Shown piece after piece: positions 1-64,000 of a DNA stretch of 64,000 nucleotides. This DNA comes from Candidatus Enterococcus ferrettii (GTDB lineage Bacteria; Bacillota; Bacilli; Lactobacillales; Enterococcaceae). The notes below the pieces were generated by a model. It saw only the letters and a list, made by a program, of their open reading frames with translations. It was not told the origin of the DNA and searched no databases. Both the position numbers and the translations under genes were made by a program. The DNA lies in NCBI RefSeq assembly GCF_017377655.1, contig NZ_JAFREL010000026.1:37874-101873 (forward strand), given 5' to 3'. The number at the start of each line of letters is the position of its first letter. Position 1 is the stretch's first letter.

Positions 1-194
1 TGGGCGAATCCAATAATTAGAAAGCTGACACTTCCAGTAGCTCCAACCGCAGCTAATGCGTCTTTGCCAAGTGTTTGGCCTACGATGATCATATCTATCA
101 TATTGTAAAATTGTTGCAAAACATTACCAGCTAACAATGGGATTGTGAAAAACAAAATTAATTTTGCGGGATTTCCTCGTGTAAGTTCTTTCAT
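1..194 (-). CDS. MATE family multidrug/Na+ antiporter, N-terminal part
   Basis: Only the first 64 codons lie in the window. The peptide starts MKELTRGNPAKLILFFTIPL and continues with QQFYNMIDMIIVGQTLGKDA, the usual first transmembrane helix and loop of MATE exporters (cation-coupled efflux of drugs or metabolites through the cytoplasmic membrane). An in-frame ATG also exists at 203, but the AAAGGA ribosome binding site touches it, whereas the ATG at 194 has about 9 nt spacing, so 194 is preferred. The substrate cannot be told from this fragment. Confidence 0.85.
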   Translation of the reverse strand, partial: MKELTRGNPAKLILFFTIPLLAGNVLQQFYNMIDMIIVGQTLGKDALAAVGATGSVSFLIIGFA

Positions 195-228
195 CGTTTT
201 CATTCCTTTCATGAAAATTGCTCACTAG

Positions 229-256
229 ATATTACCACAGAACTCACACAATGCAA
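229..256 (-). promoter_or_regulatory. promoter of the MATE gene
   Basis: Minus strand -35 TTGCAT (251-256), 16-nt spacer, -10 TAATAT (229-234). The predicted start near 222 gives a leader of about 28 nt. Confidence 0.6.
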
Positions 257-290
257 GGGGAAATTTGTAAATAAAAAGTATTTACAAAAA

Positions 291-330
291 AAGCGTACTA
301 GAAACGGTCAAAACCGTTGCTAGTACGCTT
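291..330 (-). terminator. intrinsic terminator after the DUF960 gene
   Basis: Long hairpin with arms AAGCGTACTAG (291-301) and CTAGTACGCTT (320-330), extended by an inner AACGGT/ACCGTT stem. A-runs to the left give a U-tract on the minus strand. T-runs to the right mean it could also act on the plus strand. It separates the DUF960 transcript from the MATE gene. Confidence 0.85.
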
Positions 331-440
331 TTTTAATAGGTAAAGAAATGGTAAAACTAACGAAAATTCTTAACTTTTAGTATTCCGTTTAGTTGCTGTT
401 TGGTTTTGCAAAATCATTTGCAAAGCGTTTATTGTTTGTT

Positions 441-764
441 TTAACGTTGTCTAATTTCGTTAGGTAATAAGATCGTTTGGCGATTGCCGTCATCATAAGC
501 ATAAACTTCTGCTGGGAATTCGGAAGAATAGACAAAAGGAAGATCAATATCCATCTCTACCTCACTGCCTTCTTGTGAGAAGTGCATTGTGACATGTCCT
601 TGCTTGTTTACAAGATCAAATGTCAGCATATTGTCTAACGGAATCAAGCCCTTCAAATCCAAATCGATGATAAACCAAATGCTGTCTATCAATTCACCAG
701 GCAAGCTGGAGACTACACCGACAGAGGCATAACGACTTCTATTTGCATCAAATGTTTCAAACAT
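441..764 (-). CDS. DUF960 family protein
   Basis: A 107-residue soluble acidic protein with no signal peptide or membrane segment. The opening MF..F..NRY.S.GV, the middle IPLDNMLTFDL and the late YAYDDG...LLP.E pattern match the small DUF960 family of Bacilli as I remember it (GV...IP, W..ID, DYLQ.F, QE, DDG); its function is not known. The ATG has an AAAGGAGG site at 772-779 with 7 nt spacing. It stands alone, with its own terminator at 291-330 and a TATAAT-like -10 upstream. Confidence 0.65.
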   Translation of the reverse strand: MFETFDANRSRYASVGVVSSLPGELIDSIWFIIDLDLKGLIPLDNMLTFDLVNKQGHVTMHFSQEGSEVEMDIDLPFVYSSEFPAEVYAYDDGNRQTILLPNEIRQR

Positions 765-932
765 GTTTTGTCCTCCTTTGCGGAACAGGTCTATAACTAA
801 TTATAGCGCAATTTACTGAACCTTGCCTTTGTAGTGCCTTATTGTAAAACTTTTTATAAGAAAAGACAATTATTTGCTACTAGGAAAAAGGAATTTTTAT
901 TGTCAGCGAGGCATATAAATTTAGTAAGCAAA

Positions 933-960
933 AGAGACCGACTCCTAAGAGCCAGTCCCT
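933..960 (-). terminator. rplY terminator
   Basis: Arms 933-944 and 949-960 form a 12-bp stem around the loop CTAA. Three pairs are G-U only when read on the minus strand (they would be A-C mismatches on plus), so the direction is minus. It is followed by a short U-rich stretch. Confidence 0.8.
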
Positions 961-979
961 ACTTAATTTACTTGAAATC

Positions 980-1597
980 TTATTCTTCTGATTCGCCAAT
1001 TACTTCTGGTTCTGCTGCTTCAGCAGGTTCAGTAGTTTCAGGTTCTTCTTCTTGCGCTCCTTGAACTGCTGCGATTTGTTCCTCAGCATCAGTAACGATA
1101 GTGTAATCAGCATGTGCAGCTAAATCGCCAATTGTAATTGAGTCGCCAATTTCTAGATTAGTAACGTCTACTTCAACATTTTCAGGCAATTTGTCTGGTG
1201 TTGCTGAAACAACGATTGTGTACAATGTTTGAGTTAACACGCCGCCGGCTTTAGCACCAACTGCTTCCCCAACTAGTACGATTTCAGTTTCAACTTCAGT
1301 TTCTTCTGTCATATTTACTGACAAGAATTCAACGTGAGTCAATTCGCGAGTAAATGTATCTGCTTGATAATCGTGAAGCAAAGTGTTTACTTTTTTACCA
1401 TTCAAATCCATAGTGAAGACTGTGTTTGATCCGTTTTCGCGCAATAAACGCATGAATTCATGGTCATCGATTGAAACAGGTGTGCTTTCCACATTGTATC
1501 CATAAACGATGCCAGGTACTTTACCTTCGTGACGTAGCTTGTTGCGTAGGGAACGGGGACGGGTTGCTCTTTCTTCTACTTTCAATGATACTGCCAT
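980..1597 (-). CDS. rplY: 50S ribosomal protein L25 / general stress protein Ctc
   Basis: 205 residues. The N-terminal L25 domain (MAVSLKVEERATRPRSLRNK, then GKVPGIVYG) binds 5S rRNA. A second beta domain (about 95-185) and an acidic tail rich in E and P give the long CTC form typical of Bacilli. The start is the ATG at 1597, 9 nt after AAGGAGG; the TTG two codons upstream lies only 3 nt from that site. A terminator-like hairpin (1702-1725) lies in its leader, so expression may be attenuated. Confidence 0.95.
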   Translation of the reverse strand: MAVSLKVEERATRPRSLRNKLRHEGKVPGIVYGYNVESTPVSIDDHEFMRLLRENGSNTVFTMDLNGKKVNTLLHDYQADTFTRELTHVEFLSVNMTEETEVETEIVLVGEAVGAKAGGVLTQTLYTIVVSATPDKLPENVEVDVTNLEIGDSITIGDLAAHADYTIVTDAEEQIAAVQGAQEEEPETTEPAEAAEPEVIGESEE

Positions 1598-1983
1598 AAC
1601 CAAATTCCTCCTTAAAATGTCACTGACCGTTGGTTTTCAGTCAGATGCTCTTAAAGTGACGGGTTATTCTCAGCACAATGGTTTTGCGAAAATACGCAAA
1701 AAGACAGTCGCGAACGCAACTGTCTAAAAAAAGTCTAGGTTCAACTTTCTCTACCAGGTCATTACGCTGTGTATGAGAAACCTTTGATTCACTTAGCAGA
1801 TCGCAGAAATTTACGATCTAATTAAAGGTTAACGCGTTTTTCAGCAAATTGCAAGGAAAAGCGTTCTTAATTTGAAAACGTCTGCATCACTTTTACAAAA
1901 AATACGAAAAAGCATTTTCAAGGCGTGAGACCTGACGAAAATTATTTCTTGTGCTAGGGTTTTAAAAGAGAGGAGGAGTAAAT
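1598..1983. other. divergent intergenic region rplY / hdeD-like gene
   Basis: No ORF with a usable start. It holds the hairpin at 1702-1725 facing rplY, and the AGAGGAGGAG ribosome binding site of the gene at 1984. No clear sigma-A promoter could be fixed for either direction. Confidence 0.6.
1702..1725 (-). terminator. possible attenuator in the rplY leader
   Basis: Minus-strand RNA folds as AGACAGUUG-loop-CGACUGUCU with all pairs formed (one is G-U, which would be C-A on plus), followed by a run of U. It lies about 105 nt before the rplY start codon and after any plausible rplY promoter. Confidence 0.55.
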
Positions 1984-2511
1984 ATGGATACTCGACAACA
2001 AAAAGGGTTCAATTGGGGCTCTTTTATTCTAGGAATACTTTTTATTTTGGTTGCATTACTTTCGTTTCAAGATCCGGTAGGAAATCTTGTAGCTATTGTA
2101 ATTGTAATTGGTGCCTTTGCTATTATTAAAGGTCTGTTTGAAATTTTTGTGCGGAACAAGGTGAAGGAATTCACTGGATACCAAAGCAAAATGCCGATCG
2201 TTATCGGAATTATTGATATTGTGATTGGGGTACTGCTGCTATTTAATATCGGTGCAGGTGTGATCACTTTACCATTTGTGTTTGCTTTTTGGTTCTTATT
2301 GGATTCTATCGTAGGTTTAATGACAGCCGGAACTGCAAAAGTTTATAGCAATGGCTACTACTGGTTTACAGTAGTAGTGAACATTATCGGGATTCTTCTA
2401 GGAATCTATCTATTGTTTAATCCACTATCTTCAGTTCTAACTTTGAGTTTCTTGGTTGGTGCTTACTTTATGTTAGTAGGAATTACCGAGATCGTTTATG
2501 CATTTCGTTAA
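1984..2511 (+). CDS. HdeD/DUF308 family membrane protein
   Basis: 175 residues with six hydrophobic helices in repeated pairs (GSFILGILFILVALLSF, NLVAIVIVIGAFAIIKGLFE, IGIIDIVIGVLLLFNIG and so on). The repeated 'G...G...a.i..p....'-type pattern is that of HdeD-like proteins, which in enterobacteria are linked to acid stress; the role in Firmicutes is not established. It has a strong AGAGGAGGAG site and ends just before a bidirectional terminator. Confidence 0.75.
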   Translation: MDTRQQKGFNWGSFILGILFILVALLSFQDPVGNLVAIVIVIGAFAIIKGLFEIFVRNKVKEFTGYQSKMPIVIGIIDIVIGVLLLFNIGAGVITLPFVFAFWFLLDSIVGLMTAGTAKVYSNGYYWFTVVVNIIGILLGIYLLFNPLSSVLTLSFLVGAYFMLVGITEIVYAFR

Positions 2512-2521
2512 TTGAATAGAA

Positions 2522-2549
2522 AAGACCTGACAAAAAAATTGTCAGGTCT
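2522..2549 (+). terminator. bidirectional terminator between converging genes
   Basis: AAGACCTGAC and GTCAGGTCTT flank an A-rich loop. T-run on the right and A-run on the left, so it can end both the HdeD-like transcript (plus) and the MFS transcript (minus). Confidence 0.9.
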
Positions 2550-2552
2550 TTT

Positions 2553-3914
2553 TTACGCTTTCTTTTTAAAATGAATAATTGTTGCTGCGAAGATGATAAT
2601 TAGTAAGATCAATAAGAAGAGCAGAGATAATTGGGATCCCAACACCGTCCCTTGCCGAAAATTGCCTTGGTGTATCTGTGCCAAATTAATGATGGTCGCA
2701 ACAATGGCAGTGGCAACTGCTCCGGAAAACTGCTGTAGCGTGTTAAACAAGGTATTACCATCACCATAGTCTTTTTCTGACAGCTGATTCATACCGGCAG
2801 TCATCATGTTGCTATAAGCAAATCCGATGCCAATCATGTAAAAAACGTGTCCAGCAAAAAAGCCTAATAAAACTGGAGACTTCAATAGAATCGTTAAACC
2901 GATCCAGCCGATAGTCGCAAAAGTTAAGCCAAATAAGATCGGTTTTTTCGGACCTACACTATCTAAAACACGACCAGAGATAGGTGCTAAAATTGCCCCT
3001 ACAGCTGCACCGGGCAGCATCACTAACCCAGATACAAATGCATCCTTACCTAAAATAATCTGTAGAAAATTCGGCAAGACAAAAGAAATTCCTAACAGTA
3101 GAAATTGGCAAACGAGAAAGCCAAATAGAAATAGTCGAAAGGTTTCATTTTTCAAAACAGCTAGTCGTACTAAAGGGTATTCCGCCCGGTTTGCCTGATG
3201 GTAGAACAAGGCTGTCCCAGCTAATCCTATCAATAAAGGAATCAGACTAAGCCAAGAACCTAACTGATTTAAAAAGAGCAGCAGACCACTAAATAACAAT
3301 CCAACTCCTAATAAACCTAAAAAGTCCAATTTAGTAGTCTTTTTGATGGTCATCTCAGGAATTGTAACTAAGCCAATAATCATAGAAACGCATAAAACCG
3401 GTACTAAAAAAAGAAAAATGTAATGCCAGGATAATGCCGATGTCAGTAATCCGCCATAGGTTGGACCTATTGCTGGAGCAATCGAAGTGGTCAATGTACC
3501 TACACCCATCATAGTTCCCCGTTTATGCATTGGGGTGAAGTTCAAGATAATATGAAACATTAACGGCAGAGCAATTCCCGTACTAACCCCCTGAAATAAG
3601 CGACCCAGCAGCAATACACTAAAAGAAGGGGACCAAAAATCAATGATAAGACCTGCGATGAAGAATAAGTTAGCTGCAATAAACAAGTGACGGATCGAAT
3701 AATTTTTCAATAAATAATTAGCAAAAGGTACCATAATAGAAATAATCAGCAAATAGATAGTCGTGACCCATTGGACTAAAGCAGTTGACAGCCCAAATTG
3801 ATGAATCAAGGTTGGAAAAGTCACGTTCATGGCCGTTTCAATCAGTACACCAGAAAAGGACATAATTCCGGTAGCCAGAACGGCAGGAATTAAACGAATA
3901 GTTTTTTCTTTCAT
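2553..3914 (-). CDS. MFS drug:H+ antiporter, DHA2-type
   Basis: 453 residues, almost entirely hydrophobic, with 12-14 predicted helices. The antiporter motif C is clear (SIAPAIGPTYGGLL, about 150-163), as are a motif-A-like loop after helix 2 and FQGVSTG in helix 4. This places it with the EmrB/QacA/LmrB-type exporters; the substrate is unknown. The ATG at 3914 follows GAGGTGA. The gene has its own promoter and a terminator-like hairpin in its leader (see 3964-4076), which suggests inducible expression. Confidence 0.85.
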   Translation of the reverse strand: MKEKTIRLIPAVLATGIMSFSGVLIETAMNVTFPTLIHQFGLSTALVQWVTTIYLLIISIMVPFANYLLKNYSIRHLFIAANLFFIAGLIIDFWSPSFSVLLLGRLFQGVSTGIALPLMFHIILNFTPMHKRGTMMGVGTLTTSIAPAIGPTYGGLLTSALSWHYIFLFLVPVLCVSMIIGLVTIPEMTIKKTTKLDFLGLLGVGLLFSGLLLFLNQLGSWLSLIPLLIGLAGTALFYHQANRAEYPLVRLAVLKNETFRLFLFGFLVCQFLLLGISFVLPNFLQIILGKDAFVSGLVMLPGAAVGAILAPISGRVLDSVGPKKPILFGLTFATIGWIGLTILLKSPVLLGFFAGHVFYMIGIGFAYSNMMTAGMNQLSEKDYGDGNTLFNTLQQFSGAVATAIVATIINLAQIHQGNFRQGTVLGSQLSLLFLLILLIIIFAATIIHFKKKA

Positions 3915-3957
3915 AAAATCACCTCAGTTTTTGTTAGCAGAACAAACAGTTCAAGAC

Positions 3958-3998
3958 AAAAAAAGAGACGTCTCTAAATTAATAGAAACCGCCTCTCT
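3958..3998 (-). terminator. terminator hairpin inside the MFS gene leader
   Basis: On the minus strand the arm from 3998 to 3984 pairs with the arm AGAGACGTCTCT (3975-3964) over about 14 pairs with one bulged G, followed by six U (3963-3958). It lies between the MFS promoter and its start codon. It could also end transcripts from the upstream traX-like gene. Confidence 0.7.
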
Positions 3999-4034
3999 CT
4001 CGACGCGTATTAAACCGCGTTATCTGTACGATTT

Positions 4035-4076
4035 GTTCACAAAACGGATTGTAAAACTTTTCTGTGAACCAGTCAA
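4035..4076 (-). promoter_or_regulatory. MFS gene promoter with overlapping inverted repeat
   Basis: Minus strand -35 TTGACT (4071-4076), 17-nt spacer, -10 TACAAT (4048-4053). A perfect inverted repeat, GTTCACA (4035-4041) and TGTGAAC (4063-4069), brackets the -10: one half is just inside the -35, the other is at the expected start of transcription. This is a likely repressor operator; the regulator is not adjacent. Confidence 0.75.
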
Positions 4077-4088
4077 GGAAAAATTGGA

Positions 4089-4892
4089 TTACTTTTGCAG
4101 TAAAAAGCTGATAATTGCAAAAATTGCGATATGTGCAGGGTAGAAGTAGTAAAAGAAGCTACGCATGCTTCGGCCCTTTTCACCGTTGTACAAGATAATT
4201 GGAATTGCTGAAAGCATCATCATCCATTGGAAATTTTCGGCAAAAGGATGTTGCATTCCGCCGAAGATTAGTGAAATTAAAGCAACACCTATTAGTGCTG
4301 CCACCTGTAAGCTCTTCTTACCATGGAACAGATAGAACAATACTGCTAAAAGGACAAACAAAAATCCGCCTTCCGTTAATAACAACGTGGGTACTAAAAA
4401 GGCGAAGACTTGAAAACCGATCATCAAAGCAGGGTTCATTACGCCTCCTGAAAGGACAAGCAAAGGAAAAACGCTAAGAACCAAAGGAAGGATTAACCAA
4501 AGCAGACCTTTGCCCAACATCCGACCCTGCTTTTTTTTAACTCCAGTAATCAAATAGTCAGCAGCCTGCATGAAAACCGTACCTAAAAAAAGGGTGCCGA
4601 AAATATTATTGATGACTACAGCATTACCGATACTGAAATACGTATTTAAAATCCAGTCAATTGCTCCCATAATCCAAAAACCGATCAGTAAGCGAAACAT
4701 ATATTTTTTACGATTACTTGTATGAACAAAGCCTTCAGAGCTTTCAAACAAGAAAATTGGTGCAGCAATTCGTCCAATCCAGTGAAACCATAGCGGTATA
4801 CCTAGGAAAGAGAAAAATTGTCCTAAATGATCTATGACCATGGTGATGACTCCGATTATTTTAAGTTGAAACCCAGTTAAGCCTTTTTGCAT
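4089..4892 (-). CDS. TraX family membrane protein (acetyltransferase-3-like fold)
   Basis: 267 residues from the ATG at 4892, which has GAGGAG at 7 nt; longer in-frame starts lie upstream of that site. Conserved TraX features are K.IG.ITM.IDHLG near the N-terminus, RIAAPIFLFESSEGF.HT (about 40-60) and YYFYPAH near the C-terminus, with about eight membrane helices. TraX acetylates F pilin in E. coli; chromosomal homologues in Gram-positives have no assigned substrate, and nothing here suggests conjugation. Confidence 0.85.
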   Translation of the reverse strand: MQKGLTGFQLKIIGVITMVIDHLGQFFSFLGIPLWFHWIGRIAAPIFLFESSEGFVHTSNRKKYMFRLLIGFWIMGAIDWILNTYFSIGNAVVINNIFGTLFLGTVFMQAADYLITGVKKKQGRMLGKGLLWLILPLVLSVFPLLVLSGGVMNPALMIGFQVFAFLVPTLLLTEGGFLFVLLAVLFYLFHGKKSLQVAALIGVALISLIFGGMQHPFAENFQWMMMLSAIPIILYNGEKGRSMRSFFYYFYPAHIAIFAIISFLLQK

Positions 4893-4919
4893 AGTTATAC
4901 TCCTCATTTTATAAAATTT

Positions 4920-4937
4920 AGAGCAGCAAGCTGCTCT
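4920..4937 (-). promoter_or_regulatory. hairpin in the 5' leader of the TraX-family gene
   Basis: AGAGCAGC and GCTGCTCT, an 8-bp perfect stem with a 2-nt gap, about 28 nt before the start codon. A TATACT -10-like sequence lies just upstream, so the hairpin would be near the RNA 5' end. No U-tract, so it is not a terminator; it may stabilise the message. Confidence 0.45.
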
Positions 4938-5186
4938 CCTGCTAACTAGTATAAGAAAACTAAAAAAAATTCACCATTTATCTGGCTGTCAATGAACTTA
5001 CAAAATTGTTCGAATGAAAAGAATAACTCTGGCTTCTCTGTAGTTTAGAGAAAGCCAAGTTCCCTTGCATAGTTTAGGAATAGAGGGTTCAATTCTCCCT
5101 TTTTTCTTTAAAGATAGAAGCAGCCTGATTACATTCGTTAAAAATTCCAGTATAATGTATCCGACAAGCCTAAAGGAGTTTTCATA

Positions 5187-5903
5187 GTGCGTTTGGATAA
5201 ATTGATTGAAACTCGTCTGCAGACTACTCGAAAAGAAATGAAGCGTCTGTTTCTAATGAAGCGGGTAACAGTAGATAATGAAGTTGAATTGAATCCACAG
5301 CGAAATGTGGATAGTCAGCTGCATGACATCGTAGTAGCTGGACAGCGATTGCAAACAAATCAGGTTTACTATTTATTGAATAAGCCTAAGGGTGTAGTGA
5401 CAGCCAAACAAGATGTTTATCATCGTACAGTGCTGGATTTAATTAATTCTAAGGATCAACGGTCAGAGCTTTATCCTGTAGGACGTTTGGATCGAGATAC
5501 TACTGGTTTGCTTTTGCTGACTGACAATGGTCAGCTTGGTTATGATTTGCTGCAGCCAAAGGAAGAGGTAGCTAAAACCTATCGAGCAGTGGTCAACGAA
5601 CTAGTGACAGAAGAAGATGTGAATGCTTTTTCCAAAGGGGTTGTCTTTCATGGTGGAATTATTTGTCAGCCGGCAGAACTGAAGATTCTTTTTGCCAGTG
5701 AAAAAGCTTCTACGGTGGAACTCACAATTCATGAAGGAAAGTTCCATCAGGTGAAAAAAATGTTTTTAGCCTGTGGTAAAAAAGTAGTAGATCTTCAGCG
5801 CTTGACGATGGGGCCTTTGACTTTACCGGCTGATTTAGCAGTCAGCAGCTACCGGTCACTGACTCTAGAAGAATTGCGGCAGTTAAAAAAATACTTTAGA
5901 TAG
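5187..5903 (+). CDS. rsuA: 16S rRNA pseudouridine-516 synthase
   Basis: 238 residues. An N-terminal S4-like RNA-binding domain (MRLDKLIETRLQTTRKEMKR) is followed by the RsuA/RluB catalytic domain with GRLDRDTTGLLLLT, where the D after RL is the catalytic aspartate, and YLLNKPKGVVT. The start is GTG, 8 nt after AAAGGAG. The 12-nt gap to the next gene suggests co-transcription. Confidence 0.9.
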   Translation: MRLDKLIETRLQTTRKEMKRLFLMKRVTVDNEVELNPQRNVDSQLHDIVVAGQRLQTNQVYYLLNKPKGVVTAKQDVYHRTVLDLINSKDQRSELYPVGRLDRDTTGLLLLTDNGQLGYDLLQPKEEVAKTYRAVVNELVTEEDVNAFSKGVVFHGGIICQPAELKILFASEKASTVELTIHEGKFHQVKKMFLACGKKVVDLQRLTMGPLTLPADLAVSSYRSLTLEELRQLKKYFR

Positions 5904-5914
5904 AGGGAAAAAGA

Positions 5915-6598
5915 ATGTATACGACTTTATTGTTTGATATTGATGATACGTTATTGGATTTTCAAGATGCTGAAGAGCAAGCTTTGAACAAGCTATTTAT
6001 AGAAATGGGTGTACCTTTGGATGAAAAGGTCAAGGACGCCTACAAAGAAATGAACCGTGGTTTTTGGCGCCAACATGAACAAGGAACGCTTTCCCGTCAT
6101 GAATTGCTGAACACGCGTTTTAGTCTCTTTTTTGATACTGTTGGCAAAAAAGTAGACGGTCCAGAAACGGAAGAACGTTATCGCTATTACTTAAATCAAG
6201 GCCACAAATTGATAAAAAATGGGTTAGATGTCGTTAAACGTCTCAGCCAGACTAAAGAATTGTATGTTGTGACTAATGGAGTTTCAGAAACGCAGCATCA
6301 AAGACTGCAGCAATCTGGCTTGGCTCCTTATTTCCAGAAATTTTTTATTTCGGAGGAAATGGGTGTCCATAAGCCAATGAAGGAATACTTTGACATCGTG
6401 TTTGATGAAATTGCTCATATCAATAAAAAGCAAACGGTTATCATCGGGGATTCTTTAACTTCAGACATAAAAGGGGGACAAACGGCAGGAATTGATACGG
6501 TTTGGATGAATCCACAAAACAAACCATCAGCAGAGATTCAACCGACGTATCAAATTCGTCAATTGACCGACCTTTACAAAATTTTGCAAGAATTTTGA
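5915..6598 (+). CDS. YjjG-family HAD nucleotidase
   Basis: 227 residues with HAD motif I DIDDTLLDF, motif II VTNGV, a lysine in GVHKPMKEYF, and motif IV IIGDSLTSDIKGG. The architecture (helical cap after motif I) fits the YjjG noncanonical pyrimidine nucleotidases, which dephosphorylate dUMP/dTMP and damaged analogues. Second gene after rsuA. Confidence 0.85.
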   Translation: MYTTLLFDIDDTLLDFQDAEEQALNKLFIEMGVPLDEKVKDAYKEMNRGFWRQHEQGTLSRHELLNTRFSLFFDTVGKKVDGPETEERYRYYLNQGHKLIKNGLDVVKRLSQTKELYVVTNGVSETQHQRLQQSGLAPYFQKFFISEEMGVHKPMKEYFDIVFDEIAHINKKQTVIIGDSLTSDIKGGQTAGIDTVWMNPQNKPSAEIQPTYQIRQLTDLYKILQEF

Positions 6599-6669
6599 TA
6601 AATCAATAGTAATTGAAGCGATTTTCGCTATAATAGTTGTAGCAAAAGACACGAAAGAGGTTTTATTTC

Positions 6670-7296
6670 ATGAAAAGCAAGCCAATTATCATTGGTGTAA
6701 CAGGTGGTTCAGGCAGCGGGAAAACAAGCGTTAGCCGTGCAATTTACAATCATTTCCCAGATCATTCGATTATGATGCTGGAACAAGATTCCTATTATAA
6801 AGATCAAAGTAACTTAAGCTTTGAGGAACGTTTGGAGACCAACTATGACCATCCCTTTGCTTTCGATACAGATTTATTAATTGAACACGTCAAACAGCTG
6901 TTGAATTTTGAAGCGATCGAAAAACCGGTATATGACTATGTAGCTCACACTCGCAGTTCTGCGGTAGTAGTGCAGGAGCCGAAAGAAGTCATCATTTTAG
7001 AAGGAATTCTAATTCTAGAGGATGAGCGGCTACGGGATTTGATGGATATTAAGATTTATGTTGATACAGATGACGATATTCGAATCATCCGTCGAATCAA
7101 ACGGGACATGGAGGAACGAGGAAGAACCCTAGACTCGGTCATCGAACAGTATTTAACGGTTGTAAAGCCAATGTACCATCAATTTATTGAACCAACAAAG
7201 CGTTATGCGGATATTATCGTACCAGAAGGTGGCGAAAACCACGTGGCGATTGATTTATTGGCGACGAAGGTATCCTCTTTTTTGAATCATGAGTAA
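6670..7296 (+). CDS. udk: uridine kinase
   Basis: 208 residues, the family's usual length. P-loop [12 protein letters not shown] at the N-terminus, the uridine-binding segment QDSYYKDQ and NYDHPFAFD, and the lid [12 protein letters not shown]. Phosphorylates uridine and cytidine in pyrimidine salvage. SD AAAGAGG. A TATAAT at 6629-6634 may be its -10, but no good -35 is seen. Confidence 0.95.
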
Positions 7297-7367
7297 TATT
7301 GTTGAAGCAGGCAAATCCTTTTAGGAGCTGTCTGTTTTTTAGCTAGAGAAAGCAGGAGGAATGTTGA

Positions 7368-8252
7368 ATGAATTTGGAGAAACTGCGCTATTTTGTCGAT
7401 TTGGTTCAGACGGGGAGCTTTACCAAGGCCGGGAAAAAGAATTATGTCTCACAAGTGAGTATCACGCAACAGATTCATTTTTTGGAGGAACACTTCGAAT
7501 GTCAGTTGATTGACCGAACCACTATCCCCGTGACACCGACGGAAGCTGGAAAGATTTTATATCAGGAATCGCTACAACTGCTTCAGCAATATGAACAGTT
7601 GAACCAACGAATGATTGACTTCAATGAAGGACAAAACCGTATTAGAATTGAATACACCTCTATCATGGATATTCAACAGTTATCACAAGTTGTTCGTAAA
7701 CATGACTTAAAAAAGGCAAATATTGTCTTGGATGTTGAGAAAGTCCCTTTAAAGGGCGTGGCTGAAAATCTGCGAAATTATCGCTATGATTTGGCCATCA
7801 GCTTTGACTCTGAATTTTTCGAGGAAGAAAATATTCAAACGATTCCTTTATACTATGGGGATTATCGCGCAGTAGTGGGAAAAGACCATGCATACTTTGA
7901 AAAAGATTCTCTAACGATCAATGAATTGTACAGCCAGCCTATCGTTATGTTATCACCAGAAATGATAGGGAAATCCTATTATCTAATGTTAGAGAATGCA
8001 CTAAAGGATGGTTATACCCCGAACATTGCAAAAGTAGCCAATGATATTGAAACGGAGTTATTTATGATCCAGAACAATGATATGATTGGTTTTTTTCCAA
8101 AAGATTATCCACTGGTTAACAATGGAGTCGATGTAAAATTATTGCCGATTAAAGACTCTCACCATCAGTTTGCGATAGTTCTTGCTTATCGCAAGGGAGA
8201 AAACAATCCCAGTATAAAACATTTGTTATATCTACTCCGAGGACAGATATAA
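7368..8252 (+). CDS. LysR family transcriptional regulator
   Basis: 294 residues. Winged HTH at 1-60 (YFVDLVQTGSFTKAGKKNYV, then ITQQI and LIDR) followed by a LysR effector-binding domain. It sits directly before, and on the same strand as, the NmrA-type oxidoreductase at 8349, which is its most likely target. The effector is unknown. Confidence 0.9.
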   Translation: MNLEKLRYFVDLVQTGSFTKAGKKNYVSQVSITQQIHFLEEHFECQLIDRTTIPVTPTEAGKILYQESLQLLQQYEQLNQRMIDFNEGQNRIRIEYTSIMDIQQLSQVVRKHDLKKANIVLDVEKVPLKGVAENLRNYRYDLAISFDSEFFEEENIQTIPLYYGDYRAVVGKDHAYFEKDSLTINELYSQPIVMLSPEMIGKSYYLMLENALKDGYTPNIAKVANDIETELFMIQNNDMIGFFPKDYPLVNNGVDVKLLPIKDSHHQFAIVLAYRKGENNPSIKHLLYLLRGQI

Positions 8253-8282
8253 GTTTTACTTATAGACTATCGATTCTTTGTA

Positions 8283-8312
8283 TTGGATATTGTTCATGAA
8301 TTCACATATTAT
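8283..8312 (+). promoter_or_regulatory. promoter of the NmrA-type oxidoreductase
   Basis: -35 TTGGAT (8283-8288), 18-nt spacer, -10 TATTAT (8307-8312), 37 nt before the start codon. This gives the oxidoreductase its own promoter just after the LysR gene. Confidence 0.5.
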
Positions 8313-8348
8313 AAAAGCAATAAGAGCAAAGCAAGGAGGAGAAGTTAC

Positions 8349-9290
8349 ATGAGTAAACTAATTTTAACTGGTGTAGATGGAAATTTAGGTGGCCAAGCGG
8401 CAGAGTATTTAATGACTTTGACTGATACGAAACATTTAGTATTTTGCGGTTATTCTCCGGCTACTTTGGAAAAATACGCGAAGCAAGTGGTTGCAGTTCA
8501 GGAGACAAACTTCAATTACTTGGAAGGATTAGCTGAAAAATTTTCTGGCGGTGAAGCTCTAGCTTTAATTTCGATGCCTTTTGTTGGCGAAAAGCGGCAA
8601 ATTGCCCACAAAAATGTTGTAGATGCAGCTAAAGCAGCAGGTGTAAAGAAAATTATCTATACTTCATTAGTAAATGCTGCTGATCCGAGTAATCCAAGCA
8701 TCGAAAAAATTGATCATGCTTTCACTGAAAATTACATTAAAGAAAGTGGTCTAGATTATATCTTCTTACGAAATTCTCAGTATGCAGAAGCAATGGTTAC
8801 TAACTACTTTACTTATGTTAAAGCTGATGGTGAACTGACCAATAGTCAAGGTGATGGAAAGATGGCTTATATATCTCGTAAAGATTGTGCTAAAGCAGTC
8901 GCTTATGCATTGATCAATGAAACCTATCATCACAAAATTCTGAATATTAACGGCAAAGAATTGATGACAATTCGTGATTTTATTGAGATTGGTAACGAAG
9001 TAACCGGGAATAAGGTTACGTATAAAGAAGTGACGGATGAGGAAAATTATGAAGTTTTTGATGCAATGGGTGTGCCTCGTACTACAGATGGGAAGTTCAA
9101 AGATGGCTCAGAAGCACCATTTTCTTCAGAAGGTATGGTAACCTTTGCTCAAGCAATTCGGGAAAATAAAATGGCTGAGCACACAGATGATTTTAAGCAA
9201 CTAACCGGGGATGATCCAATTAGTGTTCGCTATATGTTTGAACATGCGGATGAATTCCAAGTCGGTGAACGTCATTCGAAAGATGCATAA
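8349..9290 (+). CDS. NmrA/QOR2-type NAD(P)-binding oxidoreductase
   Basis: 313 residues from the ATG at 8349, which has AAGGAGG upstream; an upstream in-frame ATG at 8283 lies within the promoter and is rejected. The Rossmann motif is ILTGVDGNLGGQAAEYL. KKIIYTSLVNA, then YIFLRNSQYAE and YISRKDCAKAVAYAL match atypical short-chain dehydrogenases of the NmrA/QOR2 type, which reduce quinones or sense NADP. Terminated by a strong hairpin. Confidence 0.8.
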   Translation: MSKLILTGVDGNLGGQAAEYLMTLTDTKHLVFCGYSPATLEKYAKQVVAVQETNFNYLEGLAEKFSGGEALALISMPFVGEKRQIAHKNVVDAAKAAGVKKIIYTSLVNAADPSNPSIEKIDHAFTENYIKESGLDYIFLRNSQYAEAMVTNYFTYVKADGELTNSQGDGKMAYISRKDCAKAVAYALINETYHHKILNINGKELMTIRDFIEIGNEVTGNKVTYKEVTDEENYEVFDAMGVPRTTDGKFKDGSEAPFSSEGMVTFAQAIRENKMAEHTDDFKQLTGDDPISVRYMFEHADEFQVGERHSKDA

Positions 9291-9325
9291 AAACAGCGCT
9301 GAGGCTTTCAACCTCAGCGCTGTTT
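9291..9325 (+). terminator. bidirectional terminator
   Basis: AAACAGCGCTGAGG (9291-9304) pairs with CCTCAGCGCTGTTT (9312-9325) over 14 bp. It lies between the converging oxidoreductase (plus) and gpmA (minus) and can serve both. Confidence 0.9.
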
Positions 9326-9333
9326 GCTTAATC

Positions 9334-10020
9334 TTATAAGTAGTATTTTTTCGCTACTGTTAAGTCGTCATTCAATTCATAAACAAGTGGTTGACCTGTT
9401 GGGATTTCTAAGTCCATAATATCTTCATCAGAAATACCTTCAATATGTTTAGCCAATGCACGTAATGAGTTACCATGAGCTGCAACTAAAACAGTTTTGT
9501 TGTCTTTCAAAGCAGGAGCAATTTCGTCTTGCCAGAAAGGTAGTGCACGTTCTAAAGTGACTTTTAAGTTTTCTCCACCAGGAATGTCACGAGGATCTAA
9601 CATTGAGTAACGGCGGTCTTGAGCAGCAGAACCTTCATCAGTTGCTTCCATTAATGGAGGCAATACATCGTATGAACGACGCCAGATGTGTACTTGTTCG
9701 TCACCGTATTTTTCAGCAGTTTCTTTTTTGTTAAGACCTTGCAATTTACCATAGTGACGTTCGTTTAAGCGCCAAGATTTAACGGTTGGTACCCAAAGTT
9801 GGTCAGACTCTTCTAAGATGTAGTCACAAGTTTTGATGGCACGAGTTAATACAGAAGTGTAAGCAACATCAAATTCGATGCCAGCTTCTTTAATTTTACG
9901 TCCACCTTCTTTTGCTTCTTCAACACCTTCTGGAGCTAGATCTACATCTGCCCATCCAGTAAATTGATTTAATTTGTTCCATTCGCTTAGTCCGTGACGA
10001 GAAAAAACTAATTTTGGCAT
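9334..10020 (-). CDS. gpmA: 2,3-bisphosphoglycerate-dependent phosphoglycerate mutase
   Basis: 228 residues. The catalytic RHG is in [11 protein letters not shown], followed by [30 protein letters not shown] and the second histidine in [10 protein letters not shown]. Interconverts 3- and 2-phosphoglycerate in glycolysis. SD AAAGGAGAG. Confidence 0.97.
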
Positions 10021-10135
10021 ATTATTCTCTCCTTTAGTCCATTTCTGAAATTTTCAATTCCTGATTCATTGTACAATGTTTTCAAAGGTTTTTCCATTGT
10101 TTTCCTTTATTAACCGCGGAATTTAAAAAAAGAAA

Positions 10136-10816
10136 CTATTTACCAGGAACAGCTATTTCCTTTGGACCTTCCGGAGTACCAACGACAACTTTTGAAATCA
10201 TATCAATAAATAGTCCATGTTCTACAACGCCAACGTACCTATCGAGCTCATCGGCTAAAGCGTGCGGATTTTCAATGACTTCCAGTGCTAAGTCGATAAT
10301 GTAGTGGCCACCATCTGTGATTAGTATTTCGTCGTCAGCTGTTTTACGCCATTTTGGATTGTAGCCTTTTTCTTCAAACAGACGAAAAAGATTATGGCTG
10401 CCAAAAGGCACTACTTCTACTGGTAAAGGAAAATCACCTAATTTATCGACCATTTTGCTTTCATCGACAATCCAAATGCATTCTTTTGAATAGGTTGCGA
10501 CAATCTTCTCGAATAATAGCGCAGCACCGCCACCCTTAATTCCTTGAAAGTCGCTGCTGATTTCATCGGCACCATCAATGGTTAAGTCGACGTAATCCAC
10601 TTCATCAATCGCTTTTAAAGGAATGCCTAGTTCTTTTGCTTGTTGTTCAGTTGCAGAAGAGGTTACAACGCCAGTAACCTGAATGCCTTCTTCCTTCATG
10701 CGTCGGCCAACTTCTTTTACCATATAATATGCGGTAGATCCGGTACCCAAACCAACAACCATGCCATCTTTTACGTATTTTGCAACTTCAATGCCCACTA
10801 GTTCCTTTAGATTCAT
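10136..10816 (-). CDS. rpiA: ribose-5-phosphate isomerase A
   Basis: 226 residues. [10 protein letters not shown] (phosphate loop), [23 protein letters not shown] with the catalytic acid, [11 protein letters not shown] and IVDESKMV are all present. Interconverts ribose-5-P and ribulose-5-P in the pentose phosphate pathway. SD AAGGTGGGA. It starts divergently from the rpsL promoter region. Confidence 0.97.
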
Positions 10817-11165
10817 TGGAAAATCCCACCTTCGTTTAAGTTAATTCTATTGTAATCGGAACCACAAAAAAAAGATAGTTCTTTTTGAGTAAAAAAGACC
10901 AAAAAGACTCTTTCTTCTATAATATAGATTGCTCGAAGGGAGTGAAAAATATTCAGAAAAACTTTCAACAGATTGTTGACAGGTAAAATCAATCATGATA
11001 TGCTATCTGAGGTGCTTTGTGAACAGGTCTCTCAAGTGAGACGTGCTGACTGTGTCAAGGTACGCTTGATAGAGAATGCAGAGATTGCATTATTTTTTAT
11101 CGCTGAAAAAGAACCACCAGGATGTGTGGGACTAGAAAGCGAATCGAGGAAGGAGGAAACAAGGA
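10817..11165. promoter_or_regulatory. rpiA / rpsL divergent regulatory region and rpsL leader
   Basis: Contains the strong rpsL promoter (10976-11004), a weaker tandem -10 TATAAT at 10918-10923, and a leader of about 155 nt. Leader hairpins: GTCTC/GAGAC (about 11027-11042), TGTCAAG/CTTGATA, and AATGCA/TGCATT (11075-11091) followed by ATTTTTT, the last resembling a weak attenuator. No gene is supported in the leader. Confidence 0.65.
10976..11004 (+). promoter_or_regulatory. promoter of rpsL-rpsG-fusA
   Basis: -35 TTGACA (10976-10981), 17-nt spacer, -10 TATGCT (10999-11004); near-consensus sigma-A promoter. Confidence 0.85.
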
Positions 11166-11579
11166 ATGCCTACAATTAATCAATTAGTACGTAAACCTCG
11201 TAAATCAAAGGTGGAAAAATCAGGTTCACCTGCATTGAATAAAGGATATAACAGCTTCAAAAAAGTTCAAACAAACGTTAACTCTCCACAAAAACGTGGG
11301 GTATGTACACGTGTCGGTACTATGACACCTAAAAAACCGAACTCGGCTTTACGTAAGTATGCTCGTGTTCGTTTGTCTAACTTGATCGAAGTAACAGCTT
11401 ATATTCCAGGTATCGGCCACAACCTACAAGAACATAGTGTTGTTCTATTACGTGGCGGACGTGTGAAAGACTTGCCAGGAGTACGTTACCACATCGTTCG
11501 TGGTGCGCTAGATACAGCTGGTGTTAACGATCGTAAACAAAGCCGTTCTAAATACGGTACTAAGAGACCTAAAGCATAA
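11166..11579 (+). CDS. rpsL: 30S ribosomal protein S12
   Basis: 137 residues with [11 protein letters not shown] and [14 protein letters not shown], both with the wild-type lysines whose change gives streptomycin resistance. Decoding-site protein. First gene of the str operon, 46 nt before rpsG. Confidence 0.98.
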
Positions 11580-11625
11580 AAATCGAATTAGATAAAAGAC
11601 ATACTTTCGGAAGGGGGAGTTACGC

Positions 11626-12096
11626 ATGACTCGTAAGGGTGCTGCTATAAAACGCGATGTTTTACCAGATCCTATGTATAACTCAAAGCTAGTAACTCGT
11701 TTGATCAACCGGGTAATGGTTGACGGCAAACGTGGTATTGCTGCAAATATCGTATATAACGCATTTGACACAATCAAAGAATCAACAGGAAATGATCCAT
11801 TGGAAGTTTTCGAACAAGCAATGGAAAACATTATGCCTGTATTGGAAGTTAAAGCTCGCCGTGTTGGTGGTTCTAACTATCAAGTACCAGTTGAAGTACG
11901 TCCAGAGCGTCGTACAACACTTGGTTTACGTTGGGTTGTCAACTATGCGCGTTCTCGCGGAGAACACACAATGGAAGACCGCTTAGCTAAAGAAATCATG
12001 GATGCGGCTAACAACACTGGCGCTTCTGTGAAAAAACGCGAAGATACACACAAAATGGCCGAAGCTAACCGTGCATTCGCTCATTATCGTTGGTAA
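11626..12096 (+). CDS. rpsG: 30S ribosomal protein S7
   Basis: 156 residues. [20 protein letters not shown] and the C-terminal [20 protein letters not shown] are characteristic. Organises the 30S head; in E. coli it is the autogenous repressor of this operon. Confidence 0.98.
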
Positions 12097-12176
12097 AATC
12101 CTCTCTGCATTTGACAACTGTCGGCAGAAAGATATTAGGACGCTTAATTTGATTTGAGAGAGGAGAAACAGAAGAA

Positions 12177-14264
12177 ATGCCAAGAGAATTTTCTCTAGAC
12201 AACACTCGTAACATTGGTATCATGGCCCACATCGATGCTGGTAAAACGACTGCAACTGAACGTATCTTGTATTACACTGGTAGAATCCACAAGATTGGTG
12301 AAACTCATGAAGGAGCTTCACAAATGGACTGGATGGAACAGGAACAAGAACGTGGGATTACCATCACTTCAGCTGCGACAACCGCTGCATGGAAAGGTCA
12401 TCGTATCAATATCATTGACACACCAGGACACGTGGACTTCACTGTAGAAGTTGAACGTTCATTGCGTGTACTAGATGGTGCTGTAACCGTACTGGATGCT
12501 CAATCTGGGGTTGAACCTCAAACTGAAACCGTATGGCGTCAAGCAACAACTTATGGTGTGCCACGTATCGTATTTGCTAATAAAATGGATAAAATCGGTG
12601 CAGACTTCTTATACTCTGTAGAAACTTTGCATGACCGTTTGAACGCAAATGCTCACCCAATCCAATTACCAATTGGTGCGGAAGACGATTTCACAGGCAT
12701 CATCGACCTTGTGAAGATGAAAGCTGAAATGTACACAAATGACTTGGGTACTGAAATTGAAGAAACTGACATTCCTGCAGACTACTTAGAGCTTGCTGAA
12801 GAATGGCGTGAAAAATTGGTTGAAGCTGTTGCTGAAACTGATGAAGATTTAACAATGAAATATCTTGAAGGCGAAGAAATTACTGAAAAAGAATTGAAAG
12901 AAGGAATTCGTAAAGCAACAGTTAACGTTGAATTCTACCCAGTTCTTTGTGGTTCAGCCTTCAAAAACAAAGGGGTTCAATTATTATTGGATGCCGTTCT
13001 AGATTACTTGCCTTCACCATTGGATATTCCAGCAATTAAAGGGATTAATCCTAAGACTGAAGAAGAAGAAGAACGTCCAGCTAATGATGATGCTCCATTT
13101 GCTGCTTTAGCATTTAAAGTAATGACAGATCCATTCGTTGGTCGTCTAACTTTCTTCCGTGTGTACTCTGGTGTCTTACAATCAGGTTCATACGTACAAA
13201 ACGCAACTAAAGGCAAACGTGAACGTGTTGGTCGTATCTTACAGATGCATGCTAACTCACGTTCTGAAATCTCTGAAGTTTATGCTGGAGATATCGCTGC
13301 TGCAGTTGGTTTGAAAGATACAACTACCGGGGATACATTGTGTGCTGAAAAATCACCAGTTATCCTTGAGTCAATGGAATTCCCAGAACCAGTTATCCAA
13401 GTTGCTATTGAGCCTAAATCAAAAGCTGACCAAGATAAAATGGGCGTTGCCTTGCAAAAACTATCTGAAGAAGATCCTACCTTCCGCGCTGAAACAAACG
13501 TTGAAACTGGCGAAACAATCATTGCTGGTATGGGTGAACTTCACTTAGATATTATCGTTGACCGCATGCGTCGCGAATTCAAAGTTGAAGCAAACGTTGG
13601 AGCTCCTCAAGTATCTTATCGTGAAACCTTCCGTCAAGGTACGCAAGCAGAAGGTAAGTTCGTACGTCAGTCTGGTGGTAAAGGTCAATACGGTCACGTA
13701 TGGATCGAATTCGAACCAAACGAAGAAGGCGGCGGCTTTGAATTTGAAAATGCAATCGTCGGTGGGGTTGTCCCTCGTGAATACATTCCGGCTGTTGAAG
13801 CAGGTTTGAAAGCATCAATGGACAACGGTGTATTAGCTGGTTACCCTATGGTTGACATTAAAGCAAAACTTTACGATGGATCTTACCATGATGTCGATTC
13901 AAACGAAACAGCCTTCCGTGTTGCCGCTTCAATGGCATTACGTGCTGCTGCTAAGAAAGCTGATCCAGCTATTCTTGAACCGATTATGGCAATTGAAGTT
14001 GTTATCCCAGAAGATTACTTAGGTGATATTATGGGTCACGTGACTGCTCGTCGTGGTCGCGTAGAAGGAATGGATGCTCGTGCCGGCGGCTTACAAGTTG
14101 TTCGTGCAATGGTTCCATTGGCTGAAATGTTTGGTTATGCAACTACTCTACGTTCAGCTACACAAGGTCGTGGTGTCTTCACTATGACATTTGACCATTA
14201 CGAAGCTGTTCCAAAGGCAGTTCAAGAAGAAATTATTAAGAAAAATGGCGGAAAATCTGAGTAA
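12177..14264 (+). CDS. fusA: elongation factor G
   Basis: 695 residues. G1 [10 protein letters not shown]2 region [12 protein letters not shown]3 DTPGHVDF and G4 NKMDK are followed by domains II-V, including the conserved [12 protein letters not shown] segment. GTPase that drives translocation on the ribosome. 80 nt downstream of rpsG with SD GAGAGGAG. Confidence 0.98.
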
Positions 14265-14347
14265 TCTAAAAAAACTTGGATAAATTCTAACTGTTTTTCC
14301 AAAAGACCTGTATTTTTGTGAACAATTCAGATAAAATGATATCGATG

Positions 14348-14385
14348 ATATGGGCTCGCGATGCAAAAACATCGCGGACCTATCA
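14348..14385 (+). promoter_or_regulatory. stem-loop in the tuf leader
   Basis: CGCGATG and CATCGCG separated by CAAAAA form a 7-bp stem, extended by a G-U pair, in the 158-nt fusA-tuf gap. No U-tract follows, so it is more likely a processing or stability element than a terminator. A tuf promoter is expected nearby but no clear -35/-10 pair was found. Confidence 0.45.
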
Positions 14386-14422
14386 GATAAAAAACAAACT
14401 CATTTAGGAGGAACATATTTAA

Positions 14423-15610
14423 ATGGCTAAAGAAAAATTTGACCGTTCAAAACCCCATGTTAACATTGGTACTATCGGACACGTTGACCATGGTAAAACT
14501 ACTTTAACTGCTGCAATTACAACTGTACTTGCTAAACAAGGCGGCGCGACTGCTATGGATTACGCACAAATTGATGGTGCTCCAGAAGAACGCGAACGCG
14601 GAATCACAATCAACACTGCTCACGTTGAGTATGAAACAGAAAACCGTCATTATGCTCACGTTGACTGCCCAGGACACGCGGACTACGTTAAAAACATGAT
14701 TACTGGTGCTGCACAAATGGACGGAGCTATCTTAGTAGTTTCTGCTGCTGATGGCCCAATGCCTCAAACTCGTGAACACATTCTATTGTCTCGCCAAGTT
14801 GGCGTACCTTACATCGTTGTTTTCTTAAACAAAGTTGATATGGTTGATGACGAAGAATTGTTAGAATTAGTTGAAATGGAAGTTCGTGACCTATTAACAG
14901 AATACGACTTCCCAGGTGACGACACTCCAGTTATCGCTGGTTCTGCTTTGAAAGCTTTGGAAGGCGACGCTGCTTACGAAGAAAAAATCATTGAATTGAT
15001 GGCAGAAGTTGATGCTTATATCCCAACTCCAGAACGCGACACTGAAAAACCATTCATGATGCCAGTCGAAGATGTATTCTCTATCACTGGTCGTGGTACA
15101 GTTGCTACTGGACGTGTTGAACGTGGACAAGTACGCGTTGGTGACGAAATTGAAATCGTAGGTATCGCTGAAGAAACTGCGAAAACAACTGTTACTGGTG
15201 TTGAAATGTTCCGTAAATTGTTAGACTACGCTGAAGCAGGCGACAACATTGGCGCTTTGTTGCGTGGTGTTGCACGTGAAGATATCCAACGTGGACAAGT
15301 ATTATCTAAACCAGGTACTATCACTCCACATACAAAATTCTCTGCTGAAGTTTACGTTTTATCTAAAGAAGAAGGCGGACGTCATACACCATTCTTCACT
15401 AACTACCGTCCTCAGTTCTACTTCCGTACAACTGACGTAACTGGTGTAGTTGAATTACCAGAAGGAACTGAAATGGTTATGCCTGGTGACAACGTAGCAA
15501 TGGAAGTGGAATTAATCCACCCAATCGCTATCGAAAACGGTACTAAATTCTCAATCCGCGAAGGCGGACGTACAGTTGGTGCTGGTGTCGTTTCAACTAT
15601 CAACGCTTAA
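14423..15610 (+). CDS. tuf: elongation factor Tu
   Basis: 395 residues. [23 protein letters not shown] and NKVDMVDD are the GTPase motifs, followed by domains II and III ending [14 protein letters not shown]. Delivers aminoacyl-tRNA to the ribosome. Own SD AGGAGG and a terminator after it. Confidence 0.98.
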
Positions 15611-15661
15611 TTTGAATTAAGACAACTTTTATAAATTAGTTTTACCCATACTCGGACGTAA

Positions 15662-15688
15662 AGAGTCGCTTACTGCGGCTCTTTTTTT
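15662..15688 (+). terminator. tuf terminator
   Basis: AGAGTCGC (15662-15669), loop TTACT, GCGGCTCT (15675-15682) with one wobble pair, followed by a T-run. Confidence 0.9.
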
Positions 15689-15826
15689 GTTCTGTAGCTT
15701 AACTATAAGTAAACAGAAAACCGTGTTTCTTCTATTATATAGTCGAGAACTAAAAAGAGGGATTCTCATAATCCAGAAAAATTTCAGAAAATCAGCGAAA
15801 TAATACGATCTTTATTGAGAAAATCC

Positions 15827-15855
15827 TTGCAATGACTACTCTGATGTAATATAAT
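15827..15855 (+). promoter_or_regulatory. main promoter of the S10-spc gene cluster
   Basis: -35 TTGCAA (15827-15832), 17-nt spacer, consensus -10 TATAAT (15850-15855). Confidence 0.8.
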
Positions 15856-16026
15856 CATAAAGGTGCTGTTTACAGAAGTGTAAACGTACTGGGGGGTTCC
15901 TAATAGAATCCACCGGCTTTGAAACGAGAGGTTGCGACACGCCCGGACGCTTTGCCACGAACGAGCGTGACGGAAAATTTTCGTGGAGCTATGTCTACTT
16001 TTAAAATAGGCGAAGGAGGGAACAAG

Positions 16027-16335
16027 ATGGCAAAACAAAAAATTCGTATCCGTTTAAAAGCGTATGAACATGGTATTTTAGATCAATCAGCGGATAAAAT
16101 CGTAGAAACTGCAAAAAGAACTGGAGCTGGCGTATCTGGTCCAATTCCATTACCAACTGAACGCAGTCTTTACACTGTAATCCGCGCGACTCATAAATAC
16201 AAAGATTCACGCGAACAATTCGAAATGCGTACACACAAACGTCTAATCGACATTGTGAACCCAACACCAAAAACAGTTGATGCTTTAATGAAGCTAGACT
16301 TACCAAGCGGTGTAAATATTGAAATCAAACTATAA
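16027..16335 (+). CDS. rpsJ: 30S ribosomal protein S10
   Basis: 102 residues starting [20 protein letters not shown]. The start at 16027 has GAAGGAGGG at about 9 nt; the reading frame is open 36 codons upstream, but that part lies in the leader. Also acts in antitermination (NusE). First gene of the S10 cluster. Confidence 0.97.
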
Positions 16336-16356
16336 TAAGAAGATGGAGGTGTAATC

Positions 16357-16986
16357 ATGACCAAAGGAATCTTAGGGAAAAAAGTGGGAATGACTCAAAT
16401 CTTCACAGAGTCTGGTGAATTAATTCCAGTTACTGTTATCGAAGCTACTCCAAACGTTGTTTTACAAGTGAAAACAGTGAAAAATGATGGTTACGAAGCA
16501 GTTCAATTAGGTTACCAAGATATGCGTGAAGTTTTGTCTAACAAACCTGCGAAAGGTCATGTTGCAAAAACAAACACGGCTCCTAAGCGCTTCATTCGAG
16601 AATTCAAAGATGTTGAGCTAGGAGACTATGAAGTAGGACAAGAAGTGAAAGTTGATACTTTCCAAGCTGGAGACATCATTGATGTAACCGGAACGACTAA
16701 AGGTAAAGGATTCCAAGGCGTTATCAAACGTCACGGACAAAGCCGCGGCCCAATGGCTCACGGATCTCGCTACCACCGTCGTCCTGGATCTATGGGTCCT
16801 GTTGCACCGAACCGTGTATTTAAAAATAAAAAATTAGCTGGCCGTATGGGTGGCAACCGCGTAACAATTCAAAACCTTGAAGTTGTACGTGTTGACGTTG
16901 ACCGCAACGTTATCTTAGTTAAAGGAAATGTTCCTGGAGCTAAAAAATCATTGATTACTATTAAATCTGCTGTGAAAGCAAAATAA
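16357..16986 (+). CDS. rplC: 50S ribosomal protein L3
   Basis: 209 residues; starts [16 protein letters not shown] and has the central loop [20 protein letters not shown], which reaches toward the peptidyl-transferase centre. 21 nt after rpsJ. Confidence 0.97.
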
Positions 16987-17014
16987 TCGATTAGAGGAAA
17001 GGAGGAACTAAGGA

Positions 17015-17638
17015 ATGCCGAATGTAGCATTATTCAAACAAGATGGAACTCAAAATGGTGAAATTACTTTAAACGAAGGAATCTTCGGAATCGAACCAAA
17101 TGAAAGTGTTGTGTTTGATGCAATCATCATGCAACGCGCTTCATTAAGACAAGGAACACACGCTGTGAAAAATCGTAGCGCAGTTCGTGGCGGTGGCCGC
17201 AAACCATGGCGTCAAAAGGGAACAGGTCGTGCCCGTCAAGGTTCAATCCGTTCACCACAATGGCGTGGAGGTGGCGTTGTTTTCGGACCTACACCACGTT
17301 CATACAGCTACAAACTTCCTAAAAAAGTTCGTCGCTTAGCAATCAAATCTGTGTTGTCAGAAAAAGTTGCTGGAAATAACTTGGTTGCAGTTGAAGCGCT
17401 AAGCTTTGATGCACCAAAAACAAAAGAATTCAAACAAGTTTTAGCTAACTTGTCGATTGACTCAAAAGTATTGGTTGTCTTAGAAGCAGATAACGAAGCT
17501 GCGGCTCTTTCAGCTCGCAACTTACCAAATGTTACTGTTACTACTTCATCAAATGTTACTGTACTTGATGTAGTCGCTAATGAAAAAATCTTAGCAACGC
17601 AAACTGCTCTTAACCAAATTGAGGAGGTGCTTGCATAA
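17015..17638 (+). CDS. rplD: 50S ribosomal protein L4
   Basis: 207 residues with the extended loop [18 protein letters not shown] that lines the exit tunnel and is altered in some macrolide-resistant strains. Its stop codon overlaps the rplW start by one base (TAATG), so the two are translationally coupled. Confidence 0.97.
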
Positions 17639-17928
17639 TGGAATTACTAGACGTAATTAAACGCCCAGTGATCACTGAAAAAGCCATGTTAGACATGGAC
17701 GAAAAGAAATACACTTTCGAAGTGGACACTCGCGCGAACAAAACTTTAGTTAAACAAGCTGTTGAAGCTGCGTTTGACGTTAAAGTAAAAAACGTAAACA
17801 TTCTAAATGCTAAACCAAAAGCGAAACGTATGGGTAAATACACTGGTTTCACTAAAAAACGTCGTAAAGCAATCGTGACGTTAACAGAAGATTCAAAAGA
17901 AATCCAAATTTTCGACGCTGCTGAGTAA
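17638..17928 (+). CDS. rplW: 50S ribosomal protein L23
   Basis: 96 residues; [13 protein letters not shown] near the start and [17 protein letters not shown] near the end. Tunnel-exit protein that docks trigger factor and SRP. Confidence 0.97.
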
Positions 17929-17966
17929 GCACAAGAAATAGCGATTAATATAGGAGGGAAACAGAC

Positions 17967-18800
17967 TTGGCGATTAAAAAGTACAAACCTACCACAAATG
18001 GCCGTCGTAACATGACAAGTTCTGACTTTGCTGAGATTACAACTAGCACACCAGAAAAAACTTTGTTAGAGCCATTAAAAAACCATGCCGGTCGTAACAA
18101 CAACGGTCGTATTACTGTACGTCATCAAGGTGGCGGACATAAACGTCAATACCGTGTAATCGACTTTAAACGTAATAAAGATGATGTAGTTGCAACAGTT
18201 CAAACGATCGAATACGATCCAAACCGTTCAGCGAACATCGCATTAGTTCACTATTCAGACGGAGTGAAAGCTTACATCTTAGCACCTAAAGGCTTGGAAG
18301 TTGGCATGACTATCGTTTCTGGACCAAATGCCGATATCAAAATCGGAAATACTTTACCTCTAGAAAACATTCCAGTAGGTACTGTGGTTCATAACATTGA
18401 AATGAAACCTGGCAAAGGCGGACAATTGATTCGTTCAGCTGGTACTAGTGCTCAAGTACTTGGTAAAGAAGGAAAATACGTATTAGTTCGTTTAAACTCA
18501 GGCGAAGTTCGTATGATCTTAGCTGCTTGTCGCGCAACAATCGGTTCTGTTGGGAACGAACAACATGAATTGATTAATATTGGTAAAGCTGGCCGCTCTC
18601 GTTGGATGCGTAAACGCCCAACTGTACGTGGTAGCGTAATGAACCCTAACGATCACCCACACGGTGGTGGTGAAGGTAAAGCTCCTATTGGACGTAAAGC
18701 TCCAGTATCTCCATGGGGACAACCTGCATTGGGTTACAAAACTCGTAACAAGAAAGCTGCATCAGACAAACTTATCGTACGTCGTCGTAAGAATAAATAG
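17967..18800 (+). CDS. rplB: 50S ribosomal protein L2
   Basis: 277 residues; [18 protein letters not shown] at the start and [15 protein letters not shown] near the end. Needed for subunit joining and the peptidyl-transferase centre. Start codon is TTG (17967), supported by TAGGAGGG 9 nt upstream. Confidence 0.97.
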
Positions 18801-18842
18801 AATCATTGACCATGTGTCGCACATTTTGAGAGGAGGTACACC

Positions 18843-19121
18843 ATGGGTCGTAGTTTGAAAAAAGGACCTTTCGCTGATGATCATTTAATGAAGAAGGTCG
18901 AAGCACAACAAGGCGCTGAAAAGAAAAAAGTCATTAAAACTTGGTCTCGTCGCTCAACAATTTTTCCTAATTTTGTAGGATTCACAATTGCTGTTTATGA
19001 CGGACGTAAACATGTACCAGTTTACATCCAAGAAGATATGGTAGGACATAAATTAGGTGAATTTGCACCAACAAGAACTTATCGTGGCCACGCAGCCGAT
19101 GATAAGAAAACAAGACGTTAA
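18843..19121 (+). CDS. rpsS: 30S ribosomal protein S19
   Basis: 92 residues; [18 protein letters not shown] and [20 protein letters not shown]. Head protein bound to S13. Confidence 0.98.
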
Positions 19122-19142
19122 TTTTGAGGGGAGGATATCATC

Positions 19143-19493
19143 ATGGCAGAACAACAAATCACATCAGCTAAAGCAACTGCAAGAACAGTTCGCACGTCTC
19201 CTCGTAAAGCGCGTTTAGTAATCGATCTTATTAGAGGAAAAAGCGTAGCAGAAGCGATTTCGATCTTAAAGTTCACACCAAATAAATCTGCTGGATTAAT
19301 TGAAAAAGTATTAATGTCAGCAGTTGCTAACGCAGAAAACAACTTTGACTTAGATGTTGAGGAATTGGTTGTCTCTGAAGCTTTTGTTAACGAAGGACCT
19401 ACAATGAAACGTTTCCGTCCACGTGCTAAAGGATCAGCTTCACCAATCAATAAACGTACAAGTCACATCACCGTAGTGGTATCAGAAAAATAA
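19143..19493 (+). CDS. rplV: 50S ribosomal protein L22
   Basis: 116 residues; [19 protein letters not shown] and the C-terminal loop [20 protein letters not shown] that enters the exit tunnel beside L4. Confidence 0.98.
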
Positions 19494-19506
19494 GGAGGGA
19501 TAATCA

Positions 19507-20163
19507 GTGGGACAAAAAGTAAATCCTATTGGAATGCGTGTAGGCATCATCCGTGATTGGGATGCTAAATGGTATGCCGAAAAAGAGTATGCTGAGTTTC
19601 TACACGAAGATTTGAGAATCCGTAAGTTCATCGCAACTAAACTTGCTGATGCCGCTGTGTCAACAGTTGAAATCGAACGCGCTGCAAACCGTGTGAACAT
19701 TTCAATCCACACAGCTAAGCCTGGTATGGTTATCGGTAAAGGCGGTTCTGAAGTCGAAAGCCTAAGAAAAGAATTAAATAAATTAACTGGTAAACGAGTT
19801 CACATTAATATCGTTGAAATCAAAAAACCAGATTTAGATGCAAAATTAGTCGGAGAAGGTATTGCACGTCAATTAGAAAACCGTGTTGCTTTCCGTCGCG
19901 CACAAAAACAAGCCATCCAACGTACTATGCGTTCTGGCGCTAAAGGAATCAAAACTCAAGTATCTGGTCGTCTAAACGGGGCAGACATCGCTCGTTCAGA
20001 AGGATACTCTGAAGGAACAGTTCCTCTTCATACATTGCGTGCCGATATCGACTACGCTTGGGAAGAAGCAAACACAACATACGGAAAACTAGGAGTTAAA
20101 GTGTGGATTTATCGTGGAGAAGTTCTTCCAACTAAAAAAAACACTAAGAAAGGAGGGAAATAA
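19507..20163 (+). CDS. rpsC: 30S ribosomal protein S3
   Basis: 218 residues; starts [20 protein letters not shown], with a KH domain carrying [15 protein letters not shown] start, AAGGAGGG upstream. Lines the mRNA entry channel. Confidence 0.98.
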
Positions 20164-20165
20164 TC

Positions 20166-20600
20166 ATGTTAGTACCAAAACGTGTGAAACACCGTCGTGA
20201 GTTCCGTGGAAAAATGCGCGGAGAAGCAAAGGGCGGTAAAGAAGTAGCATTTGGTGAATATGGTTTACAGGCTGTAGAATCTCACTGGATCACAAACCGT
20301 CAAATCGAAGCAGCGCGTATTGCGATGACTCGTTATATGAAACGTGGTGGGAAAGTATGGATTAAAATTTTCCCTCATAAATCTTATACTGCCAAAGCTA
20401 TCGGGGTACGTATGGGATCTGGTAAAGGTGCTCCTGAAGGCTGGGTTTCACCAGTTAAACGCGGCAAGATCATGTTTGAAGTTGCCGGTGTTCCTGAAGA
20501 AGTTGCACGCGAAGCATTACGTCTTGCTTCTCACAAATTACCAGTGAAAACTAAGATCGTTAAACGTGAGGAAATGGGTGGTGAATCGAATGAAGGTTAA
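20166..20600 (+). CDS. rplP: 50S ribosomal protein L16
   Basis: 144 residues; [19 protein letters not shown] and [15 protein letters not shown]. Only 2 nt after rpsC, with its ribosome binding site inside the rpsC end. It overlaps rpmC by 11 nt. Confidence 0.98.
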
Positions 20601-20781
20601 AGAAATCAGAGAGTTAACCACTACCGAAATGCTTGATCAAGAAAAACAATTAAAAGAAGAATTGTTCAATCTTAGATTCCAACTAGCAACAGGTCAATTA
20701 GAAAACACTGCACGTATTAAAGAAGTACGTAAATCGATTGCACGCATTAAAACGGTATTGCGTGAACAAACTGTAAAATAG
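20590..20781 (+). CDS. rpmC: 50S ribosomal protein L29
   Basis: 63 residues; [20 protein letters not shown] then [19 protein letters not shown]. The ATG at 20590 lies inside the last codons of rplP, so translation is coupled. Confidence 0.96.
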
Positions 20782-20802
20782 TGGAAGGAGGCCATTTCAG
20801 GT

Positions 20803-21066
20803 ATGTCTGAAAGAAATCAACGTAAAGTTTACCAAGGTCGCGTGGTATCTGACAAAATGGACAAGACAATTACGGTTGTCGTTGAAACCAAAAAGAACCA
20901 CCCTATCTATGGCAAACGTATGAAATATTCTAAAAAATATAAAGCTCATGATGAAAACAATGAAGCAAAGATTGGCGATATCGTGAGAATTATGGAAACT
21001 CGTCCATTATCAGCTACTAAACGTTTCCGTTTATTAGAAATCGTTGAAAAAGCAGTGATTATCTAA
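20803..21066 (+). CDS. rpsQ: 30S ribosomal protein S17
   Basis: 87 residues; [19 protein letters not shown] and [32 protein letters not shown] 75-nt gap to rplN follows. Confidence 0.97.
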
Positions 21067-21093
21067 TCACACGAGCTTTCCTAATAAGACTAA

Positions 21094-21510
<417 letters not shown>

Positions 21511-21546
21511 TCGGAAAGTTCCAACCAAAGGAGGTGCGCAACAGTA

Positions 21547-21858
21547 ATGTTCGTTAAAAAAGGCGATAAAGTAAAAGTTATCTCTGGTAAAGATAAGAAT
21601 AAAGAAGGCGTAATTCTAGAAGTCCTTCCTAAAAAAGATAAAGTCGTTGTTGAAGGCGTCAATGTCGTTAAAAAACACCAAAAACCTTCTCAGACTTCCC
21701 CTCAAGGCGGAATTCTGGAGGTAGAAGCGCCGATTCATGCTTCAAATGTGATGGTTATTGATCCTTCAAACGGAGAAGCTACACGTGTTGGCTACAAAGT
21801 AGTTGACGGTAAAAAAGTCCGTGTTTCTAAGAAAACCGGCGAAGTTTTAGATAAATAA
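21547..21858 (+). CDS. rplX: 50S ribosomal protein L24
   Basis: 103 residues; a KOW motif in [17 protein letters not shown], then [11 protein letters not shown]. Early assembly protein. SD AAAGGAGGT. Confidence 0.97.
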
Positions 21859-21883
21859 TTACAGGAAAGGAGGATCTTATTAG

Positions 21884-22423
21884 ATGAACCGCCTAAGAGA
21901 AAAATACTTAAATGAAGTAACCCCATCATTGATGGAAAAATTTAACTATAGTTCAATCATGGAAGTACCTAAAGTTGACAAGATCGTCATCAACATGGGT
22001 GTTGGTGATGCGGTATCAAACGCAAAGAACTTGGATAAAGCAGTTGAAGAATTGGCATTGATTTCTGGTCAAAAACCAATCATCACTAAAGCTAAAAAAT
22101 CAATCGCTGGATTCCGTTTGCGTGAAGGCATGCCGATTGGTGCGAAAGTAACACTACGTGGAGAAAGAATGTATGAGTTCTTGGACAAATTAGTGTCTGT
22201 ATCTCTTCCACGTGTACGTGACTTCCACGGTATCAGTAAAAAAGCCTTTGATGGCCGCGGTAACTACACTTTAGGTATCAAAGAACAATTGATCTTCCCT
22301 GAAGTTGACTATGATTTAGTTGATAAAGTACGCGGAATGGACATCGTAGTAGTTACAACAGCTAACTCTGATGAAGAATCACGCGAATTATTAACACAAC
22401 TTGGAATGCCATTCCAAAAATAA
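21884..22423 (+). CDS. rplE: 50S ribosomal protein L5
   Basis: 179 residues; [38 protein letters not shown] and FPEVDYD. Binds 5S rRNA. Confidence 0.98.
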
Positions 22424-22441
22424 TCAAGGAGGCGAAAAAAT

Positions 22442-22627
22442 TTGGCTAAAAAATCAATGATTGCTAAAAACAAGCGCCCTGCAAAGTTCTCAACTCAAGA
22501 GTATACTCGTTGCGAACGTTGCGGACGTCCACATTCAGTCTATCGTAAATTTCATCTTTGCCGTATTTGCTTCCGCGAACTTGCCTATAAAGGACAAATT
22601 CCCGGCGTGAAGAAAGCTAGCTGGTAA
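22442..22627 (+). CDS. rpsN: 30S ribosomal protein S14, zinc-binding type
   Basis: 61 residues with two CxxC pairs (CERC and CRIC) forming the zinc site of the short C+ S14. This form is replaced by a zinc-free paralogue under zinc limitation in some Bacilli. TTG start with AAGGAGG upstream. Confidence 0.96.
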
Positions 22628-22660
22628 AATACAACTCGCATAAAGGAGGTAAACAGTTCA

Positions 22661-23059
22661 ATGGTCATGACAGATCCAATTGCAGATTTTCTAACGCGTA
22701 TTCGTAATGCCAACATGGTAAAACATGAATCCCTAGAAGTACCTGCATCAAAAATCAAACGTGACATCGCAGAAATCTTAAAACGTGAAGGTTTCATTCG
22801 TGATGTTGAATATATCGAAGATGACAAACAAGGCATGATCCGTGTTTTCCTTAAATACGGTAAAAATGACGAACGTGTTATCACGAACTTAAAACGTATC
22901 TCTAAACCAGGTTTGCGTGCTTACGTCAAAGCTGACGAAGTGCCAAAAGTATTAAATGGTTTAGGAATCGCAATCATCTCTACTTCTGATGGTGTCGTAA
23001 CAGACAAAGAAGCTAGAGCTAAAAACGTCGGCGGAGAAGTATTAGCTTACGTTTGGTAA
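22661..23059 (+). CDS. rpsH: 30S ribosomal protein S8
   Basis: 132 residues; [20 protein letters not shown] and [20 protein letters not shown]. The ATG at 22661 is spaced 10 nt from AAAGGAGGT and gives the normal length; the ATG two codons later is too far. S8 represses the spc operon in E. coli. Confidence 0.97.
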
Positions 23060-23090
23060 TTTCAAACAATCCATGAGGAGGTGTCTTTAA

Positions 23091-23627
23091 GTGAGCCGTA
23101 TTGGTAATAAAATCGTTGTTTTACCTGCTGGAGTTGAAGTAACTCAAAAAGGTAACGACATTACTGTAAAAGGACCTAAAGGTGAATTAACACGTGCGTT
23201 TTCTTCTGATATCAAAATGAATATCGAAGGCAGCGAAGTGACTTTCACTCGTCCAAATGACAGCAAAGAAATGAGAACAATCCACGGAACTACTCGTGCA
23301 AACTTCAATAACATGGTTGTTGGTGTTTCCGAAGGTTTCCAAAAAGCACTAGAACTAATCGGGGTTGGGTACCGTGCGCAATTACAAGGTTCAAAACTTG
23401 TATTAAACGTTGGTTACTCACATCCAGTTGAAATTGTAGCTCCAGAAGGAATTACAATCGAAGTTCCTGCGAACACACAAGTGGTCGTTAAGGGTTCAAA
23501 CAAAGAAGTAGTCGGAGAAGTTGCAGCGAAAATCCGCAGCACTCGTCCTCCAGAACCTTACAAAGGCAAAGGAATTCGCTATGTTGGTGAATACGTACGC
23601 CGTAAAGAAGGTAAAACTGGTAAATAG
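23091..23627 (+). CDS. rplF: 50S ribosomal protein L6
   Basis: 178 residues; [20 protein letters not shown] and [23 protein letters not shown] start after GAGGAGG. Followed by an unusual GC-rich 52-nt gap with two small inverted repeats. Confidence 0.98.
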
Positions 23628-23655
23628 TAGGCTCGACCTACATGCGGCCTAGGCC
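23627..23655 (+). repeat. paired small inverted repeats between rplF and rplR
   Basis: GTAGG-CTCGA-CCTAC (23627-23641) and the palindrome GGCCTAGGCC (23646-23655). Other gaps in this cluster are A/T-rich and unstructured, so this may be an RNA processing or pausing site. Confidence 0.4.
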
Positions 23656-23679
23656 AGCTTAATTAAAGAGGTGACAATT

Positions 23680-24036
23680 GTGATTACAAAACCAGATAAA
23701 AACAAAACACGCCAAAAGCGCCACATGCGTGTACGTGGTAAAATCTCTGGTACTGCTGAGTGCCCACGCTTGAACGTTTTTCGTTCTAACAAAAACATCT
23801 ACGCTCAATTAATTGATGACGTAGCGGGTGTGACGCTAGCAAGTGCCTCTGCCTTGGATAAAGAAATTTCAGGTGGAAACAAAACTGAACAAGCACAAAA
23901 AGTCGGTAAATTGATTGCTGAACGTGCTTCTGAAAAAGGTATTAAAGTAGTAGTCTTTGACCGTGGTGGATACCTTTACCATGGCCGTGTAGCAGCTTTA
24001 GCTCAAGCAGCACGCGAAAATGGACTAGAATTTTAG
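23680..24036 (+). CDS. rplR: 50S ribosomal protein L18
   Basis: 118 residues from the GTG at 23680 ([15 protein letters not shown]), spaced about 6 nt from AGAGGTGA; the GTG at 23671 overlaps that site. Ends [20 protein letters not shown]. 5S rRNA-binding protein. Confidence 0.96.
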
Positions 24037-24056
24037 GAAAAGGAGGAACACCATTA

Positions 24057-24554
24057 ATGGTTTATATCGATCCAAAACATTTGGAATTAGAAGACCGCGT
24101 AGTTGCGATTAACCGTGTAACTAAAGTTGTTAAAGGTGGACGTCGTTTACGTTTCGCAGCATTAGTTGTTGTCGGTGACAAAAACGGACACGTAGGCTTT
24201 GGTACCGGTAAAGCACAAGAAGTACCTGAAGCAATTCGCAAAGCAATTGAAGATGCGAAGAAAAACCTAGTCGAAGTACCAATGGTAGGAACAACTCTTC
24301 CTCACGAAGTTATTGGTGTATTTGGCGGCGGACGTATCTTAATGAAACCTGCTGTAGAAGGTTCTGGGGTTGCTGCTGGTGGACCTGTTCGTGCCGTCTT
24401 GGAATTAGCAGGAGTAGCAGATGTTACTTCTAAATCACTAGGCTCAAACACACCAATCAACGTTGTTCGCGCAACTGTTGAAGGTTTGAAACAATTAAAA
24501 CGTGCAGAAGAAGTAGCGCAATTGCGTGGCATTTCTGTAGAAGACTTAGCATAA
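24057..24554 (+). CDS. rpsE: 30S ribosomal protein S5
   Basis: 165 residues; [19 protein letters not shown] and [20 protein letters not shown]. Lies at the mRNA entry and takes part in accuracy. SD AAAGGAGGA. Confidence 0.98.
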
Positions 24555-24568
24555 GGAGGACGAAAATA

Positions 24569-24748
24569 ATGGCTGAATTAAAAATTACTTTAAGACGCAG
24601 TGTTATCGGACGTCCTCAAAACCAACGTGATACAGTGAAAGCTCTAGGCTTGAGAAAGTTGAACAGCACCGTTGTTAAACCTAACAACGAAGCCATCAAA
24701 GGGATGGTTAACACTATTTCACATTTAGTGGACGTAGAAGAAGTCTAG
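24569..24748 (+). CDS. rpmD: 50S ribosomal protein L30
   Basis: 59 residues, short enough to be missed by length filters. Begins [20 protein letters not shown] and continues [17 protein letters not shown], ending VDVEEV. AAGGAGG lies upstream, and it sits in the usual place between rpsE and rplO. Confidence 0.97.
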
Positions 24749-24783
24749 AAAATAGATTTAGATTGTTAAGGAGGTGCCAATCA

Positions 24784-25224
24784 ATGAAACTTCATGAATT
24801 AAAACCTGCAGAAGGTTCTCGTAAAGTACGCAATCGTGTCGGTCGCGGGACTTCATCAGGCAATGGTAAAACTTCTGGTCGTGGACAAAAGGGTCAAAAC
24901 TCTCGTTCAGGTGGAGGCGTACGTTTAGGCTTTGAAGGGGGACAAACTCCTTTATTCCGTCGTTTGCCAAAACGTGGATTTACTAACGTAAATCGCAAAG
25001 AATACGCAGTAGTTAATTTGGATGTTCTTAACCGCTTTGAAGACGGAACAGAAGTAACTCCAGTTGTTTTAGTAGAAGCTGGAATCGTCAGCAACGAAAA
25101 AGCTGGAATTAAAGTATTAGCTAAAGGGACTTTAGAGAAAAAACTAACAGTCAAAGCTGCAAAATTCTCGAAAGCTGCACAAGAAGCAATTGAAGCTGCA
25201 GGTGGATCAATTGAGGTGATCTAA
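24784..25224 (+). CDS. rplO: 50S ribosomal protein L15
   Basis: 146 residues from the ATG at 24784 ([20 protein letters not shown]), with AAGGAGGT upstream. Glycine/arginine-rich N-terminal tail. Its stop overlaps the secY start (TAATG). Confidence 0.97.
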
Positions 25225-26525
25225 TGTTTAAACTTTTAAAGGATTCTTTTAAGGTAAAAAACATCCGATCTCGTATCCTATTTACAGTACTGATTTTACT
25301 GGTTTTTAGAATTGGTGCTCAGATTACTGTACCCGGGGTTGATGCCAGTGGTTTGCAAGGGTTAAGCGAGATGCCATTTTTCAGAATGTTGAATATGGTC
25401 AGCGGTTCAGCTATGCAAAATTTCTCAATTTTTTCTATGGGAGTTTCTCCCTACATCACAGCATCCATTGTAATTCAATTATTGCAAATGGATATTGTGC
25501 CAAAATTTGTCGAATGGTCCAAGCAAGGTGAAGTAGGACGGAAAAAGTTGAATCAAGCGACACGTTACTTGACGTTAGTTTTAGCATTCATCCAATCTGT
25601 TTCTATCACGGCAGGATTTAACTATTTTGCACAATTTGGCTTTGTGCCAGATCGTGATATGCAAACCTTCATTACTATCGGTGTCATCTTAACTGCTGGT
25701 ACGATGGTGGTTACTTGGTTAGGAGAACAAATTACGGAAAAAGGAATTGGGAATGGCGTTTCTATGATTATCTTTGCAGGGATCGTTTCTCGATTACCGC
25801 AAAGTATTGTAGATATTTATGATGACTATTTCGTAAACATTGAATCAAGCGAAATTTGGAAATCTGTCATTTTTGTTGTAATCCTAGTGGCTGCAATGCT
25901 GTTAATCATTGTATTTGTTACTTACTTCCAACAAGCGGAAAGAAAAATTCCGATTCAATACACAAAACAAGTCGTTGGAGCACCAACCAGCAGTTATTTA
26001 CCTTTAAAAGTAAATGCTGCAGGAGTTATTCCGGTTATCTTTGCCAGTTCGTTCATTGCAACACCCAATGCGGTACTGCAAGCCTTAGCTGGTCGTTACG
26101 GCGCTGAAGACTGGTTTGATATTTTAAGAAATCTCTTCAGCTATAACACGGTACCAGGTGCAACGATTTATACTGTTCTGATTGTTGCCTTCACCTTCTT
26201 CTATGCTTTTGTTCAGGTAAATCCTGAGAAATTAGCAGAGAACTTGCAAAAACAAGGAAGTTATATTCCTCGTGTGCGCCCAGGTAAAGGGACAGAAGAA
26301 TACGTTTCACGAATCTTAATGCGTCTAAGTGTGGTTGGTTCTATCTTTTTGGGACTGATTGCTTTGATTCCGATTATTGCTCAAATGGTTTGGAACTTGC
26401 CTCAATCAATTGGATTGGGTGGTACCAGCCTGCTGATCGTGGTTGGTGTAGCATTGGAGACAGCGAAACAATTAGAAGGACTCATGTTGAAACGGCGTTA
26501 TGTCGGTTTCATGGATGCTGAGTAA
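25224..26525 (+). CDS. secY: Sec translocon channel subunit SecY
   Basis: 433 residues, ten membrane helices. PFFRMLNMVSGSAMQNFSIF, SMGVSPYITASIVIQLLQM and GIGNGVSMIIFAGI are family signatures. Forms the SecYEG protein-conducting channel. Overlaps the rplO stop by one base. Confidence 0.98.
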   Translation: MFKLLKDSFKVKNIRSRILFTVLILLVFRIGAQITVPGVDASGLQGLSEMPFFRMLNMVSGSAMQNFSIFSMGVSPYITASIVIQLLQMDIVPKFVEWSKQGEVGRKKLNQATRYLTLVLAFIQSVSITAGFNYFAQFGFVPDRDMQTFITIGVILTAGTMVVTWLGEQITEKGIGNGVSMIIFAGIVSRLPQSIVDIYDDYFVNIESSEIWKSVIFVVILVAAMLLIIVFVTYFQQAERKIPIQYTKQVVGAPTSSYLPLKVNAAGVIPVIFASSFIATPNAVLQALAGRYGAEDWFDILRNLFSYNTVPGATIYTVLIVAFTFFYAFVQVNPEKLAENLQKQGSYIPRVRPGKGTEEYVSRILMRLSVVGSIFLGLIALIPIIAQMVWNLPQSIGLGGTSLLIVVGVALETAKQLEGLMLKRRYVGFMDAE

Positions 26526-26527
26526 GA

Positions 26528-26551
26528 GGGTTGAGGGTTTCCTCAACACCC
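26528..26551 (+). promoter_or_regulatory. secY-adk intercistronic hairpin
   Basis: GGGTTGAGG (26528-26536), loop GTTT, CCTCAACACCC (26541-26551) with one bulge. No clear T-run follows, so it is likely a processing or partial-termination element between secY and adk. Confidence 0.5.
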
Positions 26552-26572
26552 TTCTCGCTTCGCAATGATTAA

Positions 26573-27232
<660 letters not shown>

Positions 27233-27265
27233 TTTTTGCTACCGACTTGAAAAATGCAGTTCGTC

Positions 27266-27294
27266 TTGCCAAGTTTAAGGTTTTATGATAGAAT
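27266..27294 (+). promoter_or_regulatory. internal promoter for infA-rpmJ-rpsM-rpsK-rpoA-rplQ
   Basis: -35 TTGCCA (27266-27271), 17-nt spacer, -10 TAGAAT (27289-27294), located in the 173-nt adk-infA gap. Confidence 0.75.
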
Positions 27295-27337
27295 ATGTCA
27301 GTCCGACTTCTAACTGGAAGTGAAACTTAAAAATTAA

Positions 27338-27359
27338 GGTGGGAACTGCAGTTTCCGCC
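27338..27359 (+). promoter_or_regulatory. hairpin in the infA leader
   Basis: GGTGGGAACTG pairs with CAGTTTCCGCC over up to 11 positions, with a loop at CTGCAG, followed by ATTTTATC. It lies between the promoter and the infA ribosome binding site; it may be a weak attenuator or a structural element. Confidence 0.5.
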
Positions 27360-27405
27360 ATTTTATCGTGTGAAAATGCGAAACAAAAACAAGGAGGTAC
27401 TCTGC

Positions 27406-27624
27406 GTGGCAAAAGATGATATGATCGAAATCGAAGGAACAGTCGTCGAAACTTTGCCGAATGCAATGTTTAAAGTCGAATTGGAAAATGGGCACGAAGT
27501 ACTTGCGCATGTTTCTGGTAAAATTCGAATGCATTATATTCGAATCTTGCCGGGGGATAAAGTGACTGTTGAACTTTCTCCGTATGATCTAAGTCGTGGT
27601 CGCATTACCTATCGCTTTAAGTAA
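27406..27624 (+). CDS. infA: translation initiation factor IF-1
   Basis: 72 residues from GTG at 27406 ([20 protein letters not shown]); a single S1/OB domain ending [22 protein letters not shown] lies at the correct distance. The frame is open upstream but out of reach of that site. Confidence 0.97.
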
Positions 27625-27657
27625 ATTGTACTCCGTAAAACTTCAGGAGGTATTATC

Positions 27658-27774
27658 ATGAAAGTAAGACCATCAGTAAAACCAATGTGTGAACATTGTA
27701 AAGTGATTCGTCGTAATGGACGAGTTATGGTGATTTGCCCAGCAAATCCGAAACACAAACAACGTCAAGGATAA
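27658..27774 (+). CDS. rpmJ: 50S ribosomal protein L36
   Basis: 38 residues, [20 protein letters not shown]..., with the C..C...C..H zinc site (CEHC, then C and H). Too short for most ORF filters. CAGGAGG upstream; 18 nt before rpsM. Confidence 0.98.
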
Positions 27775-27792
27775 TTGGAGGTGTAGATAAAT

Positions 27793-28158
27793 ATGGCTCG
27801 TATTGCAGGAGTAGATATTCCTCGTGATAAACGCGTAGTAATTTCTTTAACCTATATTTTTGGTATCGGAAATACTACTGCTAAACAAATTTTAGCTGAT
27901 GCTGGCGTATCTGAAGACATTCGTGTACGTGATTTAACGAATGAACAAACAGACGCTATTCGTGCGGAAGTTGATAAATTGAAAGTTGAAGGGGACCTTC
28001 GTCGTGAAGTTAACCTAAACATTAAACGTTTGATGGAAATCGGTTCTTACCGTGGAATTCGTCATCGTCGTGGATTACCAACTCGTGGTCAAAACACGAA
28101 AAACAATGCGCGCACTCGTAAGGGTCCAGCTCGCGCGATTGCAGGTAAGAAAAAATAA
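27793..28158 (+). CDS. rpsM: 30S ribosomal protein S13
   Basis: 121 residues; [37 protein letters not shown] and a basic tail. Contacts the P-site tRNA. Confidence 0.98.
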
Positions 28159-28181
28159 TTAGTGAAGGAGGTTAAATCTTC

Positions 28182-28571
28182 ATGGTAGCAAAGAAAGTTA
28201 ATCGTAAACGTCGTGTGAAGAAGAATATTGAGTCAGGAATTGCTCACATTCATTCGACTTTTAACAATACAATCATCATGATTACTGACAAAAGTGGTAA
28301 TGCACTAGCTTGGTCATCTGCTGGCTCATTAGGCTTCAAAGGTAGTAAGAAATCTACTCCTTTTGCTGCACAAATGGCTGCTGAAACAGCTACAAAAGCT
28401 GCAATGGAACATGGTTTGAAAAGTGTTGAAGTGACTGTTAAAGGACCTGGTTCAGGTCGTGAAGCAGCAATTCGTTCATTGCAAGCAACTGGTTTGGAAG
28501 TAACCGCAATTCGTGACGTGACTCCAGTACCTCATAATGGATGCCGCCCTCCAAAACGCCGTCGTGTTTAA
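28182..28571 (+). CDS. rpsK: 30S ribosomal protein S11
   Basis: 129 residues; [18 protein letters not shown] and the conserved end [18 protein letters not shown]. Platform protein near the E site. Confidence 0.98.
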
Positions 28572-28652
28572 TGAGTGCCCCTCTCACTATGAGTTTTACA
28601 GGAACGTCATTGAACAAGACACTTTTCGTTTTGAAAGGGGTAAATGATAAGA

Positions 28653-29591
28653 ATGATTGAATTCGAAAAACCAAGAATCACAAAAATTGATGAAGACAGA
28701 GATTATGGCAAGTTCGTTGTTGAGCCTCTAGAAAGAGGTTATGGAACTACTTTAGGTAATTCTCTACGTCGTATTCTACTTTCTTCTTTACCTGGTGCTG
28801 CTATTACCAATATTCAAATTGATGGCGTGTTGCATGAGTTCTCAACTGTCAAAGGCGTAAGAGAAGATGTTGTACAAATCATCTTGAATATTAAAGGTTT
28901 GGCATTAAAATTGTTCACCGAAGAAGAAAAAACCCTTGAGATCGATATTACTGGACCAGCAACTGTTACTGCCGGCGATATTATTGTTGACAGCGACGTT
29001 GAAATCTTAAACAAAGACTTGTACATTTGTACGGTTTCAGAAGGCGCAACATTCCACGCGCGCCTAACGGTAAGACCTGGTCGAGGCTATGTTCAAGCAG
29101 ACGAAAACAAAAAAGAAGATATGCCAATCGGTGTACTTCCTGTCGATTCTATCTACACTCCAGTACGTAAAGTTAACTACCAAGTTGAAAATACACGTGT
29201 TGGTCGTAGAGATGATTTTGATAAACTAACGATGGAAATTTGGACAGACGGTTCAATCATTGCACAAGAAGCATTAAGCTTAGCTGCTAAGATTTTAACT
29301 GAACATTTGGATATCTTTGTAAATCTAACAGATGAAGCGAAAAACGCTGAAATCATGGTAGAAAAAGAAGAGACTCAAAAAGAAAAAATGTTGGAAATGA
29401 CTATCGAAGAACTAGATTTGTCTGTACGTTCATACAACTGTTTGAAACGTGCTGGAATCAATACGGTTCAAGAATTAACGAATAAGTCTGAACCTGAAAT
29501 GATCAAGGTTCGTAATTTAGGACGTAAATCACTTGAAGAAGTGAAAGCTAAATTACATGATTTAGGTCTTGGTCTACGTAAAGACGATTAA
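28653..29591 (+). CDS. rpoA: RNA polymerase alpha subunit
   Basis: 312 residues from the ATG at 28653 ([20 protein letters not shown]), the usual length; an ATG three codons upstream lies only 3 nt from the GAAAGGGG site. N-terminal assembly domain with [20 protein letters not shown] and a C-terminal UP-element-binding domain with [13 protein letters not shown] and [12 protein letters not shown]. Confidence 0.97.
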
Positions 29592-29618
29592 TATTGTTGA
29601 CAAAGGAGGGAAACCTAC

Positions 29619-30002
29619 GTGAGTTACCGTAAATTAGGACGCACATCTAGCCAACGTAAAGCGATGTTGCGTGACTTAACAACTGACTTAATTATCAACG
29701 AACGTATCGTGACGACTGAAGCTCGTGCGAAAGAAATTCGTTCAACAACTGAAAAGATGATTACTTTAGGAAAACGCGGGGATCTTCATGCACGTCGTCA
29801 AGCTGCAAGCTTTGTACGTAATGAAGTAGCCGGTGTTCGCGAAGAAAACGAAGAAATTGTTACTGAATCTGCTTTGCAAAAACTATTCAATGACATTGCT
29901 CCTCGTTATGCAGAACGTCAAGGAGGATACACTCGTATCTTAAAGACTGAACCTCGTCGCGGCGACAACGCCCCTATGGTTGTTATAGAACTTGTTAAAT
30001 AA
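29619..30002 (+). CDS. rplQ: 50S ribosomal protein L17
   Basis: 127 residues; [36 protein letters not shown] and [11 protein letters not shown] start after AAAGGAGGG. Last gene of the alpha operon, followed by a complex terminator. Confidence 0.98.
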
Positions 30003-30010
30003 TCACTCTT

Positions 30011-30127
30011 CACTTTATAGATGATTCTTTTAGAGTGTTATGATGTTGGAGTATATCTCCGAGTCTAGCTCAGCGCTGCTTCCCAGTTTGGTCTGGGAAG
30101 CATGCTCTCATCATAAAGTGTTTTTTT
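30011..30127 (+). terminator. branched terminator-like RNA after rplQ
   Basis: Outer stem CACTTTAT-A-GATGA (30011-30024) pairs with TCATC-ATAAAGTG (30108-30120), 13 bp with one bulge, followed by seven T. The 83-nt interior is not a simple loop: it carries GGAG/CTCC (30048-30060) and a perfect 10-bp hairpin TGCTTCCCAG/CTGGGAAGCA (30077-30102). Confidence 0.75.
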
Positions 30128-30185
30128 GTACCCTGATTTCCTGTCAAGACATCAAGGTATCAAAAAGCATTTTAAGTAGAACAGA

Positions 30186-30214
30186 TTGAAAAAAGACAAC
30201 TTTTTTGCTAGTCT
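30186..30214 (+). promoter_or_regulatory. possible promoter of ecfA1-ecfA2-ecfT
   Basis: -35 TTGAAA (30186-30191), 17-nt spacer, -10 TAGTCT (30209-30214). A promoter is needed here because a terminator precedes. Confidence 0.4.
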
Positions 30215-30264
30215 TAGTACAGGTTTTTCCGAGAACGAAATACAAGTAAATGAAGGGTGCTGTC

Positions 30265-31101
30265 ATGGATCCAATTATTGAAATTAACCAGATTGAATTT
30301 AGTTATCAAGAAGATACACCACCAGCGTTAACAGATGTCTCTTTTTCTATAAATAAAGGTGAATGGATTGCCATTGTCGGTCATAATGGTTCTGGTAAAT
30401 CAACATTAGCTAAAACGATTAATGGCTTACAGATGCCGCAAAAAGGTAGTGTAACCGTTGGAGGTATGACACTTTCAGAGGAAACCGTTTGGGATATACG
30501 TCGGATGGTTGGAATGGTTTTTCAAAATCCTGATAACCAATTTGTTGGAGCGACGGTTGAAGATGATGTGGCTTTTGGTTTAGAGAACCAAGGGATCGAG
30601 CGCAGTGAGATGCAGAATCGAGTATCTAATGCCTTGAAACAAGTAAAAATGTCCTCTTTTGCCACTAGAGAACCAGCTCGCTTATCCGGTGGGCAAAAAC
30701 AACGGGTTGCGATTGCGGGTGTGGTGGCTCTACGTCCAGATATTATCATTTTGGATGAGGCTACTAGCATGCTGGATCCTGAGGGTCGTGAGGACGTAAT
30801 TTCAACTATTCAGCAGATTAAAGAAGAAAATGATTTGACCGTTATTTCGATCACTCATGACATTGATGAAGCCGCGAGTGCTAACCGTATTTTAGTTATG
30901 CGGGAAGGCAGGTTGTACCAAGAGGGGACATCAGAAGAGATTTTTTCTGCAGGACCTGAGTTGGTTTCTTTGGGACTTGATTTGCCTTTCCCAGAAAAGC
31001 TGAAGATGGCATTAAAAGCTCGAGGTGTTAATGTCCCAACAACATATCTAGATGAAGAAGGGATGATGAACTGGTTATGGACATCCGTTTTGAAAAAGTA
31101 A
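30265..31101 (+). CDS. ecfA1: energy-coupling factor transporter ATPase EcfA1
   Basis: 278 residues from the ATG at 30265, which has GAAGGGTG 7 nt upstream; an ATG five codons earlier lacks a site. Walker [11 protein letters not shown]-loop [10 protein letters not shown], signature [14 protein letters not shown] and Walker [14 protein letters not shown]. With EcfA2 and EcfT it powers uptake by many vitamin- or metal-binding S components encoded elsewhere. Overlaps ecfA2 by 25 nt. Confidence 0.93.
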
Positions 31102-31946
31102 GTTATGTTTATCAACCGAATACTCCCTTTGAACAACGAGCACTTTTTGATATTGATTTAGCAGTCGAGGAGGGCTCTTACACCGCGTTAGTTGGTCATA
31201 CTGGAAGTGGTAAATCAACGCTTTTGCAGCATCTGAATGCTTTGTTGAAGCCTACAGCAGGTCAGGTGAAGATTGGAGATCGTCTGATCAAACCAGATAC
31301 TGATAATAAGAATTTGAAACCCGTGCGCAAGAAGGTTGGAATTGTTTTTCAGTTTCCTGAAGCGCAGCTATTTGAAGAAACAGTTGCTAAAGATATTGCT
31401 TTTGGTCCTCAAAATTTTGGTATTAGTGAAGAAGAAGCGTTAAGGATAGCTGCAGAAATGATTAATCTGGTCGGACTAGACGAGAGTTATTTAGAACGAT
31501 CACCTTTTGAATTATCTGGTGGTCAGATGCGTCGAGTTGCGATTGCTGGAGTATTAGCAATGCAGCCAGAAGTTTTAGTGTTAGATGAGCCAACAGCGGG
31601 TTTAGATCCTGCGGGACGCAAAGAGATGATGGATATCTTTTGGCGGTTGCATAAGGAACGAAACATGACAATTGTTCTGGTGACTCATTTAATGGATGAT
31701 GTGGCTAATTTTGCTAATTTTATGTATGTTTTGGAAAAAGGTCAAGTAGTGAAAAGCGGAACACCACAAATAGTTTTTCAAAATGTTGAATGGTTAAAGG
31801 AAAAACAGCTAGGCGTACCTGCTGCAAGTACCTTCGCTGAGAAGATGCAGGAGAAAGGTGCGAACTTTGCACAGCTTCCTTTAACTGAATCTGAGTTGGC
31901 TGATTGGATTATTCACGAGGCAGGAGGTACTGTCCATGATGAATAA
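31077..31946 (+). CDS. ecfA2: energy-coupling factor transporter ATPase EcfA2
   Basis: 289 residues. [50 protein letters not shown] and [13 protein letters not shown]. The Q-loop FPEAQLF is typical of EcfA2 as opposed to EcfA1. Overlaps genes on both sides, so the three are translationally coupled. Confidence 0.93.
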
Positions 31947-32733
31947 GCTGATATTCGGCCGCTTCATTCCTGGAGATTCAATTATTCACCGTCTGGATCC
32001 ACGAGCGAAACTGGTTGCTAGCTTTTATTTTATTGGAATTATCTTTTTAGCGAATAATTGGCAAAGCTATTTGTTTCTAGCGATTTTTACCTTGGGGGCG
32101 GTTATGCTGTCCAAGGTTGACTTGCGTTTTTTCATTCGTGGGGTTCGACCATTGATTTGGTTAATTATGTTTACTGTTATACTGCAGATGCTTTTTACAC
32201 GTGGAGGAACGTTGTATTGGTCTTGGGGGATTTTTAGTCTTTCAGGATATGGAATTCAAAATGGTTTGTTCATTTTTTGCCGTTTCATTCTGATAATCTT
32301 CATGTCAACCTTACTAACATTGACAACACCACCATTATCGATGTCAGATGCGATAGAATCGCTTCTAGGGCCTTTTCGAGTGGTGCATGTTCCAGTTCAT
32401 GAGATTGCATTAATGCTTTCTATTGCGCTTAGATTCGTTCCTACACTGATGGACGAAACTGAGAAGATTATGAATGCTCAGCGTGCGCGAGGAGTGGATT
32501 TTGGTGAAGGCAATTTGATTCAAAAAGTGAAAGCAGTTGTTCCTCTGCTGATTCCATTGTTTGTCAGCAGCTTCAATCGTGCGGAAGATTTGGCTACAGC
32601 GATGGAGGCCCGAGGCTATCGAGGCGGTGAAGGCCGAAGCAAGTACCGTGTCCTGAAGTGGTCTGGTTGCGATACAGCGGTTATTGTTGTTTTCGCAGTA
32701 GTTACTGTAGGATTAATCTTTTTACGAAGCTAA
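31936..32733 (+). CDS. ecfT: energy-coupling factor transporter transmembrane protein EcfT
   Basis: 265 residues with about six helices. The [13 protein letters not shown] opening and two coupling motifs, [10 protein letters not shown] and [11 protein letters not shown] (A-R-G pairs), contact the two ATPases. SD GGAGGT. Ends on a terminator. Confidence 0.94.
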
Positions 32734-32757
32734 GCTTGGAGCGATCCAAGCTTTTTT
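32732..32757 (+). terminator. ecfT terminator
   Basis: AAGCTTGG (32732-32739), loop AGCGAT, CCAAGCTT (32746-32753), then T-run. It overlaps the ecfT stop codon and lies about 27 nt before truA, so truA depends on read-through or an unseen promoter. Confidence 0.8.
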
Positions 32758-32783
32758 AAATGATAATTATTAGGAGAATAAGA

Positions 32784-33539
32784 ATGGTTAGATATAAGGC
32801 AGTTATTGCTTACGATGGGACCAACTTTCATGGATTTCAGCGGCAGCCGAATGGACGAACGGTTCAAGAAGAAATTGAAAATACGCTCCAGAAAATGAAT
32901 AATGGACAGCCAATCATGATTTTTGGATCGGGCCGTACTGATGCAGGGGTCCATGCAATAGGTCAGGTGATTCACTTTGACTTTCCCCAGGAACGACCTG
33001 AGGAGCGTATGCGTTTTGGTTTGGATACTCAGACACCGGATGATATTGCCGTTCGTTCAATTGAAATTGTATCTGAGGAGTTTCATGCTCGTTATGATGT
33101 ACAAGAAAAAACGTATCAATTCAAAGTTCAAATCCAGAAACCTCGTAGCCCTTTTCTACGTTTCTACGCTGCTTATTATCCGTATCCTTTAGACTTGGAT
33201 AAAATTCAGCAAGCTTTACCAGATTTGCTGGGAACTCATGATTTTACTTCCTTTTGTGCAACAGGTAGTTCGATTGAAGATAAGGTGCGGACGATTTATC
33301 AGGCAGATATGGAGGTAAACGCTGATCGTAGTGAGATTACTTTCATTTTTCGGGGGAATGGTTTTTTATACAAAATGATTCGTATTCTTGTTGGAACGCT
33401 GCTAAAAATTGGTAATGGTCGTTTAGCAGCTGACAGCCTCCCTGAAATAATTGCTCAAAAAGATCGAAATGCTGCGGGACCTACTGCTCATCCAGAGGGA
33501 CTGTATTTAGCAGAAGTGAAATATAAAAAAACAAAATAG
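32784..33539 (+). CDS. truA: tRNA pseudouridine(38-40) synthase
   Basis: 251 residues from the ATG at 32784 (TTAGGAG upstream). Catalytic aspartate in GSGRTDAGVHA, plus FHARYDVQEKTYQF and FRGNGFLYKMIRILVGTLL. In B. subtilis truA is followed by rplM-rpsI; that pair is absent here. Confidence 0.96.
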   Translation: MVRYKAVIAYDGTNFHGFQRQPNGRTVQEEIENTLQKMNNGQPIMIFGSGRTDAGVHAIGQVIHFDFPQERPEERMRFGLDTQTPDDIAVRSIEIVSEEFHARYDVQEKTYQFKVQIQKPRSPFLRFYAAYYPYPLDLDKIQQALPDLLGTHDFTSFCATGSSIEDKVRTIYQADMEVNADRSEITFIFRGNGFLYKMIRILVGTLLKIGNGRLAADSLPEIIAQKDRNAAGPTAHPEGLYLAEVKYKKTK

Positions 33540-33559
33540 TTGGATTATTCGTAATTTAG

Positions 33560-33595
33560 GATCAATAGTATTGATAGTCTATTGATCTTTTTTTT
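33560..33595 (+). terminator. truA terminator
   Basis: GATCAATAG (33560-33568) pairs with CTATTGATC (33579-33587), followed by eight T. Confidence 0.88.
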
Positions 33596-33710
33596 GCGCA
33601 TTTTTTGTATATTTTTGTCAATAAATATGCTTAAAGTCGTATTATTTGATAAAAAAATCCAAATTTTGTTAAACTGATTATATATTGAAATAACATGAGG
33701 AGGAATTGTT

Positions 33711-34757
33711 ATGAACAGAGGACTTAGAAGATATTGGCAGTCTGACGCAAGAGAAGCTGGTTTTAATATTTCGTGGGGATCGATTTTTGCAGGAGTAGTA
33801 ACATTCTTTGCACTTCTATTTACTTTTTCTTTAATTGGTTCGGCAATCGGATTCGGCGTGGTTGAGCCAACTTCCAGCAATCCCTTAGAGGGTGTTGGAA
33901 CGAGTGTGATTATTTGGACAGTAGTGACTATGGTTTTATCTTTCTTTGGCGGCGGTTTTGTTGCCGGAATTGCAGCAAGAAGAGTAGGTATCTTGCATGG
34001 CTTTTTAACTTGGGCTACTAGTGTGTTTGCGTTGATTGCAATTTTATCATATGTGACAATTGGTGCCTTTTCAGCAGTAGGTTCTTTATTTGGAAATGTG
34101 ACATCAGCAATTGGTGAGGGAGTAGAAACTGTTGCCTCTGGTACTGGTGAAGCTATTTCTAAAGGCTTTGAGGAAGTCTCTGATAATATTAGCTCGGTTG
34201 ATACCCAAAATCTTCAAAATGAAGTATCTCAAGTATTACAAGATACAGATATTCCAGAGCTTCAGCCAAATTATTTAAGAGATCAACTATCTGAAGCAAC
34301 TGATGAAATTGCGGAAGCCAGTAAACAGATTGTTACGGATCCAAATGATTCCGAACAAGTTATTAATAACCTGTCAAATAAGTTAGAGAATCGGGCAAAA
34401 ACAATTGGCGACTCAGTAGATGAACAAGCTATTGCGAATGCTGTAGAATCTAATACTGATTTAAACCAGCAGCAAGCACAAGAAGCTACCCGAAATATTG
34501 TTGATGGATTGCGCACAGCATCTAATCAAGCACAATCTCAAATTAGAAATGCCCAAGATTCATTAGATCAAGCGCAAAGTGAATTGAATGACGCAATTAG
34601 AGAAGCTCGTCAAACTGCTGAGGAAGCAGCACAAGCAACCTCGCAAGCATCTATCTGGGCTTTTGCCGCAATGATAGCGGGATTAGTTTTAACTTCTGCA
34701 GCGGGATATTTAGGCGCTAATCTAGTAAAAGATCCAGTTGTTGAAGACAAGATGTAA
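33711..34757 (+). CDS. membrane protein with long helical extracytoplasmic or cytoplasmic region, unknown function
   Basis: 348 residues; I do not recognise the family with certainty. Three hydrophobic helices lie in 1-130 (WGSIFAGVVTFFALLFTFSL, then IIWTVVTMVLSFFGGGFVAG, and LTWATSVFALIAILSYVTIG). Residues about 135-310 form an acidic, Q/N/E/A-rich amphipathic region with repeated heptad-like segments (NAQDSLDQAQSELNDAIREA) and no cysteines. A single C-terminal helix (ASIWAFAAMIAGLVLTSAAG) anchors the other end. The arrangement resembles stress-related membrane proteins with apolipoprotein-like helices. SD GAGGAGG. Its terminator is about 130 nt downstream. Confidence 0.75.
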   Translation: MNRGLRRYWQSDAREAGFNISWGSIFAGVVTFFALLFTFSLIGSAIGFGVVEPTSSNPLEGVGTSVIIWTVVTMVLSFFGGGFVAGIAARRVGILHGFLTWATSVFALIAILSYVTIGAFSAVGSLFGNVTSAIGEGVETVASGTGEAISKGFEEVSDNISSVDTQNLQNEVSQVLQDTDIPELQPNYLRDQLSEATDEIAEASKQIVTDPNDSEQVINNLSNKLENRAKTIGDSVDEQAIANAVESNTDLNQQQAQEATRNIVDGLRTASNQAQSQIRNAQDSLDQAQSELNDAIREARQTAEEAAQATSQASIWAFAAMIAGLVLTSAAGYLGANLVKDPVVEDKM

Positions 34758-34956
34758 AAAAGCTTTAATAAAAATGATGAAAAGGAAAAAGTATGCACGT
34801 AATCCAAAAAGGTTAAAAAATACTCTTGGAGTTCTATAGACTGATGGGAGCAGGTAAAGGATACGGCGCTTTAGATCCTATGGGGAAAAGGCGTAGAACA
34901 ATAATCTAACGCCTTTTTTTCTTGGTTTAAAGAGAAAAGGTCAAGGAGGGAACACA
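34758..34956 (+). promoter_or_regulatory. upstream region of the Rnf-like operon
   Basis: A weak promoter (TTAAAA 34813-34818, 16-nt spacer, TATAGA 34835-34840) and a GGAT/ATCC hairpin precede the terminator at 34886-34920. Two 21-codon reading frames occur (34778-34843 and 34844-34909), both rich in K/R, neither with a strong ribosome binding site. Confidence 0.4.
34886..34920 (+). terminator. intrinsic terminator before the rnfC-like gene
   Basis: AAAAGGCGT...ACGCCTTTTTTT with an inner AGA/TCT, stem of 8 bp or more, then seven T. It ends 36 nt before the rnfC-like start, which leaves no room for a promoter after it. Confidence 0.85.
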
Positions 34957-36297
34957 ATGAGAAGAACAGCACCAGGGAAGTTTACCGGGGGATTTAGTTT
35001 TGCTCCATCAACAGAAAAGTTTAAAGAAAAGTGGAAGGTTAAACAAAGTGAAGTTGTCACTTTCGTCCCTGAACGGGTATATATTCCAACTCAACAGCAT
35101 ATTGGTGCGCCACCAAAATTGGTAGTTGACGTAGGCGACCGTGTGAAGGCAGGAGATTTGATTGCAAGGGCAGGAGATTTTGTCAGTGCGAATACCCATG
35201 CAACCATAGCTGGAACAGTCATCGATCTTTTGGATTGGCCAGATAATTCAGGCAATAAAGTTCCAACCATTGTGATAAAGAAAGAAGAAAATGAAGTAAC
35301 TAAGGGAAGTAAGCAAGCAGAGTCTTTTGAGTCATTGGCTAAGGAGACATTAATCGACCGGGTGTCTGCTGCTGGCGTGGTAGGGATGGGGGGAGCAACT
35401 TTTCCTACCCATGTTAAGTTGACCGTTGATGATGATGCGGAGGTAGAAACCATTGTGTTGAATGGAGCAGAATGCGAACCTTTTTTAGAGGCAGATAATC
35501 TATTAATGCAGGTGGAAAGCAGAAAAGTATTAACTGGTGCCCGAATTGCTAAAAAAATCTTAGGTGCTAAAAAAATAATTATCGCTGTCGAAGATGACAA
35601 ACCAGAAGCAATTCAAAAAATGCGAGAAGTTACAGAGTCGTTTACAGATGTTTCTATTGAAGCTGTTGCTACTAGTTATCCGCAAGGTGGTGAAAAACAA
35701 TTACTAGAAGGTTTGTTAGATGTTGAGGTAGATTTAGAGGGATTACCGGTAGATTCAGGTGTCTATTTAATGAATGTAGCTACATCTGCAGCAGTGGCAG
35801 ATGCAGTGGAGCGGCAGGAACCATTAATTAATCGGCTTTGTACAGTGACGGGGGATGTCAAAAATAAGCAAACGGTGTCTTGTCCGATTGGAACTTTGAC
35901 AGGGGATTTGATAGATTTTTGTGGGGGTTTTGAAGGGGATCCGCGAAAGATATTTGTTGGAGGACCGATGATGGGACAAGCGATTGATACTTTGGAAGTG
36001 CCAATTACTAAGTCAAGCAATGGTCTGGTGGTTATCAATACAGAGCATGCAATGTATTACGAGGAAAGTCCGTGTATTCGTTGCAATCTATGTGCTGAAG
36101 TATGTCCGATGCGGTTAGAACCACAAAACTTAGATCTTTATTATCGAGCGGGAGATTACAAACGTTGTCAGGATTTGATGGCGGATGCTTGTATTAATTG
36201 TGGTGCATGTACCTACGTTTGCCCGGCAAGACGAAATTTAGCAAAAAATATTACGGCAGCTGCAGGTAAAATCGAAGAATTGTTACAGGAGGCTTAA
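34957..36297 (+). CDS. rnfC: RnfC-like electron transport complex subunit
   Basis: 446 residues. N-terminal barrel/hybrid region with IPTQQHIGAPPKLVVDVGD and FVSANTHATIAGTV (about 43-87); flavin/NADH-binding region with GVVGMGGATFPTHVK (140-154) and NGAECEPFLEADNLLM (169-184); SLBB-like segment; two 4Fe-4S clusters, C373/C376/C379/C383 and C412/C415/C418/C422. In Rnf complexes this is the NAD(H)-reacting peripheral subunit. Followed after 2 nt by the RnfD-like gene. The usual RnfB and RnfG partners are missing here. Confidence 0.88.
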   Translation: MRRTAPGKFTGGFSFAPSTEKFKEKWKVKQSEVVTFVPERVYIPTQQHIGAPPKLVVDVGDRVKAGDLIARAGDFVSANTHATIAGTVIDLLDWPDNSGNKVPTIVIKKEENEVTKGSKQAESFESLAKETLIDRVSAAGVVGMGGATFPTHVKLTVDDDAEVETIVLNGAECEPFLEADNLLMQVESRKVLTGARIAKKILGAKKIIIAVEDDKPEAIQKMREVTESFTDVSIEAVATSYPQGGEKQLLEGLLDVEVDLEGLPVDSGVYLMNVATSAAVADAVERQEPLINRLCTVTGDVKNKQTVSCPIGTLTGDLIDFCGGFEGDPRKIFVGGPMMGQAIDTLEVPITKSSNGLVVINTEHAMYYEESPCIRCNLCAEVCPMRLEPQNLDLYYRAGDYKRCQDLMADACINCGACTYVCPARRNLAKNITAAAGKIEELLQEA

Positions 36298-36299
36298 AA

Positions 36300-37364
36300 A
36301 TGAAAAAAGATGCAAAACAGGTGGATCATGTTTCTGGTAAAAGTGCTCAAGTTTTTGCTGAGGCACAAAAGAATTTCCCTCCGCCAGAAGCCAATCCTCA
36401 TATTCGTGGAGATAATACGACTAGAAATATTATGATGTGGATGATTATTGCTTTAGTACCTTCAATGTTGGGAGCAGGTTATTATTTTGGCATTCGTGTT
36501 TGGGGTTTGTATTTAATTGCTATTGTCACTGCTCAACTTTGCGAAATTGTTTGGTTTAAATTATGTAACCGCGAATTGACTTGGGATCTGAGTGCAATAG
36601 TTACAGCTATTTTATTAACTGCTAACATGCCACCATCAGCACCTTGGTATTTTCCGCTGATTGGTTCAGCCTTTGCTATTATTGTGGTAAAAGAATTTTT
36701 TGGTGGAATTGGTTTTAACTTTATTAATCCAGCACTAGGTGGACGTGCCTTTTTAGTGGCTCTGTTTTTTACTAAGATGTTTGAAATTAGCTGGCCGGCT
36801 CCTCCTTTTAGTCGAATTACACCGGATGTTGTTTCCAGTGCTACTCCGTTGGCTATATTAAATGAAGGAGGCAGTTTATCTGGTCAAGAACTTTTCAATA
36901 CCTTCATTGGGAATATTGGTGGGCGCTTAGGTGAAACAAGTACTTTATTAATTTTGATTGGTGGAGCCATCTTGCTGTACAAGAAAATTATTCATTTGCG
37001 AATTCCATTGACTATGCTGGGGACGATTGCGGTGATCGCTTTTGTTTTTGAAGGTCAAAATTTTTTCGCAGCGGATTTAACGACTGTTCTGGGTTATGTT
37101 TTTGGTGGTGGTGCCGTTTTTGGCGCTTTCTTTATGGCCACAGATTATGCCTCTACCCCATCTACTAGAGCAGGAGAATACTTCTTTGCTTTTTGTTGCG
37201 GCGTGTTAGTCATGTTATTTCGTTACTACGGAGTTACTGAAGAAGGAGTCAGCTATAGTATTTTAATCATGAATTGTTTAACACCATTGATTGATTATCT
37301 TTTACGCAATCGTGTTTTGGGCGAAGAGGGGAATCAGTTATTAAATATTAAATGGAATCGATAG
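36300..37364 (+). CDS. rnfD: RnfD-like flavinylated membrane subunit
   Basis: 354 residues, about nine helices. Family motifs: GGIGFNFINPALGGRAFL (135-152), DVVSSATPLA with the expected FMN-accepting threonine T182 (the common SGAT is SSAT here), GAFFMATDYASTP (275-287) and GVSYSILIMNCLTPLIDYLL (316-335). RnfD carries a covalent FMN and moves electrons through the membrane, coupled to ion transport. An ApbE-type flavin transferase would be needed; none is in this window. Confidence 0.87.
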   Translation: MKKDAKQVDHVSGKSAQVFAEAQKNFPPPEANPHIRGDNTTRNIMMWMIIALVPSMLGAGYYFGIRVWGLYLIAIVTAQLCEIVWFKLCNRELTWDLSAIVTAILLTANMPPSAPWYFPLIGSAFAIIVVKEFFGGIGFNFINPALGGRAFLVALFFTKMFEISWPAPPFSRITPDVVSSATPLAILNEGGSLSGQELFNTFIGNIGGRLGETSTLLILIGGAILLYKKIIHLRIPLTMLGTIAVIAFVFEGQNFFAADLTTVLGYVFGGGAVFGAFFMATDYASTPSTRAGEYFFAFCCGVLVMLFRYYGVTEEGVSYSILIMNCLTPLIDYLLRNRVLGEEGNQLLNIKWNR

Positions 37365-37410
37365 AGTGGCAGGTTAATTTTATAAAATTGAGTCCAGGGA
37401 GGGTGTAAAA

Positions 37411-37992
37411 ATGACGATAGCGAATCGGTTAGTATTTTTCGGATGTGTTTTATTTACCTGTTATTGTGCACAAAAATACAAGCAAAAAAGCGTGCCTGCT
37501 GAGAGCCCTAGTTCAGTTGCTCGTGTAGCCTACGCAGGATTATTAAACTATGCGGCCTACTGCGTTGCAGGATTGTTATTTGCTTTGTTAGTTACTGAGG
37601 TTGGAATTCCAGGAACTGAAAGTGTAATGGAAGTTGTGTATGCAGGTGGGCTGGCTCTAATAGTCAGTGGAGTCACGTTATTTGCACCAAAAAGTAAAAT
37701 ATTTTTGACCGTAGAGTTAAAAAAAATGATGGTTACAGTTGTTTTCTTGTTAAGCACAGCGACGTTTTCTCGAATAGATGCCGTTGATGTTGCTGAATTT
37801 ATTTATCAAGTAATTATTTATGGTGCCATGTACTTTGTGTTTAGCTTGGCTTATATTGGGGCATTGGATCGAATGTCAATGGCGACAATCCCTGCTTTCT
37901 TAAAAGGAATTCCTATTGGAATGATTACGATGTTTTTGATGTATATGAGTTTTTCTTTCTTTAATGGTGTTTTTTTTGGTTCTTTATTTTAA
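37411..37992 (+). CDS. divergent RnfA/RnfE-like integral membrane subunit
   Basis: 193 residues, six helices, the length of RnfA/RnfE. The C-terminal block IPAFLKGIPIGMITMFLMYM aligns with the RnfA/NqrE ending 'vPapFKG..I.MItaGLM'. In canonical RnfA/E, one cysteine in each half binds a 2Fe-2S cluster; here cysteines occur only in the first part (C12, C17, C19, C51), and the matching segment of the second half (VVFLLSTATF, about 111-120) has none. Last gene of the three-gene operon; SD GGGAGGG. Confidence 0.65.
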   Translation: MTIANRLVFFGCVLFTCYCAQKYKQKSVPAESPSSVARVAYAGLLNYAAYCVAGLLFALLVTEVGIPGTESVMEVVYAGGLALIVSGVTLFAPKSKIFLTVELKKMMVTVVFLLSTATFSRIDAVDVAEFIYQVIIYGAMYFVFSLAYIGALDRMSMATIPAFLKGIPIGMITMFLMYMSFSFFNGVFFGSLF

Positions 37993-37993
37993 A

Positions 37994-38045
37994 GTGGAAA
38001 TATAGAAAAGCGGTCGAAGGCAAAAATCCTTTGACCGCTTTTTAT
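37994..38045 (+). terminator. bidirectional terminator
   Basis: AAAGCGGTCGAAGG and CCTTTGACCGCTTT around CAAAAAT, with T-run to the right and A-rich left flank. Ends the Rnf-like operon (plus) and the converging YfhO gene (minus). Confidence 0.85.
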
Positions 38046-40672
38046 TATTCTTTTGGTAGTCCTGTATGAGCCCCTCTAGTGCGTTTGACTTTAGGCTTAC
38101 GTTTCAGCCATTGCAAATAAAGAACAAATAGTAAAATTGAGATGATGAAAGAAGCAATCCCTGAAGCCAGACCTTCTGGCAGATAAGTAAAGGTTACTCT
38201 ATGTTTACCTTTTTCAATCGGGATGCTGACAAAGGCATCTTCAAAAGCGGTAATTTTTACTTTTTTGCCATCTACTCTTGCTTGCCAGCCCTCATCATAA
38301 GGAATGGTAGTAACTAATGTCTGATCGGTATCAGCTTCTACTGTTCCAGTGGCACTGTGTTTACCAACAGTCATTTCCACTCCATTATCCTGAAGCTTGC
38401 GGCTGGCTAAATGATAAGCTACTGTATCTAAAGCCAAAACTTGTGGATTTTGGAAGCTGATGGATTTTGTACCATAAAAGCTGGCAGTAAAAGTTACGTA
38501 GGTTTCTGTCGGGTAGTACCCCAAATCATAATATTGTCCATTGATATTGATTTGGGTTTTCCGAGTTCGTCCGTTAACAGTCACGCTAGCACTTGAGCTT
38601 TCCAACTCACTAAAATCATAAGGGAATAAGCTAAAATAGGCCTGTGTATTAGCCGGCACTCGAACTTGCCAAGTAACCTGTTTAGCTACATTGCTTTCCT
38701 CTTCAGCGATAGTCATGATATTTCCAGTATTAGTCACAACAGCATTCTCTGTACCAACTTCTTGGATTGGCAGAAACTGGTAATATTGGTAGTTTTCATC
38801 GGCTAAAGCATTATATAACTGAGTTTGTGTACCTAAGTTATCATTAGGCAATGGCTTCAATTTAGTTACATCTTTAGGTGCTTTGAAAGCTAAAGGCAAC
38901 TGGTACTCATTTTCATATAAATGATAGTCGTCCTTTTTGCTTACCTCGTTAAACCCATATTTAGCTAAATCATCGGTTTTAGCAATGTTGTACTTAATTC
39001 CAGTAAAGGAATCCATTAACAGCGTGTTATTAGGATAGCGAATATTCAAATTAGTTCCTCGCGAACGAAAACCAAGTTGGTCTAAGTAGCCAGATGAGTG
39101 GCGATTGCGAATAGATGAGAACATGCTGATGCCACTATACCCATAGTTAAAAGCATCATTCGAAGAAACTGGATCAAGATTTTCTAAGCGATAAAAGCTG
39201 TCATTTTCTTCTTGTGTCTGATTAACCAATGTCTTGATGCTCGGATAGGGATCTGTGTACAGACTACGGGACGCGTAATTCCAATCATTGAGGATACCAT
39301 GAACCATGGAATCTGCATTAACAAAGGCTTCTGTTCCCATCAGTAACAAGAACAAAACTGCTAGAATCTTCACAGGTATTTTATTAAGATAATATCCAGT
39401 AACTAAAAGTGCATACACAGCCAGAAAAGCTAACGATAGATAGAAGGAATGATTGGCAATGTAACTATAATCATTTCCCTTCATGCCCCAAAAAATCGAA
39501 AAGATAGCGATTATCATTAACAAAATAGCAACTAGCTGTATACTGTTTTCCCGTGTAAGCTTTTCCCAGCCCCAAGCACCTAAGGTAATAATCAAAAAGG
39601 ACAGTAGGTAAGCATAACGGAATAAGAACATATTTGGTGCATGCATCCCGTGCCAAAACAGATTCATAGGAACGATATAAAAGCTGGCAATCAAAAGTGC
39701 GCCAATTGAACCGTAAAGAATTTTTTGTTTCCAATGGATCCGTTTCGAAACAAAGTAGAACAAGCAAAGTGCTAGCGGAAACAGACCAATATAAATAAAT
39801 GGAATTGACCCATATTTAGTTGTATCATAAACGCCGACCATATTCTTAGCGACGAAATCCCACCAACCAGTTGCTTCAGTTTTAAATTGGGTAATTTTCG
39901 TTAGTTCTTCCCCATTCGTTCTTAGATCAACCACAGCCGGTAAAATCATAATCATAGAGGCAAAACCGGCCAACAACGAAGTGATCCCATAAGGCAAAAG
40001 ACTTTTCTTATATCGTTTCCAATCGGTGAACAGACGAGCCGCAAAATACAGCACGGAAAAAATACCGATCATAAAGCCCATATAGAAGCTGGTCAAAAAC
40101 AACATTAAATAGGAAAGAAAAAGAACAGTTGGCTTTCGTTTATCCATTACCCGATTGATTCCTAAAATCACCAATGGCAGATAAACAAAGGCATCCAGCC
40201 ACATAATAATTTCTGAATGAGCAGTAGTAAAAGACATCAAAGCATAGCTGACACTTAGTGCAACTTTTGACCAATCGGGTAGACGAAAGCTCTCTTTAGC
40301 ATAAAACCAAAAGGCCAGACCGGCTGAACCAATTTTCAGCAAGGTGATTACATATAAGGCATCTGGCATATACTGATTGGGAAAGAAAATCACCAGTGGC
40401 GTAAATATACCGCCTAGATAATAAGAAACTAATGAAAGGTAATTTAACCCCATTGAGGCGTTCCAAGTGTAAAGCAAACCCTGTTTGCCCAAGAGCATAT
40501 TTCTAAAGCTAGCATGAAAATTTGAAAATTGCGAAAAGGCATCACTAGCCAATACACTGCGGCTGGAGCCAGGATAAATTCCGACAGTTAAATAAGCAAT
40601 AATCATTAATAGTAAAGGAATACCAAAGCTGGCTAATAGGTACCAGCGATTTTCACGAAGATATTTTTTCAA
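38045..40672 (-). CDS. yfhO: YfhO family membrane protein
   Basis: About 875 residues, 12 or more helices, then a large extracytoplasmic beta-rich domain (about 480-840) and a final helix with a basic tail (KRKPKVKRTRG). YfhO is a GT-C-type membrane protein proposed to glycosylate lipoteichoic acid in Gram-positives. The chosen start is a TTG with GGTGAT upstream (MKKYLRENRWYLL); the frame also opens at a TTG at 40708, which has no ribosome binding site. Confidence 0.85.
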   Translation of the reverse strand: MKKYLRENRWYLLASFGIPLLLMIIAYLTVGIYPGSSRSVLASDAFSQFSNFHASFRNMLLGKQGLLYTWNASMGLNYLSLVSYYLGGIFTPLVIFFPNQYMPDALYVITLLKIGSAGLAFWFYAKESFRLPDWSKVALSVSYALMSFTTAHSEIIMWLDAFVYLPLVILGINRVMDKRKPTVLFLSYLMLFLTSFYMGFMIGIFSVLYFAARLFTDWKRYKKSLLPYGITSLLAGFASMIMILPAVVDLRTNGEELTKITQFKTEATGWWDFVAKNMVGVYDTTKYGSIPFIYIGLFPLALCLFYFVSKRIHWKQKILYGSIGALLIASFYIVPMNLFWHGMHAPNMFLFRYAYLLSFLIITLGAWGWEKLTRENSIQLVAILLMIIAIFSIFWGMKGNDYSYIANHSFYLSLAFLAVYALLVTGYYLNKIPVKILAVLFLLLMGTEAFVNADSMVHGILNDWNYASRSLYTDPYPSIKTLVNQTQEENDSFYRLENLDPVSSNDAFNYGYSGISMFSSIRNRHSSGYLDQLGFRSRGTNLNIRYPNNTLLMDSFTGIKYNIAKTDDLAKYGFNEVSKKDDYHLYENEYQLPLAFKAPKDVTKLKPLPNDNLGTQTQLYNALADENYQYYQFLPIQEVGTENAVVTNTGNIMTIAEEESNVAKQVTWQVRVPANTQAYFSLFPYDFSELESSSASVTVNGRTRKTQININGQYYDLGYYPTETYVTFTASFYGTKSISFQNPQVLALDTVAYHLASRKLQDNGVEMTVGKHSATGTVEADTDQTLVTTIPYDEGWQARVDGKKVKITAFEDAFVSIPIEKGKHRVTFTYLPEGLASGIASFIISILLFVLYLQWLKRKPKVKRTRGAHTGLPKE

Positions 40673-40773
40673 CAAAATCACCAAATTTCTAACATAGGTA
40701 GTACTCAAAGTTTACCATAGATGAAAACAGATGCAGAAGAAGATCACCCGAAAGAAGTGTTAAAAATTTATGA

Positions 40774-40830
40774 AGAAAAAAGCAAGCCGCAAGAAGCTTC
40801 TATATAAAGACAGCTTTTTGCGGCTTGCTT
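40774..40830 (-). terminator. second rpmB terminator
   Basis: AAGCAAGCCGCA (40780-40791) pairs with TGCGGCTTGCTT (40819-40830), 12 bp, with an inner AGCT stem; U-run on the minus strand at 40774-40780. Confidence 0.8.
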
Positions 40831-40836
40831 AACAAA

Positions 40837-40862
40837 ATAAAAAACCGTTCAGTCGAACGGTT
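40837..40862 (-). terminator. first rpmB terminator
   Basis: AACCGTTC (40843-40850), loop AGTC, GAACGGTT (40855-40862), then six U on the minus strand. Tandem with the hairpin at 40774-40830. Confidence 0.85.
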
Positions 40863-40886
40863 TGGTTGTGTTCGATTAATTTGAAA

Positions 40887-41075
40887 TTAAACGCGCTCAA
40901 CTTTTCCAGATTTCAAAGCACGAGTTGACACCCAAACTTTTTTAGGTTTGCCGTCGATCATTACGCGAACTTTTTGTAAATTAGGTTTTACAGTACGTTT
41001 TGTAGCATTCATAGCGTGTGAACGGTTGTTGCCGCTGCTTGTTTTACGACCAGTGAAATAGCAAACTTTTGCCAT
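40887..41075 (-). CDS. rpmB: 50S ribosomal protein L28
   Basis: 62 residues, [20 protein letters not shown]..., with the [16 protein letters not shown] segment. SD AAAGGAGG. Stands alone and diverges from the Asp23-like gene. Confidence 0.97.
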
Positions 41076-41280
41076 GTTTTGTTTCCTCCTTTTGCCTTGA
41101 TATTGGAGCGCTTCGTAGGCTCATACTAAAATAATTTAGCACAAAAGAAATAAAATAGCAAGCATATTTTCTAAGAAAGATTGACAAGACGGCTTTTTGC
41201 AGGTAAATTAGACAATGTTAGCTCAAACAGGTAAAAGTTGCAAGTACAGATGAAGGGCTTTTAGTCGAACTTCCTTTTAT

Positions 41281-41308
41281 TTGCATGGGGGCTATGATAG
41301 AATATTAT
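41281..41308 (+). promoter_or_regulatory. promoter of the Asp23-like/fakA operon
   Basis: -35 TTGCAT (41281-41286), 16-nt spacer, -10 TATTAT (41303-41308). Confidence 0.6.
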
Positions 41309-41354
41309 AGTAGAAAAAGTGGGCGATTAGGCCTATTTAAGGAGGCTAACAACA

Positions 41355-41717
41355 ATGGCTGTGAAGATTAATACCCAAACAGGCATGATTGAGATTTCAA
41401 ACGAAGTCATCGCAACAGTAGTAGGCGGTGCAGTAACCGACGTTTTTGGAATTGTCGGTATGGCAAGCAAAAAACAAATCAAAGACAATATTACTGAAAT
41501 TTTACGTAAAGAAAACTATTCCCGCGGAGTTGTCGTGCGTCAAGAAGAAAATGGTATCGCGGTTGATGTGTATACAATCGTCAGCTATGGAACAAAAATT
41601 TCTGAAGTGTCTCGCAACGTACAAGAAAAAGTAAAATACAATCTTGAAACGTTACTAGGTGTCAAAGCCAACTCAGTGAATGTATTTGTCCAAGGTGTAC
41701 GTGTACTGCCAGACTAG
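41355..41717 (+). CDS. Asp23/Gls24 family envelope stress protein
   Basis: 120 residues matching YloU: GMIEISNEVIATVVGGAV, FGIVGMASK and SVNVFVQGVRV. Soluble, no membrane anchor. Precedes a FakA-like gene by 27 nt, the same order as yloU-yloV in Bacillus. Role in envelope homeostasis is inferred from the family. Confidence 0.88.
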   Translation: MAVKINTQTGMIEISNEVIATVVGGAVTDVFGIVGMASKKQIKDNITEILRKENYSRGVVVRQEENGIAVDVYTIVSYGTKISEVSRNVQEKVKYNLETLLGVKANSVNVFVQGVRVLPD

Positions 41718-41744
41718 GCAGTGTTCTTAAGGAGGATTATCTAA

Positions 41745-43427
41745 GTGAAGGTAACAGAAATCAGCGCGAGCCAATTCCAAGAAATGGTAGAGGCTGGCGC
41801 TAAGCGTCTGCAAGCTAATGCAGAGTATGTCAACTCATTAAATGTCTTTCCAGTTCCCGATGGCGATACTGGAACCAATATGAATTTATCTATGACTAGC
41901 GGAGCGACTGCGGTAGTTAATTCCCCTTCGGAAAAGGTTGGCGAATTAGCTAACGTATTAGCCAAGGGATTATTAATGGGAGCTCGCGGCAATTCAGGAG
42001 TTATTTTGTCGCAATTATTCCGTGGTTTTTCTAAAGAAATTCCTGATGTCGTAACTTTAAATGCCCAAGACTTGGCAAAAGCACTGGTTCACGGTGTGGA
42101 AACAGCATATAAAGCTGTTATGAAGCCGGTTGAAGGAACCATTTTAACCGTAGCTCGTGAAGCAGCAAAAGCCGGCGATCGTAAGGCGAAACAAACCGAT
42201 GACGTAATTGAAGTATTAGAGGCTGTTGTGAAGTACGGCAAGCGCGCATTGGATAAAACACCAGAGATGCTGCCGGTTCTTAAGGAAGTTGGCGTAGTAG
42301 ACAGCGGCGGTCAAGGTCTGTTGTTTATCTATGAAGGATTTTTAAGTGCTTTAAACGGCGAATATTTCTCTGATGAGAGTTATGAACCAAGTCCTGCTGA
42401 GATGGATGAAATGGTGAATGCTGAACATCATCGCAGTATTCAAGGACATATGGCAACTGAAGATATTAAATTCGGTTACTGTACCGAAATTATGGTTCAA
42501 TTAGGCCAAGGTCCAACGGTAGACAGCGAATTTGATTATGATACTTTCCGCAATTATCTAGACGGAATTGGAGATTCTTTATTGGTCGTAAACGATGATG
42601 AAATTGTCAAAGTTCACGTACATACAGAACATCCCGGCGAAGTAATGAATTATGGTCAAAAATTTGGTTCTTTAGTAAAAATCAAAGTTGACAATATGCG
42701 TGTACAGCATGAGAATATTCTGGAACACGACGAACAGGTAGCAGAGTTCGAAGGAACAATGACTGAACGCAAACCTTATGCAGTGATTGCTATTTCTGCT
42801 GGCGAAGGTGTCAAAAATCTATTTGAGAGTTTAGGCGTGTCTTACGTGATCAGTGGTGGACAAACAATGAACCCAAGTACTGAGGACATTTTAAAAGCTG
42901 TTAAAGAAGTCAATGCAGATCAAGTAATTGTTCTACCAAATAATAAAAATATTTTTATGGCCGCGGACCAAGCAGCAGAAGTTGCTGATATTCCTGTAGC
43001 CGTAGTACCAAGCAAGACCATTTCTCAAGGAATGACCGCAATGCTGGCCTTCAATGAAGAACAAAGCTTAGAAGATAATAAAAAAGCAATGACCGATATC
43101 CTTGATTCCGTAATCAGCGGACAAATCACTAATGCGATTCGTGATACATCTATTGATGGCGTAGAAATCCATGAAGGTGATTACCTGGGGATGATTGATG
43201 GTAAAATTGTTCTGTCAGAGCCTGATTTGTACCAAACGACCTTGGACACCTTAAAACAGATGATTACTGCTGACATTGAGATCATTACAATCATCTATGG
43301 TGAAGAAGGAACCAAAGTACAAGCACAACAATTAGCAGAAGCGATCGAAGCTATGGATGACGATTTAGAAGTTGAAATCCATGAAGGAAATCAACCGGTC
43401 TATCCTTATTTGCTTTCAGCTGAATAA
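41745..43427 (+). CDS. fakA: DAK2-domain fatty acid kinase catalytic subunit
   Basis: 560 residues. The N-terminal DhaL-like domain has NVFPVPDGDTGTNMNLSM (Mg-ATP aspartates) and GARGNSGVILSQLFRGF; middle and C-terminal YloV domains follow (VHVHTEHPGEVMNYG and VLPNNKNIFMAADQA). With FakB proteins it phosphorylates exogenous fatty acids for PlsX/PlsY-based lipid synthesis. GTG start. plsX and acpP lie downstream in the same region. Confidence 0.87.
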   Translation: MKVTEISASQFQEMVEAGAKRLQANAEYVNSLNVFPVPDGDTGTNMNLSMTSGATAVVNSPSEKVGELANVLAKGLLMGARGNSGVILSQLFRGFSKEIPDVVTLNAQDLAKALVHGVETAYKAVMKPVEGTILTVAREAAKAGDRKAKQTDDVIEVLEAVVKYGKRALDKTPEMLPVLKEVGVVDSGGQGLLFIYEGFLSALNGEYFSDESYEPSPAEMDEMVNAEHHRSIQGHMATEDIKFGYCTEIMVQLGQGPTVDSEFDYDTFRNYLDGIGDSLLVVNDDEIVKVHVHTEHPGEVMNYGQKFGSLVKIKVDNMRVQHENILEHDEQVAEFEGTMTERKPYAVIAISAGEGVKNLFESLGVSYVISGGQTMNPSTEDILKAVKEVNADQVIVLPNNKNIFMAADQAAEVADIPVAVVPSKTISQGMTAMLAFNEEQSLEDNKKAMTDILDSVISGQITNAIRDTSIDGVEIHEGDYLGMIDGKIVLSEPDLYQTTLDTLKQMITADIEIITIIYGEEGTKVQAQQLAEAIEAMDDDLEVEIHEGNQPVYPYLLSAE

Positions 43428-43431
43428 ACAA

Positions 43432-43460
43432 AAGAGGCCGGGATTTCCCGGTCTCTTTTT
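43432..43460 (+). terminator. fakA terminator
   Basis: AGAGGCCGGG-ATTT-CCCGGTCTCT followed by five T; one wobble pair favours the plus direction. Confidence 0.85.
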
Positions 43461-43497
43461 CTCTTACAACCAATTGCTTTATGAAAGGAGGAATTGC

Positions 43498-45531
43498 ATG
43501 ACTTTGCAGGAAAGTGTCAGTGTTTTACCTGGAGTGGGGCCGAAGCGGGCACAAAATCTGGCGGAGCTGGGAATTCTTACGATTGAAGACCTCCTGAGCT
43601 ATTATCCTTTTCGTTATGAAGATATCCAAGAAAAGAATTTATTAGAGATTAATGATCAAGAAAAAGTGACGCTAAAGGGAGTTGTAGTTTCTGCCCCAGT
43701 GCTGAACCGTTTTGGGTACAAAAAGAGCCGCCTTCAATTTCGAATGATGCAGGATCATGCCGTTTTTACGGTTTCCTTTTTCAATCAGCCTTATTTAAAA
43801 GATAAAGCTGAAGTTGGTGAAGAAATAGCCGTATACGGCAAGTGGGATGCTAAACGAAAATCACTGACAGGAATGAAAATTCTCGGTGGTAAACAAACGG
43901 AAGACTTTGCACCTATTTATCATGTATCAAAATCGGTACGGCAAAGTACATTGATTGAACTGATTAAGGTAGCCTTCGAAAAATACGGAGCCGAAATACC
44001 GGAAAACCTGCCGATCTATTTATTAGAAAAATATCGTTTGATTTCCCGCAAAAGAGCAATGTATGCGATGCATTTTCCCAGAAATCCAGAAGAAAGTCAT
44101 CAAGCCAAACGCCGAGTAGTTTTTGAAGAATTTTTCTTATTCCAAATGCGGATGCAAGGATTGAAAAATAGTGAACGCAGTGAAAAAAATGGGATTGCGA
44201 TTCGTTATGATGTGCAGCGTTTGAAACAATTCACCCAAAGTTTGCCCTTTGAATTAACTGATGCTCAAAAAAGGGTTACTAACGAGATTTGTTATGATCT
44301 GCGCAGTAAAAATCACATGCAGCGTTTACTACAAGGCGATGTAGGGAGTGGGAAAACAGTTGTCGCAGCAATTGCATTGTATGCGGCGATGACTGCCGGA
44401 TTTCAAGGAGCTTTGATGGTACCGACAGAAATATTGGCTCAGCAACATTTGGAAAGTTTAACTCAGTTATTTGATCCATTGGAAGTGAGTATTGCTCTAC
44501 TGACGGGTTCCACTAAAACTCGTGAGCGTAAGGTGATCTTAGAAGCTCTTGCTAATGGAGAAATTGATGTAATTGTAGGAACTCATGCGTTAATCCAGGA
44601 CAATGTTCAATTCGCTCATCTAGGTTTGGTCATTACTGATGAACAGCATCGATTTGGAGTCAATCAGCGAAAGGTATTACGGGAAAAAGGGCTTCATCCT
44701 GATGTTCTATTTATGACAGCAACGCCAATTCCGCGGACGTTAGCTATCACAGCTTATGGCGAAATGGATGTTTCCATCATTGATCAGATGCCGGCCGGGC
44801 GGATTCCGGTGAAGACGAGCTGGATAAAACCCAAACAGTTGGATCCTACATTGGATTGGGCACGGCAGGAGCTGCAGCAGGGGCACCAGATTTATGTTAT
44901 TTGTCCATTGATTGAAGAATCGGAAGCTTTAGATGTGCAAAATGCGACAGAAATTTATGAACAGCTTAAAGATTTCTATGCCCCTGATTATCAGGTCAGC
45001 TTGCTGCATGGAAAAATGAAAAATGTTGAAAAAGAAACCATTATGGAAGAATTTAAAGATAATCAAAGTCAAATTCTAGTTTCTACAACCGTAATTGAGG
45101 TTGGAGTAAATGTACCAAATGCGACGGTAATGTTTATTATGGATGCTGAACGCTTTGGCTTAGCTCAATTGCATCAGTTACGCGGTCGAGTAGGACGAGG
45201 GTCAGAAGCTTCTTATTGTATTCTAGTAGCTAGTCCGAAAAATGAACTAGGAAAAGAACGAATGAAAATTATGACAGAAACTAATAATGGGTTCGTCTTG
45301 AGTGAAAAAGATCTAGAATTACGCGGCCCCGGGGAAGTATTTGGGTTCCGACAGTCAGGTCTGCCTCAATTCGTTATTGCGGATTTGGTGAATGATGCCA
45401 ATGTACTGGAGGTAGCAAGGCAAGAAGCCGCTGCTATCTGGAACGTAGAGAAATGGCAGCAGCAGCCAGAATATTCACCGTTGGATCAAGTAATTCAACC
45501 CACTAGCGCGCATGAAACTTATTTTGATTAG
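43498..45531 (+). CDS. recG: ATP-dependent DNA helicase RecG
   Basis: 677 residues from the ATG at 43498 (AAAGGAGG upstream). N-terminal wedge domain with LPGVGPKRAQNLAELGI, Walker A LQGDVGSGKTVVA, DEQHRFGV, TATPIPRTL, and motif VI QLRGRVGRG. Reverses stalled replication forks. An open frame 42 codons upstream includes the fakA terminator and is ignored. Confidence 0.97.
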   Translation: MTLQESVSVLPGVGPKRAQNLAELGILTIEDLLSYYPFRYEDIQEKNLLEINDQEKVTLKGVVVSAPVLNRFGYKKSRLQFRMMQDHAVFTVSFFNQPYLKDKAEVGEEIAVYGKWDAKRKSLTGMKILGGKQTEDFAPIYHVSKSVRQSTLIELIKVAFEKYGAEIPENLPIYLLEKYRLISRKRAMYAMHFPRNPEESHQAKRRVVFEEFFLFQMRMQGLKNSERSEKNGIAIRYDVQRLKQFTQSLPFELTDAQKRVTNEICYDLRSKNHMQRLLQGDVGSGKTVVAAIALYAAMTAGFQGALMVPTEILAQQHLESLTQLFDPLEVSIALLTGSTKTRERKVILEALANGEIDVIVGTHALIQDNVQFAHLGLVITDEQHRFGVNQRKVLREKGLHPDVLFMTATPIPRTLAITAYGEMDVSIIDQMPAGRIPVKTSWIKPKQLDPTLDWARQELQQGHQIYVICPLIEESEALDVQNATEIYEQLKDFYAPDYQVSLLHGKMKNVEKETIMEEFKDNQSQILVSTTVIEVGVNVPNATVMFIMDAERFGLAQLHQLRGRVGRGSEASYCILVASPKNELGKERMKIMTETNNGFVLSEKDLELRGPGEVFGFRQSGLPQFVIADLVNDANVLEVARQEAAAIWNVEKWQQQPEYSPLDQVIQPTSAHETYFD

Positions 45532-45571
45532 TGTGCTATACTAAAATAAAAATTAAAGGAGTGACGCTCAA

Positions 45572-46567
45572 ATGAAAATCGCAGTTGATGCGATGGGTGG
45601 CGACTTTGCTCCACAAGCCATTGTGGAAGGTGTTATGCTGGCAAAGAAAAATCATCCAGAGATTGAGTTTCAATTATATGGAAAAGAAGACGAAATCCGT
45701 CAATACGTAACGGATGAAACGAATATTACTATTATTCATACCGATGAAAAAATCAATAGTGACGATGAACCAGTAAAGGCTATTCGCCGCAAGAAAACAG
45801 CTTCAATGGTATTAGCAGCACAAGCGGTTAAAGACGGCAAAGCTGATGCAATTTTTTCAGCTGGGAATACAGGAGCACTATTAGCAGCAGGATTGTTTGT
45901 AGTCGGACGAATCAAAAATATTGAACGACCAGGTTTGATGTCCACTATGCCCGTTTTAGCTAGTGATCAAGGCTTTGATATGCTGGACCTTGGTGCCAAC
46001 GCTGAAAATAAACCAGAACATTTGCATCAGTATGCCATCTTAGGGTCTTTTTATGCAAAGCATGTTCGCGGTATTCAAAACCCACGAGTTGGACTTTTGA
46101 ATAATGGAACGGAAGAAACTAAGGGCAGCGAGCTGACTAAGCAGGCTTACCAGTTGCTTGAGGCGGAAGAAAGTATCAACTTTATCGGCAATATTGAAGC
46201 ACGTGAATTATTAACTGGTGCAGCTGATGTAGTCGTAACGGATGGTTTCACTGGGAATGCTGTTTTGAAAACTATTGAAGGTACAGCGATGGGGTTGATG
46301 CAACTAATTAAAGGAAGCATCAATGAGGCTGGAACCAAAGGCAAACTGGGCGCACTGCTGCTAAAAGATACATTGTACGGTCTGAAGGACAAATTAGATT
46401 ATTCCTCCCATGGTGGAGCCGTTCTATTTGGTCTAAAAGCGCCAGTCATTAAAACGCATGGATCGACAGGTCCTGAAGCGGTTTCTCATACGATTACACA
46501 GATTCATACGATGTTAAAAACTGACGTTGTTGGTCAATTGGTCCAGTTCTTTGAACAAGAGCAATAA
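45572..46567 (+). CDS. plsX: phosphate acyltransferase PlsX
   Basis: 331 residues; [50 protein letters not shown] and [14 protein letters not shown]. Makes acyl-phosphate from acyl-ACP for membrane lipid synthesis. Confidence 0.97.
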
Positions 46568-46689
46568 GTGGTCTATCAGGGGAATTTGCCGAAAAAGGTA
46601 GACAAACCCTTGAAACAAAAGTAAAATGTACATTGACCTTCTGGTATTTGAATAGGAAATAAATGTTAATCGTATGGAGGTGAATGTTG

Positions 46690-46932
46690 TTGACGCGTGA
46701 GGAAGTATTCGGCAAAGTAGCTGAGATTATCTCAAATCATTTTGAATTAGACAAAGACAAAGTAACATCTGAGTTAAGCATCAAGGATGATTTAAATGCA
46801 GATTCAATCAGTATTATGGAATTTGTTCTGGAATTAGAGGATGAATTTGGTACAGAAATTTCTGATGAAGATGCAGAAAGAATCGAAACCGTTGGTGCTG
46901 CAGTTGACTACATTATGGAAAATCAAGGATAA
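46690..46932 (+). CDS. acpP: acyl carrier protein
   Basis: 80 residues, strongly acidic. The phosphopantetheine serine is in [19 protein letters not shown]. The TTG at 46690 (MTREEVF) lies 9 nt from GGAGG; ATG at 46684 and TTG at 46687 are closer than usual. Direct partner of PlsX. Confidence 0.95.
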
Positions 46933-46940
46933 GAGTAAAG

Positions 46941-46969
46941 ACGCAGAATCGCAGGATTTTGCGTTTTTT
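46941..46969 (+). terminator. acpP terminator
   Basis: ACGCAGAAT (46941-46949), loop CGCAGG, ATTTTGCGT (46956-46964), then T-run; one G-U pair. Confidence 0.85.
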
Positions 46970-46984
46970 CGTTGAGGAGGAAAA

Positions 46985-47953
46985 GTGAGAGCGATTGATA
47001 TGCACTGTGATACGATCATGAAGATCTATCAGGCATCAGGTACTGAACTAAGAGAAAACAATTTTCAAATTGATTTATTTCGGATGAAGGAGAGTCCAAC
47101 CGTTCTGCAAAACTTTGCAATGTTTATTCCTTTGGACGAGGTAGATGATCCCTATCGGGTCTGTCGCGAAATGATAGCCTGCTATCATACCGAAATGGGG
47201 AAAAATACTGACTTGATTCGACCAATTACCACGATGGCTGAGTATGAAGAAAATCAGGCAGCAGGGCGTTTAAGTGCACTTCTGACGATGGAAGAGGGGG
47301 CGCCGCTAGCTGGCCGTTTAGATCGGCTGGAGGAGTTCTATGATTTGGGCGTACGTATGTTGACCTTAACCTGGAATTTTGAGAATGAAATTGGGTTTCC
47401 GAATGCACTTTATTGGAATGATAAGTTACAAACATTAGATACCAAACAAAAGGGATTAACAGAAATCGGAATAAAAATTGTCCAACGTATGGAAGAACTG
47501 GGAATGATCATTGATGTATCTCATGGTTCAGATCAATTAGTACGGGATGTTTTAACGTATACTAAACGCCCCTTTGTAGCTAGCCACTCTAATGCTCGAT
47601 CAGTTTGCAATCATCCTCGTAATTTATCAGATGAATTGATTCGTGGAATTGCTGATCAGGGTGGAGTAATTGGTATGAATTATTACGAAGCTTTTATTCG
47701 TCCGTCAAACAGTCAGCAATCACTTATCGAAGGCCTAATGCATCATATTCAGCATTTCATTCAGATTGGCGGCATCGAATGTGTGGGACTTGGATCAGAT
47801 TTCGATGGGATTGAAGAGCATCCAGAGTTAGCGGATATTCGGTCAATTGAAAAAATCGAGCAGGCTTTACGAGAAGCAGGATTCTCTGCTAGTGAGCGTG
47901 AGAAAATCTTTTATCAAAACGTGGAACGTTTATATCGTGAGTTTTTATCATAA
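46985..47953 (+). CDS. membrane dipeptidase-like metallopeptidase (M19)
   Basis: 322 residues. Zinc-site features: DMHCDT at 5-10, TMEEGAPL (bridging glutamate), DVSHGSD, SHSNARSVCNHPRNLSD and GLGSDFDGI. Family members cleave dipeptides, including D-amino-acid-containing ones. GTG start after GAGGAGG, only 15 nt past the acpP terminator. No signal peptide, so cytoplasmic. Confidence 0.88.
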   Translation: MRAIDMHCDTIMKIYQASGTELRENNFQIDLFRMKESPTVLQNFAMFIPLDEVDDPYRVCREMIACYHTEMGKNTDLIRPITTMAEYEENQAAGRLSALLTMEEGAPLAGRLDRLEEFYDLGVRMLTLTWNFENEIGFPNALYWNDKLQTLDTKQKGLTEIGIKIVQRMEELGMIIDVSHGSDQLVRDVLTYTKRPFVASHSNARSVCNHPRNLSDELIRGIADQGGVIGMNYYEAFIRPSNSQQSLIEGLMHHIQHFIQIGGIECVGLGSDFDGIEEHPELADIRSIEKIEQALREAGFSASEREKIFYQNVERLYREFLS

Positions 47954-47955
47954 GA

Positions 47956-47987
47956 AAAGATCGTTCGCAACTTGCGAACGATCTTTT
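47956..47987 (+). terminator. bidirectional terminator
   Basis: AAGATCGTTCGCAA and TTGCGAACGATCTT flank a single base; A-run left, T-run right. Shared by the dipeptidase (plus) and the LPxTG gene (minus). Confidence 0.88.
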
Positions 47988-48032
47988 TTAGGTTTATCCA
48001 ACTACTAGTCCTGTTTAGGTTGAATAAAAAAA

Positions 48033-49094
48033 TTAATGACGGGGACGAATTTTTCGCAGCCAGATATAGGCTACAGCCCCAATGATCACTAAGCCGATAA
48101 CAATCATCCAAGTTGTTTTTTGTTCACCAGTTTTTGGCAACAGCTTTTGAATGACAGTTTGAGTTTCAGAAGAGGAAGGTGTTGTAGCTCCATTATTAAC
48201 AGTGTTTCCAGCTGATTCTGATGTGCTGGTACTCGTATGATCACTTTGGTCAGTTGAAGTAGCTGGCAATCCTTTTTCAGCATAATTAGAGATTAGGGCA
48301 ATAACTCCTGGCCATAAGCTGCCTTGTTCTTCAATAATTTTTTGCTGGAAAGGTGCAATTTGCTTTAAGATAGCAATTAGTTCATCATTTGTCAGATCAC
48401 GAATTCCCCAAAAGCTACTGTTAGCAGGGTACATTACTTTTAAGTAAGCTTGCAATTGATCGATATCTGAAATCATATCAAGGCTGCTTTTATAATTGTT
48501 GGGATTAAAAGCTAAGGCCTTAGCCGCTTCATCATAAGAAATTGTTTTATCCTGGTATAACGCTCTTAACAACCGAGCAAAGCTACCAGCATCCATACCA
48601 ACGGTGTCGTAGTTATAACGCTCAAATAAGGTTTGAGCATCCAATAATTGCTGATCAGTGTAGCCATCAATTTCTTCTTTAGATATTAAGTTTCCACCAA
48701 TTTCGTATAGAGCTTCTCGCCATTGTTGAGCGCTAATATTGGCTGATTGTTCTTTAGTTGCTTTAATCCCTGAATCCTTTTCAATACCCTTGATGACTTC
48801 TTTTTGGATATCTTCAGCCTTTTTTCCAGAAACCTTTTCAACAGAAGATTGGTTTTGTTCTTCAATAGCAGGTACGATTGGTTCCTGCTCTGTTGCAGAG
48901 CCGCTTGTTCCTGTATTTTTTGAATCATTAGTGAGCTCAGTTGATGTTGTTGTCTGGCTGCTGTCCTCTGTAGATACAACCGTTTCTTCTTGGGCCGCTA
49001 AAACTGCTCCATTTCCATTTACTTCAGGGGATTCAGCGTTAACAGTCATAGGAAAAGCCAACACACACGCACCTAACAATAACCATTTTTTCAA
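48033..49094 (-). CDS. LPxTG-anchored surface protein
   Basis: 353 residues. Signal peptide MKKWLLLGACVLAFPMTVNA; S/T/E-rich spacer (about 25-90); charged helical domain of unknown family (about 90-290, with ISAQQWREALYEIGGNLISK and YNYDTVGMDAGSFARLL); second S/T-rich linker; sorting signal LPKTGEQ near 319, a hydrophobic helix and the tail RKIRPRH. Expected to be linked to peptidoglycan by sortase A. The TTG start at 49094 is 8 nt after AAGGAG; the GTG at 49103 overlaps that site. Confidence 0.87.
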   Translation of the reverse strand: MKKWLLLGACVLAFPMTVNAESPEVNGNGAVLAAQEETVVSTEDSSQTTTSTELTNDSKNTGTSGSATEQEPIVPAIEEQNQSSVEKVSGKKAEDIQKEVIKGIEKDSGIKATKEQSANISAQQWREALYEIGGNLISKEEIDGYTDQQLLDAQTLFERYNYDTVGMDAGSFARLLRALYQDKTISYDEAAKALAFNPNNYKSSLDMISDIDQLQAYLKVMYPANSSFWGIRDLTNDELIAILKQIAPFQQKIIEEQGSLWPGVIALISNYAEKGLPATSTDQSDHTSTSTSESAGNTVNNGATTPSSSETQTVIQKLLPKTGEQKTTWMIVIGLVIIGAVAYIWLRKIRPRH

Positions 49095-49253
49095 AGTAAC
49101 CACTCCTTAATGTTTTTGTAATGATATTGTAACATAAGTAATTTCATTGTAAATAGGAACTTTGTAGTTTTTTGAAAAAAATTTTGGGACTACTTATTTG
49201 CAGCAGAAAAATTTCTTCGTTTTTCAAGTTTTTCTTACTATTATCACTTCTCA

Positions 49254-49282
49254 TTTAAAAATTTACCAAAAAACAGTATAAT
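49254..49282 (+). promoter_or_regulatory. possible promoter of rnc-smc-yidA-ftsY
   Basis: Consensus -10 TATAAT (49277-49282) with a weak -35 TTTAAA (49254-49259) at 17 nt. Confidence 0.5.
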
Positions 49283-49320
49283 AGATCGTGATGTAAAACT
49301 TTAAAAAAGGAATGTAGCCA

Positions 49321-50013
49321 ATGGATACGCAATTGATCAACGAGCTAAAAGAACGCTATGGCATTGTCTTCCAAGATGTCACGTTACTAGAACAAGCTTT
49401 TACTCATTCGTCCTATGTCAATGAGCATCGCAATATGCAGCTTTCTGATAACGAACGTTTAGAATTTTTAGGAGATGCTGTATTAGAACTGCAAGTTTCT
49501 CATTACTTGTATCGTCAATACCCAGATGTGCCAGAAGGTAAATTAACAAAGTTGCGTTCGGCAATTGTGCGTGAAGACAGCTTGGCTAAGTTTGCAAAAG
49601 AATGTCATTTTGATCAATACGTATGGTTAGGTAAAGGTGAGGAGAACTCTGGTGGTCGTAATCGCGCATCTTTGTTATGCGACCTATTTGAATCTTTTCT
49701 AGGTGCTTTATATTTAGATCAAGGGTATGAAGCCGCTTTGAGATTTATTCAGTCAGTTATTTTCCCAAGAATTGAAGCTGGGGAATTTACCCGAGAAATG
49801 GATCACAAAACCCGTTTGCAGGAAGTTTTGCAAAAAAGCGGTGATGTGACGATTGACTATCGCTTAGTTAGTGAAGAAGGCCCGGCTCACGAACGAACAT
49901 TTACGATTGAAGTATATGTGGATGATCGGATGATCGGTTCTGGAAAAGGCAAATCAAAGAAACTAGCAGAACAAGATGCTGCAGCTAAGGCCTTGGCAGC
50001 TCTTAAAGCATAA
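49321..50013 (+). CDS. rnc: ribonuclease III
   Basis: 230 residues. Catalytic signature NERLEFLGDAVLEL, second acidic site DLFESFLGALYLD, and a C-terminal double-stranded RNA-binding domain ending GKGKSKKLAEQDAAAKAL. First of the rnc-smc-yidA-ftsY operon. Confidence 0.97.
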   Translation: MDTQLINELKERYGIVFQDVTLLEQAFTHSSYVNEHRNMQLSDNERLEFLGDAVLELQVSHYLYRQYPDVPEGKLTKLRSAIVREDSLAKFAKECHFDQYVWLGKGEENSGGRNRASLLCDLFESFLGALYLDQGYEAALRFIQSVIFPRIEAGEFTREMDHKTRLQEVLQKSGDVTIDYRLVSEEGPAHERTFTIEVYVDDRMIGSGKGKSKKLAEQDAAAKALAALKA

Positions 50014-50031
50014 TTGGAGGTACCACCTTTC

Positions 50032-53000
50032 GTGTATTTGAAACGTATAGAGATAGCTGGATTTAAATCCTTTGCTGAACGCACCAAAATTGAATTCGAA
50101 ACAGGTGTAACAGCAGTAATTGGACCCAATGGCAGTGGGAAAAGCAATATAACTGAAGCCATTCGTTGGGTATTAGGAGAACAATCAGCAAAAAGCCTGC
50201 GAGGCGGCAAAATGCCGGATATTATTTTCGCAGGTTCAGAAGCAAGAAAACAATTGAATATTGCTGAGGTTACCGTTGTTTTGGATAATACAGATCACTA
50301 TTTGCCTTTGGATTTTAGCGAGGTCAGTGTTACGCGGCGCTACCGTCGAACGGGAGAAAGTGATTTTTTCATCAATAAAAAAGCTTGCCGTTTAAAGGAT
50401 ATTCAGGATTTGTTTATGGACTCCGGTTTAGGTAAAGAATCTTTTTCAATCATTTCTCAAGGTAAAGTTGAGGCAATTTTCAGCAGCAAGCCCGAAGATC
50501 GCCGAGGGATTTTTGAAGAAGCTGCAGGAGTGCTGAAATACAAACAGCGTAAACGCAAAGCGGAACAAAAATTGTTTGAAACAGAAGACAATTTGAACCG
50601 TGTTCAAGACATTATTTATGAGCTGGAAGATCAATTGACCCCTTTAGCAGCTCAAAGTGAGGCAGCCAAAGAATTTTTGAACTTAAAAGAACAGCTGACT
50701 GAAACGGATGTCAGTTTAACAGTGGCAAAAATCAAAGCAAACAAACAAGCTTGGGAGATTGCCTGCCAGGAATTTGAAAGTCTTTCGGCAACGGTTGAGG
50801 AACGCTCTCAGTTTATTCGTCGAACGGAAGAACAACTAGGACTACTGCGTGAAAAACGTGGCAAGCTAGATGAAAAGCTGGAAAATGGTCAACAGCAGCT
50901 GCTGCATTTAACTGAAGCGTTGAAACAGACCGAAGGACAAAAAGAGCTGTTAAGTGAGCGATCGAAAAATACGCAAAAAACCAGCGAAGAGTATCAAGCA
51001 TCATTGGATCAAAACCAAGAAAAGCAAGCTGCAGTTGAAGCATCAATTCAACAGCTAGAGGTGCAACAGCAGCAAAAGCAAAGAGAAAAAGCAACATTAG
51101 ATGCTGAAATTCAGCAGTTAACAGCAGAAGCGATTAAGTACCAAAAATCAACCAAAGAAGTATTGGAAGACTTACGAGGTACTTATGTTGAACTGATGCA
51201 AGAGCAGGCAAATGTTAGCAATGAATTGAAGTACCTAGAACGTCAATATACTCAGGAAACTGCTAAGAATCAGCAAAGTGTCTCTCGTTTTGAAGCTTTA
51301 CAGACTCAGCTAAAAGAAATACAGACAAAACAACAAGCGGCTCAGGAGCGAGCAGAAACAGTTGGAACTCAGTTGACTGACGAACAACAGCAATACCGCC
51401 AATTGACAGAAGAAACTGCCAAGCAGCAAAAACGTCTGCAACATGAGCAGCAATTAATGTATGAACTGATGAATCAAGTACAGCAAGTACGTGCCCGCAA
51501 GAAGAGCCTGCAAGAAATTCAAGAAAATTACAGTGGCTTCTATCAAGGAGTACGCAGTGTTTTACAGCACAAAGACAAGCTTTCAGGTGTAGTTGGAGCG
51601 GTAGCTGAGCTGATGGAAGTACCTCAGAAATACGCGTTGGCAATTGAAACGGCATTAGGAGCAGCAGCACAACATGTTGTTGTGGAGAATGAAGCAGATG
51701 CACGTAAAGGAATCACCTATTTACGTCAGCAGCGCAGCGGACGTGCAACTTTCTTGCCTTTGACAACAATTAAACCACGTAGCCTGGCAAATCATCATTA
51801 TCAGGCTATCAAAGAGCACGAGGGTTTTATCGGCGTAGCCAGCCATTTGGTTTCCTTTGAGCAAAAAGTTTCAACAGTTATGGAAAACCTGTTAGGTGGT
51901 ATTGTTATTGCGCAAGACTTAGATAGTGCGAACCAATTAGCTAAGCAGCTGCATTATCAAGTTCGAATTGTTTCCTTAGAAGGCGACGTTATGAATGCTG
52001 GTGGTTCTATGACCGGGGGAGCGACTAAGCAAGGGAATCGAGGAAATCTGTTTAATCAAGGTCACGAATTAACCACATTGACGAAGCGGTATGAAGAACT
52101 CAATCGTGACTTAAAAAATAAAGAGCTCTTGGTAAAACAAATGCAGCAATCAATTCAAGAACAAGCGGCTCAAATTGAAGCCTTACGTACCAATGGAGAG
52201 CAAACTCGTTTAACCTATCAAGAGGCGCAAAGTGAACTAGAGCGTTTGGAAACTGAATTAACTCGTTTGAAAAAAGAGCAATCACTCTTTTCTTATGAAG
52301 CAAAAGAACTGGATCGTTTTTTGAACGAATATCAGGAGCAAAAAACGCAATTAGAAGCGCAAGCTGAACAATTACAAGCTGAACAACAGCGGATTGATCA
52401 GGAAATTAAACAATTAAATCAGGAAAGTGATTTGCTGGAGGAACGACGTACTACTTTGGCTGCCCAATTAAGCGGATTGCAGGCGGATCGCGCAGTAATG
52501 GAAGAACAGTTGAATCATTTAAATCAGCAGCAAATCATGCAGCACCAGCAGCTAACTGTGCTGGTAAATGAGATGGAAAGTTTAGAGAACCAATTACTGG
52601 CTTTGTCAAATGATTCTTCGACCCATGAAGAAACAGTGGACAGCTTGAATGAGCGTCTAATAGAGTTAGAAGCAGCCCATGAAGAATTGGTTAATCAGCT
52701 GACGGATTGGAAGCAAACTCGTCAAGGATTGCAGCAGCAAGTGGATCAGGCTGATGGGGAGCTGACACTGGCAAACCGTGAGCAAAAGGAGTTGTTGGCC
52801 CGTCAATCACAGGCTGACGTACAAAAAAATCGTTTAGAATTGCAATTAGATAATGAACTGGATTACCTGCAGGAAGAATATAGCTTGAGCTTTGTAGCAG
52901 CCGAAGAAATGGCAGATGTGACGATTGATGTTGATCCGGCTCAACAGGAAGTAACGCGCTTGAAGCAAGCAATTGAAAAATTAGGTCCCGTCAACCTGAA

Positions 53001-53640
53001 TGCGATTGAGCAATATGAGCAGGTGGAAGAACGTTATGATTTCTTAACCACTCAAAGAGATGATCTCTTATCAGCTAAGGAACAATTGTTTGAAACGATG
53101 GATGAAATGGATGATGAAGTAAAATCACGTTTTTACACCACTTTCCAGGCGATTCGTGAACAATTCAAGCAAGTTTTCCCTAACATGTTTGGCGGCGGTC
53201 GGGCAGAACTATTGCTGACTGACCCAAATGATTTGTTGAATACTGGTATTGAAATCGAAGCCCAGCCTCCAGGCAAGAAGCTGCAAAGCTTATCCTTGCT
53301 TTCAGGTGGAGAACGAGCATTAACTGCAATTGCTTTACTGTTTTCAATTATTCAAGTTCGACCAGTGCCGTTTTGTGTACTCGATGAAGTGGAAGCAGCT
53401 TTGGATGAAGCGAACGTTTCACGTTTTGGCCGCTATTTAAGTTCATTTGAAGATGACACTCAATTTATTGTTGTTACCCATCGTAAGGGAACGATGGAAG
53501 CGGCAGATGTTTTGTATGGGGTTACCATGCAGGAATCCGGTGTATCGAAGATTATCTCGGTTCGTCTGGAACAGGTAAATGAAGGTGGAAAATTTGAAAC
53601 TGGAGAGGAACAGTCCCATGATAAAATTAGTAGCAATTGA
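50032..53640 (+). CDS. smc: chromosome partition protein SMC
   Basis: 1202 residues from the GTG at 50032 (MYLKRIEIAGFKSF; GGAGGT upstream). Walker A IGPNGSGKSN, two long Q/E-rich coiled coils, a hinge near 510-670 (YSGFYQGVRSVLQHKDKLSG, GGSMTGG), ABC signature LSLLSGGERALTAIAL and Walker B FCVLDEVEAALDEANV. Organises and segregates the chromosome with ScpAB. Overlaps yidA by 23 nt. Confidence 0.97.
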   Translation: MYLKRIEIAGFKSFAERTKIEFETGVTAVIGPNGSGKSNITEAIRWVLGEQSAKSLRGGKMPDIIFAGSEARKQLNIAEVTVVLDNTDHYLPLDFSEVSVTRRYRRTGESDFFINKKACRLKDIQDLFMDSGLGKESFSIISQGKVEAIFSSKPEDRRGIFEEAAGVLKYKQRKRKAEQKLFETEDNLNRVQDIIYELEDQLTPLAAQSEAAKEFLNLKEQLTETDVSLTVAKIKANKQAWEIACQEFESLSATVEERSQFIRRTEEQLGLLREKRGKLDEKLENGQQQLLHLTEALKQTEGQKELLSERSKNTQKTSEEYQASLDQNQEKQAAVEASIQQLEVQQQQKQREKATLDAEIQQLTAEAIKYQKSTKEVLEDLRGTYVELMQEQANVSNELKYLERQYTQETAKNQQSVSRFEALQTQLKEIQTKQQAAQERAETVGTQLTDEQQQYRQLTEETAKQQKRLQHEQQLMYELMNQVQQVRARKKSLQEIQENYSGFYQGVRSVLQHKDKLSGVVGAVAELMEVPQKYALAIETALGAAAQHVVVENEADARKGITYLRQQRSGRATFLPLTTIKPRSLANHHYQAIKEHEGFIGVASHLVSFEQKVSTVMENLLGGIVIAQDLDSANQLAKQLHYQVRIVSLEGDVMNAGGSMTGGATKQGNRGNLFNQGHELTTLTKRYEELNRDLKNKELLVKQMQQSIQEQAAQIEALRTNGEQTRLTYQEAQSELERLETELTRLKKEQSLFSYEAKELDRFLNEYQEQKTQLEAQAEQLQAEQQRIDQEIKQLNQESDLLEERRTTLAAQLSGLQADRAVMEEQLNHLNQQQIMQHQQLTVLVNEMESLENQLLALSNDSSTHEETVDSLNERLIELEAAHEELVNQLTDWKQTRQGLQQQVDQADGELTLANREQKELLARQSQADVQKNRLELQLDNELDYLQEEYSLSFVAAEEMADVTIDVDPAQQEVTRLKQAIEKLGPVNLNAIEQYEQVEERYDFLTTQRDDLLSAKEQLFETMDEMDDEVKSRFYTTFQAIREQFKQVFPNMFGGGRAELLLTDPNDLLNTGIEIEAQPPGKKLQSLSLLSGGERALTAIALLFSIIQVRPVPFCVLDEVEAALDEANVSRFGRYLSSFEDDTQFIVVTHRKGTMEAADVLYGVTMQESGVSKIISVRLEQVNEGGKFETGEEQSHDKISSN

Positions 53641-54427
53641 TTTAGACGGCACATTACTAACGGATGCCAAAACGATTTCTGATAAAAATAAACAAGCTTT
53701 GGCCAAAGCCAAAGAACAAGGCGTAAAAATTGTTGTTTGTACCGGCCGACCTTTAATTGCTATTGGTGATTATTTAGAAGAATTGAATCTGATGGAAGAG
53801 GGAGATTACTCTATTACCTTTAACGGCGGGCTAATTCAAAAAAATAATACGGGTGATTTATTAGGGAAAACAGCGCTAGATTTAGAACAAGTTCAAGATA
53901 TTTACGACCTATTCACTGAACTGCCTTTACCGATGGATATTTTGTCAGATGCTCGTTGTCTACAGCTTGCTACTGCTCCAAAGCATACTTCTTTATACCC
54001 AACTATGAATAAAAAAGTTACTTATTTTCCAGCAGTAATTGAAGAATTAACTGATAATACTTTGTACAATAAAGTAGTCGCTGCAATCGATGTTGACTAT
54101 TTAGATGAAAAAATGGCTGAAATTCCGGCAGAATATATCGAACGTTATGAAGTTTGTAAAACACGTCCTAACTTACTGGAATTCATGCCCAATGGTGTCA
54201 CGAAGGCATATGGCTTAGAAGTTTTAGGCAAAGAGTTGGGAATCAGTGCTAGTGAAATGTTAACGTTAGGTGATGAAGCCAATGATTTACCAATGATTGA
54301 ATATGCTGGAATAGGCGTAGCAATGGAAAATGCTACGGAAGATGTAAAGACTGCAGCCGATCACGTTACAGCTACCAACCAAGCCGATGGTGTTGCTTTA
54401 GCCATCGAAAAATTTGTTTTGAACTAG
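53618..54427 (+). CDS. yidA: Cof-type HAD-IIB sugar phosphatase, YidA-like
   Basis: 269 residues from the ATG at 53618 within the end of smc. Motif I AIDLDGTLLTD, motif II VCTGRP, and motif IV LTLGDEANDLPMIEYAG, with a cap between; GDYSITFNGGLIQK resembles YidA. Dephosphorylates small phospho-sugars. Its position between smc and ftsY implies co-expression. Confidence 0.88.
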   Translation: MIKLVAIDLDGTLLTDAKTISDKNKQALAKAKEQGVKIVVCTGRPLIAIGDYLEELNLMEEGDYSITFNGGLIQKNNTGDLLGKTALDLEQVQDIYDLFTELPLPMDILSDARCLQLATAPKHTSLYPTMNKKVTYFPAVIEELTDNTLYNKVVAAIDVDYLDEKMAEIPAEYIERYEVCKTRPNLLEFMPNGVTKAYGLEVLGKELGISASEMLTLGDEANDLPMIEYAGIGVAMENATEDVKTAADHVTATNQADGVALAIEKFVLN

Positions 54428-54436
54428 GAGGAAACG

Positions 54437-55735
54437 ATGGGACTATTTGATCGAATAAAAAATGCCTTCATGAGTGAGAAAAAGGAAGAGCAGGAAACAC
54501 CTGAATCCAATGAATTGCAAGAAACAGACACCAGTGAAATTGATAGCCAAACTGCGGAAAATGAAATAAATGAGACGCCTGAGGAAACTGTAGATGCTAA
54601 TACTCCAACGAATACGGAGGATTTAACTGAGTCTTTTGAGAAAACAGTACCAGAGGCTCCTACGCTAGAGACTGAGGACGCAGAAGAAACACTTGTGGAG
54701 GAATCTCAATCAACGGAAATTTTGCCAGAAGAAGAGCTAGATGCACCTATTGAAACACAGGAAGTAATAGAAGAATTGTTGGAACCTGTTGAAACCTCAG
54801 CTCAAGAAAAATACGATAAAGGGTTAGAAAAAACGCGTAAGTCTTTCGGCGACCGGATGAACGAATTATTTGCTCGTTTCCGCCGAGTTGACGAAGAGTT
54901 CTTCGAAGAATTAGAGGAGACTTTGATCGGAGCTGATGTAGGCTTTGATACAGCAATCAAGTTGACTGATTCCTTGCGACAAGAAGTGAAGCTGAAAAAC
55001 GCGAAGAAGCCTTCTCAAATTCAGAATGTTATCATTGAAAAATTGGTAGATATTTATGAAGCTGAAGGGATCGATGAGAATAACCGATTGAATCTGCAGC
55101 CTGAAGGTTTATCAATCATTCTATTTGTTGGTGTAAATGGGACGGGAAAAACTACCAGTATTGGTAAGCTGGCCCATCAGTATAAATCAGAAGGAAAGAG
55201 AGTCTTGCTGGCTGCAGCAGATACCTTCCGAGCTGGAGCTATTGATCAACTGGTAGTTTGGGGGCAACGTTCTAGTGTAGAAGTTGTTCGGGGCAATGCT
55301 GGGGGTGACCCGGCAGCCGTTGTCTATGACGCAGTAGCAAAAGCCAAAAATGAGAATTATGATGTCTTGTTGATTGATACAGCAGGCCGTTTGCAAAACA
55401 AAGTTAATTTGATGAATGAGCTGGAAAAAATCAAACGAGTGATTCAACGAGAGTATCCGACGGGACCTCATGAAGTTTTGTTAGTTGTCGATGCAACTAC
55501 TGGGCAAAACGCTCTGTCACAAGCTCGGCAGTTCAAAGAGACTACTGACGTAACTGGGCTGGTCTTAACCAAGTTAGACGGAACAGCAAAGGGTGGGATT
55601 GTCTTGGCAATTCGCAATGAACTGCATTTGCCAGTAAAGTTAGTTGGTTTAGGTGAAAAAATTGATGATTTGGCAACTTTTGATCCAAATGATTTCGCAG
55701 TAGGCTTATTCAAAGGCTTATTGAAAGAAGACTAA
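54437..55735 (+). CDS. ftsY: signal recognition particle receptor FtsY
   Basis: 432 residues. A long acidic N-terminal A domain (about 1-125, rich in E/T), then the NG domain: P-loop GVNGTGKTTSIGKLA, DTFRAGAIDQL, DTAGRLQNK and TKLDGTAKGG. Receives SRP-ribosome complexes at the membrane for delivery to SecY. Confidence 0.97.
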   Translation: MGLFDRIKNAFMSEKKEEQETPESNELQETDTSEIDSQTAENEINETPEETVDANTPTNTEDLTESFEKTVPEAPTLETEDAEETLVEESQSTEILPEEELDAPIETQEVIEELLEPVETSAQEKYDKGLEKTRKSFGDRMNELFARFRRVDEEFFEELEETLIGADVGFDTAIKLTDSLRQEVKLKNAKKPSQIQNVIIEKLVDIYEAEGIDENNRLNLQPEGLSIILFVGVNGTGKTTSIGKLAHQYKSEGKRVLLAAADTFRAGAIDQLVVWGQRSSVEVVRGNAGGDPAAVVYDAVAKAKNENYDVLLIDTAGRLQNKVNLMNELEKIKRVIQREYPTGPHEVLLVVDATTGQNALSQARQFKETTDVTGLVLTKLDGTAKGGIVLAIRNELHLPVKLVGLGEKIDDLATFDPNDFAVGLFKGLLKED

Positions 55736-55740
55736 AAAGG

Positions 55741-55788
55741 GCTTATTCGAACAGACAGCAGCTGCTGACTAGACGAATAAGCTTTTTT
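55741..55788 (+). terminator. ftsY terminator
   Basis: GCTTATTCG (55741-55749) pairs with CGAATAAGC (55774-55782), with an inner CAGCAGCTGCTG palindrome, then six T. Probably bidirectional, as the azlD stop codon adjoins it. Confidence 0.85.
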
Positions 55789-56092
55789 AAATGAGCAAAG
55801 CTTCTACTATAAGTACTGTAGCACAACAAACAATGGCTACCTGGAAAAGATTGCCTCGATACCAAGCAGCAAGACTTCCAGCAAGCAAAGCCAATAAACC
55901 GGCTAAGGGAACTTGGGTGACCTCTAGGATAGCCGGAAAAGTCATTACCGCTAAAGTTACATAAGGCACATAGTGTAAAAAGGATTGAATAAAAATATTC
56001 TTAATGGGTTTTCGTAGAAGAGTTAATGGTAATAGGCGGACACTGTAGGTGACTACAGACATTATCAGAATATATACATAGATGTTAGGCAT
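55787..56092 (-). CDS. azlD: AzlD family branched-chain amino acid exporter subunit
   Basis: 101 residues, about four helices; SVVTYSVRLLPLTLLRKPI and YVPYVTLAVMTFPAIL match AzlD. The ATG at 56092 is preceded by AAGGTGA inside the end of azlC, so the two are translationally coupled. Works with AzlC in export of branched-chain amino acids or analogues. Confidence 0.88.
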   Translation of the reverse strand: MPNIYVYILIMSVVTYSVRLLPLTLLRKPIKNIFIQSFLHYVPYVTLAVMTFPAILEVTQVPLAGLLALLAGSLAAWYRGNLFQVAIVCCATVLIVEALLI

Positions 56093-56846
56093 GACTTTCA
56101 CCTTCTTTGTTGATTGGAAATAAGATTGCAGCCAAGGTGCAAAGAATGACCGTTAGGATAATTGTTCGCGAACCACTAGAGATGTTAGCAATAATCGGTG
56201 CTTTGGCAGTAACATAACTAGCAGCAAAACTTCCTAACACCAAAGCACCCAATACCTTATTTGTACGCGTGGGAGGTATAATGACGGCTAAGAACATGCC
56301 GTACAGAGCCACACTTAGTGCACTGACCAGTTGAAGCGGCAGGATATTACCAGACACAACGCCAATTGCAGTGCCAATAGCCCAGCAGGGAGCAGCAGCT
56401 GTTACAGCACCATACATATAATAAGGATTCAAATAACCAGAACGTGCGATCATTAAGCCAAATAGCTCATCAGTGATGTCGAAACTCAAAAAAAAGCGAT
56501 GGCTAAAGGGCATTTGTGGTGATAAACGTTGACTTAAAGCACAGCCCATTAATAAATAGCGAGCATTGGTAATCAATGTAACCAATGCCAATTCTAAATA
56601 AGAGCTTTTAGCTGCAATCACAACCAAAGCGGCATATTGTCCAGCAGAAGCATTATTTAGCAGACTCATCAAAAAGCCTTGAAAAGCTGACATCCCAGCA
56701 TTTCTAACGGTAATCCCTAATGAAAATGCAACAGCAAAATACCCAATTCCGATAGGTATTCCATCTTTAACCCCATCTTTAAATACAGTTTTGTTAGCAA
56801 ACGTTTGCACATTTTCTTGTTGTGATACCCATTCTTTTTCTTCCAT
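56085..56846 (-). CDS. azlC: AzlC family branched-chain amino acid exporter subunit
   Basis: 253 residues, seven or eight helices: KDGVKDGIPIGIGYFAVAFS, SLLNNASAGQYAAL and the FFLSFDITDELFGL segment are AzlC hallmarks. Overlaps azlD by 8 nt. A 12-bp palindrome, GCAAACGTTTGC, lies within its early codons. Confidence 0.9.
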   Translation of the reverse strand: MEEKEWVSQQENVQTFANKTVFKDGVKDGIPIGIGYFAVAFSLGITVRNAGMSAFQGFLMSLLNNASAGQYAALVVIAAKSSYLELALVTLITNARYLLMGCALSQRLSPQMPFSHRFFLSFDITDELFGLMIARSGYLNPYYMYGAVTAAAPCWAIGTAIGVVSGNILPLQLVSALSVALYGMFLAVIIPPTRTNKVLGALVLGSFAASYVTAKAPIIANISSGSRTIILTVILCTLAAILFPINKEGESHA

Positions 56847-57774
56847 CTCTATTAGAACCCTTCATTTTTTATTGTACGTATTATATCAATAGCATTTATA
56901 TTAGTAAAACGAATGATTATTATGGATACATAAGCAAATGTAATGAAAGAGAGACAAATCCTTTTATACTAATTTTGTTGGATCATAAAGGTTGGCCGCT
57001 TTACGCAGCAGATTAAGGAGAGTGGTTGTTCTCAAAGCAGCACATAAGTACTAGAACAAGATTTAAGAATGATCTAATGCATCGTAAGAAAGATGGATAG
57101 ACATTAACCAATGATAATCCTTAATTACAAGATATTTCAATAGTTGGACAGACCTTGCAGAGGAAAAATAAGAGGTAAAAGAGTTAAGAAATAGTTTTAT
57201 TCACAGTAGAACGCGAGTCAGACGCTGCTTTCGCCAAGTGATTAAAGCCTCAAAATTGGAATTTCAGAAGTGAATTTTGTAATTGGATCAGCTGTACACA
57301 CAAGTATTATTGTGTGTATAGGAATTAATGTATTATTTGGAGATTTGTTCGTACATCAGTAGCATCTGAAATTAAGATTCAAGCTGTGAACCAAGATGTA
57401 TGAGAGCGCTTTTCTTAAGAGACATCCGCTAGTGAAACGAGGGGATGTCCTATCATCGTAGACAAACAATGAATCGCAAATTTTTATTTAAGATAAAGAA
57501 CCGTCCAGTGTGATCGTAGTTATATACAAGTAGTAGGAGTTTAAGTTTGAGATTGGGTGTCGGGGACTATCCTATCAGTGAAATGATATTAAGGGTTTGT
57601 TTTCTATCATGCAGCAATAGGTGTTGACTGAAAAGGAGAAGAAGTAGTGATCCGCTTGATTCAAAAGTGTACGGAATGAACCATAGTTTCATCTTGAAAA
57701 AATAAATTTAAGCATTTCCATTCTTTTTCAGTCAATAATTCTATATAATAGGCGTGATGAGGAGGCCTGCATAA
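56847..57774. other. gene-free region between azlC and gshAB
   Basis: 928 nt with no ORF that has both a ribosome binding site and a recognisable product. Short open stretches resemble coding remnants, e.g. a hydrophobic run at about 57270-57362 reading GSAVHTSIIVCIGINVLFGD, but all are broken by stops in every frame. Perfect hairpin ACACACAA/TTGTGTGT at 57296-57317, and GACATCC/GGATGTC near 57420-57450. The right end carries the -10-like TATAAT (57744-57749) of gshAB. Confidence 0.5.
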
Positions 57775-60033
57775 ATGGAAATCAAAGAAATGATGCGCCA
57801 GGAAAAAGTAAAACCGTGGTTGTTGCAAGCACGATTTGGAATAGAGAAAGAAAATCAACGGGTTGACCTGCAGGGCCAACTAGCTAAAACTGATCATCCA
57901 AAAAATTTAGGTAATCGAAGTTTTCATCCGTATATTCAAACAGATTTTTCTGAAACGCAGTTAGAATTAATTACACCAGTTAGTGATTCAGCCGACGAAG
58001 TATTGGCTACTTTAACGGCTATTCATGATGTTGCTCAGCGGAGTATGCCAAAAAATGAAATGATGTGGCCATTATCCATGCCACCCGTTTTACCTGAGAA
58101 AGAAGAAGACATTGTGATTGCTAAACTGGAACGACATGAGGATGTATTATATCGTCGTTTCTTAGCTCGCGAATATGGTAAACGCAAGCAAATGGTTAGC
58201 GGCATTCATTTCAACTTTGAATATGGGTTAGATTTGGTAAAAGAATTGTTTCAAGTACAAACAGAATTCACCTGTATTGAAGCCTTTAAAACGGAACTGT
58301 ATATGAAAATTGCTCGTAACTTTTTGCGTTATCGCTGGTTGTTGACTTATTTGTTTGGTGCAACACCAATTAGTGAAACAGGTTATTTTGTCGATGAAGA
58401 TCGTCCTAATGAACCTGTTCGCAGTATTCGAACTAGCCCATTCGGCTATGTAAACAAGCCGAATGTGAAGGTATCTTATGCTTCGTTGGATCGCTACAGT
58501 GAAGACTTGGCTGAAAATGTTGCACAAGGAAGACTTTCTGAAGAAAAAGAATTTTATGCGCCTATTCGCATGCGTGGGGGGAAAAAAGTAGCTGATTTGT
58601 TCCATACAGGAATCCGTTACGTTGAATTACGCAACATTGATTTAAACCCTTTCGAACGTGTAGGAATTAATAAAGAAGCGATTGAATTTATTCATTTGTT
58701 TATGCTGTATTTATTGTGGACTGATGAGCAGATGCCAGCAGATGAATGGGTGGAGCAAGGAAATCAACTAAATGATGAGGTATCGTTAGAGCATCCTTAT
58801 GAGCAAACTGCCCATTTAGAAGAAGGCAGGCAGTTATTTGTCAAAATTCAGCAGATGGTAGTGGAGCTAGAGCTTCCTGTAAATGATCTCATAAGCAACT
58901 ATCAAGAATGGTTAGAACAACCAGAGCTAACGCTGGCTGCTCGTTTGTTGAAGGCTGATGAAGCAGAGGGACAAGCAGCACTAGGCAGAGAATTAGGTCA
59001 ACGATACTATGAAGAAGCCTATGCACGCCCTTACCAACTAGCAGGTTTTGCGGAGATGGAATTATCTACACAGAATTTATTGTTTGACGCTATTCAAATG
59101 GGATTAGAATTTAATGTAATGGATCGCAGTGACCAATTCGTTTTATTAAAGCACGATGATCATAAAGAATATGTGAAGAATGCCAATATGACCAGCAAAG
59201 ATACCTATATTTCACCTTTGTTAATGGAAAATAAGACAGTGACTAAAATGGTATTGGAGCAGGCAGGTTTTAGAGTTCCCTTAGGAGAAACCTTTACTTC
59301 AATTGAGAAGGCTCGAAAGGCTTATCCGCGCTACGCTCAGCAATCGTTTGTTATCAAGCCTAAGTCTACTAACTATGGATTAGGCATCACTATCTTTAAA
59401 GAAGGTGCTTCATTAGAGGATTATATAGCTGGTTTAAAAATTGCTTTTAAGGAAGACAACTCAGTTCTGATAGAAGAGTTTATGGAAGGAACTGAGTATC
59501 GTTTCTTCGTGATTGATCATCAAGTAAAAGCAGTGCTGTTGCGAATTCCGGCTAATGTAGTAGGCGATGGAAATAAAACGATTAAGCAATTAGTTGATGA
59601 GAAAAATCAAGATCCCTTGCGCGGTACTCATCATCGTTCGCCGTTAGAATTAATCCAGTTGGGTGAATTGGAAAAACTCATGCTCAAAGAACAAGGTTTT
59701 ACTATCGATAGTGTACCTGCTTCTCAGCAACAAGTCTTTTTACGAGAGAATTCCAATATTTCTACCGGAGGCGACTCCATTGATATCACCGATGAAATGC
59801 ACGAAAGCTATAAAGAAATAGCAATTGCTGCTGTGGAAGCCTTAGGAGCTGAAATAAGCGGGATTGATTTGATCATCCCAGATAAGGATAAACCTTTTGA
59901 GGATAAAGAGGATTATGGGATTATTGAAGCAAACTTCAATCCAGCCATGCACATGCATATTTATCCTTATGCTGGAAAAGGCCGTCGTTTAACACTAAAT
60001 GTCTTACATCTATTGTTTCCAGAATTAGGTTAA
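57775..60033 (+). CDS. gshAB: bifunctional glutamate-cysteine ligase / glutathione synthetase
   Basis: 752 residues. The N-terminal GshA domain (about 1-470) has RFGIEKENQRVDLQG, TDFSETQLELITP and GIHFNFEYG. The C-terminal ATP-grasp domain (about 480-750) has VIKPKSTNYGLGITIF, EEFMEGTEYRFFV and EANFNPAMHMHIYPYAGKGR. The single protein makes glutathione from Glu, Cys and Gly; this fusion is typical of enterococci, listeria and streptococci. SD GAGGAGG. Likely transcribed alone. Confidence 0.96.
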   Translation: MEIKEMMRQEKVKPWLLQARFGIEKENQRVDLQGQLAKTDHPKNLGNRSFHPYIQTDFSETQLELITPVSDSADEVLATLTAIHDVAQRSMPKNEMMWPLSMPPVLPEKEEDIVIAKLERHEDVLYRRFLAREYGKRKQMVSGIHFNFEYGLDLVKELFQVQTEFTCIEAFKTELYMKIARNFLRYRWLLTYLFGATPISETGYFVDEDRPNEPVRSIRTSPFGYVNKPNVKVSYASLDRYSEDLAENVAQGRLSEEKEFYAPIRMRGGKKVADLFHTGIRYVELRNIDLNPFERVGINKEAIEFIHLFMLYLLWTDEQMPADEWVEQGNQLNDEVSLEHPYEQTAHLEEGRQLFVKIQQMVVELELPVNDLISNYQEWLEQPELTLAARLLKADEAEGQAALGRELGQRYYEEAYARPYQLAGFAEMELSTQNLLFDAIQMGLEFNVMDRSDQFVLLKHDDHKEYVKNANMTSKDTYISPLLMENKTVTKMVLEQAGFRVPLGETFTSIEKARKAYPRYAQQSFVIKPKSTNYGLGITIFKEGASLEDYIAGLKIAFKEDNSVLIEEFMEGTEYRFFVIDHQVKAVLLRIPANVVGDGNKTIKQLVDEKNQDPLRGTHHRSPLELIQLGELEKLMLKEQGFTIDSVPASQQQVFLRENSNISTGGDSIDITDEMHESYKEIAIAAVEALGAEISGIDLIIPDKDKPFEDKEDYGIIEANFNPAMHMHIYPYAGKGRRLTLNVLHLLFPELG

Positions 60034-60042
60034 TAAAAAGTT

Positions 60043-60095
60043 CCAGGTATCAATGCTCTTTCAGCTAGAAAGAAGTAGTTGGTATCTGGTTTTTT
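60043..60095 (+). terminator. gshAB terminator
   Basis: CCAGGTATCAA (60043-60053) pairs with TTGGTATCTGG (60079-60089), 11 bp with wobbles, topped by TCTTTC/GAAAGA, then six T. Confidence 0.88.
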
Positions 60096-60187
60096 ATTAC
60101 GCGAAGGTGACTAAAATAAACAATGTGTATTTGCTGTACTAGCTGATTGTCGTTTCTGCTAGAATATAGGCAGGAGGTTTGAAAAGC

Positions 60188-60646
60188 ATGAGAAATCAGA
60201 AGGAAATTACGATTCAGAAAAATTTGCGTTTTTTGCGAGTGCAGTACAATTATACTCTGGAGGAGGCAGCTGAAAAAATTGGTGTCACTCGTCAGGCAAT
60301 GGCTAAATGGGAATCTGGGGATTCGATGCCCGATTTAGTGAATACGATGGCATTGGCGAATCTATATGATGTTACAGTGGATGATTTAATGCGTTTCAAT
60401 GAAGAGGATTCTCTAACCAAGATTGCACCCAAAGGCAAGCATATGTTTGGGGTAGTGGAAGTTCAAGAACGAGGGCAAATTGCCATCCCAAAAGAGGCCC
60501 AAGATATTTTTAATATAAAAAAAGGAGATGGCTTTGTACTCTTGGGAGATGAAGATCCTGAATCGTTTGGTTTAGCATTGGTACCAGTTGATCTATTTTT
60601 AGGATTCTCAGAAAGAATGAAAAAGGAGCTTCAGGGAAGACAGTAA
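60188..60646 (+). CDS. transcriptional regulator with HTH_3 and AbrB-like domains
   Basis: 152 residues. XRE-type HTH at about 10-65 (LRFLRVQYNYTLEEAAEKIG, VTRQAMAKWESGDSMPD), then a SpoVT/AbrB-like beta domain at about 90-120 (GVVEVQERGQIAIPKEAQDI, then FNIKKGDGFVLLG). Two DNA-binding folds in one chain. The ATG at 60188 has AGGAGG 10 nt upstream. Targets unknown; it may control the small genes that follow. Confidence 0.85.
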   Translation: MRNQKEITIQKNLRFLRVQYNYTLEEAAEKIGVTRQAMAKWESGDSMPDLVNTMALANLYDVTVDDLMRFNEEDSLTKIAPKGKHMFGVVEVQERGQIAIPKEAQDIFNIKKGDGFVLLGDEDPESFGLALVPVDLFLGFSERMKKELQGRQ

Positions 60647-60835
60647 GTACTTGTGAGCGCTAAATTTGAGGCAGCACTTGAAAGAATTTAAAAAATAGAT
60701 TAAAGGACTCTCTGATTGACGAAAAGTGGAAGAAGGTTCGTTTAAGATCATTTTTCGACCGTTTCGGACATTTATGACTACAAAGGACTTCTTTTTGTTA
60801 TTCTTTCCTTAGTATATAGGAATGAGGCAGGAAGA

Positions 60836-60988
60836 ATGAAAGATCAAACAATACTATACTTAATGTTTGCAGCAATACTTTTGAATCTTCTGATCCCGGC
60901 ACCTTACTGCTGGATAACTCTGGCAGCGGTAGCAATGGTCGGAATTATTTTGCTTGTTCTAACTCTCAAAAATAAATCCAACGTGTAA
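60836..60988 (+). CDS. small membrane protein (50 aa)
   Basis: 50 residues with two hydrophobic helices (ILYLMFAAILLNLLIPAPYC and WITLAAVAMVGIILLVLTL) and a basic end KNKSNV. GCAGGAAGA lies 6 nt before the ATG, and a hairpin with T-run follows at 60991-61025. No family recognised. Placed between the HTH/AbrB regulator and the helical-repeat gene. Confidence 0.65.
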   Translation: MKDQTILYLMFAAILLNLLIPAPYCWITLAAVAMVGIILLVLTLKNKSNV

Positions 60989-60990
60989 AA

Positions 60991-61025
60991 GCAGAGACTT
61001 CAACTCGTGGAGAAACTGTTTTTTG
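60991..61025 (+). terminator. possible terminator of the 50-aa gene
   Basis: CAG..CTTCA-ACTCG-TGGAG..CTG with a small internal loop, followed by six T. Confidence 0.55.
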
Positions 61026-61079
61026 TTTACTCTTTTAAAGAACTTCCGACAGAGGTAAAATGAAAGGCAGGGGTGAGGT

Positions 61080-61520
61080 ATGGTGAAAAAAGAAATTGAA
61101 GAGATCCTAGCTGCAAAGGACACAAAGGATTCCCTGCAGCGATTTAAAAAATTGGAGATACGCTGCAACGAAAGCAATGAAATGTATCAGTATTGGCCGC
61201 TTTACTTAAAAGGGCTAAAGGGACGAAATTCCTGCAATCGTGCTAGAAGCTTTAAATTATTGATGAAGACGGTACAGTGGGACAAACAGCAACAGTTGGA
61301 TGGACACTTGCTCGAAATATTAACTATTTTGGATGATGAAAATTCTATTACGGTTCGTCAGTGTATTCCCTATCTGAGAGAATTGCTAAACGTTCGTCCA
61401 GACTTAAAACCTTTGGTAATAAATAAAATGGAGCAGCTGGAATTATCGAAATATAAAGAAAGTATGCAAAGTTTGATCAAACGGGATATTGTAACCTTAC
61501 TAAATGAGTCAGCTGAGTAA
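61080..61520 (+). CDS. HEAT-like small protein ('SufBD-like')
   Basis: 146 residues, all-helical, charged, no signal. The pattern RARSFKLLMKTVQWD...LDDENSITVRQCIPYLRELL...KPLVINKMEQLELSKYKESM matches small helical-repeat proteins of Bacilli often labelled 'SufBD protein', though it lacks any Fe-S assembly motif. Function unknown. SD GGGGTGAGG just upstream. Confidence 0.65.
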   Translation: MVKKEIEEILAAKDTKDSLQRFKKLEIRCNESNEMYQYWPLYLKGLKGRNSCNRARSFKLLMKTVQWDKQQQLDGHLLEILTILDDENSITVRQCIPYLRELLNVRPDLKPLVINKMEQLELSKYKESMQSLIKRDIVTLLNESAE

Positions 61521-61825
61521 CTTGTTTGTTTTATAAAGATTCTTTTGATATGGATATGACGCTTAGAAAAGCGAAAGGAACAGAAAATAAACCGATTAAA
61601 AGAGCAATTGCAAAGAATAAATTCTTGCGTCAATAGCTAAGGTGACGCTTGTTTTTTACATTCGTTCAACCTGAATAGCTAAAATTCATTTCTTGTTATC
61701 GTTGGCATCTCGCAAACGGAACATGCGACCGATATGACGCAACTGATTTTTTCGGTGTTAACTGTTTTCAATCATTATAGCGTTTTACTAATTTATCGAA
61801 GAACGCTAAGAAAGAAGGAATCAAC
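61521..61825. other. intergenic region after the HEAT-like gene
   Basis: Contains the terminator at 61627-61657. A 28-codon frame at about 61549-61635 (MDMTLRKAKGTENKP...) has no ribosome binding site. A TTATAG -10-like sequence near 61775 may belong to the next gene. Confidence 0.45.
61627..61657 (+). terminator. terminator of the HEAT-like gene
   Basis: GCGTCA (61627-61632) and TGACGC (61643-61648), then TTGTTTTTT. Confidence 0.6.
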
Positions 61826-62056
61826 ATGTTTATTTCAATATTCGGATTATTATTATTACTTTATCCTTTAGCCAGTGTGCCGACTTTATATCAAAACAAA
61901 AGACAAACAGGTTTCTTTTTTTCATCTGATCCTCGTTTTTTTGTAATAAAGGATATGCATTTTGGTAATGGATTAAATATGAAGAATAAGTATGCTTTTG
62001 CGGTTAATCTGCTGTTAGCTGGATTGCTAATAGTTTTAGGAATGTTAGCAGGCTAA
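61826..62056 (+). CDS. small membrane protein (76 aa), unknown
   Basis: 76 residues with a hydrophobic helix at each end (ISIFGLLLLLYPLASVPTLY and YAFAVNLLLAGLLIVLGMLA) and a polar middle with GFFFSSDPRFFVIKDMHFGN. SD AGAAGGA. No family recognised. Probably co-transcribed with the frameshifted gene 14 nt downstream. Confidence 0.65.
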   Translation: MFISIFGLLLLLYPLASVPTLYQNKRQTGFFFSSDPRFFVIKDMHFGNGLNMKNKYAFAVNLLLAGLLIVLGMLAG

Positions 62057-62070
62057 AGAGAGAGGTAGGT

Positions 62071-62432
62071 ATGATGAGAAAGCAAATGAGTTACTTTTTC
62101 TTTGTTGTGGGTGGCTGTACTTATTAGCAGTTTAATCGAGGTTATAACGAGAAGCATGAATTTGCATGCTGTGCTATGGTGGACTGTTGATTTTCTTTGC
62201 ATTAACCTATTTATTTACACAAAAATGGCTAGTGGGAAGATATGGGCAGTTAGGAATATACACTATTTACTGGTTCTTAGTCGGCACCTTTGGTTCACTG
62301 ATTTTAGCTGAAAACTCGGCAAGTTTTCTATTGTTGTTTCTTTACTTTGGACTGAGCTTTATGGGGGCACTCAGCTGGTGTGCAATTTTACCCTGGTTGT
62401 TTACTAAAAAGAAAATAGGAATACTCAAATAA
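62071..62432 (+). pseudogene. frameshifted small membrane protein gene
   Basis: A start with AGAGGTAGG at 62071 reads MMRKQMSYFFFVVGG and stops at 62125. A second frame continues LWVAVLISSLIEVITRSMNL from about 62103, and a third gives GGLLIFFALTYLFTQKWLVG... through FGLSFMGALSWCAILPWLF to 62430. Joined, these make one plausible four-helix protein of about 118 residues, so two frameshifts seem to have broken it (or the sequence has errors). Ends at a good terminator. Confidence 0.6.
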
Positions 62433-62465
62433 AAGTATTGGTAGTTATTGCTGATACTTTTTTGT
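62431..62465 (+). terminator. terminator after the frameshifted gene
   Basis: 62431-62444 pairs with 62448-62461 over 14 positions including wobbles valid on the plus strand, then T-run. Confidence 0.8.
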
Positions 62466-62719
62466 TACCTCAAAATAGTTTCTCAACGGATATATAGTGC
62501 CTGTGAAAGAGAGAAGATCAGTAAAAAATTACCAGACAACATTCATTCTGTGTGAACATGTCGATGTTTCAAATAGAAGTATTATGGAATTCTGAAAATG
62601 ACAAAGGTATAGTATAAACAAATTGAAGAAATATCTTCTAACATAATGAAAAAAAGGAATTTTAGTTGTTTAAGAGCTGTTCTCATCATCAACCAAGACC
62701 AGCTCTCTTTTATTTATCC
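62433..62719. other. intergenic region before the converging LOG gene
   Basis: After the terminator nothing coding is seen. AGAGCTG and CAGCTCT (about 62671-62704) form a 7-bp stem with a 20-nt loop just past the LOG gene's stop, a possible minus-strand terminator with a poor U-run. Confidence 0.45.
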
Positions 62720-63280
62720 TTAATATTTCCTTACATGAGGGGGCTCATAAGCGGTAATAAAGTGCTCAATTTCCTGCATTGAATGAGCAAACATCATTTT
62801 GCTGCGGTCATCAATAGATAAAAAATCAGTCGCTACCATTTTGTCAAAAAAGTCTTGTAGCGGACGATAATAATCATTGGTATCATAGAAAATACACGGG
62901 CTATCATTTTGTCCTACTCGGGCCCAAGAAATAGCCTCGCTGATTTCTTCTAAAGTACCCGGACCTCCAGGTAAGGCGATGCAGACATCGGCAGCTGCAA
63001 TCATTTGGTTTTTACGCTGGGACATGGTTTCAACGACAATTAATTCATTTAAATGGGGATGGGCCAATTCGCGTTCCTGCAAAAAAGTAGGAATTACGCC
63101 AATGACATTGCCGCCATTTTCTAAGACAGTATTGGCAAGCACACCCATCAGACCTGCTTTACCACCGCCATAAATCAGTTGATGCCCATTTTCAGCAATC
63201 CAAGTCCCTAAAGTACGAGCATTTTCACTATAAACTCGTTCATTACCAACACTAGCACCACAATATACCGCTATATTCAT
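62720..63280 (-). CDS. LOG family protein (TIGR00730-type)
   Basis: 186 residues; MNIAVYCGASVG, LIYGGGKAGLMG, the catalytic/phosphate motif ALPGGPGTLEEISEAISW and SQRKNQMIAAAD. Homologues are nucleotide 5'-monophosphate phosphoribohydrolases (cytokinin-activating in plants); the bacterial role is unclear. SD GAGGT. Confidence 0.9.
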   Translation of the reverse strand: MNIAVYCGASVGNERVYSENARTLGTWIAENGHQLIYGGGKAGLMGVLANTVLENGGNVIGVIPTFLQERELAHPHLNELIVVETMSQRKNQMIAAADVCIALPGGPGTLEEISEAISWARVGQNDSPCIFYDTNDYYRPLQDFFDKMVATDFLSIDDRSKMMFAHSMQEIEHFITAYEPPHVRKY

Positions 63281-63329
63281 AAAAGACCTCGCTTCTTTTT
63301 TACTCAGTATAGCAGAATGGAGATAGAAA

Positions 63330-63644
63330 ATGGATATTAAACAATACCAAGAATGGATCAGTGAATTTTACAAGGAGCGCAGCTGGTATCAGTATCCACC
63401 TTTTATTCGCGCTAATTTTTTAACAGAAGAGGTTGGTGAAGTTGCACGTGCCATTCGGACCATTGAAATTGGTCGAGATCGTCCAGATGAGAGGCTGACA
63501 ACGGATCAGGAACAATTAGCTAATTTAACTGAGGAATTGGGAGATGTGTTGGATAATTTATTTATTCTGGCAGACAAATACAATATATCGTTAGAAGATA
63601 TTATGGAGAGCCATCAAAAAAAATTGTTGGAACGATACCAGTAA
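63330..63644 (+). CDS. MazG-like NTP pyrophosphohydrolase
   Basis: 104 residues. Mg-binding acidic motif EEVGEVARAI (about 32-41) followed by EELGDVLDNLF (about 68-78), the ExxE...ExxD pattern of MazG-type enzymes that hydrolyse nucleotides or noncanonical NTPs. Diverges from the LOG gene with only 49 nt between them. Confidence 0.87.
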   Translation: MDIKQYQEWISEFYKERSWYQYPPFIRANFLTEEVGEVARAIRTIEIGRDRPDERLTTDQEQLANLTEELGDVLDNLFILADKYNISLEDIMESHQKKLLERYQ

Positions 63645-64000
63645 AGTTGTTTGTATAAAAAAGTAGTAACGTGACAAAGCAGAAAAGTTTTGCAAATGTT
63701 CATCATTGTAAGTTTTCATCACTTTGACAGGCAGACCACAAGTAATCCCTTGGTGTAAGAAAAATAGTGACGGTATTAAAGACTTGATTTTAGCAACTTT
63801 TGCAGGTTGAGGTTTTACCAAGTATATAATGAATGCTTTTACTTAAAGGGGGACGAAAGCAGATATAGTTTAAACGTAATATTGTTTAAGAAAGTAGTCC
63901 GTCCGACCACTCACGAAAGTACTATTAGCAGCAAATCATGTTATTATCTACGGGTTACTATCGCTAATAGTTTAGATGCTTATTAAAAACCTATGAAAAA
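63645..64000. other. structured non-coding right end of the window
   Basis: 356 nt without a supported gene. A promoter-like pair, TTGCAG (about 63799) and TATATAAT (about 63822-63829), faces right. Downstream are GTTTAAAC...GTTTAAG (about 63868-63890) and an 8-bp perfect stem CTATTAGC/GCTAATAG separated by about 33 nt (about 63923-63971). Could be the leader of a gene beyond the window; no known riboswitch was recognised. Confidence 0.4.

Follow-up and report, generated by a model that had tools for sequence, protein, structure and literature searches.

An RnfC-RnfD operon conserved in Enterococcaceae encodes a third subunit of predicted RnfA-type fold without the conserved [2Fe-2S] cysteines

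What can a membrane redox operon do when it encodes the NAD(H) side of Rnf together with only one small protein from the rest of that machine? In Rnf, the RnfC-RnfD half is described as joining NAD(H) on the inside to the outer FMN of RnfD, and the half made of RnfB, RnfA/RnfE and RnfG as joining ferredoxin to the same outer FMN (PMC9588780, PMC12174285). The locus that raises this question lies in a stretch of 64,000 nucleotides from Candidatus Enterococcus ferrettii, the whole of which is called the window here. All three open reading frames named in a preliminary description of this DNA are present on the + strand, to which all coordinates of operon features refer: an rnfC-like gene (34957..36297, 446 aa), an rnfD-like gene (36300..37364, 354 aa) and a small gene that we call X (37411..37992, 193 aa). 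As that description had stated, the operon lacks RnfB, RnfG and one of RnfA/RnfE: none of the three was found among the ORFs of at least 80 aa listed around it. The operon likewise has no NqrF, NqrC or FMN_bind gene. Because RnfB, RnfG and the RnfA/E cluster are missing from it, the operon, denoted C-D-X, cannot by itself be an ordinary ferredoxin:NAD+ oxidoreductase, as was concluded earlier.

The two large subunits are full-length, in line with the earlier reading. RnfC is composed of an RnfC barrel domain, a Nuo51-type FMN domain and SLBB, and scores 452.9 bits against TIGR01945 (cut-off 245.95). Its FMN/NADH domain and two 4Fe-4S motifs, a feature of Rnf membership, are present; the two CxxCxxCxxxC motifs start at C373 (C373-C383, 36073..36105) and C412 (C412-C422, 36190..36222). 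All eight cluster cysteines, four in each motif, are kept in 23/23 aligned RnfC rows, comprising the window, 20 relatives, a canonical RnfC and one from a C-D pair. The closest solved structures are 9eri_C and 7zc6_C, with 9eri_C from A. woodii as the best PDB sequence match (E 2.7e-93). RnfD, an NQR2/RnfD membrane subunit, consists of PF03116 only (331.7 bits; TIGR01946 262.4 bits, cut-off 207.05), without a fused PF00175 NAD domain, and its best PDB sequence match is 7zc6_D from C. tetanomorphum (E 1.6e-66). T182 (codon 36843..36845), the predicted site of covalent FMN attachment by ApbE, aligns with Thr153, the residue bearing FMN in C. tetanomorphum RnfD (PMC9588780), and sequence comparison finds the predicted FMN threonine in 20/20 RnfDs of C-D-X. 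The residues discussed for the Na+ path of C. tetanomorphum, Asn90, Asn124, Glu185 and Asp248, are kept in 19, 20, 20 and 20 of these 20 proteins, respectively.

X matches no NCBIfam family, gives one Pfam row at E 0.16 and does not match PF02508 at the curated cut-off, a model whose matches in the window genome are confined to the two canonical genes. Searched as a single sequence against PDB sequences, X gave RnfA (8ahx_A) as the best relevant row at E 0.5, below five unrelated rows. An hhalign comparison with only two canonical sequences returned a probability of 10 (E 0.0032). The profile and fold results supersede both of these searches. By profile search and predicted fold, X is an RnfA-type protein, so the earlier label "RnfA/E-like" was right. 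Its predicted structure has the six-helix RnfA/NqrE fold, as compared with VIA-align on Foldseek's top 1000; the structure alignment included the window and 10 of the 15 loci from the genome-wide pattern scan described below. In Rnf, the RnfA/RnfE pair binds its [2Fe-2S] cluster via four invariant cysteines. X is without the conserved [2Fe-2S] cysteines, a loss that the preliminary description had not recorded, and it is the single RnfA-type protein of the operon, with no RnfE type. Since these ligands are missing, two copies of X could not make up an ordinary RnfA/RnfE pair either. Conservation among the X relatives (19 rows, the window and 18 of the 20 other loci, X being broken in L048 and L052) marks a C-terminal segment with TM6, residues 166-193 (37906..37989). 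The C-terminal helix of RnfA touches helix V of RnfD (PMC9588780).

An intrinsic terminator-like hairpin with a 16-pair stem follows X (38005..38043), as noted before, and has the longest stem among the terminator-like sites of the 3.4-kb region, six of which were found against 2.6 expected. Promoter-like sites are at chance level (7 found, 7.9 expected), and Rfam returned a single row over 33500-38100, at E 1 and far under the gathering score. By eye, terminator-like stems are also seen at 34860-34925, in the stretch that separates rnfC from the membrane-protein gene before it. Two relatives (L039, L040) conserve this stretch well and a third (L041) does not, and Rfam has no credible match there. 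Positions 33711-34757, 5' of the operon, encode a protein of 348 aa in which a long polar middle part is flanked on either side by apparent membrane segments; it belongs to no Pfam or NCBIfam family above cut-off.

X was found in 21 of 105 Enterococcaceae genomes, distributed over 8 of 17 genera. The gene order C-D-X recurs in 20/20 loci outside the window, which sit in about nine neighbourhoods (grouped and counted by eye, with L056 too short to judge). Two of these loci have disrupted frames: L048 in both D and X, and L052 in X. Among 395 evenly drawn Lactobacillales genomes, a profile search scoring at most eight candidates per genome found X itself only in Enterococcaceae. A pattern scan of 84,980 species genomes, based on one short motif that will miss distant members, yielded 15 loci, all in Enterococcus or Tetragenococcus. 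Its carriers include E. florum, E. casseliflavus, E. innesii, E. dispar, E. canintestini and E. pallens; the X proteins of E. pallens and the window share 88% identity. PF03116 was over cut-off in 37 of 398 genomes of a class-wide search, the matches outside Enterococcaceae being weak and mostly split (best E 3e-12).

In a 58-row RnfD tree, for which the tool issued a long-branch warning, the 20 C-D-X rows (the window and 19 of the 20 other loci, D being split in L048) form one clade with a support of 100/99. Twenty canonical rows form another (98/82), from which the canonical D of G007 (L165), also split, was omitted. Between the window and E. pallens, dN/dS amounts to 0.049 for C, 0.018 for D and 0.049 for X, rough values at a dS of about 1.5 or more. 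No computable pair among the window and three relatives exceeds 0.132, dS being not computable for five of the six pairs of C, two of six for D and three of six for X. Judged from the sequences, C-D-X is a real, conserved module of its own and does not look like a fragment. An aldehyde dehydrogenase near the operon in 10 of the 20 loci was given no weight because it represents two different enzymes, about 37-40% identical.

The window genome, an assembly of 5.4 Mb in 157 contigs, encodes three RnfDs. Besides that of C-D-X, contig C67 has one within a canonical cluster, and contig C13 has one that is paired with RnfC alone. The cluster on C67 (L009 1104-13176) is a complete RnfCDGEAB with its own C and D and contains the RnfG and RnfB of the genome. 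With an assembly contamination of 4.7%, a foreign origin of this cluster was considered and rejected: its RnfD has a short branch and nests with 18 further canonical RnfDs from enterococci. The ORFs following the cluster, read by eye, resemble flavodoxin, NfnAB-like and pyruvate:ferredoxin oxidoreductase genes, and together with the cluster they suggest a ferredoxin-based metabolism in this enterococcus. Two ApbEs are encoded, one beside NusG_II and PF07456 genes. On contig C10 (L010 8372-9778), an FMN_bind protein of 127 aa is encoded beside flavodoxin-like and MarR-like genes (named by eye). Its N-terminus, as seen by eye, is probably a membrane anchor, and the protein is a possible outside partner for RnfD proteins.

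Across the 105 Enterococcaceae genomes, RnfB and RnfA/E matches occur together in 22. Six of the 21 C-D-X carriers have both (G000, G006, G011, G013, G040 and G092), and the other 15 have neither a PF02508 (RnfA/E) match over cut-off nor a PF04060 (RnfB) match, two of these genomes (G065, G066) being only 77% and 76% complete. G051 has a PF02508 match below cut-off that is not at X. Insofar as the 15 genomes are complete, supply of the missing subunits in trans cannot explain the module there.

Compared with Rnf (RnfCDGEAB; A. woodii, 9eri; C. tetanomorphum, 7zc6), C-D-X shares full-length RnfC and RnfD with the tested cofactor sites and, in X, a predicted RnfA fold, but its operon lacks RnfE as well as RnfB and RnfG. 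C-D-X is not a member of Rnf because three defining parts (B, G and the A/E cluster) are missing from the operon; it would rather act as the NAD(H) side of Rnf does, with the electrons moving outward. The two-subunit "Nqr/Rnf-like" systems (PMC8238504, PMC10979944) are likewise minimal RnfD-based units with a proposed one-way transfer from NAD(P)H to the outside. They combine an RnfD-type domain and a C-terminal NAD-binding domain with an RnfG-type subunit, and their RnfD flavinylation site is not conserved, whereas C-D-X has a separate RnfC, no RnfG type, the RnfD threonine and an RnfA-type subunit. Na+-NQR (NqrA-F) resembles C-D-X in that NqrB is homologous to RnfD, X has the NqrE fold and rnfB is absent. 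It differs by NqrF and NqrC and by the cluster ligands that X does not have, and RnfC carries 4Fe-4S motifs, unlike NqrA.

The bare RnfC-RnfD pairs of Enterococcaceae found here also have adjacent C and D genes and the FMN threonine (18/18). They have no X, and at the position of N109 of the window RnfD all 18 carry Ser or Thr, in contrast to Asn in the canonical proteins and in 19 of 20 RnfDs of C-D-X. In the RnfD tree, these pairs form two groups, one beside the C-D-X clade and one beside the canonical clade. No other rnf gene adjoins them in the 18 loci examined (L016 6797-9102, L147, L149-L164). Eighteen Enterococcaceae genomes have an RnfD match but neither X nor RnfA/E; ten of these were examined, and the match in G088 has stop codons. 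No description of the C-D-X operon was found in the accessible portions of the open-access literature searched, and as far as these searches show, it is an undescribed variant of the Rnf/Nqr kind.

The gene neighbourhood of one carrier, G008, connects the operon with flavinylation. There, NusG_II, PF07456 and divergent apbE genes lie directly 5' of rnfC. The NusG_II proteins are presumably of the EetA type. PF07456 is the EetB family, and EetB of Listeria is described as an FAD-binding ECF-type subunit needed for the export of FAD for ApbE-type flavinylation (PMC9973259). The genome of G008 has ApbE and RnfD and no FMN_bind match, which makes RnfD the sole ApbE target found among the two target classes searched there, DUF2271 being one of the further classes. 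ApbE and RnfD are likewise present, and FMN_bind absent, in G018, whose C and D genes form a bare pair. In G037, a C-D-X carrier, an FMN_bind match lies about 1 kb from an ApbE match on contig C23. A 2019 paper places cad-apbE pairs only in genomes without rnf genes (PMC7074142), and G037 looks like an exception to this rule, if the FMN_bind gene is cad.

The anatomy of C-D-X is well supported, and its function has to be reasoned from it. With somewhat better than even confidence, we propose that C-D-X forms a slimmed-down descendant of Rnf, a membrane complex dedicated to oxidising NADH, and serves as a one-way conduit from NADH to the outside. RnfC would transfer a hydride from NADH onto FMN and split it into single electrons, passed via the two 4Fe-4S clusters to RnfD. 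RnfD would take them across the membrane from an inner riboflavin to the outer FMN on T182 and deliver them to an acceptor beyond the cytosol, for which a flavin, a protein carrying flavin or some other diffusible oxidant is probable. X would stand in the position of RnfA as a structural partner docked on RnfD and, having no [2Fe-2S] ligands, would carry no electrons, the ferredoxin arm (RnfB, the RnfA/E cluster and RnfG) having presumably been discarded. With the ferredoxin half gone, the module is most simply read as passing electrons from NADH to an acceptor outside, and the adjacency of flavin-export and flavinylation genes in G008, together with the absence of FMN_bind, supports it. This support is limited to a single adjacency in a genome whose X has an in-frame stop, and ApbE is nearly universal (101 of 105 Enterococcaceae genomes). 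For the latter reason, co-occurrence of RnfD and ApbE (54/54) was dropped as main evidence. The buried FMN of RnfD, which RnfG serves in the solved Rnf (PMC9588780), counts against an outside conduit. The transfer from NADH to the membrane or an outside acceptor put forward in the preliminary description thus stands as the best reading; the acceptor and the direction of the electrons are what we infer, as are the formation of a complex, the position of X in it and any ion coupling.

Several other explanations have to be weighed against this conduit. The subunits missing from the operon are literally present elsewhere in the window genome, as the preliminary description had allowed for, with RnfCDGEAB on C67 and the two ApbEs. 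Yet they do not explain the operon away, because C and D are already encoded within that cluster and because RnfA/E over cut-off and RnfB are both lacking in 15 of the 21 carriers. The complete set in the window genome and the matches in five other carriers would suit an alternative C/D module that swaps into canonical Rnf, with G, E, A and B supplied in trans; those 15 carriers and the separate RnfD clade with its own RnfA-type partner make such a module very improbable. Decay of a full rnf cluster, also considered earlier, could be seen in the broken frames of L048 and L052, but it is hardly credible when RnfD forms a single clade apart from the canonical enterococcal RnfDs, the module spans 8 of 17 genera in one gene order, dN/dS is low and the cofactor motifs are intact.

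The remaining alternatives retain the module and change the path of its electrons. C-D-X might be an NADH:(demethyl)menaquinone oxidoreductase in which the riboflavin of RnfD reduces a membrane quinone, since the RnfD homologue NqrB can pass electrons to quinone in Na+-NQR (PMC12174285) and the tested flavin-site residues are kept in RnfD. In NQR, however, electrons enter at the other end, through NqrF, the NqrD/E cluster and NqrC, and NqrA is cofactor-free, whereas the RnfC of C-D-X is a full NADH-side module, so we regard a quinone acceptor as possible but rather unlikely. Inward flow, in which an outside donor would reduce NAD+ via the FMN of RnfD and via RnfC while RnfD possibly exports Na+, corresponds to the forward direction of the C-D segment in Rnf, and the conserved residues discussed for the Na+ path of RnfD would fit it. 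It seems distinctly doubtful, as no gene for a donor-oxidising partner was noticed beside the operon, and RnfG and the A/E cluster, on which the published Na+ models also draw, are absent here. Unlikely, too, though less so than inward flow, is that C-D-X is a minimal redox-linked Na+ transporter, in which RnfD alone would couple the movement of Na+ to electrons passing from flavin to flavin between NADH and an acceptor outside, with the conserved C-terminal helix of X acting on the ion path of RnfD.

With X, a bioenergetic machine that has been studied closely gains a protein family that no Pfam or NCBIfam model covers. The Na+ site of Rnf is placed in RnfD by one model and in the RnfA/E pair beside the cluster by another (PMC12174285). 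C-D-X, with RnfC, an RnfD retaining the ion-path residues and a predicted cluster-free RnfA fold, separates both models in one complex. If the Na+ transporter reading were true, the [2Fe-2S] cluster of A/E and RnfG would be dispensable for ion coupling, where the published models differ. As a conduit to the outside, C-D-X would give enterococci a further outlet for NADH, in addition to the pathway of extracellular electron transfer that is known in Listeria.
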